A stretch of DNA of 64,000 nucleotides from Myxococcales bacterium (GTDB taxonomy: Bacteria > Myxococcota_A > Polyangia > Nannocystales > Nannocystaceae), in assembly GCA_014240065.1 (NCBI GenBank), contig JAAZXR010000005.1, positions 1 through 64,000 on the forward strand. The letters are read 5' to 3'. Made by a program: the position numbers and the translations under genes. Below the pieces are notes generated by a model, which searched no databases, was not told where the DNA came from, and saw only the letters and a list, made by a program, of their open reading frames with translations. This document shows, one piece after another, positions 1 through 64,000 of the stretch; within the stretch, counting starts at the first letter, position 1, and each line of letters begins with the position of its first letter.

Positions 1-1
1 C

Positions 2-1615
2 GGCGACGGTGATGGCGACGGTGATGGCGACGGTGATGGTGACGGCGACGGCGACGTGGACGTGGACGTGGATGGGCTGGTCTACGATCTTCGGGAGTGG
101 CCGCGCGCGAGCATCGACCCCGGCTGCATCACCATGCCCGGAGCCGGTCTCGAGGTGTCGACCGTCGGATACGTCCCGGCTCAGACGGCCGTGACCGACG
201 CCAACGGACAATTTCAGTTCACCCAGCTCGCGCCGCTGACGCCGGTCACAGTGGAGATCGAGTCCATTCCGTCGCAACCATCCACCTCTCTGCGGACGCA
301 GTCGCGCTTCGTCACGACCAACGCCCCGAGCCAGTCGTTGGCCCTGCCCAGTCACAGTTTTGAATGGCTGGCACAGACCGCCTTTGAGTGCGGCCTATAT
401 CCGACCCTCGATGCGGCGCTTTGGAATGCCACCTTCACCGGTCCGAACCCGGAACTAACCGTCACGAGCACCATCGTCGGACGCCTCTTGGAGCCCGCAG
501 GAGACGGGGATGGAGATGGCGACGGGGACTGCGATGTCGAATCATTCCCCTCGATTAACGATCAGGAGGGCGTGATTGGGGTGAGCCCCTACGCCCTCTC
601 GGTGGAGCTCGAAGCTGGAGGCGCCACCCAGCTCAACCTTCACGCGGAGGTGGGCACGACAAATCCAGATCCGACGGTGAACGAGATGTTCGTGTGCTTC
701 CTCGAACTCGACGACCAGAACCGCTTGGTCGGCTCGACGTCGAGCTTTAGCCAGGAAGGTGGTTTCTTCATCGCCTTCGGTCTCGAGAACTCGGGGGGGA
801 TCGGAAATGGGGTCGCCACCGTGGAGGCGACGGGATTCGGTTCCACCGTTGTCAACCTAAGTAGCGCCGGGACCACCGCAGTGATGGAGCTCTCGCGCAA
901 CGGCGAGCTGCTCGAGTACAACTTCGATCTCGATATCTATCCGATCTTTACCCAGTACGCTTGCAGCGCTTGTCATACACCGGGCGGGTTCGCTGTCGGC
1001 ACCACGACGATCAGCTATGGGTACGATTCGAGCGCTCCGCAAGCGACCATGGCCATCCACGCCGACGCCGCCGACAATCCCGGGGGGATCGACCCCGAAT
1101 TCGATTTCGTCGGTCCGTCGAATCAAGAGTGGGGCATCGGCCTGTATTCCGATGGCACCTGCGCCACACCGCCGGGGGGCGCTCTCGTCCCGTGCATGGA
1201 GGAGGATACGCCCACGGTCCCAGTGGGTTGGCGCTTCGGCTATCCCTCCATCTACGATGCCACGCCGGAGGAGGTTTATTTCATGCTGTCGCGAGGTCTG
1301 ACGCCATCGGACTACGACGATCAGGCGGCCCTCGATGCGAAGTTTATCTGCGAGCTCGATACGAACGGTGAACTGCTGACCCTCAACGGAGGCACCGTCA
1401 TCGACGCTGACGCGAGCACGAAGGAAAACGCCCGAATCTGCACCAACGCGCCCGAGAAGTCGCTGCTCGTGGATCGACCGCTATCCACCAGCGCAGACTC
1501 GGGATATGACCTCGTGCACCCCCAAGATAACCTCCCGTCCATGGACACTCCCGCCGTGCGTGCGATCATCGGGTGGATCGAGCAGGGGGCCCGCCGCGAG
1601 GTTTTGGCCCCCTAG
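2..1615 (+). CDS. Exported protein with Gly-Asp repeat, Ig-like module and c-type haem motif (5' truncated)
   Basis: The frame is already open at the window edge, so the start and any signal peptide lie upstream. It begins with a run of Gly-Asp pairs, then Val-Asp pairs; a second short Gly-Asp run ending in Cys lies near nt 505-532. The segment containing TDANGQFQFTQL resembles carboxypeptidase-regulatory-like (Ig-fold) domains of cell-surface proteins. Near nt 962-976 the motif CSACH is a c-type haem attachment site preceded by IYPIFTQYA, and the protein ends with AIIGWIEQGA, the usual end of PSCyt1-type cytochrome modules. It probably sits in the envelope and carries electrons, but no partner is visible. 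The tag stop follows a run of five C; one extra C would fuse it in frame with the next haem module (see findings). Confidence 0.75.
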   Translation, partial: GDGDGDGDGDGDGDGDGDVDVDVDGLVYDLREWPRASIDPGCITMPGAGLEVSTVGYVPAQTAVTDANGQFQFTQLAPLTPVTVEIESIPSQPSTSLRTQSRFVTTNAPSQSLALPSHSFEWLAQTAFECGLYPTLDAALWNATFTGPNPELTVTSTIVGRLLEPAGDGDGDGDGDCDVESFPSINDQEGVIGVSPYALSVELEAGGATQLNLHAEVGTTNPDPTVNEMFVCFLELDDQNRLVGSTSSFSQEGGFFIAFGLENSGGIGNGVATVEATGFGSTVVNLSSAGTTAVMELSRNGELLEYNFDLDIYPIFTQYACSACHTPGGFAVGTTTISYGYDSSAPQATMAIHADAADNPGGIDPEFDFVGPSNQEWGIGLYSDGTCATPPGGALVPCMEEDTPTVPVGWRFGYPSIYDATPEEVYFMLSRGLTPSDYDDQAALDAKFICELDTNGELLTLNGGTVIDADASTKENARICTNAPEKSLLVDRPLSTSADSGYDLVHPQDNLPSMDTPAVRAIIGWIEQGARREVLAP

Positions 1616-1962
1616 AGTTCACCACGGACATCGCGCCCATCTTCGCCGCCAACAACTGCGGGGGGTGCCACAGCGCGGGCGGCAACGCAGACACCGCCGC
1701 CAACGCGCAGGGAGGCTTCCCGTCCGTCTACGACGGCACCGCCCTGGAGATCTGGACCAACCTCACCGGCGACGGGGCCATGGTGTCGTGCAGCGGGACG
1801 GACAACTACCGGGTCTGCATCAACGATCCAGAGGCCTCGACCGTCTTGACCAATCCGCTCAACCTCAACAGCATGCACCTGCAGTTCTGGGTGTCGATGT
1901 CGGACCCCGACGCGGCGACGCTGTATCAGTGGATCCAGGAGGGGGCTGTGTTCACCCCCTAA
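1573..1962 (+). CDS. Second c-type haem module, probably the frameshifted C-terminus of the preceding gene
   Basis: This frame encodes FTTDIAPIFAANNCGGCH, with a clean CxxCH haem site, and ends in TLYQWIQEGAVFTP. That repeats the pattern of the preceding haem module (IYPIFTQYACSACH to WIEQGA), so the two look like tandem copies in one polypeptide. The formal GTG start lies inside the upstream gene and has no Shine-Dalgarno sequence or signal peptide, and a cytochrome module needs export to receive haem. The likely explanation is a single-base loss in the C5 run at 1608-1612, either real or a sequence error. If truly separate it would encode about 115-129 residues with no export signal. Confidence 0.6.
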   Translation: MDRAGGPPRGFGPLEFTTDIAPIFAANNCGGCHSAGGNADTAANAQGGFPSVYDGTALEIWTNLTGDGAMVSCSGTDNYRVCINDPEASTVLTNPLNLNSMHLQFWVSMSDPDAATLYQWIQEGAVFTP

Positions 1963-1965
1963 GGG

Positions 1966-2157
1966 TTACGGGGCGCACAGGCGCGTGACGAACGCGTCGT
2001 AGGAGCCTGCGGTCTCGAACCCGGGGACGGCGCCGTCGGTGTAGTCAGCGATGAACACGTTGCCAAAGTTGTCGGTGGCGACACCCTCAGAGAAGTCTCG
2101 TTCGTACCAAATTGACGAAACCATGATTGCGCACCGGTGTTGTCAAATTTGGAGAGC
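1966..2157 (-). pseudogene. Remnant of an SBBP (beta-propeller repeat) protein gene, truncated and frameshifted
   Basis: Read on the minus strand, the stretch encodes SKFDNTGAQSWFRQFGT, then, after a one-base frame change near 2090-2100, ERDFSEGVATDNFGNVF followed by IADYTDGAVPGFETAGSYDAFVTRL and a taa stop at 1966-1968. The sequence D-x-x-G-A-x-x-W-x-x-x-F-G followed by GVATDxxGNVF-x-A-x-Y matches SBBP repeats (PF06739), which form beta-propellers in myxobacterial surface proteins. Only about one repeat is left, with no start, and the fragment ends at a triple tandem repeat. It is the decayed 3' end of a larger gene. Confidence 0.6.
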
Positions 2158-2179
2158 GAACCCGCGAACCCGCGAACCC
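2156..2179. repeat. Three tandem copies of GCGAACCC
   Basis: Three perfect head-to-tail copies of the octamer gcgaaccc, followed by a partial gaacc. They mark the point where the similarity of the SBBP remnant to its family stops, so they may be connected with the deletion that truncated it. That link is inference. Confidence 0.7.
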
Positions 2180-2256
2180 GAACCGAGGGTCGTTTCGGCG
2201 GGGGTAGCGCGGGGCTTTGGATTTTATTGTCGAGGGGCGCAACGGGTTCTGAGGGT

Positions 2257-3009
2257 TCAGGGTTCACGCCGGTCTCGGCGCCGCGCGCCGCGATCGCCAA
2301 CGCGGATGGGGACGGAGATGCTCAGCTGCAGGACGTCCCGGAACCGTACCTGGTCGGTGGCGGCGAACAGCCAGCCCATGCCGGTGGACACGTGTACGAA
2401 CACCCGTTTCGCGATGCGAAAATCGAGGCCGCCGTACACGCCGACCATGCTGCGCAAGGGGACGTCCTCGGACGCGCCGACCTGGCCGCGAATCCGGGCG
2501 AAGGGGATGACCCATGGCGCCGGGAGCCAGCCCAGGCCCGCCTCGATGTAGGCCCCGGCCGCGAAGGGCTCCGGCGCGGGGACCTCGACGCAGTTGTCGC
2601 CGTCTTCGTCGCAGGCTTGGGTAGAGGTGACGTTGCTCCCGAAGCCAGCCGCGAGACCTCCGGCGAGGTCGGCGGTAACGCTGCGGAACAGCGGTGTGTT
2701 GCGGTTGTAGTCGCCGCGGTGTCGAATATTGTAGCGAACGCCGCCATGGGCCATGGCGCCGAGGTCGGGGTAGGCGGAGACGCCCGTCTCGACCCGCACC
2801 CGCGGGTGAACGGGGAGACCTGCGTGCACGCCGGCGCTGAGGAAGCTGACGTTGCCGTCGACCGTGACCTCCAGCTGGTCGGGCTCAAGACGTCCCGGCG
2901 CCCCGTAGCCCACCATGCGCGGTGGAGCAGGGAAGGAGATGCAGCCGGCGAGGCCCACGGCGAGCGCGAGCCCGAACGCGGATTCAGGCCAGGGACCCAG
3001 GCGACGCAT
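2257..3009 (-). CDS. Putative outer-membrane lipoprotein, probable beta-barrel
   Basis: A 250-residue protein starting MRRLGPWPESAFGLALAV with lipobox LAGC at about residue 23, so it is probably lipid-anchored. The rest is rich in alternating aromatic/hydrophobic strands with glycines (VSFLSAGVHAGL, GLDFRIAKRVFVHVSTGMGW), typical of small outer-membrane beta-barrels. A short acidic loop with two cysteines (ACDEDGDNCVEV) is near the middle. It lies 62 nt downstream of the large membrane-protein gene on the same strand and may be co-transcribed with it. No family is recognised; the function is unknown. Confidence 0.65.
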   Translation of the reverse strand: MRRLGPWPESAFGLALAVGLAGCISFPAPPRMVGYGAPGRLEPDQLEVTVDGNVSFLSAGVHAGLPVHPRVRVETGVSAYPDLGAMAHGGVRYNIRHRGDYNRNTPLFRSVTADLAGGLAAGFGSNVTSTQACDEDGDNCVEVPAPEPFAAGAYIEAGLGWLPAPWVIPFARIRGQVGASEDVPLRSMVGVYGGLDFRIAKRVFVHVSTGMGWLFAATDQVRFRDVLQLSISVPIRVGDRGARRRDRREP

Positions 3010-3071
3010 ATTCGATACGGTAGCCCACCCGAGTAGGTGAGGGAAAGCGCGCCAGGCCCAGCCGCGCCACG

Positions 3072-4871
3072 CTACGGCGCGGGGGTGACTTGGGCGGAGC
3101 CGTCGGCGGAGAATTGGACAGCCTGGAGACCCTCCGAGAGTTGCAGCGTGGCCTCTCCGAGGAGGCGACCACCATCTGTGGTCCAGCGCAGGTGAACGGT
3201 GGCGTGCGGCAGCTGGTCGAAGCGGACGCTGCGAGCGTCGCCCCCGGGGCCGGCCACGCGCCCGAACACGACGTTGGTGGGAGAGGCGCGAAGCTCAAGC
3301 CGGACCGCGGTGTCGGTGGCGGGGAGGTCCACCCGCAGGGACGCGTTCGGTGGGGCGAGCAGGGTGGGGGCGATGTCCACCGCACCGCGCTGGTGCAGGG
3401 CCTGCATCAACGACGCGGGCGGCTCTACGAGCGCCAGACTCGCCCAGCCGCGGCTGGTCGCGAGGATGCGGTCGGCGGTGAGCGTAGGCCACTGCGGACA
3501 CGAGCCGTCCCCCGCGCACGCGGGGATCTGCGACGGTACGAACCCTTGCCTTGGATCAGGGAACAAGCCCTCGCGCGCACCGGCAGGACGGATCCCGTGG
3601 GTCACCCGGTTGTAGTCGTTGACGGTGCTGAGGGCCGTGCCGGTCCAGGAGGCGTAGAGGCCGGCGTGCCAGCTGGGTCGCACAAAGGGCGCCCGCGAGG
3701 CGGCGTCCGCTGCGGTGGGCCCGTCGAACCACAGCACCCGCGTCTGCCGGCCACCGTCGCCGCGGAGTCCGTGTTCGATCTGGGCCAAGGCGGCGCCAGC
3801 GCGGCGGGCTGCCTGGGCCTCCATGATCATGCCGCCGCAGGCGAGCGCGGCAACGATCATCCCCGCCCGGCGCGCGCGGGCGCTGCGTTGCTCGATCCAC
3901 GGGAGCGCCCAGAGGAAGACGCCGACGCGCATGTGGATAAACCCCCAGCCCATGCCATGGATCGGGAGGAACAAGAACGCGACGAGCCACGGCCACGCGG
4001 TCTGCCATGGTGAGCGGCCGCCGGCGGGGGGCACACGGACCGTCCACAAGATCCCGAGAATGGACGCCACCGTCGCCAGCGCAGCGAGGCGGGTCTGGCC
4101 TGCGCTCTGGGTCCACAGCAGGTCGCGGATCCACTCGCTGGGGCCCGGCTGCAGCCACGGCTGCGCGTCACCGAAATAGGAATCAAGCTGGAGCGTTCGG
4201 GCGCGGACGAGACAAACGCCCGTCCAGATCACGGCGGGGAGCACGGCGAGCGTGGTCATCCGAACGCCTGACCAGTCCTCTTCGCGGCGCCGACTTGTGA
4301 CCACGCGCAGCAAGATCGCGTGGGCGACCGCCACGGCTCCGCCGTACATGTGCGCCCACACTCCGGCGACAGATAGCGCCGCACCCATGCCGAGCCAGCC
4401 CCACCCGGGGGCACGGGACGCGGCGCCCCTGTCGACGCAGGCCGCCGCCGCGAGGCCGAGGCCGAGACCGCAGGTGAAGTTAAAAAATCCCATGGCGCAC
4501 GGCCACCCCACCATGAACGCGAGGACGCACGCCATGGCCGGGGCGGGCTGGCCCCCGTGGCGCCGAGCGAGGTCCCACACCCCGGCCGCGGCGAGCAGCG
4601 CCGGGATCGTCTGGGCGAGCGCGGCGGCGTGGGCCAGAGACATCCACCGCGCGAACCAACCCGCGAGGGTGCCGAAGCCCTGGCCCGTCCACGCGGTGTT
4701 CGGGGCGAGCCACCCGGTGAACTGCTCGGGAGAGGCGCGCACGGCTGCGACCAAGAGATGTTGTGGGGCGTCGGTCCCCGGGGGCCACTCGGGGAGCCAC
4801 AACACCGACAGCGCCGACAGCAGGGCGCACGCACCGAGCCCGTGGGCGAGGCCGAAGCGGGGAGGCTTCAT
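3072..4871 (-). CDS. Polytopic membrane protein, glycosyltransferase-C-like architecture
   Basis: 599 residues. The first ~360 contain about nine or ten hydrophobic membrane segments (for example ACALLSALSVLWLPEW, GLGLGLAAAACV, WPWLVAFLFLPIHGMGW), and the last ~240 form a soluble domain. A hydrophobic N-terminus with GTDAPQHL in the first loop followed by many helices and an extracytoplasmic C-terminal domain resembles GT-C-fold glycosyltransferases and related sugar-lipid enzymes, but no diagnostic catalytic motif was identified, so this remains a structural guess. The ATG at 4871 is the first good start; upstream lies a 232-nt divergent promoter region shared with the next lipoprotein gene, in which no clear motif is visible. 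Confidence 0.65.
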   Translation of the reverse strand: MKPPRFGLAHGLGACALLSALSVLWLPEWPPGTDAPQHLLVAAVRASPEQFTGWLAPNTAWTGQGFGTLAGWFARWMSLAHAAALAQTIPALLAAAGVWDLARRHGGQPAPAMACVLAFMVGWPCAMGFFNFTCGLGLGLAAAACVDRGAASRAPGWGWLGMGAALSVAGVWAHMYGGAVAVAHAILLRVVTSRRREEDWSGVRMTTLAVLPAVIWTGVCLVRARTLQLDSYFGDAQPWLQPGPSEWIRDLLWTQSAGQTRLAALATVASILGILWTVRVPPAGGRSPWQTAWPWLVAFLFLPIHGMGWGFIHMRVGVFLWALPWIEQRSARARRAGMIVAALACGGMIMEAQAARRAGAALAQIEHGLRGDGGRQTRVLWFDGPTAADAASRAPFVRPSWHAGLYASWTGTALSTVNDYNRVTHGIRPAGAREGLFPDPRQGFVPSQIPACAGDGSCPQWPTLTADRILATSRGWASLALVEPPASLMQALHQRGAVDIAPTLLAPPNASLRVDLPATDTAVRLELRASPTNVVFGRVAGPGGDARSVRFDQLPHATVHLRWTTDGGRLLGEATLQLSEGLQAVQFSADGSAQVTPAP

Positions 4872-5103
4872 GGGCCGACCCTACCATGAGGCCCTTGGGT
4901 CTACGCCCGTGCGCGCGCGCCATCGTGAGTCCACCCGTGGCGCAAACGGGACGCGGTGGCAGCCCCCTCGAGAGCGTGGAGGGGTCGAGGGGCAACATCG
5001 AGCGGGCGCGTCGTGTGCCGCGCCTCGAGGCGACGGAGGCGCAGGTGAGGCGTGGGGCGAGTCCGTCGACTGCACGCGGCTCACGTACGCGGTACCATGC
5101 CTT

Positions 5104-6702
5104 GTGATCGGTCTTCTTGCCCCATCTTCGCGTCATGGTGCCGGGCTCGGTTCGGGGCGGGCGACCGGCCTCGGCGTGGTGCTCGCTGTGGCCGCCTTGT
5201 CTTCCACGCTCGCCTGCGCCCTCGGGGCGACCAAAGAAGACAAGCGCGCCTCCGGACAAAGCGGGCTCATGAGTCAGACCGCTGCCGGTCAAGACACCTG
5301 CGATCCCAAAAATCATAAGCGACCGTTCATCATCGAGTGGGACGCGACAGACATGTCGAGCTTCGAGCAGCACGCGGCCAACGACGTGGTGTTCGTGCGC
5401 TACGAGGGCTGCGACTTGCAGGTGCTCGACGAGTGTCGCAACGAGAGCATTCGCGGAGAGCAGGGCGCCTACAAGCCGGTGGAGTGGACCTCCGGATCTT
5501 TGGAGCGGATCGACATCGGGAGCGAGGCGGAGCTTTATGCCAAGCTCCCGCTCGCGAAGGTGAGCCTCGGCGCGCGGGTGGCGGGCGGAGAGACATTTCA
5601 TATGGAGTACTACGTGGCGGGGACGCGCACCGCCACCCGTGACGCGGTGTATTCGGCCGACCTCGAGGGGCGCTACGGATGCGACGGCGCTACGCACTTC
5701 GTGTACGGCTACAACCTCGGGGCGTTCGCCCTGGCGTCCCAGGCGCGCCTCGAATACGAGACCGGCGGCAGCGCCTTCGGCTTTGGCGCCGGAGGAAGAG
5801 GCGGTCGCAGCTACGCGGCAGACAAAAAGGGTGGCGACCTGTCGGTGTGCAGGGCCGATGACGCCACCGAGGTGCGAGGATGCAAGGCGCCGATTCGGCT
5901 GACGCTGCGGGACATCCGGCCCGGAGAATCCCCCGAAGATGTCGCGATGCGACAGCCGGAGGACGCGGCGTCGCTCTCGGCGGCCGCGGTGATCAACACG
6001 AAGATAGAGATGAGCGACGAGGCGCGGGCCAGGCTCGAAGCGGCCACGCGCAGCATGGCGGCACGCGACGGGAACAACTGCCTCACCGAGCTGGACGCCC
6101 ACGATGAGCTTGACCCGAAGCATGAGTCGAGCAACCCCGGCAGTGGCTTCGGCATGATGCGCGCCCAGTGTCTGATGTTGGCGGGGAAGTGCGACGCCGG
6201 GAAGGCGTTGATGACGAAGTCGTACGCCCAGACCGCCGGCATGGCGAGTCTAGCGCCCGAGCAAATTGACCGCACGGTCGAGGCGATGGCGGGCATGTAT
6301 TGCGAAGGCGAGCTCGCGCCGCGCGACGCCTTCATGAAGGCCCAAATGACCTTGCAGCGCGCCTACCAGGGGAAGATGGACGTGGCAGAGTGCGCGCGCG
6401 CCTACGAGACCGTGCTGCGGGTCAAGGACAAGGTGAAGCCAAGAGATGCGTACGACACCCAGTTTGAGGCGTCGAGTATCGCGGCGGTGCTGTTATCGTC
6501 GGCGCCGCGGTGCTTTGAGGCCGCCGGCGAATGCGAGAGGGCCTTCGAGACCTATGCGAAGCACTATCCTCCGGACGCGCTCGCGCGAATCAGCGATCCC
6601 GCCCAGCGCGACAAGATCCTACGGGACGGGTTCGCCTCCATGTTTCGCGTCTGTGGACCGAAGATCAAGGCCGCCGGCGAGACGGGCGAGGCGGCCCAGT
6701 GA
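5104..6702 (+). CDS. Large lipoprotein of unknown function with C-terminal helical region
   Basis: 532 residues from a GTG start. This start places a basic n-region and hydrophobic stretch GVVLAVAALSSTLAC before the lipobox cysteine. The frame stays open far upstream, but that part is Arg/Pro/Ala-rich and antisense to the neighbouring gene, so it is not coding. The middle part (RYEGCDLQVLDECR, RYGCDGATHFVYGYNLGAFA) contains spaced cysteines. The C-terminal ~200 residues are alpha-helical, with regularly spaced cysteines and a TPR-like feel (CLMLAGKCDAGKALM, AAGECERAFETYAKHY). Similar Cys-containing helical lipoproteins are common in myxobacteria without assigned function. Confidence 0.7.
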   Translation: MIGLLAPSSRHGAGLGSGRATGLGVVLAVAALSSTLACALGATKEDKRASGQSGLMSQTAAGQDTCDPKNHKRPFIIEWDATDMSSFEQHAANDVVFVRYEGCDLQVLDECRNESIRGEQGAYKPVEWTSGSLERIDIGSEAELYAKLPLAKVSLGARVAGGETFHMEYYVAGTRTATRDAVYSADLEGRYGCDGATHFVYGYNLGAFALASQARLEYETGGSAFGFGAGGRGGRSYAADKKGGDLSVCRADDATEVRGCKAPIRLTLRDIRPGESPEDVAMRQPEDAASLSAAAVINTKIEMSDEARARLEAATRSMAARDGNNCLTELDAHDELDPKHESSNPGSGFGMMRAQCLMLAGKCDAGKALMTKSYAQTAGMASLAPEQIDRTVEAMAGMYCEGELAPRDAFMKAQMTLQRAYQGKMDVAECARAYETVLRVKDKVKPRDAYDTQFEASSIAAVLLSSAPRCFEAAGECERAFETYAKHYPPDALARISDPAQRDKILRDGFASMFRVCGPKIKAAGETGEAAQ

Positions 6703-6759
6703 CCCCGAGCGCCGAGGCTGCGGCTTGGTGCGCGCTGGAGGACGGCGGCAAGAAAACTT

Positions 6760-6790
6760 GAGGGGGGCGTCGCGCAGGCGAGCCCCCCTC
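6760..6790. terminator. Hairpin between convergent genes
   Basis: A perfect 9-bp stem (gagggggGC / GCcccccctc type) around a 13-nt loop lies between two convergent genes. A second small hairpin, aaccactcagtggtt at 6798-6812 with 7-bp arms, follows next to the stop of the minus-strand gene. Neither has a run of U on either side, so they are probably bidirectional terminators or mRNA 3'-end stabilisers rather than textbook intrinsic terminators. Confidence 0.5.
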
Positions 6791-6817
6791 GGCATCGAAC
6801 CACTCAGTGGTTGACGA

Positions 6818-7570
<753 letters not shown>

Positions 7571-7994
7571 GGATAAACTGCGCTCGTCAGAGCAGCGACC
7601 GTAACGCATGTCACGCGGCTCGCCAAATAGAACCTGAAGCGATAAGATCTGCGCAAGCAGTGGGCCCTAGGACGACTCCAAGGCGTCGGACAGTTCCGGC
7701 AGGGGAGCACGCCAGAGCGCTGAAATGGCCTGGCTGGCGCCACATCCGCGGCCGAAAAATCTGCGCATGAAAACGACGCTCCGGGTCGCGGCCTCGCATC
7801 CAGCATGTACATGCCATTCGCTTCAAGCTGGTCCGAGTACCACGAAAGCGTCGTCATGGGCGTCCGTCAGCGCGAACTTGCGGTGACCACCCGTTCGCGC
7901 AGGGTGGTCGCCGGCCGAGGAAATGGATCGTAGTGCAGTTGGTCGACAAGAGTCTCAACGAAAATTCTGCCGGATTAAAGCGGCACGCGCAACA

Positions 7995-8022
7995 TTGACG
8001 CGTCGACGACAAGAGCAACAAT
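7995..8022 (+). promoter_or_regulatory. Possible sigma-70 type promoter before the hybrid kinase
   Basis: TTGACG at 7995-8000, a 16-bp spacer and AACAAT at 8017-8022 make a plausible -35/-10 pair about 45 nt upstream of the kinase start. The box lies in the 495-nt divergent gap (7571-8065) between the thioredoxin-like gene and the kinase. The rest of that gap shows no convincing ORF, RNA gene or long inverted repeat. Confidence 0.35.
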
Positions 8023-8065
8023 AGCGGTGTCACAAGCGCGGGACCGGCCGAATTGGAGACACTTG

Positions 8066-10375
8066 ATGATGCAGCCTTCGTTTCTAGATCAGCGACCAAG
8101 TCAAATGAACCACACGAAACCGCGCCCATTTGCCGCCGTCGCGGGGGGCGTTACGACGCTCGCGATTGTGTGGCTCGCGGCGTTCCGTGGGGGAGGCATC
8201 GACGGGTCGTCGGTCGAACAGCTCACGTCGTCGGCGGGGGGAATGGTCGCGCTCGTCGCATCGGTTGTGATCGTGGTGCTCATCGCGGGGTCGTACGCTC
8301 GGATACGTACCCTGACGCGGAGGTTCGAGCGGATCGTGGGCGAGCGAGACTTGCTCTCGCAGATCGTGCAGAGCGAACCCGCGTGCGTCAAGGTCGTGTC
8401 ACGAGATCTGAAATTGTTGGAGATGAATGCCGCGGGACTCCGCATGATCGGCGCGCCCGACATGGAGTCAGTTCGCAACGCGGATTTACGAGCGGTCATC
8501 CACCCGGAGCACGTCGCGCAGTTCGATGGGCTCAACGACCGGGTCTTCGAGGGTTCCTCGCTCACCGATCAGTTTCGGATCATCAGCCTCGACGGCACCT
8601 TGCGGTGGATGGAGACTCACGCTGCGCCCCTGTACGGCGTCGACGGACGTGTGGAGGCGCATGTGGCGGTTACCTACGACATCTCTGAGAGGGTTCGGAT
8701 AGAGAAGAAACTGGAGGCGTCCACCTCGCGACTGAGCGCGCTCATCGATACGGCGGTGGATGGGGTGCTCGTGCTGAGCGGTGACGGGGTCATTGAGCGG
8801 CTCAACCCTGCCGCGACGACGCTGTTTGAGGCACGACCAGGAGATAACTTCGCGGACTTGGTCGGGGATCACAAGGATCGACAAGGTGGCAGCGAGAATT
8901 TCTCAGACCTTGTCGCCCGATATCGGAGAGGCTCGTCCTCGGAGCTGCTGCGCCTGAGCTTCGAGGAAACCGGGAGGAAGTCCTCCGGAGACATGTTTCC
9001 GATGCTCGCTTCGTTCGGTGAGGTCGCGCAAGGGGCAGGAGGAGGCTTTGTGGTCACCGTTCATGACCTCACGAGTCGTCTTCGCACCCAAGCTCAGCTT
9101 GCGCACGCCCAAAAGATGGAGGCGGTTGGACAACTCTCGGGTGGGATCGCCCATGACTTCAACAACTTGCTCACTGTGATCATGGGCAACGCGCAGCTGC
9201 TTGAGGAGGAGCTTGGCGAGCAGGAATCGGCGGGTGTGCAGATGCAGACGGCCGCCATGATCTCCGAGGCGGGAGAGCGGGGGGTGGCGCTGACGCAGCG
9301 GCTCCTCGCCTTCGGGCGACGGCAGGTGTTGCAACCGGTGTCGACACGATGCGATGTGCTCGTGCGTGACATGCAGGGGTGGTTGAGTCGCACGCTCCGC
9401 GACGATATCGCCGTCGAGACTCGCCTTGAAGAGAACCTGTTCCCGATCTATGCGGACCGGAGTCAACTCGATACGGCGCTGTTGAACCTCGCGATCAACG
9501 CTCAAGACGCGCTCTCCGACGGCGGTGTGCTGGTGTTCTCGGCCCACAACTTGAACGTTCGTGAGCAGGAGGACGCGCGGCTGTTGAACCTCAGTTGCGG
9601 CGCCTATGTGGTGCTGTCCGTGACTGACAACGGGTCAGGGATGAGCCCTGAGGTGCGAGCGCGCGCGCTCGATCCGTTCTTCACGACCAAGGAAGTGGGG
9701 AAGGGGACTGGGCTCGGGCTCTCCATGGTCTACGGCTTCGCCAAGCAGTCGGGGGGGCACCTCACCATCACCAGTGATGTGGGCCTCGGGACTACGATTC
9801 GCATCTACCTGCCCGCGGATGTCGCGATGGCGGAGACGCAAAAGGCGCCAACAGTCGTCGCGGTCGAGCGAGATGGTGAGCCCCATCATCACCACGCCGG
9901 CGCGAAGATCTTGGTGGTCGAGGATGACTCCCTCGTGCGTGCATATGTGACGCACAGCCTCCGAAGCATGGGGTACCAATCGCTCGCCGCCACCGATGGG
10001 ACGGAGGCGCTCGCCAAGCTTAGTTCGGTCCCGGACATCGACATGGTCATCACGGACGCCGTCATGCCCGGCGGGGTGAGCGGCATCGAGCTTTCGGACC
10101 GCGCCGCGCGACTGCATCCGGGGGTGCCTGTGGTGCTGATGTCGGGCTACGCGACAGAGAGCCTCCGAAAGAAGGGTCGGTTGCGCCCCAACACGCCTTT
10201 CTTGAGCAAGCCGTTTCGACGCGAGGCGTTGGCTGAGCTCGTCGCGAAGAGTCTCTCGCAGCAGGTCGTCGTTGAGCGGGGTGAGCGGGGAAGCCTGACA
10301 GCGGGAGAGGCGGGGGGCCTTCCTTCCAGCTCGTCCTCGTCTTCGTCTTCGGCCTTGATTCGCATGTCGGTCTAG
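8066..10375 (+). CDS. Hybrid sensor histidine kinase (PAS-PAS-HisKA-HATPase-REC)
   Basis: 769 residues. The ATG at 8066 is chosen because GGAG at 8055-8058 sits 7 nt upstream. Two hydrophobic segments (about residues 25-45 and 60-80) anchor it in the membrane. Two PAS domains follow (about 95-210, with DGTLRWMETHAAPLYG; and about 215-335). The dimerisation domain has GGIAHDFNNLLTV with phospho-accepting His363. The ATPase domain shows LLNLAINAQDAL (N box), VTDNGSGMS (G1) and GTGLGLSMVYGF (G2). A receiver domain at the C-terminus has Asp620/Asp621, phospho-acceptor Asp664 (ITDAVMPGG) and a conserved Lys in LSKPF, so phosphate probably passes internally from His to Asp. No separate response regulator is adjacent. 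The last residues are a Ser tract. Confidence 0.93.
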   Translation: MMQPSFLDQRPSQMNHTKPRPFAAVAGGVTTLAIVWLAAFRGGGIDGSSVEQLTSSAGGMVALVASVVIVVLIAGSYARIRTLTRRFERIVGERDLLSQIVQSEPACVKVVSRDLKLLEMNAAGLRMIGAPDMESVRNADLRAVIHPEHVAQFDGLNDRVFEGSSLTDQFRIISLDGTLRWMETHAAPLYGVDGRVEAHVAVTYDISERVRIEKKLEASTSRLSALIDTAVDGVLVLSGDGVIERLNPAATTLFEARPGDNFADLVGDHKDRQGGSENFSDLVARYRRGSSSELLRLSFEETGRKSSGDMFPMLASFGEVAQGAGGGFVVTVHDLTSRLRTQAQLAHAQKMEAVGQLSGGIAHDFNNLLTVIMGNAQLLEEELGEQESAGVQMQTAAMISEAGERGVALTQRLLAFGRRQVLQPVSTRCDVLVRDMQGWLSRTLRDDIAVETRLEENLFPIYADRSQLDTALLNLAINAQDALSDGGVLVFSAHNLNVREQEDARLLNLSCGAYVVLSVTDNGSGMSPEVRARALDPFFTTKEVGKGTGLGLSMVYGFAKQSGGHLTITSDVGLGTTIRIYLPADVAMAETQKAPTVVAVERDGEPHHHHAGAKILVVEDDSLVRAYVTHSLRSMGYQSLAATDGTEALAKLSSVPDIDMVITDAVMPGGVSGIELSDRAARLHPGVPVVLMSGYATESLRKKGRLRPNTPFLSKPFRREALAELVAKSLSQQVVVERGERGSLTAGEAGGLPSSSSSSSSSALIRMSV

Positions 10376-10452
10376 GCTGCGAAGGCCAGACTCCGGGGTG
10401 CCCAGACCGACGGCGCATGACATCGCCCGTCCACGACGCGGTGTTGGCCCGT

Positions 10453-10464
10453 CACAATATTGTG
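10453..10464. promoter_or_regulatory. Perfect 12-bp AT-rich palindrome, candidate operator
   Basis: CACAATATTGTG is a perfect palindrome in an otherwise GC-rich region, 57 nt upstream of the DUF3556 start. Its size and AT-rich centre suit a homodimeric helix-turn-helix regulator. The regulator is not identifiable here. Confidence 0.4.
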
Positions 10465-10520
10465 CGAACGTGGCACCAGTGTGCACACGCGCGCGGCGAC
10501 GTCGTATCCTCTCCCTGCGT

Positions 10521-12248
10521 ATGCGTTTGTTGACCCCCAGGCTCCCGGACTACGACCCGCTCGAGTGGGCGCGCATGCCATTCGGACGCCGCGCCAAGCT
10601 GGTGTGTGCAGCGTGGGCAGAGCAGGGCTACGGGACCCCGCTGGCAATTTTTGGGGTGTACGTGTTGAAGATCGCGGCTTTTGTGGCCGGGTGGATCGGC
10701 TGGTGCAGCCTGAGCCCCTCGCTCGGTGGCGTGGAAGACCTCTCCCGCTGGTGGCTCGAACCCCTCGCGTTCCAAAAGGCCATCGTGTGGAGCATGCTGT
10801 TCGAGGTGCTCGGGCTCGGGTGTGGGAGCGGACCGCTGGGGGGCCGGTACCTCCCGCCGATCAGCGCGCCCCTGTATTTTTTGCGGCCGCGAACGATGAA
10901 GCTGTCCTTATTTCCTGGCGCCCCGCTGGTGGGGGGCGACCGCCGCGGGTGGTGGGAGGTGGGGTTGTACGCCGGTTTGCTCGCGGCCCTGGGGTACGCC
11001 CTGGTCGCGCCCACCCTGGGCGCGCGGGAGCTGCTGCCGGCGCTCGCGCTCCTCGGCGCGCTCACTGTTTCGGACAAGAGCGTGTTCTTGGCGGCGCGGG
11101 GGGAGCACTACGCGGTGACCATGCTGGTGTTCGCGTTGGCGAGCGGGGCGCGCGAGTGGATCGCGGGGGCCATGGTGGTGCAGGCGGCGCTGTGGTTTTT
11201 CGCCGGCTTCTCCAAGCTGAACCGCCACTTCCCCGCGGTGGTGGGCGTGATGATGAGCAACAGCCCCGTGTGGTTCCCCAAGCGCCTGCGTCGCCGCATG
11301 TATCGCAGCTTCCCCGACGACCTGCGACCGTCTCGGTTGGCGCGGTGGTTGGGGCACGGGGGGACCGCGCTGGAGCTCGCGGTGCCGCTGGTCTTGCTGA
11401 GCGCCGGCGACGGTCCGCTGCTGCTGGTGGGCATGGGGCTGATGATCGCGCTGCACCTGTTCATCACCTCCAACGTCCCCATGGGGGTCCCCCTCGAGTG
11501 GAATGTGCTGGTGGTGTACGGCGCCTTCGCGCTGTTTTGGGCGCATCCGGACGTGGGCCTGCACGAGATGAGCGCGCCGGTGGCGGCGGTGGTGGTGGTG
11601 GCGTCGGTGCTGATTCCTCTCGCGGGGAACCTGTGGCCCTCCAAGTTCAGCTTTCTGCCCTCCATGCGCTACTACGCCGGCAACTGGGCCATGAGCGTGT
11701 GGCTGTTTCGCACGGAGAGCTACCGCAAGCTCGCCGCGCAGATCCCCATGAGCTCCCCGTGGGTGGAGGACCAGCTCGCGCGACTCTACGACGAGCCCAC
11801 GCGCGTCGGCCTGCTCGGGAAGGTGATGGCCTTTCGTTTGATGCACCTGCACGGACGGGTGATCGGCATGGTGCTCGACCGCATGCTCACGGTGCCAGAG
11901 GCGGGCGGCACCCGTCGCGCGGAGCTCGACGAATACACCTGGGTCGACGGAGAGCTCGTCGCCGGCTGGGTGCTCGGCTGGAATTTCGGCGACGGTCACC
12001 TGCACGACGAGCGGCTGCTCGCGGCCATCACCCGCGCCTGCGCCTTCGAGCCCGGCGAGCTTCGTTGCCTGTTTGTGGAGTCGCAGCCGCTCGGGGGTGC
12101 CTCGTTGCACGCGCGGGTCCACGACGCGCACGACGGCGCGCTGTTCGAGGCCCACGTCCCCGTCGGCGACCTGCTCGCGCGCCAACCGTGGGACCTCGAC
12201 GCGCCGCCGCGCGGGATCGGATCGTCCTCCCTCGCCCCCCGCGAGTGA
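10521..12248 (+). CDS. DUF3556-family transmembrane protein
   Basis: 575 residues starting MRLLTPRLPDYDPLEWAR. The opening pattern (P-x-L-P-x-x-D-x-x-EW, then EQGYGTP, then FQKAIVWSMLFEVLGLGCG and SGPLGGRYLPP) is what I recall of DUF3556 proteins, best known from mycobacteria. About nine or ten membrane helices occupy the first 400 residues, including WFFAGFSKLNRHFPAVV and LHLFITSNVPMGVPLEWN; the last ~170 residues are soluble. The helical part also recalls the HTTM/vitamin-K-carboxylase-like fold. The frame extends upstream, but the ATG used gives the family's usual N-terminus. No enzymatic activity is established for the family. Confidence 0.8.
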   Translation: MRLLTPRLPDYDPLEWARMPFGRRAKLVCAAWAEQGYGTPLAIFGVYVLKIAAFVAGWIGWCSLSPSLGGVEDLSRWWLEPLAFQKAIVWSMLFEVLGLGCGSGPLGGRYLPPISAPLYFLRPRTMKLSLFPGAPLVGGDRRGWWEVGLYAGLLAALGYALVAPTLGARELLPALALLGALTVSDKSVFLAARGEHYAVTMLVFALASGAREWIAGAMVVQAALWFFAGFSKLNRHFPAVVGVMMSNSPVWFPKRLRRRMYRSFPDDLRPSRLARWLGHGGTALELAVPLVLLSAGDGPLLLVGMGLMIALHLFITSNVPMGVPLEWNVLVVYGAFALFWAHPDVGLHEMSAPVAAVVVVASVLIPLAGNLWPSKFSFLPSMRYYAGNWAMSVWLFRTESYRKLAAQIPMSSPWVEDQLARLYDEPTRVGLLGKVMAFRLMHLHGRVIGMVLDRMLTVPEAGGTRRAELDEYTWVDGELVAGWVLGWNFGDGHLHDERLLAAITRACAFEPGELRCLFVESQPLGGASLHARVHDAHDGALFEAHVPVGDLLARQPWDLDAPPRGIGSSSLAPRE

Positions 12249-12250
12249 GA

Positions 12251-12853
12251 ATGGTTGCCTCGGGCGCGACGCGGCGCGTAGGATTGGGCGTGGGCTCGAA
12301 CGACCCAAACCACTGGGCGACGGCGTCGCGGACCTCGATAGACCCGGCGCGTCATCGATTGTTCCCCACGGCGATCAAATTTGTCTTCCTCGCGACCAAG
12401 GGGATCTTCGCGATGTTCGTGTACATCATGGGCACCCTCGAGGGCGCGTTCGCAGACAACCCTCCCGACGCCGTGGTTGTCTACGGGATCGCAGGGCTCG
12501 GTTTGATGGTGATGGCGTCGGGCTTCGTGATCCCTGGACTCATCGCCTCCGATTCGGCGCTCCTTGAGGCGATGAAGGCGGCGATCACCCGGGCCCGCGA
12601 GGAGGACGGCGTGACCTCAGAAGAGGAGCTCAACGTGGTCGCATGGAACGCCGGGTTCCAGCGCTTCTCGCTGCGCATCGTGGTGGGGTTCATGTTGATC
12701 GAGGCGTTGGGTATGGCGGGATTGGCCACCGCCCTCATCGGTGGTGACGTGATGGTGAGCTACGCCATGATCGGGCTCTCGGCGGTGGCGCACCTGGTCT
12801 TCCCCGCGGCCGGCTTCCCCGCCTTGGCCGCGCGGGCGCTCCGCGAGGCGTGA
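12251..12853 (+). CDS. Small polytopic membrane protein (paralogue of the gene at 13313)
   Basis: 200 residues with about four membrane helices. It starts only 2 nt after the DUF3556 stop, so it is probably in the same operon; a later GTG at 12290 is an alternative start. The ending GGDVMVSYAMIGLSAVAHL plus a Phe-Pro-Ala and RALREA tail closely matches the neighbouring gene GGDLSVSYAMVGAAALAIL with the same tail, showing a duplication. The loop between helices 2 and 3 is acidic (REEDGVTSEEELNVV). No family is recognised. Confidence 0.7.
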   Translation: MVASGATRRVGLGVGSNDPNHWATASRTSIDPARHRLFPTAIKFVFLATKGIFAMFVYIMGTLEGAFADNPPDAVVVYGIAGLGLMVMASGFVIPGLIASDSALLEAMKAAITRAREEDGVTSEEELNVVAWNAGFQRFSLRIVVGFMLIEALGMAGLATALIGGDVMVSYAMIGLSAVAHLVFPAAGFPALAARALREA

Positions 12854-12874
12854 CCACACGCGCGACGCCGTTCG

Positions 12875-13123
12875 CTACAACAGGTCTTCGAGGAGGTCGG
12901 TCAGCGGTCGCAAGAGGCGAGAGATGGGCGCCTGCGCAAAAGACCAAAACGCGGTCGTCACCGCAGCAGTGAGCGCGAGCACGGTCCGCGCGCGCCATCG
13001 CGACATGTGGTGGATGTCGGAGAGCCCCCGGACGATCCAACGCCAGCCGAGGACGAGGCTCACGCAGAAGATCGCGCAGTACACAATGAGCCCCGCGACG
13101 AGGCGAGGCGAGGCCACCCGCAT
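12875..13123 (-). CDS. Small two-helix membrane protein
   Basis: 82 residues starting MRVASPRLVAGLIVYCAI, with two hydrophobic helices separated by a basic loop (GLSDIHHMSRWRART) and an amphipathic C-terminus (LLRPLTDLLEDLL). It lies between the two paralogous plus-strand membrane genes. The frame stays open upstream, but that part is not protein-like. No ribosome-binding site is obvious, so the gene is only moderately supported. Confidence 0.45.
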   Translation of the reverse strand: MRVASPRLVAGLIVYCAIFCVSLVLGWRWIVRGLSDIHHMSRWRARTVLALTAAVTTAFWSFAQAPISRLLRPLTDLLEDLL

Positions 13124-13312
13124 GTCAGGGCGGTCCGGGGCGAGCGCTTGGATGCACGACGCGCGGTTGTCTCCAGTTACTTGCTCGCCCAGGGAGACCG
13201 CCTCCTCCGCGCGGCGCCGTTCAAAACAGCGCTCGCGCGAGGGTGCGAGGATTCGCGGAGGCTGGGTGGTGAGTGATTGGAATCCTGCGAGGGATGCTGT
13301 TATTCCCGGGTG

Positions 13313-13855
13313 ATGGTCGGCGATGACGATTTTAATTCCACGCATGCAACCCATGTGAACCCGGGCATTTTCAAGTTCGCGTTCCTCGCGAGTTGTGTGC
13401 TCAATGGCGTCGTGTGCTACGCCATCACGTTGGTGGAGCCCGCAGCGGCGGCGGACGAGGGCGGGGTGTCCGCGACGTTCGGGTACGTGATGGCTGTGAT
13501 CGGTCTAGGACTCATCGTCGCGGGCCATCTGGCCCGCGGTCGCCTGCTCAACGAGGTGGGCGTCGTCGCGTACATGAAGACGGCGTTGACCGAGGCGATC
13601 ACGGAGAGCGACGGTAGCGTAGACCTCGATCGGGAGGCGGTGGCCACGGAGGCTGCGACTCGCCGCTACTTCGTCGCTTATCTCATCCCGGTGGCGCTCA
13701 TGGCTCTCTGTGGGCTCCTGGGCCTCCGACTGGCCACTCTGGGAGGGGACCTGTCGGTGAGCTATGCGATGGTCGGAGCCGCCGCGCTGGCCATTTTGAT
13801 GACGCCGACGAATCCGTTTCCGGCCTGGGCCCAACGGGCCGTCCGCGAGCTTTGA
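13313..13855 (+). CDS. Small polytopic membrane protein (paralogue of the gene at 12251)
   Basis: 180 residues with four predicted helices. The N-terminus MVGDDDFNSTHATHVNPG leads into FKFAFLASCVL, which aligns with IKFVFLATKGIF of its paralogue. The two also share GLGL-x-V in helix 2 and the C-terminal block GGD-x-x-VSYAM-x-G. The acidic loop is conserved in character but not in sequence. The ATG at 13313 is chosen by this alignment. Its role is unknown. Confidence 0.7.
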   Translation: MVGDDDFNSTHATHVNPGIFKFAFLASCVLNGVVCYAITLVEPAAAADEGGVSATFGYVMAVIGLGLIVAGHLARGRLLNEVGVVAYMKTALTEAITESDGSVDLDREAVATEAATRRYFVAYLIPVALMALCGLLGLRLATLGGDLSVSYAMVGAAALAILMTPTNPFPAWAQRAVREL

Positions 13856-13889
13856 TCGTCGCCACGCCTGCCGGAGACGCGCAGCGGGT

Positions 13890-15452
13890 CTAGGGGCTCG
13901 GGGGGCGGAGCGGAGGGCGTGGCTGCGCCGGTGGCGTGACCGGTGGCGGCGCTGGTTCCCCTTGGGATTGAGAGGGCTCGACCGCCGCGAGGACGATGCG
14001 GAAGGTCGTGCCGTGTCCCTCTCGACTGTGCACCCGAAGCACACCTCCCGCGTCCGCCACGAGGGCGAAGGTGGTGGAGAGTCCGAGACCGGTGCCGCCG
14101 GCCTTCGGGCGCGTGGTGAAATAGGGCTCGAAGACTCGCTCGAGGGTCTCGGGGGACATCCCGGGTCCGTCATCGACGACGGTGAGGAGGACCGCGTTGG
14201 CAGGGTCGACCGTCGGCGGTAGTGGTCCGACGGCGGCGACCTCGTCCGCGGAGAGGGGCGCGACGGTGAGCGTCAAGCTGCCCGCGCCGTCCAAGGCGTG
14301 GAGCGCGTTCACGCCGAGGTTCATGAGCGCCCGGTGGAGGGCGTCGGAGTCGATGGGGATCTGGAGGCGGGTCCCCGAAGCGGTCGGGTCGAGCTCGGGC
14401 GAGATCTGGCAATTGACCGCCACCGCTGTGCCGTGGCTCCGCGACGACAACAACGAGGTCACTTCGCGGACGACCTCGTCGGGTGCACACTCTTTGATCG
14501 CTGGAGATGCGGTCGTGGAAGAACGCACGAGCTGTTGCACCAATTCAGCGGCGCGCCGGCTCGCCATGACGATGTCGTCGACGAGCTCCAATTCTTCCTG
14601 CTGGCCGCCGAGGTCTTCGCGCAGGAGTTCGCTCGAGACGGTGATCGGTTGGAGCAAGTTGCGGAGGTCGTGGCTCACCACCGCGGCCCGGCGGCCCAGA
14701 TTCTCCAGCCGTTGGCGGGACCGGAGGCGCTCGCGATACTCTCGCGTTTGCTCGTCGTCGAGCTCGTCCTTGAGCAATCCGAGAATCTCGTCGTCCGAAA
14801 TGTACGGGGTGGCGATGCTCTCAAGCAGGTGGTGGTGCAGCGCTTCGAGGCGGCGTTTCTTCTCCGAGAGTTCGATGCGCGCGCGGATGGAGGCGCGCAT
14901 CGAGGTGTGAATGAGATGGGTGACGAATAAGGTGTAGCCCACAAGATACGCCCCGAGGAGAAAGGCGGTCGTGCGGGAGAACTCCACGGTCTCCACGGCC
15001 CGCAGTCGCCCCTCCACCAACCACGCTGCACCACACGCGGCGATGAAGGTCGCGGCGCTGATCTTGATCCCGCGTACGGACCCCGCGTTGAACACGGCGA
15101 CCGTGAACGTCACGGTGACGAGGAGAGGATCGAGGCACGCGATCTCGTCGAGCACACCGAGGGCGGCGCCTTCGAAGACGAGGCTGAGACCCAGCAATCG
15201 GAGGGGATCCTTCGCCCGAAGGATCGCGACCGTCATGAGCGAGGGATACACGAGGCTCATGAGCGCCAACGCGGCGAAGGCTCCCGCCGACGCGCTCGCC
15301 AGTGTGAACAAGTAGGCGAAGAACGGGAAAAACAGCCCCCAGCCGAGCAGCCGGGCGCGGTGGGTGTCGCGCATGAACCGCAGCGAGCGAGCGCTGTGGT
15401 GCGCTCCAGAGATCCGGTGGAGCGCGTTGAAGAAGCCGGAGTTCACGTTCAC
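13890..15452 (-). CDS. Membrane sensor histidine kinase
   Basis: 520 residues. The first ~200 hold about six membrane helices and no periplasmic sensor domain, so it probably senses within or through the membrane. A coiled-coil-like linker (RIELSEKKRRLEALHHHLLES) leads to the H box VVSHDLRNLLQPI, with His261. The ATPase has ALMNLGVNALHAL (N box), VVDDGPGMSPETLERVFEPY (G1/F) and GGTGLGLSTTFAL (G2). The tail is a Pro-rich run. There is no receiver domain and no adjacent response regulator, so it is an orphan kinase. It is transcribed divergently from the next gene. Confidence 0.9.
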   Translation of the reverse strand: MNVNSGFFNALHRISGAHHSARSLRFMRDTHRARLLGWGLFFPFFAYLFTLASASAGAFAALALMSLVYPSLMTVAILRAKDPLRLLGLSLVFEGAALGVLDEIACLDPLLVTVTFTVAVFNAGSVRGIKISAATFIAACGAAWLVEGRLRAVETVEFSRTTAFLLGAYLVGYTLFVTHLIHTSMRASIRARIELSEKKRRLEALHHHLLESIATPYISDDEILGLLKDELDDEQTREYRERLRSRQRLENLGRRAAVVSHDLRNLLQPITVSSELLREDLGGQQEELELVDDIVMASRRAAELVQQLVRSSTTASPAIKECAPDEVVREVTSLLSSRSHGTAVAVNCQISPELDPTASGTRLQIPIDSDALHRALMNLGVNALHALDGAGSLTLTVAPLSADEVAAVGPLPPTVDPANAVLLTVVDDGPGMSPETLERVFEPYFTTRPKAGGTGLGLSTTFALVADAGGVLRVHSREGHGTTFRIVLAAVEPSQSQGEPAPPPVTPPAQPRPPLRPPSP

Positions 15453-15580
15453 GCTCCGTGGAGGATAGCAAACGATGCGGGGGCTGGTTCCGATGATACC
15501 GACCTGAACTGGGCGGACCGCGCAGTTTCACGGATCGAGAAATAAATTCGCAACGAATGGTGTGGGATGGCGACGGATAG

Positions 15581-16315
15581 ATGATGTCCCAGCTCAATCC
15601 CCATCATTCATCGATCCCAGCGGCCTCGGTTTATCTCTGTCAACCGGCGGTCGACCGCCCAGGATGGTTGGAGCGGGCGATCGGTCTGCAGCTGTGGTGG
15701 GCGGAATATTGGGGGAGGGGGGGCGTCTCCACGTGCTGTCAGCTGCTCGTTGGCCACGACGTGACCACCACCCGTCCGGTGCCTCTGTTTCGCTACAACG
15801 CGGCCCCACGAGGAGAGGAAACCGCGCGCGTGCAAAGGGAGCAGCCACGGGCAGGCTTGATGCTACAGACGCGGATCTGGTCGGCGTCGGCCTGCGGCGA
15901 CGAGCCATGGGGAGAGATTCGACTCTCCCGCTTGCGCCCGAGACCCGTGGAGATTTACCATCTCGTCGGCGGAGGGTCGCTCGCGAGGTGGCGGCGTTGG
16001 GCGTCGATGGTCGCTCGGGAGGTCGGGGTGATTCTCGGCGCGGAAGCCCACGAACACGAGGGGGGACCGGGGGAGGCCTCCGGGGCGGGGCTGGAGATGT
16101 CGGTGCCTCGACTATCTCGGGCCGGCCGCGCTGCGCTGCGCGCGTACGGACTCGCGGCAGATCCAGTGTGGGTGGGGCTGCTGGATGCGCCGAGGCCGGT
16201 GCCTCCCGACGGGAGCCGCCGGTGCGCTCCGCGCCTCGAGGCTGGCATCGAGACCCTCTACCGCGGGCCGTGTCATATGAACGCGGCCACGCTCCGATTG
16301 AGTCGCCATCTTTGA
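15581..16315 (+). CDS. Hypothetical protein
   Basis: 244 residues starting MMSQLNPHHSSIPAASVYLC. It has no signal peptide or membrane helix and is rich in Trp, Arg and Cys in its first half (LQLWWAEYWGRGG). Codon use fits the local pattern (G/C at third positions) better than overlapping frames, and it ends 42 nt before the SRPBCC gene on the same strand. I recognise no family. Confidence 0.5.
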   Translation: MMSQLNPHHSSIPAASVYLCQPAVDRPGWLERAIGLQLWWAEYWGRGGVSTCCQLLVGHDVTTTRPVPLFRYNAAPRGEETARVQREQPRAGLMLQTRIWSASACGDEPWGEIRLSRLRPRPVEIYHLVGGGSLARWRRWASMVAREVGVILGAEAHEHEGGPGEASGAGLEMSVPRLSRAGRAALRAYGLAADPVWVGLLDAPRPVPPDGSRRCAPRLEAGIETLYRGPCHMNAATLRLSRHL

Positions 16316-16357
16316 TCGGGTTGCGCGCGGGCGGTCGTCTGCCATGCTCGGGGGGAG

Positions 16358-16825
16358 ATGAGGTTTGTCTACGAGAGCGTGGTGCCGGCGTCGGTGGAGG
16401 AGGTCTTCGCCTTTCACGAGTCGGCGGAGGCGCTGGCGCGGCTGCAGCCCCCGTGGGAGCGCACGCGGGTCGTGCAGCCGCCGACGAGCCTCGCCGTTGG
16501 GACCGTGGTGGTGGTGGAGACCTTCGTGGGTCCGTTTCGGCAGACCATCGTGGCCGAGCACACCGCCTACGAGCGCGACGTTCGCTTTGTCGACGAGATG
16601 CGGGAGGGTCCATTTACGCGCTGGCGACATCAACACTTGTTCTTCGCGCATGAGCGCGGGTGCCGATTGCGCGATGAGATCGACTACACGCCGCCGCTCG
16701 GGTGGCTCGGGCGACTCGCGGCGCCCCTGGTGATCGAGCGCCGATTGGTGCGCATGTTCGCGTTTCGGCACCAGGTGACGCGCGACGCTGTGGCCGCCCA
16801 CACCGCGCCCGCCCGGGGCGCCTAG
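16358..16825 (+). CDS. SRPBCC-family lipid/ligand-binding protein
   Basis: 155 residues. The N-terminus FVYESVVPASVEEVFAFHES and the block LARLQPPWE match SRPBCC/START-like proteins, specifically the type annotated as cell division inhibitor (the N-terminal part of TIGR01777-like proteins). DEIDYTPPLGWLGRLAAPL near the C-terminus is the usual last strand and helix. It probably binds a hydrophobic ligand; the true ligand is unknown. GGGGGAG directly abuts the ATG, unusually close for a ribosome-binding site, but the family N-terminus supports this start. The last 4 bases overlap the end of the convergent hydrolase gene. Confidence 0.8.
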   Translation: MRFVYESVVPASVEEVFAFHESAEALARLQPPWERTRVVQPPTSLAVGTVVVVETFVGPFRQTIVAEHTAYERDVRFVDEMREGPFTRWRHQHLFFAHERGCRLRDEIDYTPPLGWLGRLAAPLVIERRLVRMFAFRHQVTRDAVAAHTAPARGA

Positions 16826-17688
16826 GCCGGGCCGACTTGGGCGTCCATGAACGCGATCATCGCGTCGATGACCTCGCCCTGCTCGGGTTCGTTGTGGGTC
16901 TCGTGGCGTAAGTTGGGCCAGGAGCGAAAGGTGAGTGTGGACGCAGGGGCGCCGCCAGCGAACGCCGCGCTCGCTTCGCAGGAGGTGATGGGATCCTCCT
17001 CGCCGTGCATGAGCAACGTCGGCACCGCGAGCTTGGCGGCGTTGGCGATGGCCCATTCCCCGGCCTTGTCGATCTCCGTGAACAGCCGCGGGGTCACCAG
17101 CCCGTGCACGAGGGGATCGGTGTTGTACCGCGCCTCCACCTCGGGGTCGCGAGACAGGCCTCCCTTCTCGAGCTTGTTGGGCACGGGGATCTTGGGGGCG
17201 ACGGCGTTGAGTATCTTGACCAGCCCTGCGAGCGCGGCCCCCGGGGGCTTGGCGAGGCGGAGCCAGGGGCTGGTGATGATGGCGCCGGTCAAGGTGGGCG
17301 TGCGTCGCAGTAAAAAGTTGAGCCCGACATTCCCGCCCATGCTGTGTCCGTACAAGAACAGCGGGGCGGCCGGGGCCAACGCGCGAACGGAGGCCTTCAC
17401 CGCGACCACATCGTCGAGGAGCTGCTCGATGCTTGGGGTGTAGCCGCGGCGGCCAGGGGACTTGCCGTGTCCGCGAAGGTCGACGCCCGCCACGAGATAT
17501 CCGGCGGCCGTCATGCGGTCCGCGACGTGGTGGTAGCGCTCGACGTGCTCGCCAAATCCGTGGATGAGGCACACCGTACCCTTGGGTGCCCCGTCGGGGG
17601 TCCGCGAGGGATCGGGTCGCCAGGTCTTCCCCACGAGCTCGAGGGAGTCGGCGGTTCGGACGGTGTGGGTTTCTTCGGCGTGCGTCAT
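16822..17688 (-). CDS. Alpha/beta hydrolase, monoacylglycerol-lipase type
   Basis: 288 residues. CLIHGFGEHVERY is the HGxGEH signature of monoacylglycerol lipases (Hydrolase_4), GHSMGG carries the nucleophilic Ser, GEEDPIT the catalytic Asp, and LRHETHNE the His. DLRGHGKSPGRRGY completes the family pattern. It lacks a signal peptide, so it probably acts in the cytoplasm on monoglycerides or similar esters. ATG at 17688 gives the normal family length; the frame extends further but that part has no similarity to the family. Confidence 0.9.
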   Translation of the reverse strand: MTHAEETHTVRTADSLELVGKTWRPDPSRTPDGAPKGTVCLIHGFGEHVERYHHVADRMTAAGYLVAGVDLRGHGKSPGRRGYTPSIEQLLDDVVAVKASVRALAPAAPLFLYGHSMGGNVGLNFLLRRTPTLTGAIITSPWLRLAKPPGAALAGLVKILNAVAPKIPVPNKLEKGGLSRDPEVEARYNTDPLVHGLVTPRLFTEIDKAGEWAIANAAKLAVPTLLMHGEEDPITSCEASAAFAGGAPASTLTFRSWPNLRHETHNEPEQGEVIDAMIAFMDAQVGPA

Positions 17689-18101
17689 TGGGCTGCTGCG
17701 ATGATACACGCGGCCGCCTGCGCCTCGCCGTGAGCGGGTGGACGTGACCCGGTCGCCCCCGCCCGGCCTGGTGCGACCGCGCGGGACGGGCTGTATTGTG
17801 AGATCTCTGTCAGAGCGACCCGCGGGAGCGACGCGCGCAGCAGCCGAGCGTCGCGCCGGGTGGCGCCGGCGGTCGGATGTCGGCCAGCGGGGAGGGCAGC
17901 CCCGCGACGCGAAGCTGTCTGCGCACACACGGAGTCGGGCGCGGAACGCCGATGCCTCGCGGGGTCACGCCGTTCATCGAGGGTTGGCGGTCTCGACCGC
18001 GTCGAGGCGAGCGAGCGCGCAGTCGCTCGCACACTGAAGGCGGGTGACACGAAATGAAACGGTGACGAGCGGTCACTGGGTCCGTGAGGTCAACGTCAAT
18101 G

Positions 18102-18144
18102 ATGAGCAATGCTCATCAATTTGGAGATGATGAGCATTGCTCAT
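18102..18144. promoter_or_regulatory. Tandem pair of 15-bp palindromes, candidate operator
   Basis: ATGAGCAATGCTCAT at 18102-18116 and ATGAGCATTGCTCAT at 18130-18144 are the same palindrome with opposite central base, 28 bp centre to centre. The downstream one ends 9 bp before a plausible -35 box. This arrangement is typical of a TetR-like repressor or similar dimeric regulator binding two sites. The rest of the 520-nt gap (17689-18208) shows no convincing gene; a weaker inverted repeat, gtgac/gtcac, lies at 18062-18076. Confidence 0.7.
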
Positions 18145-18153
18145 GAACCTTGC

Positions 18154-18181
18154 TTGCTTTTTTTTGGGGCTCGGGTAGTGT
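18154..18181 (+). promoter_or_regulatory. Possible promoter downstream of the palindromes
   Basis: TTGCTT at 18154-18159, a 16-bp spacer containing a T8 run, and TAGTGT at 18176-18181. Transcription would begin near 18188, about 20 nt before the chosen ATG of the small gene. A repressor on the palindromes could block polymerase access. Confidence 0.4.
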
Positions 18182-18208
18182 GAGACCATGCGAGGCCGAG
18201 GCAGCGTC

Positions 18209-18394
18209 ATGGGCGATCACAACTGGGACCTCTCCACCAGCGCGTGGCGTGCGCTGGAGATCGGGCTCACGGAGTCGGGGGTCCGCAGGATCGTCGACGC
18301 GGACGACGACAAGCGCTCCAAGGAGGCTGAGGCGCGCAGCAAGCTCGACATGCGCCTCACCGACGCGCTCTGGGATCGTGGCGCCCTCTTCTAG
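18209..18394 (+). CDS. Small soluble protein of unknown function
   Basis: 61 residues starting MGDHNWDLSTSAWRALEIGL, very rich in charged residues (VDADDDKRSKEAEARSKLD), with no signal or membrane segment. GAGG lies 9 nt before this ATG; an alternative ATG at 18188 would be almost at the predicted transcription start. The unusually well-marked control region (two palindromes plus a promoter upstream, a symmetric terminator downstream) argues that this is a real, tightly controlled gene. No family is recognised. Confidence 0.6.
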   Translation: MGDHNWDLSTSAWRALEIGLTESGVRRIVDADDDKRSKEAEARSKLDMRLTDALWDRGALF

Positions 18395-18426
18395 CGGCCT
18401 GCGGCGCAGGGGCGCATCACACAGCG

Positions 18427-18458
18427 AAAAAGACGGGGGCTAGTCCTCGTCTTTTTTT
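18427..18458. terminator. Bidirectional intrinsic terminator
   Basis: AAAAAGAC...GTCTTTTT flanks a G/C-rich inner stem (gggg / cctc) with a short loop, giving an A run on one side and a T run on the other. It lies between the stop of the small plus-strand gene and overlaps the last codons of the convergent membrane gene. Confidence 0.75.
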
Positions 18459-19165
18459 CGTGGCCACAATTGAGCGGTCGCGAACAGCAGGGTCAGACCG
18501 ACGATGAGCGCGGTCACCCATGGTTGATCGCCGTGGCCGGTGCGGGTGGTGTCGAGCATGACGGCGCGGACCTCGCCAGCGCTGCCCTCGCCAAGTTGGA
18601 TCAGCACTTCGCTGACACCGATCGGTGGAGGTGCGAGCGCGCCAGAGAGTTTCACCCGCTCGGGTCCTTTGCGGACACGCTCCGGGACCCGCGCGATCAC
18701 TGCGCGGCCGTCAATCTTGATCACGCCCTTGGAGGTCCCCACGAGGGGCATGAGGACGGCGTGGGCGGCCTGATTTTGGTTGGGGCGATCGCCCTTGGGG
18801 ACCTGAAACTCCCGAAGCTGCATGCTCGGCCGCAAGAACCCCTCGACGCGCACGAACCCCTCGGCCTCTTCGGGGAGAGGTGCCTCCGTCAGGTCGTAGC
18901 GCGGCCACGTGGCGATGTCACCGGGCGCCATCAGCAGGCCAGTGGTGAGCGGCGCTTGATGGGTGGCGACGGCGAGCATCAGGCCGCCGAGCGTCGCGGA
19001 GGTGACCCGCACGCCGCACGCGACGCCGGCGATCAAGCCCACGACCCCCGCGAGGGTGGCCCACACCCACTCTGGGCCGAGCTGTGTCAACGAGCCCGCC
19101 GGAGCGAGCGCGGCCACGAGCGGAAACCCAAGACAGATTCCGAGGATGAACAGGCGGGCTGCCAC
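18440..19165 (-). CDS. Membrane protein with extracytoplasmic domain
   Basis: 241 residues from a GTG start chosen so that the first membrane helix (ARLFILGICLGFPLVAAL) comes right after the start. Two more helices follow (about residues 30-75), then a soluble domain of about 110 residues (DLTEAPLPEEAEGFVRVEGF, VLMPLVGTSKGVIKIDGRAV), one C-terminal helix (VTALIVGLTLLFATAQLW) and the charged end PRKKDED. The topology (soluble domain held between helices) recalls SURF1-type or DUF-type membrane proteins, but no family motif is certain. Confidence 0.65.
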   Translation of the reverse strand: MAARLFILGICLGFPLVAALAPAGSLTQLGPEWVWATLAGVVGLIAGVACGVRVTSATLGGLMLAVATHQAPLTTGLLMAPGDIATWPRYDLTEAPLPEEAEGFVRVEGFLRPSMQLREFQVPKGDRPNQNQAAHAVLMPLVGTSKGVIKIDGRAVIARVPERVRKGPERVKLSGALAPPPIGVSEVLIQLGEGSAGEVRAVMLDTTRTGHGDQPWVTALIVGLTLLFATAQLWPRKKDED

Positions 19166-19314
19166 GACCAGAGCATAGCAGGTCTGCGTCCCCGCAGCGT
19201 GAGCGCTGCTCCTCGAGCGACACGATCGGCGAGGGTTCACAGGGTCAACGCGCGCTGACGCGCAGGCGGTTGAGGCGTCGGAGCGCGGCTTGGAGTTCGT
19301 GGTATCGTCTGGGT

Positions 19315-20985
19315 GTGCGTACCGCTGTCTTTTCGCGAGCGCTGTGCGTCGCTGCCGTCACACTGGGCCTCCAAGGCTGCACGGGGCGGGCTCCGGCGAT
19401 GAACTGGATCTCCGAGTCAGCGGCCGTGGTGCATTGCGTCGGGGTGGGGCCTGCCGCCGAGCGCCCTTCGATTCACGACGAGCTCCCGGTGGTGGACGCC
19501 CCCACCCAGTTTTTCCTGCGGAGCATGGCCCCGGAGGACCTCAGCGATCTCGGCTTCGCCCCCAACACGGCGGCGTGCGCGGCGCTGCTCCCGAATTCGT
19601 GGGCTGAGATCGATCGGATGGAGGCCGACATGAAGGGGCTTCGTGGTGTGCTCAACGATCTCACGGTGGAGATTCGCCAGAGCGACGCGTGTTTCTGTTC
19701 GCAGCTGCGTGGCCTCGATGCGCAGTGGATCGCGCCCTCGTGCAGTCGCGCGTGGGCGCGCTTGGGGTGCAAGCCGCAAGATATTGTCGCCCAGCGGGCG
19801 CTCGCGCCGAAGATCGAGCCGGCGGAAGAGCTGGCCACGCAACTTGAGGTACCGATGGAGCATTGGCGGCTCGTGGGGCGTACGGATCGACCGGGATTTT
19901 GGGAGCACCGCTACCGCTGGCTCAAGCGCAGATTCGACGGCGCCTCGGAGGCCTTTGAGCCAGGGGTCCCCGCCACTACGGGCCCGAGCATGCTGCTGGT
20001 GAACGCGCTGCTCGAAGCGCCGGGTGTCGTGATGGTGGTGCGTCAAGAAGGTGGGCGATCCATTTTGGTGGTGCGAGAGCCGGAGAAGGACATGCTCGTG
20101 TTCGATCTGTTCCGCAAGCCAGTCTACGAGAACGAGAGCTTGAGTCTGCTCCACAAGCTCGACGATGTGCGTCCGGGGACGTACCTCGACGCGCTCTCAA
20201 AACCGGCGTCGGCGCTGAAGCTGCCGGGGAACCCGCGAAAGTCGATGACCACATGGATGAGTCACGACGGGCTCGAGCGGGTGGACGCTGCGCTCCGCGC
20301 CGTTAACAATTTTTTTCAACTCCCCCCGCTCAAGCGGATTGACGAAGGGGTCGAACCACTCGTCGAGACCATCCTTTGGACCACCCCGGTAGGGGAGGGC
20401 GAAGACCCCTCGACCTCAGAGGTGACGTTGTCGTTGACCGAGGAGGGGGTCGCGTGGGCCGCCGCAGCGCGCGACGAAGGGTTCGCCTCGCAGATCTATG
20501 AGCTCGCGGAGTTGGAGGAGAAGCGAGAGAGCCCCATCTTCGAGGCGATGGCGGCGGAAGATGAGGTGCGCGTTGCGCCAGCGCCGGGAGGTGAGCCGAC
20601 GCGGCAGGGACCAGACGGCGTCCACGCGGGCGCGGGGGACAGCGCGGGAGATCGGGAGCCGTCGCACCCGGGGTTCTCGGCGTCCGCGCCGCGGACCCTC
20701 GACATTGAGCCGGTGCACACCCCCGCCATCGGGGGGGTGTGGTTTCACGGGCTGCGGCGGGCGGTGGTGTTCCTCAGCGCGGCTGAGTTCGAGTACACCG
20801 GCACATTTAAGGGGACCATCGACGAGTGGACCTTGGAGGTCCCTAACGCGTTTCATCCGCGAGATCTGCGCGTGGTCTCCGCATTTCGACCGACGATGTC
20901 TCGGCTTGGCAGCCGCCCCCATGTGATCGACGGTGGCCTCACAGACGACGGAGCGGCGGTTTGGATCCGTCTCCGCAGCCCCTAA
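19315..20985 (+). CDS. Lipoprotein of unknown function
   Basis: 556 residues from a GTG start that yields the signal VRTAVFSRALCVAAVTLGL with lipobox LQGC. The N-terminal third is Cys-containing (DACFCSQLRGLDAQWIAPSC); the middle is mixed alpha/beta with a clear hydrophobic pattern; and a low-complexity Pro/Gly/Asp-rich linker (about residues 430-470) precedes a final beta-rich domain (VWFHGLRRAVVFLSAAEF). It starts divergently from the preceding membrane gene and is probably exposed at the cell envelope. No family is recognised. Confidence 0.65.
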   Translation: MRTAVFSRALCVAAVTLGLQGCTGRAPAMNWISESAAVVHCVGVGPAAERPSIHDELPVVDAPTQFFLRSMAPEDLSDLGFAPNTAACAALLPNSWAEIDRMEADMKGLRGVLNDLTVEIRQSDACFCSQLRGLDAQWIAPSCSRAWARLGCKPQDIVAQRALAPKIEPAEELATQLEVPMEHWRLVGRTDRPGFWEHRYRWLKRRFDGASEAFEPGVPATTGPSMLLVNALLEAPGVVMVVRQEGGRSILVVREPEKDMLVFDLFRKPVYENESLSLLHKLDDVRPGTYLDALSKPASALKLPGNPRKSMTTWMSHDGLERVDAALRAVNNFFQLPPLKRIDEGVEPLVETILWTTPVGEGEDPSTSEVTLSLTEEGVAWAAAARDEGFASQIYELAELEEKRESPIFEAMAAEDEVRVAPAPGGEPTRQGPDGVHAGAGDSAGDREPSHPGFSASAPRTLDIEPVHTPAIGGVWFHGLRRAVVFLSAAEFEYTGTFKGTIDEWTLEVPNAFHPRDLRVVSAFRPTMSRLGSRPHVIDGGLTDDGAAVWIRLRSP

Positions 20986-21101
20986 CTCGCTTCGAAGGGC
21001 CCGCGGCAGCTCGCGCGGTCGGTGGGCGAGAGGGGTTCGCGGGTCCGCCGATCGGCGAACAGGGGCTTGCCTTCCTCTAGCGCGCTCGGTATGCGGATGG
21101 G

Positions 21102-22715
21102 GTGCGACGCCTAGCTGTTTCGATGATCGCGTCTTTGATCGCCCTGGGGTGCGGTGCTTCCCGCCGCGGCGGCCCCGAGGGGTTGTACTACCCCGATGGC
21201 GCCCGCGTGATCCAAGGCCAACCTGCGGCGGCGCTGGTGCCCGCGCCGACGCCGATGCCCGAGGACGCGCCGCCCTTGGTCGTCGAGGATCCGCTGCCGC
21301 CGCTGGTGGTAGAGGCCGCGAGCTTGCTGTCCGAGGTGGGGGTGACCGACCGGACTGCCTGGGAGCGGCTGGCGTTCATGGCGGACGAGTTCGGGACGAG
21401 GTTGAGCGGCTCCGACGGGCTGGAGGAGACCATCGATTGGGCTGTGGCGACCATGAAGGCGGACGGGCTCGCCGACGCGCGCCGCGAATCGGTCATGGTG
21501 AACCGCTGGGAGCGGGGCGAGGAGTCGGCCACCGTGATCAAGCCGCGGAAGAAATCGCTCTATATGCTCGGCCTCGGAAATTCTGTGGGCACCTCCCGCA
21601 GGGGGGTGAAGGCCGAGGTGGTGTTGGTCCCCGACGTGGCGGCCATCGACAGCCTCGGTGACAAGGCCAAAGGGAAGATCGTCGCCGTGACGCAGGCGAT
21701 GCCGGCCTATGACCACGAGCAGGACACCTCCCACTACGGTGACGCGGTGCAGCCGCGGATCCACGCGGCCTCCCGCGCGGCCAAGCTTGGGGCCAAGGCG
21801 GTGCTCATTCGCTCGGTGACCGCGACCAATTATCGACTGCCGCACACGGGGATGCTGCGCTACGAAGAGGGGGTCGCCAAGATCCCGGCGGCGGCGCTGA
21901 GCCCAGAGGACATGATGTACCTGCAGCGGGTGGCGCAGCGGGATCAGAAGATTGAGGTGTCTCTCAAGATGGGGGCGCGCACCCTGCCAGACCGAGAGAG
22001 CGCCAACGCGGTGGCCGAGATTCTCGGTCGGGAGCGACCGGAGGAGGTTGTGGTGATCGGATGCCACATCGACGCGTGGGACGTGGGCGACGGGGCGCAT
22101 GACGACGGCGCCGGCTGCATGATGGCGATGGAGGCGGCGCGCGTGTTGACGGCGCTGGGGCTTCAGCCGGCGCGCACGATTCGGGTGGTGCTGTTCACCA
22201 ACGAGGAGAACGGTGGCGCTGGCGCTCGCGCGTACTACGAGGCGCACAAGCACGAGCCCCACGTCGGCGCGATCGAGGCCGACGCCGGCAGCTTCGCCCC
22301 GAGAGGTTTTGGCATCGGGGCGACGCAAGAAGACGTGGACGCGCTGGCTCCCTACGCGCCTCTGTTCGCCCGGCTCGGCGCCGACCTCTTCACCGTGGGA
22401 GGCGGAGGCGCCGACATCGCGCCGCTGGTCAAGGCTGGCGTGCTCGGCGTCGCGGTGCGACCCGAGGGGAGCGAGTACTTTGATCTCCACCACAGCCCGG
22501 CGGACACTGTGGACAAGGTGTCGCCAGATCATCTCCAGCGCAACGCGATGGCGATGGCGTTGATGGCGTTTATCTTGGCCGAGCGCCCGCTCCCCGAGGG
22601 CGGGGCGGCGGTGATCCCCGGCGGAGCGCCCAAGGCGAAGGCGGCCGCCTCCAGCGATGCCGGTGACGACAAACCACAAGAAGGTGCCGGCGCTGCCCCG
22701 GCAAACAAGGAGTAG
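21102..22715 (+). CDS. M28 metallopeptidase lipoprotein (carboxypeptidase Q type)
   Basis: 537 residues from a GTG start; MRRLAVSMIASLIALGC is a lipoprotein signal. A PA domain (about residues 150-270) is inserted before the catalytic M28 core. The zinc-binding pattern is complete: GCHIDAWDVGDGAHDDGAG (His and bridging Asp), FTNEENGG (catalytic Glu and ligand Glu), EADAGS (Asp) and DLHHSPADT (His). This order and the PA insertion match plasma glutamate carboxypeptidase / carboxypeptidase Q. It probably trims peptides outside the cytoplasm, suiting a predatory or scavenging bacterium. The C-terminus is a Lys/Ala/Asp tail. An inverted repeat gttcgc/gcgaac (21035-21060) lies in the promoter region. 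Confidence 0.9.
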   Translation: MRRLAVSMIASLIALGCGASRRGGPEGLYYPDGARVIQGQPAAALVPAPTPMPEDAPPLVVEDPLPPLVVEAASLLSEVGVTDRTAWERLAFMADEFGTRLSGSDGLEETIDWAVATMKADGLADARRESVMVNRWERGEESATVIKPRKKSLYMLGLGNSVGTSRRGVKAEVVLVPDVAAIDSLGDKAKGKIVAVTQAMPAYDHEQDTSHYGDAVQPRIHAASRAAKLGAKAVLIRSVTATNYRLPHTGMLRYEEGVAKIPAAALSPEDMMYLQRVAQRDQKIEVSLKMGARTLPDRESANAVAEILGRERPEEVVVIGCHIDAWDVGDGAHDDGAGCMMAMEAARVLTALGLQPARTIRVVLFTNEENGGAGARAYYEAHKHEPHVGAIEADAGSFAPRGFGIGATQEDVDALAPYAPLFARLGADLFTVGGGGADIAPLVKAGVLGVAVRPEGSEYFDLHHSPADTVDKVSPDHLQRNAMAMALMAFILAERPLPEGGAAVIPGGAPKAKAAASSDAGDDKPQEGAGAAPANKE

Positions 22716-22718
22716 GTG

Positions 22719-23318
22719 ATGGCCAAACTCTATTTTCGGTACGGGACCATGGACAGCGCGAAGACGCTGAACCTGTTGGCGGTGGCGCACAACTACCGCA
22801 AGCAAGGCAAGCAGGTGGTGTTGGTGAAGCCGCAGCTTGATGATCGCTTCGGGGAGGTGCAGATCAAGTCGCGCTCGGGGCTTGAGGCCCCCGCGGATCT
22901 GTTGGTGCGGCCCGGTGAGACCGTTGACGCGGAGCGGTTTGAGGGCATCGACTGCGTGCTCGTGGACGAGGCACAATTCATGGAGCCCAGCTTCATCGAC
23001 GCCATGCGGGACCTCACCAAGACCCACAATATCCCGGTGATCTGCTATGGGCTGCGCACCGACTTCCAGACGAAGCTGTTCCCCGGCGCGCGGCGCCTGT
23101 TCGAATTGGCGGACTCTATCGAGGAGGTGAAGGTGACCTGCCAATACTGTTCGAAGAAAGCCGTATTCAATATGCGGTTGGCGGAGGGGGCGCCAGTGTT
23201 CAAGGGTGAGCAGGTGCATCTTGGCGCGGACGAGAGCTACGCGCCGGTGTGCTTCCAGCACTACAAGGCGGCCGCCCTCGAGGCCGGGGTCGCGTGGCCG
23301 TTTAAGTTTGACGCGTAG
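22719..23318 (+). CDS. tdk: Thymidine kinase
   Basis: 199 residues; AAGGAG ends 6 nt before the ATG, which overlaps nothing but follows the M28 stop by 3 nt, so the two are probably co-transcribed. It phosphorylates thymidine to dTMP in salvage. The P-loop is YGTMDSAKT, with Ala in place of the usual Gly before Lys. The lasso/active-site parts are present (VLVDEAQFM with catalytic Glu; YGLRTDFQTKLFPGA for dTTP/thymidine binding). Zinc-site cysteines CQYC and VCFQHY mark the type II (TK1-like) family. Nucleotide salvage fits growth on DNA released from prey. Confidence 0.93.
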   Translation: MAKLYFRYGTMDSAKTLNLLAVAHNYRKQGKQVVLVKPQLDDRFGEVQIKSRSGLEAPADLLVRPGETVDAERFEGIDCVLVDEAQFMEPSFIDAMRDLTKTHNIPVICYGLRTDFQTKLFPGARRLFELADSIEEVKVTCQYCSKKAVFNMRLAEGAPVFKGEQVHLGADESYAPVCFQHYKAAALEAGVAWPFKFDA

Positions 23319-23328
23319 GCGCGGCTGG

Positions 23329-24066
23329 TCACGGCGTCGCGGGCACCTGGACCACCTCATCAGAGTCGGGGCTCCACGCGGTGAGTGGGCCGCCGTAGAC
23401 GCACCCGGAATCCAAGCCGATCACGGACGGGGACCTGTAATGTCCGCGCCGGGCCCAGTGGCCGTGGACCACTGTGAGCGAGCCCCGATAGAAGTCGTCC
23501 CATGGCGCGAACGGGGCGGGGCAGTCTGCCGGCGAGCCATGGAACTTGGAGCGCGCGCCGTCTGGGGTGCAGCAGCGGATCCGCGTGGCGCACGAGACGT
23601 CGTCACGCTCGTAGAATTCTAGATCGCGGGGGGCGGCCGCCAAGCTCGCCGCTACCTTCGGGAGCTCGGTCCAGCGCGGGTCGAGCCCGGCGTGAACCAC
23701 CCACACGTCGGCGCCGTGTTCGTCGCGGCGGGCCGCGCACGGCTCGACCCGCGCGAGCACGGGGAGCGCGCCGAGGTCGTCGAGCAGCGCGTCTGCGTCG
23801 GGGGCATCGCGGAGGGCGTCGAGGGTGTCGGACTTTCGCGGCCATCGCCCCGCCCGCACCATCAGCGCGTACACCTCATGGTTGCCGAGCACACCGCGCC
23901 CGCCGATATCACGCCAGAGCCGGAGGGTCTCCAGGGAGTGCGGGCCGCGATTGATCAGGTCCCCGACGTGCCAGATCGCGTCGGCCTCCGGGTCGAAGCG
24001 AATCTCGGCGAGCAAGCGCTCCAACGGGCGCACGCACCCTTGCACGTCTCCGACAAACCAGCGCAC
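23329..24066 (-). CDS. apaH: Symmetrical bis(5'-nucleosyl)-tetraphosphatase
   Basis: 245 residues from a GTG. The metallophosphoesterase signature is complete: FVGDVQGC (D-x-H position is D-x-Q here), HVGDLINRGP, LGNHEVY, and a late VVHAGLDP and VVHGHWA. This matches ApaH, which hydrolyses Ap4A to two ADP. In the first motif the usual GDVHGC is GDVQGC, so one metal-ligand His is replaced by Gln, as in many ApaH-like proteins; full activity is therefore not certain. It is divergent from the TSUP exporter, with a 77-nt gap. Confidence 0.85.
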   Translation of the reverse strand: MRWFVGDVQGCVRPLERLLAEIRFDPEADAIWHVGDLINRGPHSLETLRLWRDIGGRGVLGNHEVYALMVRAGRWPRKSDTLDALRDAPDADALLDDLGALPVLARVEPCAARRDEHGADVWVVHAGLDPRWTELPKVAASLAAAPRDLEFYERDDVSCATRIRCCTPDGARSKFHGSPADCPAPFAPWDDFYRGSLTVVHGHWARRGHYRSPSVIGLDSGCVYGGPLTAWSPDSDEVVQVPATP

Positions 24067-24143
24067 GACCCCAGCGTAGCAAGCCTCGGCCTCCGGCGCA
24101 TGGCGCCACGACAAGTGTCAGATATTTGCTAGGGTGCTCGCGC

Positions 24144-24968
24144 GTGCAGGCCCTCATCGCATCGACAGCGCCTCTCCTTGAGGCGCCCGACGTGACCATC
24201 GTCTCGCCATGGTTGCTCGCGGGCCTCGCCGTCGCAGGGGTCCTCGCAGGCGTGCTCAACGCCATCGCCGGCGGCGGGAGTTTTTTGACGCTCCCCATGC
24301 TGATGTTGGTGGGGCTGAGCCCGTCGGTGGCCAACGGGACCATGCGCGTCGCGGTGCTCTTGCAGGGGGTGGTGGTGATCGCCACGTTTTGGAAGCGAGG
24401 GGTGCGGGACACACAGACCGCCCCGCGGATTTTGCTCCCGGTGCTCGCGGGGGCGCTCATCGGGGCCTACGCCGCTTCGCATCTCGAAGACGCGGTGCTG
24501 CGGCCCGTGTTTGGCGTGGCGCTGGTGGCCTGGGCCGTGCTCCTCGCGGCACGTCCAGGGAGCTTTGAAAAGACTGGAGACGCGCCGCGGGCGGTGGGGG
24601 CGATGGCGTGGGTGTTCGCGGCGCTCATCGGTGTCTATGGCGGATTCATGCAGGCCGGCGTCGGCTTCCCGCTGCTCGCGTTGCTCGTGACCTATCTCGG
24701 GCTGTCTCCCGTGCGCGCGAACCTCGTCAAAGTGCAGATCGTGGTGGCCTATACGATCATCGCGTTGCCGGTGTTCGCGGAGGCTGGCCAGGTCGCGTGG
24801 CGAGAGGGCGGGTTGCTGGCTGCGGGCACGATGGTCGGGGGATGGCTCGGCACGCGCTGGCAAGTCGCGGGCGGCGCTCGCCTGATCCGCCGCGTCGTCA
24901 TGATCGCGGTGTTCGTGGCGGGCGCGGCCATGATCGCAGACGCCGCCCGCCGCTGGGGTGCTCTTTAG
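24144..24968 (+). CDS. TSUP-family (TauE/SafE) membrane exporter
   Basis: 274 residues from a GTG. Eight hydrophobic segments in two repeats are visible. The first repeat has GVLNAIAGGGSFLTLPMLML followed by GLSPSVANGTMRVAV, and the second has GVYGGFMQAGVGFPLLALLV followed by GLSPVRANLVKVQ. These duplicated G-x-x-A-G-x-G / L-x-x-x-x-A-N-x-x-x motifs define the family, which moves sulphite, sulphoacetate or similar organic anions. The substrate is not indicated by neighbours. Confidence 0.9.
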   Translation: MQALIASTAPLLEAPDVTIVSPWLLAGLAVAGVLAGVLNAIAGGGSFLTLPMLMLVGLSPSVANGTMRVAVLLQGVVVIATFWKRGVRDTQTAPRILLPVLAGALIGAYAASHLEDAVLRPVFGVALVAWAVLLAARPGSFEKTGDAPRAVGAMAWVFAALIGVYGGFMQAGVGFPLLALLVTYLGLSPVRANLVKVQIVVAYTIIALPVFAEAGQVAWREGGLLAAGTMVGGWLGTRWQVAGGARLIRRVVMIAVFVAGAAMIADAARRWGAL

Positions 24969-24993
24969 CGCGAGCGTCGACCTCGGGGGCGCG

Positions 24994-25575
<582 letters not shown>

Positions 25576-25715
25576 GGGGTGAGCATGCGTTTTTTCGGAG
25601 GCGTTTGGATGTGATTTGGGCCACATCTTGGGGCCCGGGAGCGACATGAACTCCCTCGCGACGTGAGGTCATGCAAGATCTCGCCGTCACCTCCGCAGCG
25701 CGCTCTCGACGCCGC

Positions 25716-26927
<1,212 letters not shown>

Positions 26928-27048
26928 GGCCGCGTTGGTACCACGTCCTCAACTGAAGAGAGGCGACGAACCTGCCCCAAAGCAGGACCGCGCCAATGTG
27001 GGATCTCACTTGCGCGGGCGCGAGCGTGAGTCTTCGCCACGTGCGGAG

Positions 27049-28863
27049 TCACATGCGCTGCGGCGAGGGGATGCCGAGCAAGGAGAGCCCCCACGCGAGC
27101 GCGTGACGAACGGCGGTGACCAACAACAGCCGCGCTTGCAACAGATCACCCTCGCTCGTGAGCACGGGGCAAAGGGCCTGGAAGTGGTTGTAGTTCTTGG
27201 AGAGCTCGAACAGGTAGGTGCACAGCAGCGAGGGGCGCAGCTTGTCGGCGGCGTGGGCCACGACGCTGGGCAGGTCGTCGAGCTTCATCAGCAGCGCGCG
27301 CTCTGCCGGATGCTCGAGGGCGGCGCACACTCGGCTCGCAGCGTCGTCGCTCGCCAAGATCGCCGCGTCGAGTCGCAGGCCGCGCTCGTCTCCCTTGCGC
27401 AGGATGGAGGCGGTGCGCGCTCCCACGTACTGAAGGTAGGGGCCAGTGTTCCCCTCAAATTCCATCCACGCCTCCATGTCAAACACGATCTTCTGATTGA
27501 CGTCTCGCGCGAGCATCCCGTATTTGATGGCGCCGAGCGCCACCTCGTGGGTGGCGGCGTCAACCTCGCCGTCGGTCCAGGTGTCGCTGTACTTGGAGAA
27601 GTACCCGTCTCGGAGTCGCGCGGTCATCGTGGCTCGGAGATCGCCGAACAAGACCACCGTGCCTTTGCGGGTGGACATGGCGCCCTCGGGCAGCTCCACC
27701 ATCTCGTAGGGCACGTGATGACATCGCTCCGCTTGGTCGAACCCCATCTTTTTGAGCGTCAAGAACACGTGCTTGAAGTGATCGCTTTGGCGCATGTCGA
27801 CCACGTAGATGGAGCGGTCGATGGCGTATTCTTGGAACTTCAAGCGCGCGAGCGCCAGGTCCTTGGTGGCGTAGAGCCCGGTGCCATCTCGCTTGCGGAG
27901 CATGAAAAATGGCATATAGGGGATCTCCTCGTTGAAGATCCCGACCGCCCCATCGCTCTCTACGAACACACCCTGCGTGAGGTATTCGTCGACCAAGGCG
28001 AGGCTCGGGCCGTCGACCTCACTCTCGTAAAAGAGGCGGTCGAAGTGTACGCCGCACCACCGGTAGATTTCGTCGAACTCGTCCAGAGACCACTGACGCG
28101 TACGGGTCCAGATGTCTTTGAGCGCCTCGTCTCCGGACTCCACCGCGTGCAGAATCTCGGTCATGCGAGCGCGGGCCGCCTCGTGCTCGGCGTGGGCCGC
28201 CGCGTCGCCGCCCTTCGCCGCGGTCTCGAGGTCTTCGAGCCTCAGCGTCGCCTTCGCGTAGATTTGTCCGAGCCACTCGCCTCGCGCGGTGTCCGGCGGG
28301 GCCCGGCCCGCGTCGTCGAGCTCATCGAGGAAGTACCAGAGGCACTTCGCGATGTGGGTGCCGACATCGCCGAGATAGTTGGCGGCCACGACCTCGTGGC
28401 CGACGGCACGCAGCAAGCGCACGAGGCTGTCTCCGAGGCACACGTTGCGCATATGGCCCACGTGAAACGCCTTGTGGGTGTTGGGCTGGGAGTATTCGAC
28501 CATCACCTTTTGACGCTGTGGTGTGGCCGTGGGGGGAGTGTTGCTGGCCCACGGCACGAGCAGTTTGGCGGCGGTGGTGCCGGTCTCAAGACTCACGTTA
28601 ACGTAGGGACCCGAGGTGCCGACGTGCGCGATGACGCCGCGATCACGGAGGGCCTCCACGGCCGCGACGACGTCTGCGGCGATGGCGGGCGGCGCTTTCT
28701 TCAAGACCTTCGCGAGGCGAAAGCAGGGGAAGGCGAGATCGCCCATGTCCGCGCGAGGCGGCGGCGCGAGGAGGTCTGCGATCTCATCCACGCTGAGGTT
28801 CGCCTCGGGCGGGAGGGCTTGGGCCAGCGTCGTGGCCACGAGGGTGGGGAGCGAAGAACGCAT
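27049..28863 (-). CDS. argS: Arginyl-tRNA synthetase
   Basis: 604 residues from MRSSLPTLVATTLAQAL. It attaches Arg to tRNA-Arg. The N-terminal Add1 domain (about residues 1-95) is followed by the class I core with FHVGHMRN (HIGH motif) preceded by EYSQPNTHKA, the Arg-binding region GDVGTHIAKC, and MSTRKGT as the KMSKS loop. The C-terminal anticodon-binding domain has EFEGNTGPYLQYVGARTASI and the end GIPSPQRM typical of ArgS. The chosen ATG gives the standard length; the frame extends 12 codons upstream without support. Confidence 0.95.
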   Translation of the reverse strand: MRSSLPTLVATTLAQALPPEANLSVDEIADLLAPPPRADMGDLAFPCFRLAKVLKKAPPAIAADVVAAVEALRDRGVIAHVGTSGPYVNVSLETGTTAAKLLVPWASNTPPTATPQRQKVMVEYSQPNTHKAFHVGHMRNVCLGDSLVRLLRAVGHEVVAANYLGDVGTHIAKCLWYFLDELDDAGRAPPDTARGEWLGQIYAKATLRLEDLETAAKGGDAAAHAEHEAARARMTEILHAVESGDEALKDIWTRTRQWSLDEFDEIYRWCGVHFDRLFYESEVDGPSLALVDEYLTQGVFVESDGAVGIFNEEIPYMPFFMLRKRDGTGLYATKDLALARLKFQEYAIDRSIYVVDMRQSDHFKHVFLTLKKMGFDQAERCHHVPYEMVELPEGAMSTRKGTVVLFGDLRATMTARLRDGYFSKYSDTWTDGEVDAATHEVALGAIKYGMLARDVNQKIVFDMEAWMEFEGNTGPYLQYVGARTASILRKGDERGLRLDAAILASDDAASRVCAALEHPAERALLMKLDDLPSVVAHAADKLRPSLLCTYLFELSKNYNHFQALCPVLTSEGDLLQARLLLVTAVRHALAWGLSLLGIPSPQRM

Positions 28864-29076
28864 CGGGCGCACGCTACCAGCGACGGCGCGGCGCGTCACG
28901 CCGCGGTAGGCGTTGAGGGGGCGGCCCGCGGATTTGGCGAAGAAACCGCCTCCGGGGGCGGCCGCGGCGAATGAGCCGCGTGGGCGAGCAGGCGGCGTTG
29001 AGGCGGCGGGCCTCGGGCTTCGTGACGTGGCTCTCGCGGGGATGGGCGACCGCGGCTTGGGGAGCGAGGGGACATG

Positions 29077-29091
29077 GGCTAGCCTCTAGCC
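29077..29091 (+). promoter_or_regulatory. Hairpin directly abutting a start codon
   Basis: GGCTAG-CCT-CTAGCC is a perfect 6-bp stem with a 3-nt loop whose last base is immediately before the ATG at 29092. No Shine-Dalgarno sequence is visible, so the fold would occupy the ribosome-binding region. Confidence 0.45.
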
Positions 29092-29214
29092 ATGGTCATC
29101 TTGTTCATCGGGGCGTGGCTCGCATTCGGCGCGGTGTTCTACTTCGTTGGATTCCGCCACCACGTGGAGCGATTGACCCTTCGCCCCGAGGATCGGTGGG
29201 ACGAGGGGCTCTAG
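29092..29214 (+). CDS. 40-residue single-helix membrane microprotein
   Basis: The frame encodes MVILFIGAWLAFGAVFYFVG followed by FRHHVERLTLRPEDRWDEGL and tag. One hydrophobic helix fills the first 20 residues and a charged, amphipathic cytoplasmic tail the last 20, as in many bacterial membrane microproteins that regulate a partner. It ends 50 nt before the AAA+ ATPase on the same strand, so a joint transcript is likely. A hairpin touches the start codon. There is no homology evidence, hence moderate confidence. Confidence 0.5.
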   Translation: MVILFIGAWLAFGAVFYFVGFRHHVERLTLRPEDRWDEGL

Positions 29215-29264
29215 CCTCCCACGTCGCGACTTCGCAGCCCGCCGCTCGCTCTCGTGTGAACGCC

Positions 29265-30974
29265 ATGAGCAAGACCCAACATCCGCCGCTGATCGTCCGA
29301 CCGCCTGTGGAGGGCTTCGACCGCGCGGGCATGCGCGACATGGTGCGAGCCTGCGGGCTCGCGAAGACTGTGCACACCATGGTGCGCGCCCCCTTCGGTC
29401 ACTCGCTCGAGAGCCTCCGAACCCTCGAGGCGGTCGTCGAGGCGGCGGACCTGGGTCTCGCGTGCGGCGAGGCCATGCACGCGGCTGTGCTCGAAGACGT
29501 GGCGGCGACCGGGAGCCTCGCGATCCCCGACTTGACGGGCGACCAGCGCCTCTTCGTGGGGGCGTTCGTCATCATCGTGCTCACCGACGCGCTCGTCCCC
29601 GAGCTCGCGGCGTTGGCTCCCACGCCGGAGGTCGAGTCGGATCTTGAAGCCGAGGGGATCGACGCGCTGTTGGAGGCGCCCGCCCGCGAGGTCATCGAGC
29701 GGGTGTGCAAAATGAGCGGCGCCTACCTCTCCGTGCAAGCGGAGCGTAACGCCGCCGCTGGCGACAGCCAGCAGGCCCGCTCGCAGTGGGTGGTGCAGAC
29801 CCTGCACGCTTTCTGGATCCAGATGCGGGGCGCGGTGGGGCGCTTGACCCATCTCGGGCGGCTGCGTCCGTTTGGCGAGGCGCTCGCGAAGCGCGAGGTT
29901 CACGTGGGGTCGCTGCGCTACAACGGGTTTCACGCCCGACATCAGGCGGCGCCGGAGAGTGACCTCAAGCCCGTGCAGGTCGGGGACATCGTGGGGAACG
30001 AAGACTATATCGAGGCGGGACTCAAGCTCGCCCGTGACGTGGCGGCCTTCGACTTTGAACGCCACGAGAGCCCCAAGAAAATCAACCCCGTGTTGTTCGG
30101 TCTCGGACGCCCAGGGTGCGGAAAGACAATCACCGCGCACGCCATCGGGAACTACTTCCTGGACTATTGCAAAGAGCGAGATATCCCGGCGAAGTTCAAG
30201 GTGATCCGGCGGACAGACTGGGCGAGCTCGTATCAAAACGCCAGCGCCGCTCAGCTCGTGAAGATCTTCGAGGAAGAGGTCTATGGCTTCGACGGCGTGT
30301 GCGGAGTGTACTGGCCCGACATCGACACGGCCTTCGCCTCGCGCGACTCGGGGGACCTCCGGATGGAGGAGAAAAATAACCTCGGCGCGGTGTTCGGCAT
30401 CTTCGACGGCACGCTGATCCCCAAGGACGGGAAGTGGTTCATGATGTGCGACGCCAATTTCATGCAGATGGACGAGGCGACGCGTTCACGCATCGCGCAA
30501 AATCCGTTCACGGTCACCGGCCCGACGACCCCGGAGGCCTACGTCACGCTGATCCGCGACGTGCTGCTCCGGGACGTGCAGCGCGATATCTCCGCGGACG
30601 ACCCGCGCTGGATCGAGGTGGGACAAGCCTGCGTGGACGGCGAATTGAGCGGCAGAAATTGCGAGAGCATCGCCAACAATATCCGCGCCCACGTCCAAGA
30701 CTTCGAGTACCCAGACGAGTACTTCAAGGCGAGCTATGAGGAGCGCGAGGCGATCATCGAACAGCGCTCCAAACGGGTAGACGTGGACGAGATGAAACGA
30801 CGGGTGGAGGACTTCGTCTCGTTTTCTCGGGAGGCCGAGGCGAAGGCCGCCGAGGATCGATTTGACCGCGAGGTCGAGGCGATGGTGCGACAGCTCAACG
30901 CCGGTCGCGCCGCGTCGGAGCGCGCGGCGGAGGCTCTAGAGGCCCAGCTCGCCGACGACGCGACCGCCGAGTGA
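29265..30974 (+). CDS. AAA+ family ATPase with unusual Walker B
   Basis: 569 residues from MSKTQHPPLIVRPPVEG; a GTG three codons earlier is possible. An all-helical N-terminal domain of about 250 residues is followed by an ATPase core: LFGLGRPGCGKTITAHAIGN (Walker A), GVYWPDIDTAFA at the Walker B position, FMMCDANFMQMDEATRSRI (sensor 1 Asn and arginine-finger region), then a helical lid. The Walker B motif lacks the usual hhhhDE and has D-I-D instead. The C-terminal ~100 residues are a charged coiled coil (VDEMKRRVEDFVSFSREAEA). It probably remodels a protein partner. The tiny membrane gene upstream may be functionally linked. Confidence 0.75.
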   Translation: MSKTQHPPLIVRPPVEGFDRAGMRDMVRACGLAKTVHTMVRAPFGHSLESLRTLEAVVEAADLGLACGEAMHAAVLEDVAATGSLAIPDLTGDQRLFVGAFVIIVLTDALVPELAALAPTPEVESDLEAEGIDALLEAPAREVIERVCKMSGAYLSVQAERNAAAGDSQQARSQWVVQTLHAFWIQMRGAVGRLTHLGRLRPFGEALAKREVHVGSLRYNGFHARHQAAPESDLKPVQVGDIVGNEDYIEAGLKLARDVAAFDFERHESPKKINPVLFGLGRPGCGKTITAHAIGNYFLDYCKERDIPAKFKVIRRTDWASSYQNASAAQLVKIFEEEVYGFDGVCGVYWPDIDTAFASRDSGDLRMEEKNNLGAVFGIFDGTLIPKDGKWFMMCDANFMQMDEATRSRIAQNPFTVTGPTTPEAYVTLIRDVLLRDVQRDISADDPRWIEVGQACVDGELSGRNCESIANNIRAHVQDFEYPDEYFKASYEEREAIIEQRSKRVDVDEMKRRVEDFVSFSREAEAKAAEDRFDREVEAMVRQLNAGRAASERAAEALEAQLADDATAE

Positions 30975-31116
30975 GCGGGTGATGAGCATCGGCGCTGCGG
31001 TCCCCCGTTGACGGGGTGACGCGGGGCGTGCTCTCCGGCGGCCCCACGCTCGAATTCGTGGAGTCGCGGGCGCGGGCGCCGGCCGCCACCCCGTCATTTT
31101 GTTACATTTGGCGGCC

Positions 31117-32145
31117 ATGGCCCACGCCTCCATCTTCGACTCCCACGCTGCGTGGGAATCGCTGCACCGCAGCACGCTGTTGCAGATGCGGCTCTGCGAT
31201 CTCGGGCTGCGGATCGAGGGGACGTGGATCGAGGACGCCGTCGCGCGACTGCACGAGGAGCTCAAGGCGCGGCGTCTGCGTTTTCGTCCGCACGTGTGGG
31301 TGAGCGACGAGTGGCTGTGTCCTGATCAGGTGCCGGGATTCGCGGTGCCCTTTTATCTTCTGCACCCGCGGTTGATTCGCCTCGAGCGCGCGATGATGTT
31401 GCAGGCGGAGGGCGCGACGTTCAAAGAGTGCATGCGTCTCATGCGACATGAGGCGGGCCACGCGATCCAAAACGCGTTCTCTCTCCATCGTCGTCGCCGG
31501 TGGCAGGAGCTGTTTGGTCACGCGAGCGATCCCTACCCCGAGAGCTATCGCCCGAACCCGGCGAGCAAGCACTACGTGGTCCACCTCGATGGCTGGTACG
31601 CCCAGAGTCACCCGGCGGAGGACTTCGCCGAGACCTTCGCGGTGTGGTTGTCACCGCGCTCTGGCTGGCGGAGCAAGTACGCGAACTGGGGGGCGCGGCG
31701 AAAGCTCGAGTATGTCGATGAGCTCATGGCGTCGCTGGCCGGCAAGCCGGTCCCCAACAAGACGCGCGCGCGGCCGTATCCGCTCCACCGCAGCAACCTC
31801 ACGCTTCAAGAGCACTATCAATTCAAGCGAGATCATTATCGCCCCGGGTTCGCGGGGGGCTATGACGACGATTTGCGGCGCCTGTTCCCCGCGCTCAAGC
31901 ACCAAGGGGAGCCCGCGGCCGGATTTTTGCGGCGAAATCGCGTCGAACTTCGTGACATGGTATCGCGATGGGCAGAGGAGCACCGCTTTACCATTGACCA
32001 GGTGATGAAGCAGATGATCGGACGATGCGCAGAGTTGAGGCTGAGGACCCGAGCAGGGACGAGCACCAAGCGTGACGTGGCGATCGTGCTCGCGTTGCAC
32101 TCCATGAACTACGTCTACAAGGTCCGTGACTGGCACGCCGTGTGA
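31117..32145 (+). CDS. Putative zinc metallopeptidase
   Basis: 342 residues from MAHASIFDSHAAWESL. The zinc site is MRHEAGHAI (HExxH), and the third ligand is in HPAEDFAETFAVWL, where E-D-x-A-E-T-F is typical of the putative zinc-binding metallopeptidase group (PF15887-like). It has no signal peptide, so it acts in the cytoplasm. Its stop overlaps the next start by one base, so the partner is the ATP-grasp enzyme. The combination suggests making and trimming of a peptide or peptide-like bond, but the substrate cannot be read from the sequence. Confidence 0.75.
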   Translation: MAHASIFDSHAAWESLHRSTLLQMRLCDLGLRIEGTWIEDAVARLHEELKARRLRFRPHVWVSDEWLCPDQVPGFAVPFYLLHPRLIRLERAMMLQAEGATFKECMRLMRHEAGHAIQNAFSLHRRRRWQELFGHASDPYPESYRPNPASKHYVVHLDGWYAQSHPAEDFAETFAVWLSPRSGWRSKYANWGARRKLEYVDELMASLAGKPVPNKTRARPYPLHRSNLTLQEHYQFKRDHYRPGFAGGYDDDLRRLFPALKHQGEPAAGFLRRNRVELRDMVSRWAEEHRFTIDQVMKQMIGRCAELRLRTRAGTSTKRDVAIVLALHSMNYVYKVRDWHAV

Positions 32146-33167
32146 TGAAAGCTCCAAAGTCCCTACGCATCCTCCTCTTGTGTCACCGCGATTTGGTGCC
32201 GCCCGAGGACGAAGCGGCGGCGACCGAGGACGTCCTTGAAGAGACGGAGACCGAGCGGGACGTGCTGCGGGCGCTGCGGGCGCTCGGTCACAAGGTGGAG
32301 GTGGTGGGGCTCTACGACGAGCTCACCCCGCTGCGAGAGGCGGTGCGCCGGTTCCGGCCCCACTTGGCGTTTAACCTGCTCGAAGAGTTCTACGACGAGG
32401 CGATCTACGACTACAACATCGTCGCGTATCTAGAGCTTTTGCGGGTGCCCTACACCGGCTGCAACCCGCGCGGCATGGTGCTCGGTCGAGACAAGGCCCT
32501 GTCGAAGAAGGTGCTCAGCTACCATCGAGTGAAGGTGCCCAAGTTTGGGGTGCTCCGGCGCGGTCGAAAGATTCATCGCGCGGCTGGCTTGGAGTTCCCG
32601 CTCATCGTGAAGTCGCTCACCGAAGACGCCTCCCTCGGGATCTCTGAGGCGTCGGTGGTGTCCTCCGACGACAAATTCAAGGAGCGGGTGGAGTTCATCC
32701 ACCGCCGGGTGCAGACCCCGGCGATCATCGAGCAGTATATCAAGGGGCGCGAGGTGTACGTCACAGTGCTCGGCCACGCGCGCTTGCAGGTGCTCCCTCC
32801 GTGGGAGCTGTGTTTCAAGGGGCTGAGGGAGGAGGCGCCGAAGATAGCGACCCGACGCGCGAAGTGGGACAAGGCCTACAAAGAGCGACGGGGCCTGCAC
32901 CTCAAGGCCGCCGAGGGTTTTGACGCGCCGCAGCGGGAACATCTCGAGCGCCTCAGCAAGCGAATCTATCGCTCGTTGAGCCTGTCCGGGTACGCGCGGA
33001 TCGATTTTCGAATCCAACAGGACGGCACCCCGTACTTTCTCGAGGCCAACCCCAACCCGGACATCTCCTCCGACGCCGAGTCCGCGAGCGCGGCGTTGAG
33101 CGTGGGGGTGAGCTACGAGGAGCTGATTCAGCAGATCGTTCGCCTGGGGCTCCGCTCTCTCGACTGA
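32145..33167 (+). CDS. ATP-grasp ligase, D-Ala-D-Ala-ligase-like
   Basis: 340 residues. The ATG shares its A with the TGA of the metallopeptidase, giving strict translational coupling (a GTG three bases earlier is also possible). Features of the ATP-grasp fold are visible: VPYTGCNPRGMVLGRDKALSKK, FPLIVKSLTEDASLGIS (ATP-binding Lys and glycine loop), IEQYIKGREVYVTVLG, and the metal-binding YFLEANPNPDISSD. The order and spacing resemble D-alanine-D-alanine ligases, but the DYNIVAYLELL region before the ATP domain differs from Ddl. It probably joins a carboxylate to an amine using ATP; the substrate is unknown. Confidence 0.8.
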   Translation: MKAPKSLRILLLCHRDLVPPEDEAAATEDVLEETETERDVLRALRALGHKVEVVGLYDELTPLREAVRRFRPHLAFNLLEEFYDEAIYDYNIVAYLELLRVPYTGCNPRGMVLGRDKALSKKVLSYHRVKVPKFGVLRRGRKIHRAAGLEFPLIVKSLTEDASLGISEASVVSSDDKFKERVEFIHRRVQTPAIIEQYIKGREVYVTVLGHARLQVLPPWELCFKGLREEAPKIATRRAKWDKAYKERRGLHLKAAEGFDAPQREHLERLSKRIYRSLSLSGYARIDFRIQQDGTPYFLEANPNPDISSDAESASAALSVGVSYEELIQQIVRLGLRSLD

Positions 33168-33204
33168 AGAGCGGTCGCGTCGCTCCCGTCGGCGACCGCG
33201 TGGC

Positions 33205-35352
33205 TTATCGCTCCGGCGGCGGACCTTCACCGAGCGGCACGAGCTGTCCCTTGGCCCACGCGTCGAGCCCCCCACCGTATCCATCGAGGCGCCAGCGCTC
33301 GCTCGCCCCGCCCGCGAGGTTGTAGCGGCTGGTGGTGGTGGCCAGGTTCATGAGCAGGTGGAACGCGGGGCCCGAGATGATCGTGGCGCCCCCGATCTCC
33401 GAGAGCCGCATCTGGAACAGGCTCACGGGTCCACCGGGGAGCTCCACGGGCTTGGAGGAGAGCCCGACCCACGACGGCAACTTGGCGCCTTCAAGCTCTC
33501 CATGAAAGCGGGTGGTGTGAACCACCGGGGTCTCCTTGCCTGCCCGCGGCGTGCGCTCGCAGACGCGGACCCACGCGGCCCGCACCGCGGCGCCGAGCGC
33601 GTCGAGGGAGAGGAGATCGGGACTCGAGCCACACAGGATCGGATCGAGTCTGTCTTGGAGACCGAGGACGAAGGCGGGCTCTCGGACGAGCCAGTTCGCG
33701 GTGGAGGCCGGGAGGTGAGACTCGATCAGCGCGCGCACGACCTCGCGGTGGAGCGCGTGGAACTTGGCCATCATGGCGCGGCCGTGGGACGACTGCCGCG
33801 AGGCCTGCTGGCGCGCCCACGTGAGCATCTCGGCGGCGGCGGCGTCGTGGGCGGGGAGCAGCGGCCCCCACGCCTCGGCCAGGTCGCGGCACATCAAGTC
33901 GAGCTCGTCGTAGCTCATGCGCAGCAAGTCGGCGGGGGCGAACTTGTCTTGGCTGGAGAGTAATTCGCTCAGTCTGCGGTGCCGGTACGGGGGCTCGGGA
34001 AACGCGGTCCAGCCGTCGTGCCGCTCGTTGGCGGAGGCGATGAACCCCGAGGGGGGGTCGAAGACCGTGGGGGCGGGGGCGGGGGCGCCGTCGCGAGCGA
34101 CCCAGCCCGCGTGGGGTCCCCACCGCGTGGGGTCCGGGGAGGTGGTCCCTGTCTGGGTGTAGCCGAGGTGTCCGTCGACGTCGGCGAAGGTCCCCGCGAG
34201 GCTCAAAAACTTGATCTCCTCGTGGACCTTGAGCAGGGCCTTGACGCTGCGGCAGCGGTGCACGTCGGCGAAGGCCATCAGGTCGCGGTAGGTGTGCTCA
34301 AATCCGTGCCACTGCATGGAGGGCAGATGCACCGGCTGTTCGCTCGCGGCGTCACCCATGATGGTGCCCTCGTCGCTGTCCCAGAACGTCCATAACTAAT
34401 CGGCTCGGCCGCGCACGCGGACGGTCTCGTCGCGTCGCCGAAGCGGGAGCCACTCGTCCCCGACGGCGCGGCGCCCGGCTCTGCAGCGCTGCAGGCCGAC
34501 GCTGACGTTGGCCGCGTGCCCGAAGGTGTAGCTCCAGGCGCAGTGGCGGTTGCGACCCGAGGCGATATTCGGCAGCCCCGCGACGCAGACGCCGTGGACG
34601 AAATCGTCTTCGTCCTCGATGTCGAGGTGGGCGGCGTACATGACCGGCGGGATCTTTCCGACCTCCATGTGGAACTCGCCCATGAGCAGGGGTTTGCCGG
34701 TGGCGCTCTTGTCACCGGAGATCGCGAAGGCGTTCGAGCCCGAGGGCCCTCCCGAAAAAATATTCGTGAGGGTCTCGGGCAGCTTGAGGGCCTCGCGCAC
34801 CGTGGGATCGATGTCCGCGGCGGCGTCGCCGTACAGCAGGGTGGTCAAGGCCTCCGGGGCGCCTTCGCTCGCGAGCTTGGCGAGGATGAGGGCCGCGGTC
34901 TGGGTGATCGAGTTGAGGCCGAACCACCCGGTGAGGCGGACCAGCGCGATCATGTCCTTGGGTTCGTAGGGTCGCCGCGCCGCCGGCAGCAGCCGCAGCA
35001 AGGCGGGCGTGCCGCCATCTTCGGCCCCGCGCTCGAATCCCTCGCAGTAGTGGCCGCCGATGGTGCGGGTGGCGTCGTCGAGGGCCTCCCATTGCGCGTC
35101 GAGATCGGCGGTGAGCCCCATGCTCTTGACGGAGTAGTCCACCGCCCGCGTGAGGGGCCGGTCGCCGAGCAGCTCCATGAGTCGGCCGTGGGCCGCGGCG
35201 AGCAGCAGCCGCACCTGCGCCTGGCGGTCGTGGCCGTGCATCCAACCGAGGGCGTAGGCGCCCTCGTCCCGGTGCCGGACGCGGATTCGGGGAAATCCCA
35301 GCGCGTCGCGCTGGTAGGGGATCGGTCCCCAGGGGCCGTGGATCCGAGGCAT
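33205..35352 (-). pseudogene. Penicillin-acylase-type Ntn hydrolase, interrupted by an in-frame TAG
   Basis: Two minus-strand frames, 34396-35352 and 33205-34359, are in the same phase and together make 716 codons, the usual size of penicillin acylase family (S45) enzymes. Part one begins PWGPIPYQRDALGFPRIRV (family N-terminus) and contains GSNAFAISGDKSATGKPLL with the would-be nucleophile Ser206 formed by self-cleavage. A TAG at 34396-34398 stops it after 318 residues; reading through it gives LWTFWDSDEGTIMGD and the rest of the beta subunit. At FADVDGHLGYTQTG the residues just before F-A-D are LAGT, where acylases have an essential Asn. There is no signal peptide. It may be a decayed gene, a sequencing error, or two polypeptides (an SD-like GAGG precedes the second ATG). 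Confidence 0.7.
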
Positions 35353-35383
35353 GGCTGCCCCATGGTGCCCTACCTACGCCGAA

Positions 35384-35413
35384 CCGTGAACCTTGGATGT
35401 CCAAGATTCACGG
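35384..35413. promoter_or_regulatory. Long near-perfect palindrome upstream of the acylase
   Basis: CCGTGAA-c-CTTGGA-tg-TCCAAG-a-TTCACGG: two 13-base arms with one mismatch around a 2-bp centre, starting 32 nt upstream of the acylase ATG. The tiny centre suits a protein-binding operator better than an RNA terminator. Confidence 0.5.
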
Positions 35414-35513
35414 CGGCGCTGACAGACGGGCTCGCGCGTGGCGGGGAGGGGCCCGGTCGCCGAGTGATGGCGGGTACCGCACGGGGGGGGCACCCGCCGT
35501 GTGGAGGGCGACG

Positions 35514-35550
35514 CCACGCGCACGCCTGCCGTGGGGAGGCGTGCGCGTGG
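35514..35550 (-). terminator. Strong hairpin downstream of the subtilase gene
   Basis: A perfect 14-bp stem (ccacgcgcacgcct / aggcgtgcgcgtgg) with a 9-nt loop begins 18 nt after the subtilase stop, followed by a second 7-bp hairpin (ggcgggt/acccgcc, 35469-35498). There is no U run, so it may act as a Rho-independent pause/stop or protect the mRNA end. Confidence 0.55.
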
Positions 35551-35567
35551 GGCTCCGGGCCCTGGGA

Positions 35568-38500
35568 TCACGGCATGCAGATCCCCACCGCCGCGCTGCA
35601 CGCGAGGTTCGCAGACGACGCCACGGGGGCGGTGTCCACCAAGCGCGCCACCTTGGTCGCGTACGTCACCGGCGGGGCGCCGGACAGCGCGCCTCCGTAG
35701 TTCGCGTCCATCATCGGATAGTGATCGCCACACTCCGCGAAGTTGTCGGGGTTGGTGGCGGGGTCGATCGTTCCTACGTCACCATCGGCGTCGTCGAGAT
35801 CGAGCAGAGGGGATTCGAGCCACTCGTTGCCACACACCTCCGTGTCGTGGGCCATCACCGCGTGCATGGTGTTGTTGTCGAAGACGTTCCCGGTGAAGGA
35901 CTCCAGGATCAAATTGGCCGAGGCCATCGTCGCGTCGAATCCCACATTGTGCCCGGCGATCTCGTTGTTCTCGAACGCGAGAGTGCTCACGTCATCGTGG
36001 ACCATCACCCCCGTCGCACACGTGTTGATCTTGTTGCTGTCCAGGGCCGTGTCATCCACGGTGTCTGCGGGCAGCACGTCGGTCCCGAGCTCCACACCGA
36101 TTGCGGTCGCCGTCCCCGTGATCGTGGTCTCGGCGATTCGCGTCCCCGTCGAGCCCGTGAGGTGGATGCCTGCGGTGGCTGTTCCGCTGATATCCAGACC
36201 GGTGATCTCAACATTGTCCAGGCCTCCTGCCGCGACTCCGATCATGTCCGCCGCGATGGTGAAGGCGCTCGTACCGCCGGGTCCTCCGATCACCGAGTTC
36301 GTCACCGCCCCGAGACTCAGGCCAACGGTGGGCGTGTCGATCATATTCCCGCTTACCACGAGGTCCGAACCATCGGTGAACCGCATGCCGCCGTCGACGC
36401 AATCGTTGCCCGCTGCTTGCAGGTTGTCGGTGTCGGACACCGAAACGCACTCGCCCGGCGCTAACAGGGAGACCTGATTGTTATCCACTCGGGACTGTGG
36501 TTCGGCGGTCCCGATCCCGTCCACGACGATCCCGTTCCACGCGTTCAGTTGATTGCCCGCGACGGTGATGGGGCCCGATCCGTAGGCGCTGATCGGAGTC
36601 CACACCTGACCCATGACGTTGCTGGACACACTGGCGGTACACGGGCTCGCGCACGCACCGTCGATGCAGATATCACCGTCAGTGCATTCGTCATCGTTCG
36701 AGCACTCGACGCATTCCCCGGCGGTACAGACCTCGTCTTCCCCACAGTCGTCGCTGTCGGTGCAGGGGTCGAGGGGGAACACTGGCTCAAAGCGATCGGA
36801 TGTGACGATGCCCGTGTTCACATCGATCATGACGTTGTCGTCCAGAGCACTGCACATCGCGTCGGCCTCGAAGATCCCGACCGCCATGTTGATAAAGACG
36901 TCGCTCACCTCTGTGTTATCTGCGCTAGAGATCACGACACCGCTCTCCACTCCGGTACCAGTATAGTTATTGAACTGGTCGAGGATGGTGCCGTTCGAGC
37001 CCACCTGGACGCCATCAGGTCGATCGGCGCCGTTGTTGGAGATCACAACGCCGACCGGGTATGTTGTAAACTTGTTGCCGAAGACGCGTGTGTGCGGCGA
37101 GCCATTGTTCGTGACCGCCCCCCCGATATGAACGGCGCTGACATCGATCCCCTCCATCTCATTGTCCGGGCCGACCACGGCGGCCGCCACGGGCGTCTCG
37201 CCTTCCAGGGGTTCGACGCGGATACCGACCTGACTGTTGCCGATGCCATTTTCTGCGATCAAGGGCTGGGTGCCGCTGACGACGTGAATGCCAGAGGCGG
37301 CGTAGAGCCCTTTGTCACCGAAATTGTTGATGTCGTTGTCCAAGATCTGCGCGCGTCGATCATCAAAAAGCGAAGGTCCGAGTCTTCTCGCTCGCGGGGT
37401 CACCACGATGCCCACGCCGTCATCTGTCGCAGGCCGATCGATGTGGTTGTTCTCGACACGCGCAGCGGCGCCGCGCACGAGGATCCCCACGTCAAATTTG
37501 CTCACGTCGCAGTTTTTGACGGTCACGTTGTCACCGAGGATCTCGATTCCCACATGGGTTTTGGTGTTAAGGTTGGTCCCCGCTTCGATCATGTGGCGAT
37601 CGACGCCGTCGTCGCAGTCGAAGACCACGTCGTCCGCCTCGATGACCACGGCGCTGTGCGCCAGCGGTGCCTCGTCGCAGGTGATATCGCCTGCGAGGGT
37701 GGTGTCCTCTCGGATGACCACCGGGCAGTTCGGTTCGGTCACCACGGTGAAGAGCACCGGGGTGTTGGGCGTCGACGTCCCCTCGACTGTGATGGTCCAC
37801 GTGCCCACCTCGAGCGGCGTCGTCCCGTCACCCAAGGTGATCTGCTCCACGGTATTTCGGGTGTCGCGACAATTCGGGTCGACGCTTCCCCCAAGGTCGA
37901 AACACTTCGTCGCCGGCGCCGCCGCAGCGTTGATGAACGTGGCGTCACCGACATCCCCCGTGGGAATCTGCAGCTGCCACGGCTGGTAGATCGCGCCGCT
38001 CGGCGCGGTGACGATGAGATCGAGGTCATTTTTGAGCGGCAGCGCGCTCAAGACTTTGGCCTGTTTGTCGGTCCAGGCCAACAATATCTCCTTGGAATAG
38101 ACCCCATCACCCACCGTGAATGTGGTCGAGGGATCTGTTGCGCTCCCGTCGTGGGCGTCCTCCCAGATGAGGTGGGTGAGATCTTGGGCGTGGCGCACGG
38201 CCGCGTCCGCTTGGACGAATCCGAACCCGGCGGCGTAGTCGGGACCCGACGTGCCCACGTCGCGGGCCGTGTTCAACAAGATGGCCTTGACCGTGTGGGG
38301 CTCCACGTCGGTCGCAGAGGCAGCGAAACCGTTCGCGGAGAGGGCTTGCATGACCATGGCCCCCACACCAGCGGCGAAGGGGGCCGCGCCCGAGGTCCCG
38401 CTCCCCGAACCGTAGTCGAAGTCGGAATTCGATTCATAATCGAGCGTATGGGGATGGACCGGCGCGATCAGGTCGGGTTTGATGCGGCCTTCCTTGGTGG

Positions 38501-40028
38501 GTCCCTGCGTGCTTCCAGCGGCCACGATGATATGTGCTTGGTCACACGGTGCGAAGTCTGTGCAATCGTCGGATCCTAGATCGGCCCGACCCACCGTGAT
38601 GGTGTTCTTGCCGGCCGGCTCGAACACCGTGCCCCATACCGCGGGATCACAGTCTCCTTTGCGGTTGTCGTCATTGCCCGCGGCATCAAAGATCACCTGC
38701 CTGTGCTTCCAGGTGGCTTTGTCCACGTAGCGGCTTTCGTAGTCGTAGTTCGGCGCGTCGCATTCAGCACTTCCGAAAGACATATTGTGGAGCACAGCAT
38801 CGTAGTCATTGCGAGTCTTCCGGGGGTGCTTGAGATACCGCGTCTTTCGCGTGCTACTTGGGAGGTGGGCGTAGCTCACCAATCCATCCGCGTCGGGCAC
38901 CAGCCCCGCACCGTCGGGCTCGAGGCCGTCTGTGTCCAGGCTCCCCGAGCCGACCATGGTCGCAGCCACCATCTTCGCGTGGAGCTCCTCGCCGTTGTTT
39001 CCGGCGCCGTTGGCCAGGGTGTGAATGGGGTCGTAGTCGGGGTGCGCCGCCGGATGACTCCCTTCGGACATCCCCAGGATCAATCCAGCGCCGGGGCTCC
39101 CCACGGCTTGCTGGGCCGCGAACACCCGGGTGAGGTCGCGCGCCTCCGCGTCGCCCACGTGCGGCCCGGCGAGGTTGACCGGCTGCGAGATCTCGCCGAT
39201 CCACGCCACGTCCTCGTGCTGCGCGAGGGCGTAGGCCGCGTTGAAGTCGGGCACGTTGACGTGGCGAAGCTCGTCCTCCTCGAGCACCACGGGGTGTCCC
39301 GCCGCCTTGAGCAGCTCTGCGATGCGAAGCGCCGGGACATCCTCATAAAAGGCCACGAAGATATTGATGCTCTTGTCCTTTTGAATGCCTTTGCGAAAGG
39401 CTTTGTTGGCCAAGACTTCGGGGTCCATCTTGTCTTGGGCGAAGAGGTTGCCGATGCCGCGAACGAAGGGCTTGGCCAGGAGCGCGGTCACGCGCCCCTT
39501 GTTGCAGGGAATCCTGGCCAAGAAGGTGTTGTGCGGGAGGTACTCGCCGATCTGCACCCCGAGGCCCTCAAGCTGCTTGCGCTGCTTGTCTGTCAGCGGG
39601 ATGGAGGTGTTGGGCTTGCGCTCGATGTGCAACAACACCCGCTCCATCTTCCCTTCGCAGGTGAACTTTTGGGGCACGCCTTGTTCGGGCCGGTAGATTC
39701 GCGATTTCAAGAACAGGTAGGGCGTACGATCTCCCCGCACCGCCAAGCCGCAGGTGGGGGGTTGAATACCCTCGGCGTCGTACGGGTTGTACGACTTGGG
39801 GCAGTTGTCCACGTCGTTCTCGACGCCGTCGCCGTCGAAGTCGCTCGGGGAGCTCGCGGCGCTCGCATCCGCCAGCGGGACCGACGGATCCTTATCGTTG
39901 TCTTCACCGGCTTCGGTATCCGGTTGCGCCGCTTGTGGCGGGTTGTGGAGAGGACCTTCGCAGCCCAGGGGGAACATCGCGGCGATGAAGGTGGTGGCCA
40001 GTGTTTTTCTCAATCCGTGTCGATTCAT
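35568..40028 (-). CDS. Large subtilase-like lipoprotein with right-handed beta-helix
   Basis: 1486 residues starting MNRHGLRKTLATTFIAAMFPLGC, a lipoprotein signal. A thrombospondin type 3-like segment (FDGDGVENDVDNCPKSYNP) lies near residue 70. The S8 subtilase core spans about 280-640: His in ELHAKMVAATMVG, oxyanion Asn in FDAAGNDDNRKGD, nucleophile Ser in GSGTSGAAPFAAG. The position of catalytic Asp (usually V-x-D-T-G) reads GMSEGSHPAAHPDY, so the Asp is absent. A P-domain-like segment follows (TWITVEGTSTPNTPV). From about residue 760 on, repeated N/D/G-rich rungs (parallel beta-helix, as in polysaccharide lyases) run to the end, interrupted by a Cys-rich module (CTDSDDCGEDEVCTAGECVE). Probably a surface adhesin or protease-like protein. 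Confidence 0.85.
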   Translation of the reverse strand: MNRHGLRKTLATTFIAAMFPLGCEGPLHNPPQAAQPDTEAGEDNDKDPSVPLADASAASSPSDFDGDGVENDVDNCPKSYNPYDAEGIQPPTCGLAVRGDRTPYLFLKSRIYRPEQGVPQKFTCEGKMERVLLHIERKPNTSIPLTDKQRKQLEGLGVQIGEYLPHNTFLARIPCNKGRVTALLAKPFVRGIGNLFAQDKMDPEVLANKAFRKGIQKDKSINIFVAFYEDVPALRIAELLKAAGHPVVLEEDELRHVNVPDFNAAYALAQHEDVAWIGEISQPVNLAGPHVGDAEARDLTRVFAAQQAVGSPGAGLILGMSEGSHPAAHPDYDPIHTLANGAGNNGEELHAKMVAATMVGSGSLDTDGLEPDGAGLVPDADGLVSYAHLPSSTRKTRYLKHPRKTRNDYDAVLHNMSFGSAECDAPNYDYESRYVDKATWKHRQVIFDAAGNDDNRKGDCDPAVWGTVFEPAGKNTITVGRADLGSDDCTDFAPCDQAHIIVAAGSTQGPTKEGRIKPDLIAPVHPHTLDYESNSDFDYGSGSGTSGAAPFAAGVGAMVMQALSANGFAASATDVEPHTVKAILLNTARDVGTSGPDYAAGFGFVQADAAVRHAQDLTHLIWEDAHDGSATDPSTTFTVGDGVYSKEILLAWTDKQAKVLSALPLKNDLDLIVTAPSGAIYQPWQLQIPTGDVGDATFINAAAAPATKCFDLGGSVDPNCRDTRNTVEQITLGDGTTPLEVGTWTITVEGTSTPNTPVLFTVVTEPNCPVVIREDTTLAGDITCDEAPLAHSAVVIEADDVVFDCDDGVDRHMIEAGTNLNTKTHVGIEILGDNVTVKNCDVSKFDVGILVRGAAARVENNHIDRPATDDGVGIVVTPRARRLGPSLFDDRRAQILDNDINNFGDKGLYAASGIHVVSGTQPLIAENGIGNSQVGIRVEPLEGETPVAAAVVGPDNEMEGIDVSAVHIGGAVTNNGSPHTRVFGNKFTTYPVGVVISNNGADRPDGVQVGSNGTILDQFNNYTGTGVESGVVISSADNTEVSDVFINMAVGIFEADAMCSALDDNVMIDVNTGIVTSDRFEPVFPLDPCTDSDDCGEDEVCTAGECVECSNDDECTDGDICIDGACASPCTASVSSNVMGQVWTPISAYGSGPITVAGNQLNAWNGIVVDGIGTAEPQSRVDNNQVSLLAPGECVSVSDTDNLQAAGNDCVDGGMRFTDGSDLVVSGNMIDTPTVGLSLGAVTNSVIGGPGGTSAFTIAADMIGVAAGGLDNVEITGLDISGTATAGIHLTGSTGTRIAETTITGTATAIGVELGTDVLPADTVDDTALDSNKINTCATGVMVHDDVSTLAFENNEIAGHNVGFDATMASANLILESFTGNVFDNNTMHAVMAHDTEVCGNEWLESPLLDLDDADGDVGTIDPATNPDNFAECGDHYPMMDANYGGALSGAPPVTYATKVARLVDTAPVASSANLACSAAVGICMP

Positions 40029-40235
40029 GTCATCACTCCAAGCGCAAAATCGCGATCCCGCGGCGTCTACTCCCTTCGAGGCTTGCTCCGGATTCCTGAC
40101 GCGCGCGGCGTATTTTCTTGTCGCGGCGCGCGAGAGGCGACGTTCCCGGGGGTCCGCGGGTGTTTGCACCAGACCCGACTCCCGAGACTCGTCTTGGCAG
40201 GAAATAGGCCGCGGAGAAGGGTGGTATCCGATTCC

Positions 40236-41651
40236 ATGCAGTGGGCGATCAAGATGGAGAAGGTCAGGTTGAGTGGAGCGCTGCGGCGAAGGCGCCTGTG
40301 CCGTGGCGTCGTCGCGACCGGACTCGGTTGCGCGATATTTGCCGGAGACGCAGTGGCGGTCGCCGAGTCGCCGACGTCTGTGACGACGGATGTCCCGGAG
40401 GATGTGCCGGAGATCATCGGTGGAGACGCGGCCCAAAGTTGCCAGTGGCCGAGCACAGTCGCCATGGGCGATCCTTGGGCATGTACCGGTACCCTGGTGC
40501 ATCCAGAGATCGTGCTGTACGCATCCCACTGCCCGAGTGTCTCCAATGTCAGCTTTGGCGAAGCGGTGGATGAGCCCGCGCGGACCGTGCCCGTCGACCA
40601 CTGCGCAAAGTACGACCCGCTGGGTTTCCACCCGAGCTCCACGGACTACGCCTACTGCAAGTTGGCGACCCCGGTGACGGATATCCCGATCACCCCCGTC
40701 GCCTACGGTTGTGAGGTGGAGAAGATCCAAGTGGGTACGCCGGTGGTGCTCGCCGGATTCGGAGGTGACGAGTGGGGTGTCAGCGGCGTCAAGCGCTTCG
40801 TGGTCACACCTGTCATCGACGGGAGCGGGACGACGCCCCTCATCGTCATCGGCAGCGACGGCAACGGAGGGTGGTACGGAGACTCCGGTGGCCCTGCCTT
40901 CGTCCAGATGGACGACGGGAGCTGGCGCGCCTTCGGGATCACCTCGGGCGCGCTCGAGGAGCCGATCGCGGGGGGGCCCGGTGTGTGGGTCAACATGGCC
41001 TATACGGTGGCGTGGGTGGAGAGTGAATCCGGGGTCGACATTACGCCGTGCTTCGATCAGGACGGGAGCTGGAACCCGACGCCGGAGTGCGGGAGGTTCG
41101 CGATGGATCCGACCACAGCGGCGAGCTGGGCAGACGCGTGTGAGGGGCAGCAAGTCAGCGGCTACGCTCAAACCTGCGGTGACGGCTGGGACATCTTGAA
41201 CGACGAGGTGGCGCCGGTGATCACCATCACCACCCCCGTCGATGGCGACGATTTCTTCGGGGAGCCCGCGCTCATCGACGTCAACCTTGAGGCCACCGAC
41301 GATCTCTCGGGCGTCGCGCGGTTGTGGCTCTCCATCAATGGGGAGGCGCAGGCGCCCGTCGAGGCCGTGGCCCCCTACGTCATCGAGCAGGTGCCCGTCC
41401 CGGCGGGTGAGCACACGCTCGTGGCGTTCGCGGAGGACTTCGCCGGCAACGTGGGGGTGTCTCCAGCCATCGCGTTCGCGGTGGCGGCGGGCGAGGACGA
41501 TGGAGGCACCGGAGGAGACGGCGGGAGCGGGGGGGATGGCGCGAGCGGATGCGGGTGCGATGTCGAGGAGCTGCCCGCGGGATCGGGCGCCGCCGCGCTC
41601 TTGATGCTGGTCCTCGGGAGCGGGGCCGCGCGCCGGCGTCGGCACCCCTAG
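40236..41651 (+). CDS. Trypsin-like serine protease with MYXO-CTERM-like anchor
   Basis: 471 residues; signal peptide to about residue 45. The mature part begins EIIGGDAAQSCQWPSTVAMG, like activated trypsin (IVGG). The catalytic triad is His in LYASHCPS, Asp in STDYAYCKL and Ser in GWYGDSGGPAFV. After the protease domain comes a linker and an Ig-like/bacterial domain (ITITTPVDGDDFFGEP). The C-terminus GCGCDVEELPAG, a short hydrophobic helix and RRRR is the MYXO-CTERM type sorting tail (Cys motif, helix, Arg run). It is probably cell-surface anchored. It is divergent from the subtilase-like gene (207-nt shared gap). Start codon is uncertain: 40254 or a GTG at 40221 are alternatives. Confidence 0.88.
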   Translation: MQWAIKMEKVRLSGALRRRRLCRGVVATGLGCAIFAGDAVAVAESPTSVTTDVPEDVPEIIGGDAAQSCQWPSTVAMGDPWACTGTLVHPEIVLYASHCPSVSNVSFGEAVDEPARTVPVDHCAKYDPLGFHPSSTDYAYCKLATPVTDIPITPVAYGCEVEKIQVGTPVVLAGFGGDEWGVSGVKRFVVTPVIDGSGTTPLIVIGSDGNGGWYGDSGGPAFVQMDDGSWRAFGITSGALEEPIAGGPGVWVNMAYTVAWVESESGVDITPCFDQDGSWNPTPECGRFAMDPTTAASWADACEGQQVSGYAQTCGDGWDILNDEVAPVITITTPVDGDDFFGEPALIDVNLEATDDLSGVARLWLSINGEAQAPVEAVAPYVIEQVPVPAGEHTLVAFAEDFAGNVGVSPAIAFAVAAGEDDGGTGGDGGSGGDGASGCGCDVEELPAGSGAAALLMLVLGSGAARRRRHP

Positions 41652-41883
41652 AAGCGCGCGCTCGCCGTGCAGGAGCGAGGACCCGCCGCTCGCCGAGCAG
41701 CCCGTGGTGCGAGGAGGGGCGGTGACGGCGCCCGCGGGGACGTCCACAACGGCGCGCGGCTCCATCCATTAATCGAGGGACTTCGACGTTCTGCGCTCGC
41801 CGTGGCCGCGAGCAGCGCGTACACTCCCGGAACTTCGACGCGCGCGACCGCGCCTTCGGTCGCCGCCTGACCGCTCCCGCCGC

Positions 41884-43161
41884 ATGAAACACCCCTCGCC
41901 ACCACTCGATCCGAAGAAGAAGAAGATCCTCCTCACGGTGGCCTTCACGCTGTTCCTCGACCTCGCGGGCTTCGGGATCATCTTGCCCAACTTGCCGCTG
42001 TATGCCGAGGATCTCGGCGCGTCGGCGACGCTCGTGGCGTTGCTCTCCACCGCGTTCTCGCTGGCGCAGTTCATCATGGCCCCGGTGCTCGGGCGCCTCA
42101 GTGATCGCGTCGGGCGCCGGCCAGTGATGTTGATCTCCATCGCCGGGGGGATCGTCGCCAACTTGGTGCTCGGATTCTCGACCATCATCTGGATGGTCTT
42201 CGCCGCCCGCTTGGTGGCTGGCGCCTCCAAGGCCAACGTCTCGACCGCCCAAGCCTACGTCGGGGACATCATCGAGCCGAAGCAGCGCGCGAAATACATG
42301 GGCATGATGGGGGCCGCCATCGGCATGGGGTTCATCATGGGGCCGGTCATCGGGGGGCTGTGCCGTACCGATGCGTTCCCAACCTTGCCGTTTTTTGTGT
42401 CCGCTGGACTCTCGGCCGTCAACTGGTTGATGGCCTATGTCTGGCTCCCCGAGACCAGGTTCTTGGAGGGAGCGGCGCCCGCAGCGGGGCCAAAGTCCCG
42501 GGTGCGGCTGCGGGATTTCCTCGCGAAGCCCGAGCACCGGCCCGTCGTGTTGCTGTCGCTGATCACGTTCTTATTTTTCATCTCCTTCGCGGCCATGGAG
42601 AGCGTGTTCGCGCTGTTCTCGCAGGCGGCGTTCGGCTGGCAAGAGCGTCATATTGGTTTTTATCTGGGCTTCATCGGGGTGAACATCGTCATCACCCAGG
42701 GCGTTTTGGTGGGCAAGTTCGTCGATCGATTCCGCGAAGCGAAGACCCTCGCCATCGGCACGGTCGTTCTCGCCGTGGGACTCACCGCCGTCGGAGCGAG
42801 CGGGGTGCTCGTGGGCGCGACGGCCCACGCGGCCCCTCCGAGCGCGCTGGTCTTCGGCCCTGGGTTCGCCGTGTTGATCCTCGGCGCGGTGGGAATCGCC
42901 GTGGGCAATGGGTTCTTACAGGCCACGATCAGCGCCTTGATCTCTCGCGCGTCGGGCCCGGACACCCAGGGCAGGAATATGGGCCTCAAGGAGTCCGCCG
43001 CCGCGCTGGCGCGGATCTCAGGGCCAATCTTTGCGGGCCCGCTGTTCGATCATGTACACCCATCGGCACCTTTCTTCGCGGCCGGTGTGATCGCCGCGGT
43101 CAATCTGCTGCTCGCGAGGATGCTCATCGCGGACCTTCGGCGCCATGGCATCGACGACTGA
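41884..43161 (+). CDS. MFS transporter
   Basis: 425 residues with 12 membrane helices. GRLSDRVGRRPVMLIS is MFS motif A in loop 2-3, and VAARLVAG-like and GAAIGMGFIMGPVIGGL mark helices 4-5 (motif C type, typical of antiporters). It is probably a drug or metabolite efflux carrier, like TetA-class proteins (ADLGASATLVALLSTAFSL). The substrate cannot be read. It overlaps the next MFS gene by 17 nt. The 232-nt gap before it contains no evident signal. Confidence 0.92.
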   Translation: MKHPSPPLDPKKKKILLTVAFTLFLDLAGFGIILPNLPLYAEDLGASATLVALLSTAFSLAQFIMAPVLGRLSDRVGRRPVMLISIAGGIVANLVLGFSTIIWMVFAARLVAGASKANVSTAQAYVGDIIEPKQRAKYMGMMGAAIGMGFIMGPVIGGLCRTDAFPTLPFFVSAGLSAVNWLMAYVWLPETRFLEGAAPAAGPKSRVRLRDFLAKPEHRPVVLLSLITFLFFISFAAMESVFALFSQAAFGWQERHIGFYLGFIGVNIVITQGVLVGKFVDRFREAKTLAIGTVVLAVGLTAVGASGVLVGATAHAAPPSALVFGPGFAVLILGAVGIAVGNGFLQATISALISRASGPDTQGRNMGLKESAAALARISGPIFAGPLFDHVHPSAPFFAAGVIAAVNLLLARMLIADLRRHGIDD

Positions 43162-44353
43162 GCGTGAAGGTAGGACGGCGCCGCTCGGGCTCGCGACCCG
43201 AGCCTACGCCCTGGTGTTTGTCGCGCACTTCATGCACGCGATGTCGCTGCACAGCTATATCCAGATCTCGGGGTGGCTCGAGGGCTTCGGGCTGAGCGAG
43301 GTGAGGATTGGTTGGCTCATCGGGGTGAGCGCGGCCATGGCCGTCGCGATTCGGCCCACCCTTGGGCGGTGGATGGATCGCAAGGGGCGCAAGGTGGTGA
43401 TCTTGGCCGGCGGCCTCGCGAGCGTGATCGCCTCGGCTTCATACCTGACGATCTCGACGGTGGGGCCGGCCTTGTGGTGCATCAGGGTGGTGCACGGCTT
43501 CGCCCAAGCCGCGCTGTTCTCCGCCATGTTCACCTTGGCGGCGGACGTGACGCCGGCGCATCGCAGGGCGCAGGGCATCGCGATCTTTGGGATCGGCGGG
43601 CTCATCCCCATGTCGCTCGCGAACCTCATGGGCGACTACCTGACGAGGGACGGTGACTACACGCTCTTCTTCGCGAGCACCGCGGTGTACGCCCTCCTCG
43701 GTCTCCTGCTAACGCTGCCCTTGGCCGAGAGCATGCCCCAGGGAGATTCGGACGCCGAGGCGCCGTCGTTTTTGGAGGTCATGTCGACGCGATCCCTCGC
43801 GGCGCTGTGGTTGCTGGGCGGGGGCTATGCCCTGGCGCTCTCGCCGTGCTTCGCGTTCTTGAAGCTGCACGTCGCCGAGCTTGGGGTCGGCAGCGCCGGA
43901 CGATTTTTCTCGGGCTTCGCCGGCGCCGCGGTGGTCTTGAGGCTGGGTTTTGGCGCCGTCCCTGACCGTGTGGGCTTTCGGCGCGCGCTCTTGCCCGCGA
44001 TGTTCTCCACGGCCTTGGGGCTGACGACCTTGTGGTCGGCGCAGTCCGACGCGCATATTTTGATCGCGGGGCTGCTTTGCGGGGTGGGGCACGGGTTCAC
44101 GTTTCCGGTCTTGTCGGCGATGATCGTGGACCGCTGCGACGTGCGTGGGCGGGGCACCGCGATCTCGTCGTTCACCGCGCTCTTCGATTTGGGGATGCTC
44201 GTTGGCGCGCCGGCGTTCGGAGCGCTGGCCGCTGAGTTCTCCTATTCCGGGGCGTTCGCCGCCTCGGCGGGGATGCTGGTCCTCGTCATCATGGCAGGGG
44301 GAGCCGCGGACGTTCGCCTGACGCGCGGGAGCGAGGGAGTATTCAAAGCCTGA
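43145..44353 (+). CDS. MFS transporter
   Basis: 402 residues, 12 helices, motif A as GRWMDRKGRKVVIL. The ATG lies inside the end of the previous MFS gene, so translation is coupled and the two are in one operon. The N-terminal half (MHAMSLHSYIQISGWLEGFG) and the PAHRRAQGIAIFGIGGLIPM block differ from the first carrier, so they are not recent duplicates. They may move related substrates or form a pair; substrate unknown. Confidence 0.9.
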   Translation: MASTTEREGRTAPLGLATRAYALVFVAHFMHAMSLHSYIQISGWLEGFGLSEVRIGWLIGVSAAMAVAIRPTLGRWMDRKGRKVVILAGGLASVIASASYLTISTVGPALWCIRVVHGFAQAALFSAMFTLAADVTPAHRRAQGIAIFGIGGLIPMSLANLMGDYLTRDGDYTLFFASTAVYALLGLLLTLPLAESMPQGDSDAEAPSFLEVMSTRSLAALWLLGGGYALALSPCFAFLKLHVAELGVGSAGRFFSGFAGAAVVLRLGFGAVPDRVGFRRALLPAMFSTALGLTTLWSAQSDAHILIAGLLCGVGHGFTFPVLSAMIVDRCDVRGRGTAISSFTALFDLGMLVGAPAFGALAAEFSYSGAFAASAGMLVLVIMAGGAADVRLTRGSEGVFKA

Positions 44354-44444
44354 TGGCGTGGCTCCCGGAGCGGCGAACAACATGGCGAACTCGACCTCCC
44401 ATGTGGTGATTCGCGCCGGTCGGGGCCCGTTGGGTGGCGCTCAC

Positions 44445-44474
44445 TTGAAACTGGGCCGGCGTGGTGGATACTCT
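44445..44474 (+). promoter_or_regulatory. Possible promoter close to the START-domain gene
   Basis: TTGAAA at 44445-44450, 18-bp spacer, TACTCT at 44469-44474. The ATG of the gene follows only 5 nt after the -10 box, so transcription would begin at or near the start codon and the mRNA could be leaderless. Confidence 0.4.
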
Positions 44475-44479
44475 ACGGC

Positions 44480-45160
44480 ATGAACTGGCAGGGATGGTCA
44501 CGACGTGATGTGCTTTTGGGTGCCGCCGGATCGGTGGCGTCGCTCTCGCTCTCTCGCAACGCGTTCGCAAAGAATCCGAACAAGTGGGAGACGATCACTC
44601 GCGAGCAGGCGATTTTGGTGTCCACACGTGTCGAGCCTGGCCGACAGTTCCCGAGCTTCCGTGGGATCGGTCGGGTTAACGGCAGCGTGTGGGAGGTCCT
44701 GGCGATCTTGGCCGACGCCGATCGGCATATGGAGTGGATGCATCAGTGCAACGGCTCCAAGCTCATCAAGGCCATCGACGATTCGAACCAGATCATCTAC
44801 AACCGCACGGACGCGCCGTGGCCGGTCAAGGATCGCGACGTGGTGCTCCGGAGCAACTACGCGGTCGCCAAGGAGGGCAAGGATATTTGGTCTCGCTTCA
44901 AGCAGACCCGAGACAGCTCCATGGGGCCCGTGGATGGGGTGGTCCGGATGCCGACCCTCACTGGTCATTACCACCTGGTGAGCACCTCGGAGTCGCAGTG
45001 CCTGGTGGAGTATCGCGTGAACGCGGACCCTGGGGGTTCGCTGCCCGACTGGGTCGTCACACAGACGACGAAGGACCTGCCGCTCCACACGCTGATCAAC
45101 CTTCGCGCTCGCGTGAAGAAAATGAGCGGAACCTACGACCTCGGCCGCTTTAGGACGTAG
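44480..45160 (+). CDS. START-domain lipid-transfer-like protein
   Basis: 226 residues. The N-terminus MNWQGWSRRDVLLGAAGSVA resembles a twin-arginine signal (S-R-R-D-V-L-L), so it may be exported folded. The rest matches a START/polyketide-cyclase-like fold: SVWEVLAILADADRHMEW, VVLRSNYAVAKEG, HYHLVSTSESQCLVEYRVNA and a C-terminal helix (DLPLHTLINLRARVKKMSG). It probably binds a lipid or sterol. No Shine-Dalgarno is visible before the ATG. Confidence 0.8.
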   Translation: MNWQGWSRRDVLLGAAGSVASLSLSRNAFAKNPNKWETITREQAILVSTRVEPGRQFPSFRGIGRVNGSVWEVLAILADADRHMEWMHQCNGSKLIKAIDDSNQIIYNRTDAPWPVKDRDVVLRSNYAVAKEGKDIWSRFKQTRDSSMGPVDGVVRMPTLTGHYHLVSTSESQCLVEYRVNADPGGSLPDWVVTQTTKDLPLHTLINLRARVKKMSGTYDLGRFRT

Positions 45161-45223
45161 AGTTTCGCTCGCGGATTCGCACGCGCAGCGACTCGAAAGG
45201 AGCGTCACATCTCTTCGGAACTG

Positions 45224-46375
45224 TTGATCTTTGGGCTGTGCGCGGTGGTCGTGGTGAGCGAGCTGTTGGCGCGTCACACGATCGCACGGCAGCTTGGGAC
45301 CGCGCTGTTGGTGATCGTGCTGGGTGGGGTGGCCGCGAATGTTGGGCTCCTCCCGACGGGGGCGACCGAAGCGCACCCGGTGCCGGTCTACGAGGCGGTG
45401 TTCGGGGTGGTCGCGCCCCTCTCCATCTTTTGGTTGCTGCTCACCGTGCGCCTGCGCGACGTGTTGAAGGCGGGAAAGACGGTGCTGCTCGCGTTCGGTG
45501 TCGGCGCGGTGGGAACTGTGTTGGGCGCGCTGGTGGGCATCGAGGTCGCGTCTGCGGTCGCTTCGTTCGGAGCGCTGCGGGGACCCGTCGCGGGGATGTT
45601 CGCCGGCACCTATATCGGCGGGAGCGTCAACTTCAACGCCGTCGCGCTCGAGTACGACGTGGTCCGCCGGGGCGGGCTCTACGCGGGCGCGGTGGCGGTG
45701 GACAACATCATCACGGCGGTGTGGATGGTCGCGTGTCTGACGGTGCCGAGGCTCTTCGCCAGGGGGAGCCGCGCATCGGGCGAAGACAGCCACGATCCGT
45801 CCAGAACCCCGGAGGCCCTGTCGGAGACCCAAGACCGAGCGACGGTGACGCCCTTCGATCTCGCGGTCGCCGCGGGGTTGGGAATCTTCTGTGTGTGGCT
45901 GAGCGGGGTCGTCCACGACCTCGTGGCGGCGCAGGACGTCTGGGCGCCGCCGTCCATATTGATCTTGACGGTCTTCGCGTTGGCGCTGGCGCAGACGCCG
46001 TGGATGGCGCGCCTCCAGTCACCGGGGGTGCTCGGGATGTTCTCGGTCTACGTCTTCTTGACCGTCATCGGCGCCCACTGCGACCTCGCGGCGCTTCGAG
46101 AGATCGGCGGTCTCGCCGGTGCGATCGCCGCGCTGGCGTGCTGCACGGTGGCGATCCACGGGATCTTCGCCTTCGGGGTGACGAGGATTTTCCGTATCGA
46201 CGGGGTGACCGCGGCGGTGGCCTCCCAGGCCAATATCGGCGGCGGGACCACGGCGCTGGCGCTGGCGCGGAGCTTGGGGCGTCCCGACCTCGTGCTGCCG
46301 GCGATATTGCTGGGGGCGCTCGGCAACGCCGTGGGGAACTTCGCCGGCTTCACCCTCGCCGAGCTGTTGCGGTGA
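45224..46375 (+). CDS. DUF819-family membrane protein
   Basis: 383 residues if started at TTG 45224, about ten membrane helices. GPVAGMFAGTYIGGSVNFNAVA and GGLYAGAVAVDNIITAVWM are the conserved blocks of DUF819, as is QANIGGGTTALALARSL near the C-terminus. It is probably an ion or small-solute carrier; no function is proven. A perfect AAAGGAG (45196-45202) lies 6 nt before an in-frame ATC at 45209 and 21 nt before the TTG, so the true start may be the ATC (see findings). Confidence 0.85.
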   Translation: MIFGLCAVVVVSELLARHTIARQLGTALLVIVLGGVAANVGLLPTGATEAHPVPVYEAVFGVVAPLSIFWLLLTVRLRDVLKAGKTVLLAFGVGAVGTVLGALVGIEVASAVASFGALRGPVAGMFAGTYIGGSVNFNAVALEYDVVRRGGLYAGAVAVDNIITAVWMVACLTVPRLFARGSRASGEDSHDPSRTPEALSETQDRATVTPFDLAVAAGLGIFCVWLSGVVHDLVAAQDVWAPPSILILTVFALALAQTPWMARLQSPGVLGMFSVYVFLTVIGAHCDLAALREIGGLAGAIAALACCTVAIHGIFAFGVTRIFRIDGVTAAVASQANIGGGTTALALARSLGRPDLVLPAILLGALGNAVGNFAGFTLAELLR

Positions 46376-46438
46376 CGCGACGTGGACGATGGACGCGGTG
46401 GCTCGTCACCGCTCGCCAACCGTCGTAGACTCTCCGAC

Positions 46439-48652
46439 ATGGGGAGTGAGATTCATTATCGTGGGTGTCCGCTCTGCGAGGCGATGTGTGGGCTTGAGGT
46501 GGAGCACGACGGTCAGCGGGTGCAGCGAATTCGCGGCGACGCGCGCGATCCTCTGAGTGAGGGCTACGTGTGCCCCAAGGGGACCCAACTCGGGGCGCTG
46601 CACGACGACCCCGATCGCGTGCGAGCGCCGCTGCGGCGGCGGGGCAGCGAGTGGGAGGAGATCGGTTGGGATCAGGCGCTGGATGAGGCCGCGTCCATCC
46701 TCCACCGCGCGCAAACGCAGCATGGCAAGAGCGCCGTCGCTTCCTACCTGGGGAACCCCAACGTCCACAACTACGGCGCGATGCTCTACGGACCTGATTT
46801 TTTGCGGACGCTGGGTTCCCGCAATCGCTTCTCTGCCACCTCCGTGGATCAGCTCCCACATATGTTGGCGGCCTACCTCATGTTTGGACACCAGCTGTTG
46901 ATGCCGGTGCCCGACGTCGACCACACCGACTATATGGTGATTTTGGGGGCGAACCCGGAGGTCTCCAACGGCAGCATCATGAGCGCCCCCAACATGAAGG
47001 GGAGGCTCTCTGGTATCCGAGATCGCGGAGGCGAGGTGGTCGTGTTCGACCCGCGCAAGACCCAGACCGCGGCGCACGCCTCGGCACACCATTTTATTCG
47101 GCCCGGCACCGACGCGCATCTGCTGGCGTCCATCGCGAGGGAGCTGCTGCGACTCAGCGCGGGGACACCGTCGCCCTACGCGAGCTACCTCCGGGGGCTC
47201 AACGACCTCGAGCGGATGCTCGCGCCGTGGACGCCCGCGGCGGCGGCCCGCGTCACCGGGGTGGACGCCGCGGTCATCGAGGCGGTGGCGCGCAAGCTGT
47301 ACACGGAGGAGCGCGCCGTCTGTTATGGACGCCTCGGTGTGTGCGTGCAGGCCTTCGGCGCCACCTGCGGTTGGTTACTCAACGTCATCAACGTCCTCAG
47401 CCGCAACCTCGACGCACCTGGCGGGGCGATGTTTGCCTTGCCCGCCTTCGACATCATCGGAGGACCGCGGGCGCTCGGGCTGGGTCGCGGGAGCTTTGGG
47501 CGCTGGAAGTCGCGGGTGCGAGGTCTCCCCGAGTTCGGCGGAGAGCTGCCCGCGGCGACCCTCGCGGAAGAGCTCGACACCCCGGGCGAAGGCCAGATCC
47601 GCGCGCTCATCACCATCGCCGGAAACCCGGTGCTGTCGACGCCGAACGGACGGAGACTCGAGCGCGCGCTCACCTCGCTCGACGGCATGGTGAGCGTGGA
47701 CTTTTACCTCAACGAGACCACGCGCCACGCGGACTTGATCTTGCCGCCCACCTCGCCGCTCGAGCACGGTCATTATGACGTGGCGTTTCACGCGCTCGCC
47801 ATCCGAAACACCGCGCGGTACTCACCGCCGCTGTTCTCGCCGGGCCCCAACCAGCGGCACGACTGGCAGATCTTGTCAGGGTTGGAGTCGCGGCTGCTCG
47901 CGTCGCGAGGCGCGCCGACCCGCGCGCGCGCAGAGGCGCACGGCCGCCGGCTGCTCCAGCCCGAGGGCATCTTGTCCTTGGGCCTGCACGGCGGCCCGTA
48001 CGGCCTGCGCGGCGACGCGAGGGATGTGCAGGGGCGTCGCGTCTCGATGAAGCGACTCAAGCGCGCCCCCCACGGGGTGGACCTCGGACCGCTGCGTCCG
48101 TGCCTACCGGAGCGGCTCGGCCGCCGCAGCGGCGGCGCGCGGTATATCGACCTTTGCCCGGACGTGCTGTGCGCGGACCTCGAACGCCTTGAGGCAGACC
48201 GCGGGCGACCGGCGCGGGCCCCAGAGGAGCTCGTGCTCATCGGTCGTCGTGAACTTCGCAGCAACAACAGCTGGATGCACAATATCCCGCGGCTGACGTC
48301 GGGCACGCCACGCTGCCTGCTGAAGATGCACCCGGACGACGCCGCGGTGCGTGGGCTCGCGGCCGATGACTGGGTCCAGGTTCGAAGTCGGGTCGGCGAG
48401 GTCGCGGTGCGGCTTGAGCTCGACGACGCGATCATGCCCGGAGTCGTCAGCTTGCCGCACGGCTACGGTCACGGGCGCGACGGCGTGCGGCTCTCGGTCG
48501 CGACGCAGCTTGAGGGCGCGAGCGCCAACGACCTCACCGATGAGTCTGTGGTGGACGCCGTGTCGGGCAACGCCGTGCTCAGCGGCGTCCCGGTCGACAT
48601 CCGGCGGGCGGACGCGACGGCCGCGGTCGCGCGTCCTCCTCAGGGGGCTTGA
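46439..48652 (+). CDS. Molybdopterin-dependent oxidoreductase, catalytic subunit
   Basis: 737 residues. The N-terminus CPLCEAMCGLEVEHDG and GYVCPKG provide four cysteines for a [4Fe-4S] cluster. The DMSO-reductase-type core (about 50-530) contains NPNVHNYGAMLYGPDFLRTL and the ligand-region HPDY-like segments (VDHTDYMVILGANPEVSN), and the C-terminal Molydop_binding domain (about 600-700) shows the usual HPDDAAVRGLAADDWVQVRS. The metal ligand cannot be read (Ser/Cys at about 150 not certain). There is no adjacent electron-transfer or membrane subunit and no Tat signal, so a soluble cytoplasmic enzyme is likely; substrate unknown (formate, or a nitrate/aldehyde-type substrate). Confidence 0.88.
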   Translation: MGSEIHYRGCPLCEAMCGLEVEHDGQRVQRIRGDARDPLSEGYVCPKGTQLGALHDDPDRVRAPLRRRGSEWEEIGWDQALDEAASILHRAQTQHGKSAVASYLGNPNVHNYGAMLYGPDFLRTLGSRNRFSATSVDQLPHMLAAYLMFGHQLLMPVPDVDHTDYMVILGANPEVSNGSIMSAPNMKGRLSGIRDRGGEVVVFDPRKTQTAAHASAHHFIRPGTDAHLLASIARELLRLSAGTPSPYASYLRGLNDLERMLAPWTPAAAARVTGVDAAVIEAVARKLYTEERAVCYGRLGVCVQAFGATCGWLLNVINVLSRNLDAPGGAMFALPAFDIIGGPRALGLGRGSFGRWKSRVRGLPEFGGELPAATLAEELDTPGEGQIRALITIAGNPVLSTPNGRRLERALTSLDGMVSVDFYLNETTRHADLILPPTSPLEHGHYDVAFHALAIRNTARYSPPLFSPGPNQRHDWQILSGLESRLLASRGAPTRARAEAHGRRLLQPEGILSLGLHGGPYGLRGDARDVQGRRVSMKRLKRAPHGVDLGPLRPCLPERLGRRSGGARYIDLCPDVLCADLERLEADRGRPARAPEELVLIGRRELRSNNSWMHNIPRLTSGTPRCLLKMHPDDAAVRGLAADDWVQVRSRVGEVAVRLELDDAIMPGVVSLPHGYGHGRDGVRLSVATQLEGASANDLTDESVVDAVSGNAVLSGVPVDIRRADATAAVARPPQGA

Positions 48653-49071
48653 GGAGCCTCGACCCAGGGGTTCATCACGTCTTTGAACCCGTCGGTCCAC
48701 GGCTTGGGTCGCAGCGTCCGCGGATCGACGTGGATGATGGTGCGGTGTCCCTCGGCGTAGGGGACGTCGCGGTCGAGGGGCATCATCAAGAAGCGAAACC
48801 GGAGAGAGCTGGCGCCGAGGTGCGCGATGAAGACGCGGATGCGCACCTGCCCGACGCCCCGGACGGGGGCGAGATAGTCCACGTGATTGCTCCGGACCAG
48901 GTGAAATTGCTCGGGGCGGGACTCGTCTTGAAAACCTCCCCATCCCACGTGCATCCAAAACGCTCCGAGCGCTCGCTCGAACAGCAGCACATAGCGCGCG
49001 TTGTGAAGGATCGCGAAGGGATCGAGATCGTCGAAGTAGATGCCGTGCGTGGTCTCAAAGAAGCGGCTCAT
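48640..49071 (-). CDS. 4-hydroxybenzoyl-CoA-thioesterase-fold thioesterase
   Basis: 143 residues. IYFDDLDPFAILHNARYVLLFE is the catalytic Asp and hot-dog helix motif of the 4HBT family (D-x-D-x-x-x-x-x-x-N-x-x-Y), so it probably hydrolyses an acyl-CoA. The rest is the usual beta-sheet (VDYLAPVRGVGQVRIRVFI, LRFRFLMMPLDRDV). It converges on the molybdoenzyme gene and overlaps it by 13 nt, so the two stops sit inside each other's ends. Confidence 0.85.
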   Translation of the reverse strand: MSRFFETTHGIYFDDLDPFAILHNARYVLLFERALGAFWMHVGWGGFQDESRPEQFHLVRSNHVDYLAPVRGVGQVRIRVFIAHLGASSLRFRFLMMPLDRDVPYAEGHRTIIHVDPRTLRPKPWTDGFKDVMNPWVEAPQAP

Positions 49072-49085
49072 GATCGTTCGTGGGG

Positions 49086-51209
49086 TTAGCGGGCCAAAAT
49101 TTCCGCGCTGTCGAGCATCATCTGAACGAGCGGGCTGAGCTCACTCTCGGAGGATGGCGCCTTCCCCCCCTCCGGGGGGCTGAGCTGCACGGGGTAGCGG
49201 ACGTCGTAGCGCCGGGTGTCGAGGCGTCCCGCGGGCACCTCGAGCTTCCAGGCGGCGCGCTCGAGACAGCGATCGAGAGAGCGGTCTTTCGCGGACAGTG
49301 ACGTCGTGGCGACCGCCGCGGCCATCACCTCTCCCTTCGCGATTTGATAGGAGACGACCACACGCCCGCCGATGGTTCCGTCTCGCCTCAGCGCCTCGTT
49401 GTAACAGGCCTTGACCCGGGGCAGCACCCGTCGACGCAGGTACATCGACATGAGCTCTTGACTCAACGTGCCGACGCGCGCGTCGGTGTCGAAGGAGGCG
49501 CGCCCAAGCTGGGCCCGGAAGGTCTCTTCCATGGAGGGGCGGTACCACCGCGGAGCCTGGAGGGACTCGGCGAGGGTGAGGCGCTCGATCTTGCTCGCGC
49601 TGGAGACGAAGGCGCGCCCTCGTGGGGCCACCGTCTGCACGGGCACCCGCGCGCGCATTCGGGAGCGACCCGAGAGCGCGCGCACAGAGATCGATTTGGG
49701 AGGGGTCACCGTGGTGTAGCGGCCCTCGAGGATCTCGATGGTCCCGCCGATGAGGCCGGCGGCCGGCCGATCAAAGGCCGTGCTCGACGAGGCGCGGACT
49801 CGGATGTCGCCGATGACGCGGGGGGCCGACAGGATGCTGCTCATGTCGAAGCGCTCGAGCGTGTTGAGTTCGATGCTGCGAATCCGGGCGCCGATCTTCG
49901 CGGCGAATTCAAAGGCGGGGTGCGCTGCGCCGAGACCGGCCCGCGCGAGGAGCGGGTCGTCGACGACCAGGACGATTTGGGGCGCGTGAGGGAGCCGCCG
50001 CAGCAGCGCTAGTAAATCGTTGAGCGGGTCCGCCTCGATCCGCGGGAACATCCCATCAGAGAAGACGATGAGCGTGGGAGCGCGGGAGGAGCGAGGGACG
50101 CGCTCGAGGGCTTGTCGGAGCGCGTCGATGATGTTGGTGCCGGCGCGGGGAGGGACGTCTGCGAGGCCTGCCCGACGAAAGGACGCGCGCAGATCTGGGA
50201 GCGTCGTGGCGGCGACCGGCGCCGACATGAGCGGCATGATGTCACGATCGAAGGCGAGCGCGTCGACGGTGAGGTCGGTCGTCTGCGAAGAGACGATTTG
50301 GCGGGTCACCCGGAGCGCGTCGTCTCGCAGGTCCCCGCGCACGCTGGAGCTCGCGTCGTAAAGAAAGGAGATGTGGTCGGGCGCAGTGTGTGGCTGGGTG
50401 CCCGCTTGCAGATACAGGCGCAGCGTCCCGCCGGCGCCCGCGGCCGCGGAGTTGGGGACGGCCTCCGCGTGTCCGAGCAGGCCCTCTCCGCGCCCGAGCG
50501 TGGCGGTCCAGGAGACTGTGGCGCCGTCGGCCCCCCGCGTGGGTAAAATCTTTCCGGTGGATTCTCGCCCGTCCACCCAAAACCTCCGCGCGCCGGTCAC
50601 CCCGCGGACGAGGACGCCGCGGCGATCATGGATCACCTGTTGCTCCCCGCGCCGCGGGAGGTCGAGGGTCCACCGGCTGCCTCGCAGCGTCGGTCGTACA
50701 CGCAGCACCAGCTCCACTTGGACCGTCTCGCCAGACTCGAGCCCCCACCCGAAGAGCTTCGCCGCCGCGAGGTCCGCCCCCCGCGTGTCGAGGGCCGTGG
50801 CGAACGCCGCGAAGGTCGTGACGCCGGCGTCGTCCGCGGGCCGCGACGGGACGCCGGCGGGGGCGGACTCGACGACCTCATCCTCGCTCCAGACACCATC
50901 GAGCGCAGTGCGAAGCCCCACCAGCTCCGCGCCTTGGGGGAGGGCGAGCAGGTGCACAAAGTCCACGCGCGTGCTGCTGGCATTGTACAGCGCCGTGCGG
51001 ACTCGCATGGTCGCGTCGAAGCCCTGCCCGGGCTCGATCAAGACCTCGTGGGAGAGCTCTTCGACCGGGACGTAGCCGCGCGCTCGCGGGTCGGGCTCGA
51101 CGAGGATGCGGTCGGCGAGGGCGGCGCGCGGGGTGAGGGCGCAGAGGCAGGCGAATCCAACCCGCGCACTCGCGCGCCGAAACCATCGACCTCGAAGCCC
51201 GAACGCCAT
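49086..51209 (-). CDS. VIT/vWA-domain exported protein with AgmX/PglI-like C-terminus
   Basis: 707 residues; MAFGLRGRWFRRASARVGFA leads to a signal peptide cleaved near residue 33. A VIT-like domain (about 40-230: VEELSHEVLIEPGQGFDATM, VDFVHLLALPQGAEL) is followed by a von Willebrand A domain (about 300-450) with an intact MIDAS DASSS near residue 310 and late IVFSDGMFP. The last ~110 residues (VKACYNEALRRDGTIGGRVV and later) match the AgmX/PglI C-terminal domain, which resembles TonB-type energy-transducing tails and occurs in myxobacterial gliding/motility proteins. It probably acts in the envelope in adhesion or force transmission. Confidence 0.82.
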   Translation of the reverse strand: MAFGLRGRWFRRASARVGFACLCALTPRAALADRILVEPDPRARGYVPVEELSHEVLIEPGQGFDATMRVRTALYNASSTRVDFVHLLALPQGAELVGLRTALDGVWSEDEVVESAPAGVPSRPADDAGVTTFAAFATALDTRGADLAAAKLFGWGLESGETVQVELVLRVRPTLRGSRWTLDLPRRGEQQVIHDRRGVLVRGVTGARRFWVDGRESTGKILPTRGADGATVSWTATLGRGEGLLGHAEAVPNSAAAGAGGTLRLYLQAGTQPHTAPDHISFLYDASSSVRGDLRDDALRVTRQIVSSQTTDLTVDALAFDRDIMPLMSAPVAATTLPDLRASFRRAGLADVPPRAGTNIIDALRQALERVPRSSRAPTLIVFSDGMFPRIEADPLNDLLALLRRLPHAPQIVLVVDDPLLARAGLGAAHPAFEFAAKIGARIRSIELNTLERFDMSSILSAPRVIGDIRVRASSSTAFDRPAAGLIGGTIEILEGRYTTVTPPKSISVRALSGRSRMRARVPVQTVAPRGRAFVSSASKIERLTLAESLQAPRWYRPSMEETFRAQLGRASFDTDARVGTLSQELMSMYLRRRVLPRVKACYNEALRRDGTIGGRVVVSYQIAKGEVMAAAVATTSLSAKDRSLDRCLERAAWKLEVPAGRLDTRRYDVRYPVQLSPPEGGKAPSSESELSPLVQMMLDSAEILAR

Positions 51210-51264
51210 GACTGTACTATACGCGCTCTCGCTTTAAACGCACGTGGCAGCGCGCGGCGTCCGG

Positions 51265-52149
51265 TCAGCGCTGGCCCGATTTCTTGTGGCCGTGTTTCGT
51301 GGGGGGCTTTTGGGCGACGACGACCTGGGACTCGGCGTCTTGGGTCAGGCGGTCGCCCTCGAAGTCTCCCTCGAGAGAGCGCAGTCGCAGGCCCGCGAGG
51401 TGGAGCAGGCAGCGGAGCTCCTCCGGCCAGATTTGGCGATGCGCGAGCTGAACCGTTTTGCGCGGCGGGACCTCCGGCCGAACGCGGGCCCCTCGTCCGA
51501 TGGCGTCGTGATAGTGGATGCGGATGTGGGCGACCTGCGTCTCGTGGTCGTAGGTGTGGTTGGTGGAGTACACCATCGCGCGCTTCGTCTCCGGGTGAAT
51601 GAACCGGGTGCGGCAGTGGTGAAGCTCGGGGTCGAGCAGCAACCACTCGAGATCGGGCAGCAGCACGTCGAAGCAAAATATGCCGCCCGGGCGCAGCACC
51701 CGCGCGACCTCCTCGAAGCAGCGCAGCAGCCGGTCCCACGTGTACAGGTGCATGAGCACGTTGAACGGGGCGAGGACCATGCCCATCGAGTGATCATCGA
51801 CGGGCAGCTCGCAGATGTCGCCCTCCATGATCTTGAGGCGAGCGTCGTCGAGGCGTTGGACCTTCGTCTTGAGGCGGTCGAGCATGCTCTGTTTTCGATC
51901 GACCGCGACCACGCGGTGTCCATCTTCAAGCAGCGGAACGGTGATGCGTCCCGTGCCTGCGCCCAGCTCCAAGATGGGATGGGGGGTCGAAGATTCGCGC
52001 GCCCGGGCGCGGTACCAGACCAGATCATCGCGTTGGTCGTCGTATTCGAAATCGTAGAGCGCCGCGTCGTCGTAGTGCTCATTGGTCCCGGCCCGCATCA
52101 GCCGCTCGATGGCCCTGCTCGACTTGGGGGCCGCCTTGCCACCCGCCAT
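51265..52149 (-). CDS. Class I SAM-dependent methyltransferase
   Basis: 294 residues. The ATG shares its A with the TGA stop of the preceding poly(A) polymerase gene, so they are translationally coupled. ILELGAGTGRITVPLL is motif I (GxGxG), VVAVDRKQSML motif II, and LPVDDHSMGMVLAPFNVLMH and VLRPGGIFCFDVLLPDLEW are the family's post-motif blocks. The C-terminus ends in a basic tail (KPPTKHGHKKSGQR). The substrate is unknown; coupling to a tRNA/mRNA-polyadenylation enzyme hints at an RNA-linked role (inference). Confidence 0.85.
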   Translation of the reverse strand: MAGGKAAPKSSRAIERLMRAGTNEHYDDAALYDFEYDDQRDDLVWYRARARESSTPHPILELGAGTGRITVPLLEDGHRVVAVDRKQSMLDRLKTKVQRLDDARLKIMEGDICELPVDDHSMGMVLAPFNVLMHLYTWDRLLRCFEEVARVLRPGGIFCFDVLLPDLEWLLLDPELHHCRTRFIHPETKRAMVYSTNHTYDHETQVAHIRIHYHDAIGRGARVRPEVPPRKTVQLAHRQIWPEELRCLLHLAGLRLRSLEGDFEGDRLTQDAESQVVVAQKPPTKHGHKKSGQR

Positions 52150-53513
52150 CACGCCTCCGATTTGGATGCGGAGGCCCCGGAGGAGCTAGAGCTTCGACCG
52201 CGGCGTTTCCGCCCACGTCGTCGTCGTTTCTTGGCGCCGCCTCGTCGGTTGTCGGGACGCGCCGCGTCTTTCGAGTGCTCGTGGCGGAGGACGAGGCGCT
52301 GCCAATGCTCAAGCTCCGCTCCGTCCTCGCCGCGCGCTTCGACGGAGATGCCAAGAAAAACCAGCGCGTCGTGGAAGCACTGACGCTGCACCAGGGAGGA
52401 GCGACCGCGTCGGCGGGTTCGCTCCCCGGACATCTGCCGCTTGGCCATCACGATTTGGCGGGCCAGCTCGCGGTCACGTCGGGCGACGCCAAGCTCCACG
52501 CACGGTCCGTGCATCACCTGATCGATGACCCGGTCGAGGTGGGACTGCTGGGAGGCGATGACCCCCTCGGCGAGCAAGGGAGCGAACAAGACCGCCTGCA
52601 AGACGCCGTTGCTCACCACTTGGCCGGTCTCTCTAACGTAGCTGTCGAGCGATTCGAGATACCTCCAAAACAACCCGCTCGGATCGTCGATGGGGACCGG
52701 GAGGTCGCCGCACATCTTGAGGCCCTCGTCGCTCGGGAAGGAGCCGACGTAGGCTGGCCAGATGTGGCGGAGCAGGTCGGTCTTATGAAGCAGCTCGAAG
52801 CAGGCTCGGCTCGCGCCGCTTCGCAGCAGCTTGTAGAGCTCTTCGAGCACGCGGGCTTTGCTGCACTTTTGAATGTCGGGGGCGACCGCGAGCAGCGCCG
52901 ACCAGCACGCTGGTTCAATTTCGAAATCGAGGCGCGCGGCGAACTTACACGCGCGGATCATTCGCACGGGATCTTCGCGGAAGCGGACCTCAGGGGCTCC
53001 GATGGTCCGGATAACTCGCGCGTCGAGATCGGCGAGGCCGTCGACAAAGTCTACGATTTCGCCCGAGTCCACGTCGCAGAACAACCCGTTGATCGTGAAG
53101 TCACGCCGCCGCGCGTCATCCTCCACGGTGCCCCACTCATTGTCTTGGGTGATGAGCAGCTCGGCGCCTTCTTCGTCTTTCACTTGGCGCGGCGCGGTGC
53201 GAAACGTGCTCGTCTCGATCACCTTGGGGCCATAGAAAACGTGAACGATTTTGAACCGCCGCCCGATGATGCGGCTGTTTCGAAACAGCCGATGCACCTC
53301 CTCGGGCGTCGCGCTCGTCGCCGCGTCGAAGTCTTTCGGTCGCAGCCCGAGATAGAGATCTCGTACGCATCCACCGACAAGAAATGCCTCATGGCCCGCG
53401 GCTCGGAGCTTCCGAACGACCTTAATGGCGTCGGAATCCATACTCTTGGGCGGAATCGAGGGAGCTTTCGTCGTTGTGGCGTCGTGCGTCACGAGTCGCC
53501 GGACCCTTAGCAT
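52149..53513 (-). CDS. pcnB: Poly(A) polymerase / CCA-adding-type nucleotidyltransferase
   Basis: 454 residues. AGHEAFLVGGCVRDLYLG and RPKDFDAATSATPEEV carry the nucleotidyltransferase signature G-G-x-x-R-D and D-x-D. DDARRRDFTINGLFCDV and REDPVRMIRACKFAARLDFE are diagnostic of the class II CCA-adding/poly(A) polymerase family; LDARVIRTIGAPEVRFR follows. The long C-terminal basic tail (GAKKRRRRGRKRRGRSS then a Ser run) and the N-terminal leader THDATTTKAPSIPPKS are typical of PcnB, not of CCA-enzyme, so it adds A tails to RNA. The first ATG is kept because the longer N-terminus suits PcnB; ATG at 53441 is a shorter alternative. Confidence 0.85.
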   Translation of the reverse strand: MLRVRRLVTHDATTTKAPSIPPKSMDSDAIKVVRKLRAAGHEAFLVGGCVRDLYLGLRPKDFDAATSATPEEVHRLFRNSRIIGRRFKIVHVFYGPKVIETSTFRTAPRQVKDEEGAELLITQDNEWGTVEDDARRRDFTINGLFCDVDSGEIVDFVDGLADLDARVIRTIGAPEVRFREDPVRMIRACKFAARLDFEIEPACWSALLAVAPDIQKCSKARVLEELYKLLRSGASRACFELLHKTDLLRHIWPAYVGSFPSDEGLKMCGDLPVPIDDPSGLFWRYLESLDSYVRETGQVVSNGVLQAVLFAPLLAEGVIASQQSHLDRVIDQVMHGPCVELGVARRDRELARQIVMAKRQMSGERTRRRGRSSLVQRQCFHDALVFLGISVEARGEDGAELEHWQRLVLRHEHSKDAARPDNRRGGAKKRRRRGRKRRGRSSSSSGASASKSEA

Positions 53514-53597
53514 AACCCCGCACCCACGGGTAAAATCGTTGGGATATCATCTGGTTAGTAAGTTCCCCACCGGGGGACGAGCCGCGAGATCGCGCGT

Positions 53598-53640
53598 TTG
53601 GACGCCAAAGGACCCATGTGGGCTTGCGGGCGGCGTCCAA
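53598..53640. other. Structured inverted repeat in the divergent pcnB upstream region
   Basis: TTGGACGCC (53598-53606) and GGCGTCCAA (53632-53640) make a perfect 9-bp stem; inside the 25-nt loop the palindrome CCCATGTGGG can form a second hairpin. A further stem tcccc/gggga lies just upstream (53564-53576). It lies between pcnB (minus) and the gene at 53754 (plus); it could be a protein site, a leader structure or a small RNA. Not recognised as any known RNA family. Confidence 0.4.
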
Positions 53641-53753
53641 TTCGTGCGGCTGCGGACCCCAACGACGCGGTAATCACGCGGATTGTACGCGCGGCCACTC
53701 GATTGATCGATTGAACTGGTCGAATGCGGCGCGGGAAACTATACATTTAACCA

Positions 53754-54638
53754 GTGAGTGATTACGCCATCGGAAAGGGGTTGGCGGGGCTTGGCCCGGT
53801 GAGGGGACCGCTCGTCCTTGTTCGTAGGGCCTCCTCTTTGCCGCGCGAGGTGGATTTGGCGCTCGCCACCTTGCTCGCAGAGCGCGAGATGACCGGGCTT
53901 CGAGATCGCTTCGTCACCGCGGCCGTGCGCTCTCGCGAAGATTTCGACTGGGTGTCGCGGGCGGTGCGGTGGCTCTCAGATCATGGCCGCCAGCCGATCG
54001 CTCGATTGCGGGTGGCACCCGACGCCACCCTGGTGCGCGCGCTTCGGGATGTCGGCGCGATCGCGGTGGTCGAGGTCGCGAGCACGCAGTCGCCCATTCA
54101 GCGGCTGTTCCTCGGGGAGAACAGCGCGCCCATGGGAGAGCTCCTCTTGTCGGCGCAGCACCTCCGGGCGGCGGGCTTGCCCGTGGTCGCCCGCTTGGGC
54201 CCGCTCCTCCCGGGCGTGCACGGTTCGTGCGGACGGGGATCGCAGGCCTTTCGTTCGTTGCTGAGCCACCTTAAGGTCGCCGACGTCCGTGACGTCGAGA
54301 TCGTGTTCGGCCATCTGGACCAAGAGCGGCTCGTGGCGCTCGAGGCGGCGGTCAACCCGGACCAGATGCTGGAGTTGGCGCGCGCGTTCGGGATCTCCAC
54401 GGGGGAGTTGTTGGCCATGGGCGCGGGAGAGGTGCTCTTGCAAGGGCCGAGGAGCATGGCGCCCATGATCGCGTCGGTATTTCGGATGGAGCTGCACGCC
54501 GCCATTCGCCGAGAGCAGATCGCGCTCCGCATGGCCGGCGAGATCGCGGCTCGTCAAAGCGAGAACTTCGGCAGAGAGTTCGCGCCGGTGCATCGCGGCA
54601 TCCTCAACGATCTCTCCGACGGCGTCGCAATCTCCTAA
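53754..54638 (+). CDS. Radical-SAM-like TIM-barrel protein lacking cluster cysteines
   Basis: 294 residues from a GTG. I see no classical motif, but the segment LRVAPDATLVRALRDVGAIAVVE followed by VASTQSPIQRLF, GELLLSAQHLRAAGLPVVAR and LGPLLPGVHG resembles the last half of a radical SAM barrel of the spore-photoproduct-lyase type: S-x-T..., R..ai..L..aGip v, P-x-x-P-G. The whole protein contains only one Cys, so it cannot hold the [4Fe-4S] cluster. The remaining C-terminal helices (MELHAAIRREQIALRMAGEI) are charged. It is divergent from pcnB. The assignment is inference; function unknown. Confidence 0.55.
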   Translation: MSDYAIGKGLAGLGPVRGPLVLVRRASSLPREVDLALATLLAEREMTGLRDRFVTAAVRSREDFDWVSRAVRWLSDHGRQPIARLRVAPDATLVRALRDVGAIAVVEVASTQSPIQRLFLGENSAPMGELLLSAQHLRAAGLPVVARLGPLLPGVHGSCGRGSQAFRSLLSHLKVADVRDVEIVFGHLDQERLVALEAAVNPDQMLELARAFGISTGELLAMGAGEVLLQGPRSMAPMIASVFRMELHAAIRREQIALRMAGEIAARQSENFGREFAPVHRGILNDLSDGVAIS

Positions 54639-54687
54639 GTCTAGGGTTCGCGGTCGCACGGGGGGTGCAGCGTTCGCGATGCCGCGC

Positions 54688-54813
54688 TCAGGTGGCGCCG
54701 TAGTCTTCGTTCTCGAAATCGACCGTGTCGATGCCGTCGAGACAAGCGCTGCTTCCAAAGGCGATGCAAAGAGCGGTGGCGAGCAGCAGAGCGTAGAACT
54801 TGCGGTGGGTCAT
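54688..54813 (-). CDS. 41-residue lipoprotein
   Basis: The minus-strand frame encodes MTHRKFYALLLATALCIAFG followed by SSACLDGIDTVDFENEDYGAT and tga: a complete lipoprotein signal (basic n-region, hydrophobic core, lipobox G-S-S-A-C) and a mature tail of only about 18 acidic residues. Its ATG overlaps the TGA of the preceding TMTC-like gene (ATGA), so it is translationally coupled to it. Such tiny lipid-anchored peptides are often missed by annotation. It could be an accessory factor of the upstream membrane protein. Confidence 0.65.
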   Translation of the reverse strand: MTHRKFYALLLATALCIAFGSSACLDGIDTVDFENEDYGAT

Positions 54814-56756
54814 GGGAGCCTCGGTGCCGGTTCGGGCGTCGGAGAATGTACCAGGCCCGGCGCACGAAGGCGACTGAGGAGACGAACTCGCGCAATAAGC
54901 GCGGTGCGCTCACTCTCGTCGATTTGGTCGCGCAGCATGTCCCGCCGTTTCAGCAGCGCCTGCGCCCCCGCGAGATCTCCCAGGTCGACGGCGAGCTCGA
55001 CCCGTCGCGCGACGGTGAGCGACCGTTCGGGTCGGCGATGCGAGGCCGCCCGATAGGCCATCCCCGCCTGGTGCGCGAGCCCGAGGCGATGAAGCGCGCG
55101 GCCAGCAGCCTCCAGCACCGTCGGAGAGTAGGGATAGCGTTGAAACAGCGCGCGGCTTTGTTGGACGACGGCCTCGCGAAGCGCGGCGGCGGGGCGATGG
55201 ATGAGGACATCCGGCAACAATTCAAGCTGCGCCGCCTCGATGGCATCGCGCCGGACCGGGGCGCGTTCGAGCGCGTGTTCGAGGTGGTCGTAGGCCTGAG
55301 TCCACGACTTCTCGACCGTGCGCAGCCTGGCGAAGCAGAGGTGAGGATGAGCGTCGTTGGGGTTGAGCGCGAGCGCTCGCTGGCACGCGTCCTCGGTGGC
55401 CGCGAGGAGGTCCGGGTCTGGCACGGGTCGTCGATCGAGGCGCGAGAGCATCATGATTCCGTGCATGGCGTGGGCGCGCGCGGATTCGGGGCTCCGCTCA
55501 GTGGCGACGCGCCAGAGCGTAGAATTGCTGACGTAGGCGCGGCTCGCCGCCACGCCCAACGATCCGTGGAGCACGATGAAGGCGGCGCCCGCGGCGAACA
55601 GCACGGCGTGGTAGCGGCCCGCTCGCGCCAGGCCATGCTCAAACAGGGCGCCGAGCGCGATGCAGATGGGAACCGACGGGAGGTAGGCGTAGCGGTCTGC
55701 CCGCGGGTTGGGGAGCGCGAGCACGTTGCTCGTGGGGAGCCAGAGCGCGAGCCACGCCAGCAGCATCACCGGGACGATGAGGCTGGGGCGTCGCCGGCGA
55801 AGGACGAGGGCGCCAAGAACGGTGAGGATGAAGCCCCCGGACCACGCCAGCATCCAAGGGTCCGCGAAGGCGCGGGGTTCAAGGGTGTACTCCGGGGCGA
55901 GCCCGAAGGGCAGGATCGTCTGCGCGAGCACCTTCGTGGTGATGACGATTCCGCGCGCCCACTGGTCGAGGAGACCGGGGGGAAGCATGGACAGGCGCGG
56001 GTCGTCGGGCGTGTAGGGCAAGAGCTGCCCCGACATCTGCCACCGAACGAACAGACCCGCGGCCACGCCGAGCCCGAGGAGTCCACACGACCGCGCGCGC
56101 GCGCCGAAGCCGGCCGCTGGGCGCCAGCGCGGCCACGTCCACCACAGCCACGCGAACACGGGCAGCGGCGCGGCGCTCAGCTTGGTCGCGGTCGCCGCCG
56201 CGACGCAGGAGACGGCGACGATGGAGGCGCTCGGGCGCGGGGGGCCGCCATCGCGAGGGCTGGCCGTGAGCACGCCCGCGAGGCCGAGGGCCGCCGCGAT
56301 GAGGTCTTCTCGAAACGAGATCACGGTGACCGCCTCCGCGTGGATTCCCAGCAGCCCGAAGGTGGCGAGGGTCGCGTATCGTGTCATCGCGGGCGCGCCT
56401 CGGCGCGCGAGGTTCGCGTCGAGGAGGACGCATACGGAGAGGTGGAGCCCGATGGAGACCATGTGATGCGCGCGCGCGTGCAGCCCAAACAGCCCGTAGG
56501 CCAGCGAATCGAACGCGATGAGCGCGGGTCGAAAGGGGTCTGGGATCCCGAGGCTCGCCGCCCGGCCCTCCCACAGCACGGGCAGATGCGACGGGTATCG
56601 CAGAAAACCATTGCTCAAGATGGTCCAGCCATCATCGAGCACGAAGCCAAATCGCAGCAGCGGCAGGTGGGCGAGCAGGATGAGCAGCAAGATGCCCCCC
56701 CGAATCATGACGGGAGGGGCGGTCGCGGCGTCGCTCGTGGCTCCAGGCTCGTCCAC
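54810..56756 (-). CDS. TMTC-like membrane protein with TPR domain
   Basis: 648 residues. The first ~420 have about ten membrane helices with the GT-C pattern of TMTC/PMT-type O-mannosyltransferases: FGFVLDDGWTILSNGF (a DD near the start of loop 1), FREDLIAAALGLAGV, LPNPRADRYAYLPSVPICIA. The last ~220 are TPR-like repeats (EDACQRALALNPNDAHPHL, YDHLEHALERAPVRRDAIEA, AGRALHRLGLAHQAGMAYRA). In eukaryotes and bacteria this combination transfers a sugar to proteins. It heads a run of four minus-strand envelope genes and overlaps the 41-residue lipoprotein gene by 4 nt. Confidence 0.8.
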   Translation of the reverse strand: MDEPGATSDAATAPPVMIRGGILLLILLAHLPLLRFGFVLDDGWTILSNGFLRYPSHLPVLWEGRAASLGIPDPFRPALIAFDSLAYGLFGLHARAHHMVSIGLHLSVCVLLDANLARRGAPAMTRYATLATFGLLGIHAEAVTVISFREDLIAAALGLAGVLTASPRDGGPPRPSASIVAVSCVAAATATKLSAAPLPVFAWLWWTWPRWRPAAGFGARARSCGLLGLGVAAGLFVRWQMSGQLLPYTPDDPRLSMLPPGLLDQWARGIVITTKVLAQTILPFGLAPEYTLEPRAFADPWMLAWSGGFILTVLGALVLRRRRPSLIVPVMLLAWLALWLPTSNVLALPNPRADRYAYLPSVPICIALGALFEHGLARAGRYHAVLFAAGAAFIVLHGSLGVAASRAYVSNSTLWRVATERSPESARAHAMHGIMMLSRLDRRPVPDPDLLAATEDACQRALALNPNDAHPHLCFARLRTVEKSWTQAYDHLEHALERAPVRRDAIEAAQLELLPDVLIHRPAAALREAVVQQSRALFQRYPYSPTVLEAAGRALHRLGLAHQAGMAYRAASHRRPERSLTVARRVELAVDLGDLAGAQALLKRRDMLRDQIDESERTALIARVRLLSRLRAPGLVHSPTPEPAPRLP

Positions 56757-56759
56757 GCT

Positions 56760-57326
56760 CTACTCGCTCTTTTTTGCGCGGCTCCCCATGGTCGCGCACT
56801 CGTCGCGGCGCTTCTTCGAAGTCATCCGGCCGCAGCGGCTGTAATCCACCGCGGTGATGATGGTCGCGAGGCTCCCGCCGACAAAGAGGACGCTGCCGCC
56901 GCCGATCGCCAAGCGGTTACCAAGCTCGCCGCGGTCGACGAGGTCGTTCCGATCGGCCCTTGAGAGCCCTGACGCGTCGCCCTCCTCGATCTTCTTCTCC
57001 GAGGAGACGCCGACGCCGACGCCGGCGGCGAGGGTGGCGAGACCGACGGTCCCCACGATCACCCCGGTCCAAAACAGCGCGGGGGAGATGCTGCGCTCTC
57101 GCTCGTCCGCTCCCGAGTCGGCAGGGCGAGCTTCACGCTCGATGTCGGCGCTCGCCTGCTCGATCCCGAGCCCAAAGGTGCCGGCCGTGGTGGTGTGAGA
57201 CAGCAGGTGGGCGTGGGGATGGGAGGAACGCTCACCCCACGCGCCGGCGGTACAGCCGGTGCTCATCGCGGCGGCGATGCCTACGGAGAGGAGCGTGCGT
57301 CGCGTCGTCGTCTGCAAAATCATCAT
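56760..57326 (-). CDS. Lipoprotein with two internal membrane helices
   Basis: 188 residues. TTTRRTLLSVGIAAAMSTGC is a lipoprotein signal with lipobox STGC. Two hydrophobic helices in the C-terminal half (LFWTGVIVGTVGLATLAAGV and NRLAIGGGSVLFVGGSLATI) flank a charged loop (EKKIEEGDASGLSRADRNDL), a pattern shared with uncharacterised myxobacterial proteins. It lies 3 nt from the next gene's stop, so it is in an operon with the TMTC-like gene upstream and the Cys-rich gene downstream. An alternative start one codon later is possible. Confidence 0.65.
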   Translation of the reverse strand: MMILQTTTRRTLLSVGIAAAMSTGCTAGAWGERSSHPHAHLLSHTTTAGTFGLGIEQASADIEREARPADSGADERERSISPALFWTGVIVGTVGLATLAAGVGVGVSSEKKIEEGDASGLSRADRNDLVDRGELGNRLAIGGGSVLFVGGSLATIITAVDYSRCGRMTSKKRRDECATMGSRAKKSE

Positions 57327-57332
57327 GGGGCC

Positions 57333-57854
57333 TCAGGGTTGGGATGGGTCGGGCAGGCACACCCCACCCGAGCAGATTTCCTCGCTCGTGCAGGTGGTGG
57401 GATCCGCCTCGTCGCACGCGGTCAGGCAGACGCCGCCCGGGGCGCAGGTTTCTCCGTCGGGGCAGCCGTTCGTGGCGCAATCGACGCCGCACACGCCGCT
57501 TATCACGCCCTCGACGTTGAGCGAGACGCCCAGGGAGATACACTGCTGGGGGCTGGTGCAGTCGCTGTTCTCCACCTCGCAAAGGTGGGCGCAGTATCCG
57601 TTGAAGCAGGCGGCGTAGCCCTCACTTTGGTCGCAGTCGACGGTGAAGGTCGCGGTCGTACACGGCACCTGACACAGACCGGAGGCGCAGACCTCGCCGT
57701 CAGCGCACTCGGCGATGGTGTCGCACAGGTAGCGAGAAGCAGGCGGCGGTGGGATCTCGATGAAGCAGCCCCAGGAGGACGCGCTGCCCACGAGCAGCGA
57801 TGTGACCACCACGCGAAGGGTGGTGAGGGGAGACGTTTGGCGGGGACAAAGCAT
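57333..57854 (-). CDS. Cys-rich exported protein
   Basis: 173 residues starting MLCPRQTSPLTTLRVVVT, with a signal peptide and possible lipobox SSWGC. The mature part has about 20 cysteines in the pattern CDTIAECADGEVCASGLC, CFNGYCAHLCEVENSDC, CPDGETCAPGGVC, the repeated C-x(4-6)-C-x-x-G-x-x-C module of myxobacterial exported proteins. The protein is probably disulphide-stabilised and extracellular; no function is known. Confidence 0.75.
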   Translation of the reverse strand: MLCPRQTSPLTTLRVVVTSLLVGSASSWGCFIEIPPPPASRYLCDTIAECADGEVCASGLCQVPCTTATFTVDCDQSEGYAACFNGYCAHLCEVENSDCTSPQQCISLGVSLNVEGVISGVCGVDCATNGCPDGETCAPGGVCLTACDEADPTTCTSEEICSGGVCLPDPSQP

Positions 57855-57944
57855 GCGCGCTGGCCCGAAGGTATCGCACGACGAGCGGAGCGTGGGAGTC
57901 CGATGGACAAAAAACGAGGGACCGTCGCCGCGGTATTCGCGGTC

Positions 57945-59129
57945 TCACTCCGCGTTCGCGCTCGGAGCCGGTCGAATTGACCCTAGAACGCGCAGCAGCA
58001 TCGGGCGGTAGCGCTCGGTCCACTCGGCCGGGGTCTCCAGCGTCACGACGACTTTTTGGGTCGCGACGGAGACCGCGCACACCTCGAGGTTCACGGGGTT
58101 GCTGCCGCGGGTGAAGGCGTGGGACTCACACGGCTCTTCGAGCGTGGGAGCTGCGGCGGGGCTCGTGCGGGTGGTGAGGATCGAGGCTTCGACGAGCGGG
58201 GCGAGGCGCTCGCGGACCGCCCACGCGCGCGGGGCATCCACCGGGGCGTCGCGATAGCGGGGGACGGTGTCCACAGTGAGCCGGACGAGGTTGGAGTGTC
58301 CGCGGTAGACCACGCGCCCTAGATCGTCGAGCGCTGGCCGGTAGGTGGGGGGGATGTCGACCGCGACCTGTTCGACGACTTGAACGGTCGTCGGTGTGCT
58401 GCGGCCACCGGCGAGGGCCTGGGCGGTGAACAAGGTGAGGACGCCGCAGGCCGCGGCTGCCAAGGTCCACGACCTAGGGTGGGGCGACGGGCGGGTGGGG
58501 TGCTCGTGGCGCCGGTGGCGAAGCGTGCGCGTCGGCAAAAAACCGCCGAGGATGAGCCCGGAGAGCAGCCCCCCGGCGTGGCTGGCGTGGTCGAGCTGCG
58601 GATTCCCGACGCTCAGCGCGAGGATCAAGCCCAAGAACGGAAACAACGCGAGGCCGATGCCATGCTGAAGGCGACCCGAGGTAGTAGCGCCGCGCCGGAG
58701 CGCGTACACACCGAGGGCCGCGATCCACCCGAAGGCCAAGCCGGAGGCGCCCGCGGAGACCTCAGGGGTCCACGCCAAACTGAACACGCTGGACATGGAC
58801 GTCAAGAGCACCGTGGCTGCCATGGTCCGCTGAGCGCCGAATCGCCGCTCGGCCACCACGAGGGCGGGAAACAAAAAGCCCACATTAAAGAGGAGGTGCA
58901 GCCAGCCCGTGTGGGCAAAGATGCAGGTGAACACGCGCCACGCTTCCCCGGCATCCGCGATGAGCGCCGTATCACGGGCTCCGCTGCGCACTAGCGCGAG
59001 CCGCGCGTCGAGCGTGGCGTCGAGATAGCTGGGGAGATGGCCGGTGTCGGCGAGCTGAACGCCGATCTGGGCGAGCACCATTGCGCTGCAAAGCCCGAAC
59101 GCGACCCATGGGAAGCTCTTGCGCACCAT
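57945..59129 (-). CDS. Rhomboid-family intramembrane serine protease
   Basis: 394 residues. WRVFTCIFAHTGWLHLLFNV is the rhomboid HxxxN-type motif; the catalytic Ser is in AGASGLAFGWIAAL (GxSG) and His in DHASHAGGLLSGLILG. Six helices fill about residues 1-215. The C-terminal ~170 residues form a soluble domain after a helix (RSWTLAAAACGVLTLFTAQAL), which is unusual for a basic bacterial rhomboid. It cleaves single-pass membrane proteins within the membrane. It is divergent from the rpsB operon. Confidence 0.9.
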   Translation of the reverse strand: MVRKSFPWVAFGLCSAMVLAQIGVQLADTGHLPSYLDATLDARLALVRSGARDTALIADAGEAWRVFTCIFAHTGWLHLLFNVGFLFPALVVAERRFGAQRTMAATVLLTSMSSVFSLAWTPEVSAGASGLAFGWIAALGVYALRRGATTSGRLQHGIGLALFPFLGLILALSVGNPQLDHASHAGGLLSGLILGGFLPTRTLRHRRHEHPTRPSPHPRSWTLAAAACGVLTLFTAQALAGGRSTPTTVQVVEQVAVDIPPTYRPALDDLGRVVYRGHSNLVRLTVDTVPRYRDAPVDAPRAWAVRERLAPLVEASILTTRTSPAAAPTLEEPCESHAFTRGSNPVNLEVCAVSVATQKVVVTLETPAEWTERYRPMLLRVLGSIRPAPSANAE

Positions 59130-59325
59130 CCTCGTCTTGTATGTACGTTGCGCGTAGTGCGCCGCAAGGGGCGAAGGCGTGGAGAGGCTAGACGGGCGTG
59201 TTTTCGCGTGGTAGCCAGCGCTCCTTCTATATCCCGCATGCCTCGGGAGGGATCACATGGCGTCACCGCTACGCGGTGTTTGTGGCCCGATGAACGAGGC
59301 AGAGGTACCAACGCCAAGGAACAAC

Positions 59326-60270
<945 letters not shown>

Positions 60271-60324
60271 CTTTGAGGGGCGCGGCAGCGCCTCCCACGT
60301 CACCGTACGAGGAAAGAAAAGAAG

Positions 60325-61903
<1,579 letters not shown>

Positions 61904-61994
61904 TTTTGCGCTCGCTTAGATCAATCGAAGCTCGGGGTGGCGCGCCTTCCCAATTCTCGTCTATGCTCCCTCGCAGGAGCCAGGGGAGATACGC

Positions 61995-62552
61995 ATGATT
62001 GATGACGCCCTCGAAATCGCCAAAGATATGATGGACCAGAGCCTGGATCGGTGCAGGCGTGATCTCGCGAAGGTGCGGGCGGGTCGAGCGAACCCGGCCG
62101 TCCTCGACGAGGTTCGAGTGGACAGCTACGGCGCCATGGTGCCGCTCAAGCAGGTCTCCAACGTCTCCGTCGCGGACGCGCGGTTGCTCGTGATTAAGCC
62201 GTGGGATCGCAACCTGATCGCGATGATCGAAAAGTCCGTGAACAACGCGGGCTTGGGCTTGAACTGCAACAATGACGGGGTCGTGGTGAGGGTGCCGATC
62301 CCCCCGCTCACCGAAGAGCGACGAAAGCAGCTGGTCAAGCAGGTCAAGGATCACGGGGAGGACTGCCGGATCGCGGTTCGGCACGGCCGCCGCGAGGCGA
62401 ACGATCTCTTGAAGGGCGCAGAGAAAGACAAAGACATCTCCGAGGACATGCTGAAGCGCGGCCTCGAGAATATTCAGTCCCTCACCGACGACTTCATCAC
62501 GCAAGTGGACGATTTGGTGTCCAACAAAGAGCGCGAAATCCTCGAGAACTGA
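61995..62552 (+). CDS. frr: Ribosome recycling factor
   Basis: 185 residues. It frees ribosomes after termination together with EF-G. DQSLDRCRRDLAKVRAGRAN, SNVSVADARLLVIKPWD, KSVNNAGLGLNCNNDGVVVR, PIPPLTEERRKQLVKQVKDH and AVRHGRREANDLLK are the full family signature. GGGGAG (61982-61987) lies 7 nt before the ATG. It lies 91 nt after pyrH, the classical rpsB-tsf-pyrH-frr order. Confidence 0.97.
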   Translation: MIDDALEIAKDMMDQSLDRCRRDLAKVRAGRANPAVLDEVRVDSYGAMVPLKQVSNVSVADARLLVIKPWDRNLIAMIEKSVNNAGLGLNCNNDGVVVRVPIPPLTEERRKQLVKQVKDHGEDCRIAVRHGRREANDLLKGAEKDKDISEDMLKRGLENIQSLTDDFITQVDDLVSNKEREILEN

Positions 62553-62577
62553 GCCTCTCGAGCAGGGCGAGAGTCGA

Positions 62578-63309
62578 GTGGACGCGAGGCACACGAGGGA
62601 TCGAGAGCGGGTCGATGCGTTTCGAGACGACTTTCGTGCATCCCACGTGCGCCCCGGGTATCGCTGGCGGCGCCACGTCGCCGCGGTCTTGTTGTATTGC
62701 GTCGCCACGATCGGTTTCGCGCTCGCGCAAATTGACTCGTGGTCCGCGTGGTATCTCCTCGCGGCGCTGTGCGCCTACGTGTTCGCAAATCTGACGGAGT
62801 ACGCGGTGCATCGCCTGCTGATGCATCGCGTGCGGTGGCCATTCGAGTTCCTCTATCGGAGGCACAGCGGTGAGCATCATCGGTTTTTTACGCGCGAGTT
62901 TATGGAGGTTGATTCGTTGGGCGACCTCCCGGCGGTGATCTTCCCTGCGAAGGTGAGCTTGTTCTTTGTTTGCGGAGTGGGAGGACCTGCGGCCATTCTC
63001 GTGGGTTGGCGAACAACCTCGGATATCGGCTGGTTGTTCCTCGCGACCGTCGTCGCCTACTACTTGAGCTACGAGCTGCTTCATCTCGGCGCACACCTCC
63101 CCGAGCAGACTCGCTGGGGCGGGGCGCGCGTCGTCCGGTGGGTGCGAGCTCATCACGCGACGCACCACGATCCGAAGCGGATGCGTCACGAAGCGTTCAA
63201 TATTACTGTGCCCTTGTGGGACTCGATCCTCGGCACGGCGGCGACGCCCGAGGAGTCTGGGAAGGGCGACACCCCTGACGAGCGCGGGCCTGTGGACGGC
63301 GAGGGCTGA
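62578..63309 (+). CDS. Fatty-acid hydroxylase / sterol-desaturase-fold protein
   Basis: 243 residues from a GTG. Histidine boxes HRLLMHR, HSGEHHRFF and HHATHHD match the di-iron fatty acid hydroxylase superfamily (PF04116); the spacing suits an integral membrane di-iron enzyme acting on fatty acids, sterols or carotenoids. Two or three hydrophobic pairs surround the boxes. It lies 25 nt after frr and may be read through with it. The substrate is not indicated. Confidence 0.83.
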   Translation: MDARHTRDRERVDAFRDDFRASHVRPGYRWRRHVAAVLLYCVATIGFALAQIDSWSAWYLLAALCAYVFANLTEYAVHRLLMHRVRWPFEFLYRRHSGEHHRFFTREFMEVDSLGDLPAVIFPAKVSLFFVCGVGGPAAILVGWRTTSDIGWLFLATVVAYYLSYELLHLGAHLPEQTRWGGARVVRWVRAHHATHHDPKRMRHEAFNITVPLWDSILGTAATPEESGKGDTPDERGPVDGEG

Positions 63310-63327
63310 CGCGCGGACGGGTCGGCG

Positions 63328-64000
63328 CTACGCGCTCACGCGAAGCGCGGGCGCGTCACCGGGGGCGCCGTCTTGGATACGCTTCTTCGTGAGCTCCAAG
63401 TATGAATCGTCGAGATCGATCCCGACGTACTCCATGCCGTGATGGACCGCGGCCAGCCCCGTCGTTCCGCTCCCGTTGAATGGATCGAGCACGCGCCCTC
63501 CGGGCGGGCATGACGCGGCGATGACCCGCTCCAACAGCCCGAAGGGCTTTTGAGTCGGGTGCTTGCCATGAACTTTTTCGCGCTTGCCGGGGGCGCAAAA
63601 CTGCCACACGTCCTTCATCTGCTTGTGGCCGTTGCGGGCGCGCATCTCGGCGTACTCGAAATGGTGCTTGGTCTTGCGGTCGCGGGCCGCCCACAGCAGC
63701 GTCTCGGTGGAGTGGGTGAGATAGCGGCACGAGAGGTTCGGGGGAGGATTCGGCTTTTGCCACGTGACCTGGTTCAAGATCTTGTAGTCAAGCTGCTGGA
63801 GCGCGAACCCCACGCTGAAGATGACGTGGGACGTGCCCGAAATCCAGATGCTCCCGTTGGGCTTGAGCAGCCGCTTGGCCGCCTCCAGCCACTCGCGATT
63901 GAACTCATGGTTCTCCTCAACCCCGCGGGATTTGTCCCACTTGCCCTTGTTCACGCTGACGCGCGCGCCCGATTTGCAGGTGGTGCCGCCGTTGGACAGG
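63328..64000 (-). CDS. Beta-class DNA methyltransferase (5' truncated)
   Basis: The frame runs to the right window edge, so the start lies outside. The visible C-terminal ~220 residues contain NGGTTCKSGARVSVNKGKWD, which follows the catalytic D-P-P-Y in DpnA-like enzymes (DPPY itself is just outside), SCRYLTHSTETLLWA, HPTQKPFGLLERVIAAS and the SAM motif VLDPFNGSGTTGLAAVHHG near the C-terminus. That motif order (IV before I) defines the beta class of N6-adenine/N4-cytosine methyltransferases. No restriction enzyme gene is visible, so it could be an orphan methylase or part of a system that continues beyond the window. Confidence 0.88.
   Translation of the reverse strand, partial: LSNGGTTCKSGARVSVNKGKWDKSRGVEENHEFNREWLEAAKRLLKPNGSIWISGTSHVIFSVGFALQQLDYKILNQVTWQKPNPPPNLSCRYLTHSTETLLWAARDRKTKHHFEYAEMRARNGHKQMKDVWQFCAPGKREKVHGKHPTQKPFGLLERVIAASCPPGGRVLDPFNGSGTTGLAAVHHGMEYVGIDLDDSYLELTKKRIQDGAPGDAPALRVSA

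Follow-up and report, generated by a model that had tools for sequence, protein, structure and literature searches.

A pair of exact palindromes before an orphan small gene of a Myxococcales bacterium is probably a tandem operator for a TetR-type repressor

Introduction

What acts on two copies of the same palindrome, set 28 bp apart in front of a gene for a protein of only 61 or 68 residues, and what would such an arrangement control? The question arises from a window of 64,000 nucleotides, the whole stretch of DNA analysed here, at the start of contig JAAZXR010000005.1 of a Myxococcales bacterium. An earlier note on this DNA, made from the letters alone, took the palindromes for an operator and the gene for a signal-induced effector or an antitoxin-like switch. 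We followed the palindromes, the small gene and the candidate regulators through this genome, its relatives and a broad set of prokaryotes. The results point to a tandem operator at which a homodimeric repressor of the TetR type, the product of a gene elsewhere in the genome, would bind, a reading that we consider probable. The switch itself is most likely of an ordinary, repressor-controlled kind, and it is the orphan target that is unusual.

Results

The palindromes and their rarity

Copy 1 (ATGAGCAATGCTCAT, 18102-18116, ATGAGCA-A-TGCTCAT) and copy 2 (ATGAGCATTGCTCAT, 18130-18144, ATGAGCA-T-TGCTCAT) both match the 15-bp ATGAGCA-N-TGCTCAT with zero mismatches and carry no strand assignment. 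Because only the central base is flipped, the two are at once direct repeats and reverse complements of each other, and their spacing is 28 bp whether taken from centre to centre or from start to start; the twin palindrome that the earlier note had described is exact and lies at the coordinates given there. The symmetry of copy 1 extends to 19 bp, giving the perfect palindrome TGATGAGCAATGCTCATCA (18100-18118), so that at 19 bp and 15 bp both copies are short inverted repeats with an internal dyad, within the range of about 10-30 bp expected of TetR-type operators.

Nowhere else in the window do two odd palindromes whose 6- or 7-base halves are identical lie within 60 bp of each other, and an equivalent pair arose in none of 100 first-order simulations of it. 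The genome as a whole (4,716,115 bases in 235 contigs, 97.7% complete) holds no further copy within one mismatch; two mismatches admit one extra site, which is single and at background level, a reversed control pattern giving as many. Numerous random copies of the palindrome, which the earlier note had named as the result that would speak against its reading, were sought and not found. Among 290 genomes of the class, WTGAGCANTGCTCAW is present at least once in only seven, twice only in this one, and the other six occurrences are single sites near background; among 379 genomes of the phylum, this one alone holds the pair. The contig of the sister genome begins at window position 19837, beyond the palindromes, and no relative genome contained the palindrome locus to show its conservation.

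The motif pair in other genomes

A scan of 84,980 prokaryote species genomes, from which the records of this genome may have been excluded, for TGAGCA-N-TGCTCA occurring twice within 32 bp returned 36 other loci. Their hosts are Bradyrhizobium, Nocardia, Modestobacter/Klenkia, Acidimicrobiales, Nanopelagicales, Micromonosporaceae, an alphaproteobacterial MAG and a Polyangiaceae MAG. In 31 of the 36, a TetR-type helix-turn-helix starts no more than about 210 nt from the pair, as against 303 of 10,800 random positions in the same loci (2.8%), and Pfam found TetR_N or TetR_C domains in all six representatives tested. Since so large a share of the pairs adjoins a TetR-type gene where about 3% would be expected, the pair in the window most likely serves as a tandem operator of the TetR type, which lends weight to the operator role first claimed for it. 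The search that the earlier note had advised, for a TetR-like gene whose own promoter bears the motif, likewise succeeded at 31 of the 36 pairs once it was widened to other genomes, and most of the TetR genes found with the motif do carry it in their own promoters.

Many of the 31 loci come from two genera and are closely related to one another; the independent evidence therefore amounts to four groups and not to 31 events. At least four unlike TetR groups stand beside the pair (those of Bradyrhizobium, of Nocardia with other actinobacteria, of Acidimicrobiales and of Polyangiaceae), which suggests that the association of motif and TetR protein probably arose more than once. Among the exceptions, L017 and L033 come from one MAG, and the TetR gene at L033 does have a pair, while at L018 a TetR-type helix-turn-helix like those of Nocardia lies about 2.5 kb from the pair; at the three Modestobacter loci no TetR-type helix-turn-helix was present in the locus DNA examined. 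The centres of the pairs elsewhere lie 23-45 bp apart, a range that includes the 28 bp seen here and that implies, by its variability, no fixed contact between dimers. Two viral matches (L042 and L043) were set aside as tandem repeats, the former inside coding sequence.

Two recurrent arrangements were seen among these loci. At 14 loci from Bradyrhizobium and the alphaproteobacterial MAG, a TetR-type gene diverges from a gene judged by eye to be PspA/IM30-like, with two or three TGAGCA-N-TGCTCA-like sites in the intergenic region; the TetR-type protein of these loci is likely an autoregulated repressor, and we found no description of this arrangement in open-access papers. In Nocardia (L006 and others), in a Nanopelagicales MAG and in a Micromonosporaceae MAG (L032, L035), a TetR gene with the recognition helix ISRGLLFHYF diverges from an acyl-CoA dehydrogenase gene, again with the motif pair.

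The comparison also bears on whether the pair might act as RNA, as a terminator or processing site, and not as a protein site. If transcribed, the two copies could form a hairpin with a perfect 17-bp stem and a 9-nt loop (-27.8 kcal/mol, z -7.2), and a T8 run follows about 15 nt beyond the stem. Such a stem, however, forms from any two copies of a palindrome, which makes an RNA role unlikely, and the palindromic nature of each copy would be needless for a hairpin. The T run is not adjacent to the stem, Rfam gave no match, no coding-like gene reads into the pair on either strand, and the same pairs precede TetR genes in other phyla at various spacings. We therefore regard the RNA reading as very improbable.

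Candidate regulators in this genome

If a TetR-type repressor binds the pair, its gene is not next to it: no TetR gene adjoins the palindromes. A PF00440 search of the genome found nine TetR genes (L044-L052), none of them on the window's contig, and the motif, even within two mismatches, is absent from the promoters of all nine. Both findings count against the TetR-type reading, as most TetR genes that accompany the motif in other genomes have it before themselves. The regulator would accordingly lie elsewhere, as the earlier note had supposed. The PF00440 search can miss divergent members of the family (at the threshold applied, TetR_C_33 was the sole match of the Bradyrhizobium protein), and an additional PF13305 search of the genome returned one gene, already among the nine. 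Several of the nine have different palindromes close before their start, possibly operators of their own.

Two of the nine deserve comment. The protein of L049 (contig C206) resembles the Nocardia repressors over its full length (27.5%, E 3e-22), and its recognition helix, ISRGLLYHYF as compared with ISRGLLFHYF in Nocardia, is the closest among the nine. Directly upstream of its gene is a perfect 20-bp palindrome, TTGAATTGAATTCAATTCAA, which recurs letter for letter in the sister genome and in a second genus of the family (L049, L096, L097). Since this palindrome is conserved in three genomes and differs from the motif of the window, L049 is probably not the regulator sought. A related palindrome, GAACTGAATTCAATTCAGTTC, precedes the L049 ortholog at L104. 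The protein of L050 (contig C167) is the only one of the nine with TetR_C_33, a domain that it shares with the repressors of Bradyrhizobium and Acidimicrobiales, and upstream of its gene is a weak single TGAACAGTGTTCG.

The small gene and its protein

The small gene occupies 18188-18394 of the forward strand and encodes 68 residues from the ATG at 18188 or 61 from the ATG at 18209, the latter preceded by GAGG about 8 nt upstream. The GC content of its codon positions (0.66/0.48/0.92) resembles that of the neighbouring genes, for instance the lipase gene (0.68/0.50/0.87), and an overlapping alternative frame (0.53/0.82/0.64) is unlike the neighbouring genes, for which reason we take the small frame to be a real coding gene. 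Searched against 144 relatives and 318 genomes of the class, its product gave nothing above chance-level scores, and it has no relatives in IMG/VR or phages; a plasmid match was rejected, being a 40% stretch inside a larger Shinella protein (E 0.5). Pfam, PHROGs and PADLOC gave no match and NCBIfam none over cut-off, a PDB sequence search matched only designed proteins, and a PDB fold search with the model found nothing.

An alternative reading is that the protein itself binds the palindromes, as a Cro-like autoregulator of its own promoter. Residues 11-32 (SAWRALEIGLTESGVRRIVDAD) fit by eye what we take to be the classic helix-turn-helix positional pattern (A5, G9, V15, I18), and TIGR03879 of NCBIfam gives a sub-threshold match (E 0.13). 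The AlphaFold model, made from a single sequence and indicative only (mean pLDDT 75, pTM 0.39), places helices at 8-17 and 22-57 with a turn between them, and no regulator was located elsewhere in the genome. Yet its calculated pI of 4.9 makes the protein acidic, with DADDD after the would-be recognition helix; no helix-turn-helix family reached cut-off and no fold matched; and the predicted two-helix hairpin, for what a single-sequence model is worth, lacks the usual third helix. Autoregulation of the Cro kind thus appears improbable.

Surroundings and promoter region

The palindromes lie between genes in AT-rich DNA, 44-65 bp ahead of the coding-like frame (65 bp from the ATG at 18209), and the local GC content drops from about 70% to a minimum of 48% over them and the T8 run. 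On the upstream side, a gene for a lipase-like alpha/beta hydrolase (PF12146) lies at a distance of 414 bp and reads leftward, diverging from the small gene. Downstream, a hairpin and its T7 tail, identified by folding and without strand assignment, occupy 18427-18456 and overlap the stop of a convergent membrane-protein-like gene (18440-19192) that has no Pfam family over cut-off. The terminator-like hairpin claimed for the small gene is real, but it is probably common to both genes. A toxin-antitoxin module finds no support as an explanation: the small gene is a single frame followed by the hairpin and the convergent gene, with the lipase gene diverging on the other side, and the antitoxin-like switch once suggested finds neither a partner nor a match to any toxin, antitoxin or defence family.

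The convergent membrane-protein-like gene (reverse strand) and the lipoprotein-like gene (forward strand) that diverges from it, together at 18440-20985 of the window, are neighbours again at six loci in genomes of the family (L054, L055, L058, L059, L061, L062). The small gene is absent beside this pair in the other genomes of the family and thus looks like a lineage-specific gain. Further on, a thymidine kinase-like frame (by eye, 22716-23318) directly follows an M28 peptidase gene (PF04389, 21102-22715).

No sigma-70-like promoter upstream of the small gene reached the scan threshold, and a looser scan gave weak half-matches only, so that the "plausible promoter" of the earlier note is not confirmed. 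The core promoter presumably lies in the AT-rich stretch with the T8 run at 18150-18187 of the forward strand, where the best candidate by eye, a weak one, combines TTGCTT (18154-18159) and TAGTGT (18176-18181), 16 bp apart. This candidate sits downstream of both palindromes, a point that counts against a repressor in so far as it would suit an activator as well. A TetR-type activator acting upstream of the core promoter, or some other type of dimeric regulator (MarR, GntR or similar), would agree with that placement and with the finding that no TetR promoter in the genome bears the motif. Against this stands the fact that the paired motif elsewhere overwhelmingly adjoins TetR genes, and we judge such a regulator unlikely here, leaving TetR-type repression as our preferred reading.

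Discussion

We propose that each 15-bp palindrome would hold one dimer of a TetR-type protein. With both sites filled, transcription of the downstream gene of 61 or 68 residues, the presumed target, would be tightly shut off, the protein acting by repression and not by activation; a small ligand would then release the repressor and switch the gene on. Under such control the small gene may possibly serve as a signal-induced effector. A bolder view holds that this orphan is the sole target of a dedicated, tight repressor switch, that the protein works as a new microprotein effector or else represses its own gene in Cro-like fashion at these two sites, and that the locus is a lineage-specific one-gene unit without known relatives; we give this view no more than a slim chance.

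A lineage-specific microprotein under an apparently tight and dedicated switch is of interest in that its trigger could be found by a simple reporter screen. More broadly, a close pair of TGAGCA-N-TGCTCA sites distinguishes TetR promoters across several unrelated phyla and so offers a ready operator signature, one that we did not find described as such in the open-access literature.

Similar in design are the loci of Bradyrhizobium (L008), Nocardia (L006), Acidimicrobiales (L028) and the Polyangiaceae MAG (L033), where, as here, the same motif stands twice within tens of bases in an intergenic promoter region. There, however, a TetR gene is adjacent, whereas the window has no adjacent regulator, and in most of them the divergent gene encodes an enzyme (acyl-CoA dehydrogenase, or nitroreductase-like by eye) or a PspA-like protein. 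The operators of CprB and QacR also receive two repressor dimers on one promoter, as we propose for this locus, but those dimers occupy one overlapping site from opposite faces of the DNA (PMC4150764), unlike the two separate sites 28 bp apart seen here. Another parallel is FhtR of Enterococcus faecalis, which binds each of two palindromes with different centres, P1 (TTATCAATCGATAA) and P2 (TTATCGATTGATAA), in the single promoter of hrtBA; either suffices for repression without heme, and its authors proposed that two sites prevent leakage (PMC7858072). The window shares with that promoter two short palindromes that differ only at the centre and are mutually reverse complementary. The FhtR sites, by contrast, fall within the -10/-35 region, and what they govern is a heme efflux pump, whereas here the sequence is different and the target would be a lone microprotein. 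On the best-supported reading, for which we claim membership in no named regulon, the pair would work as the FhtR operator pair does.
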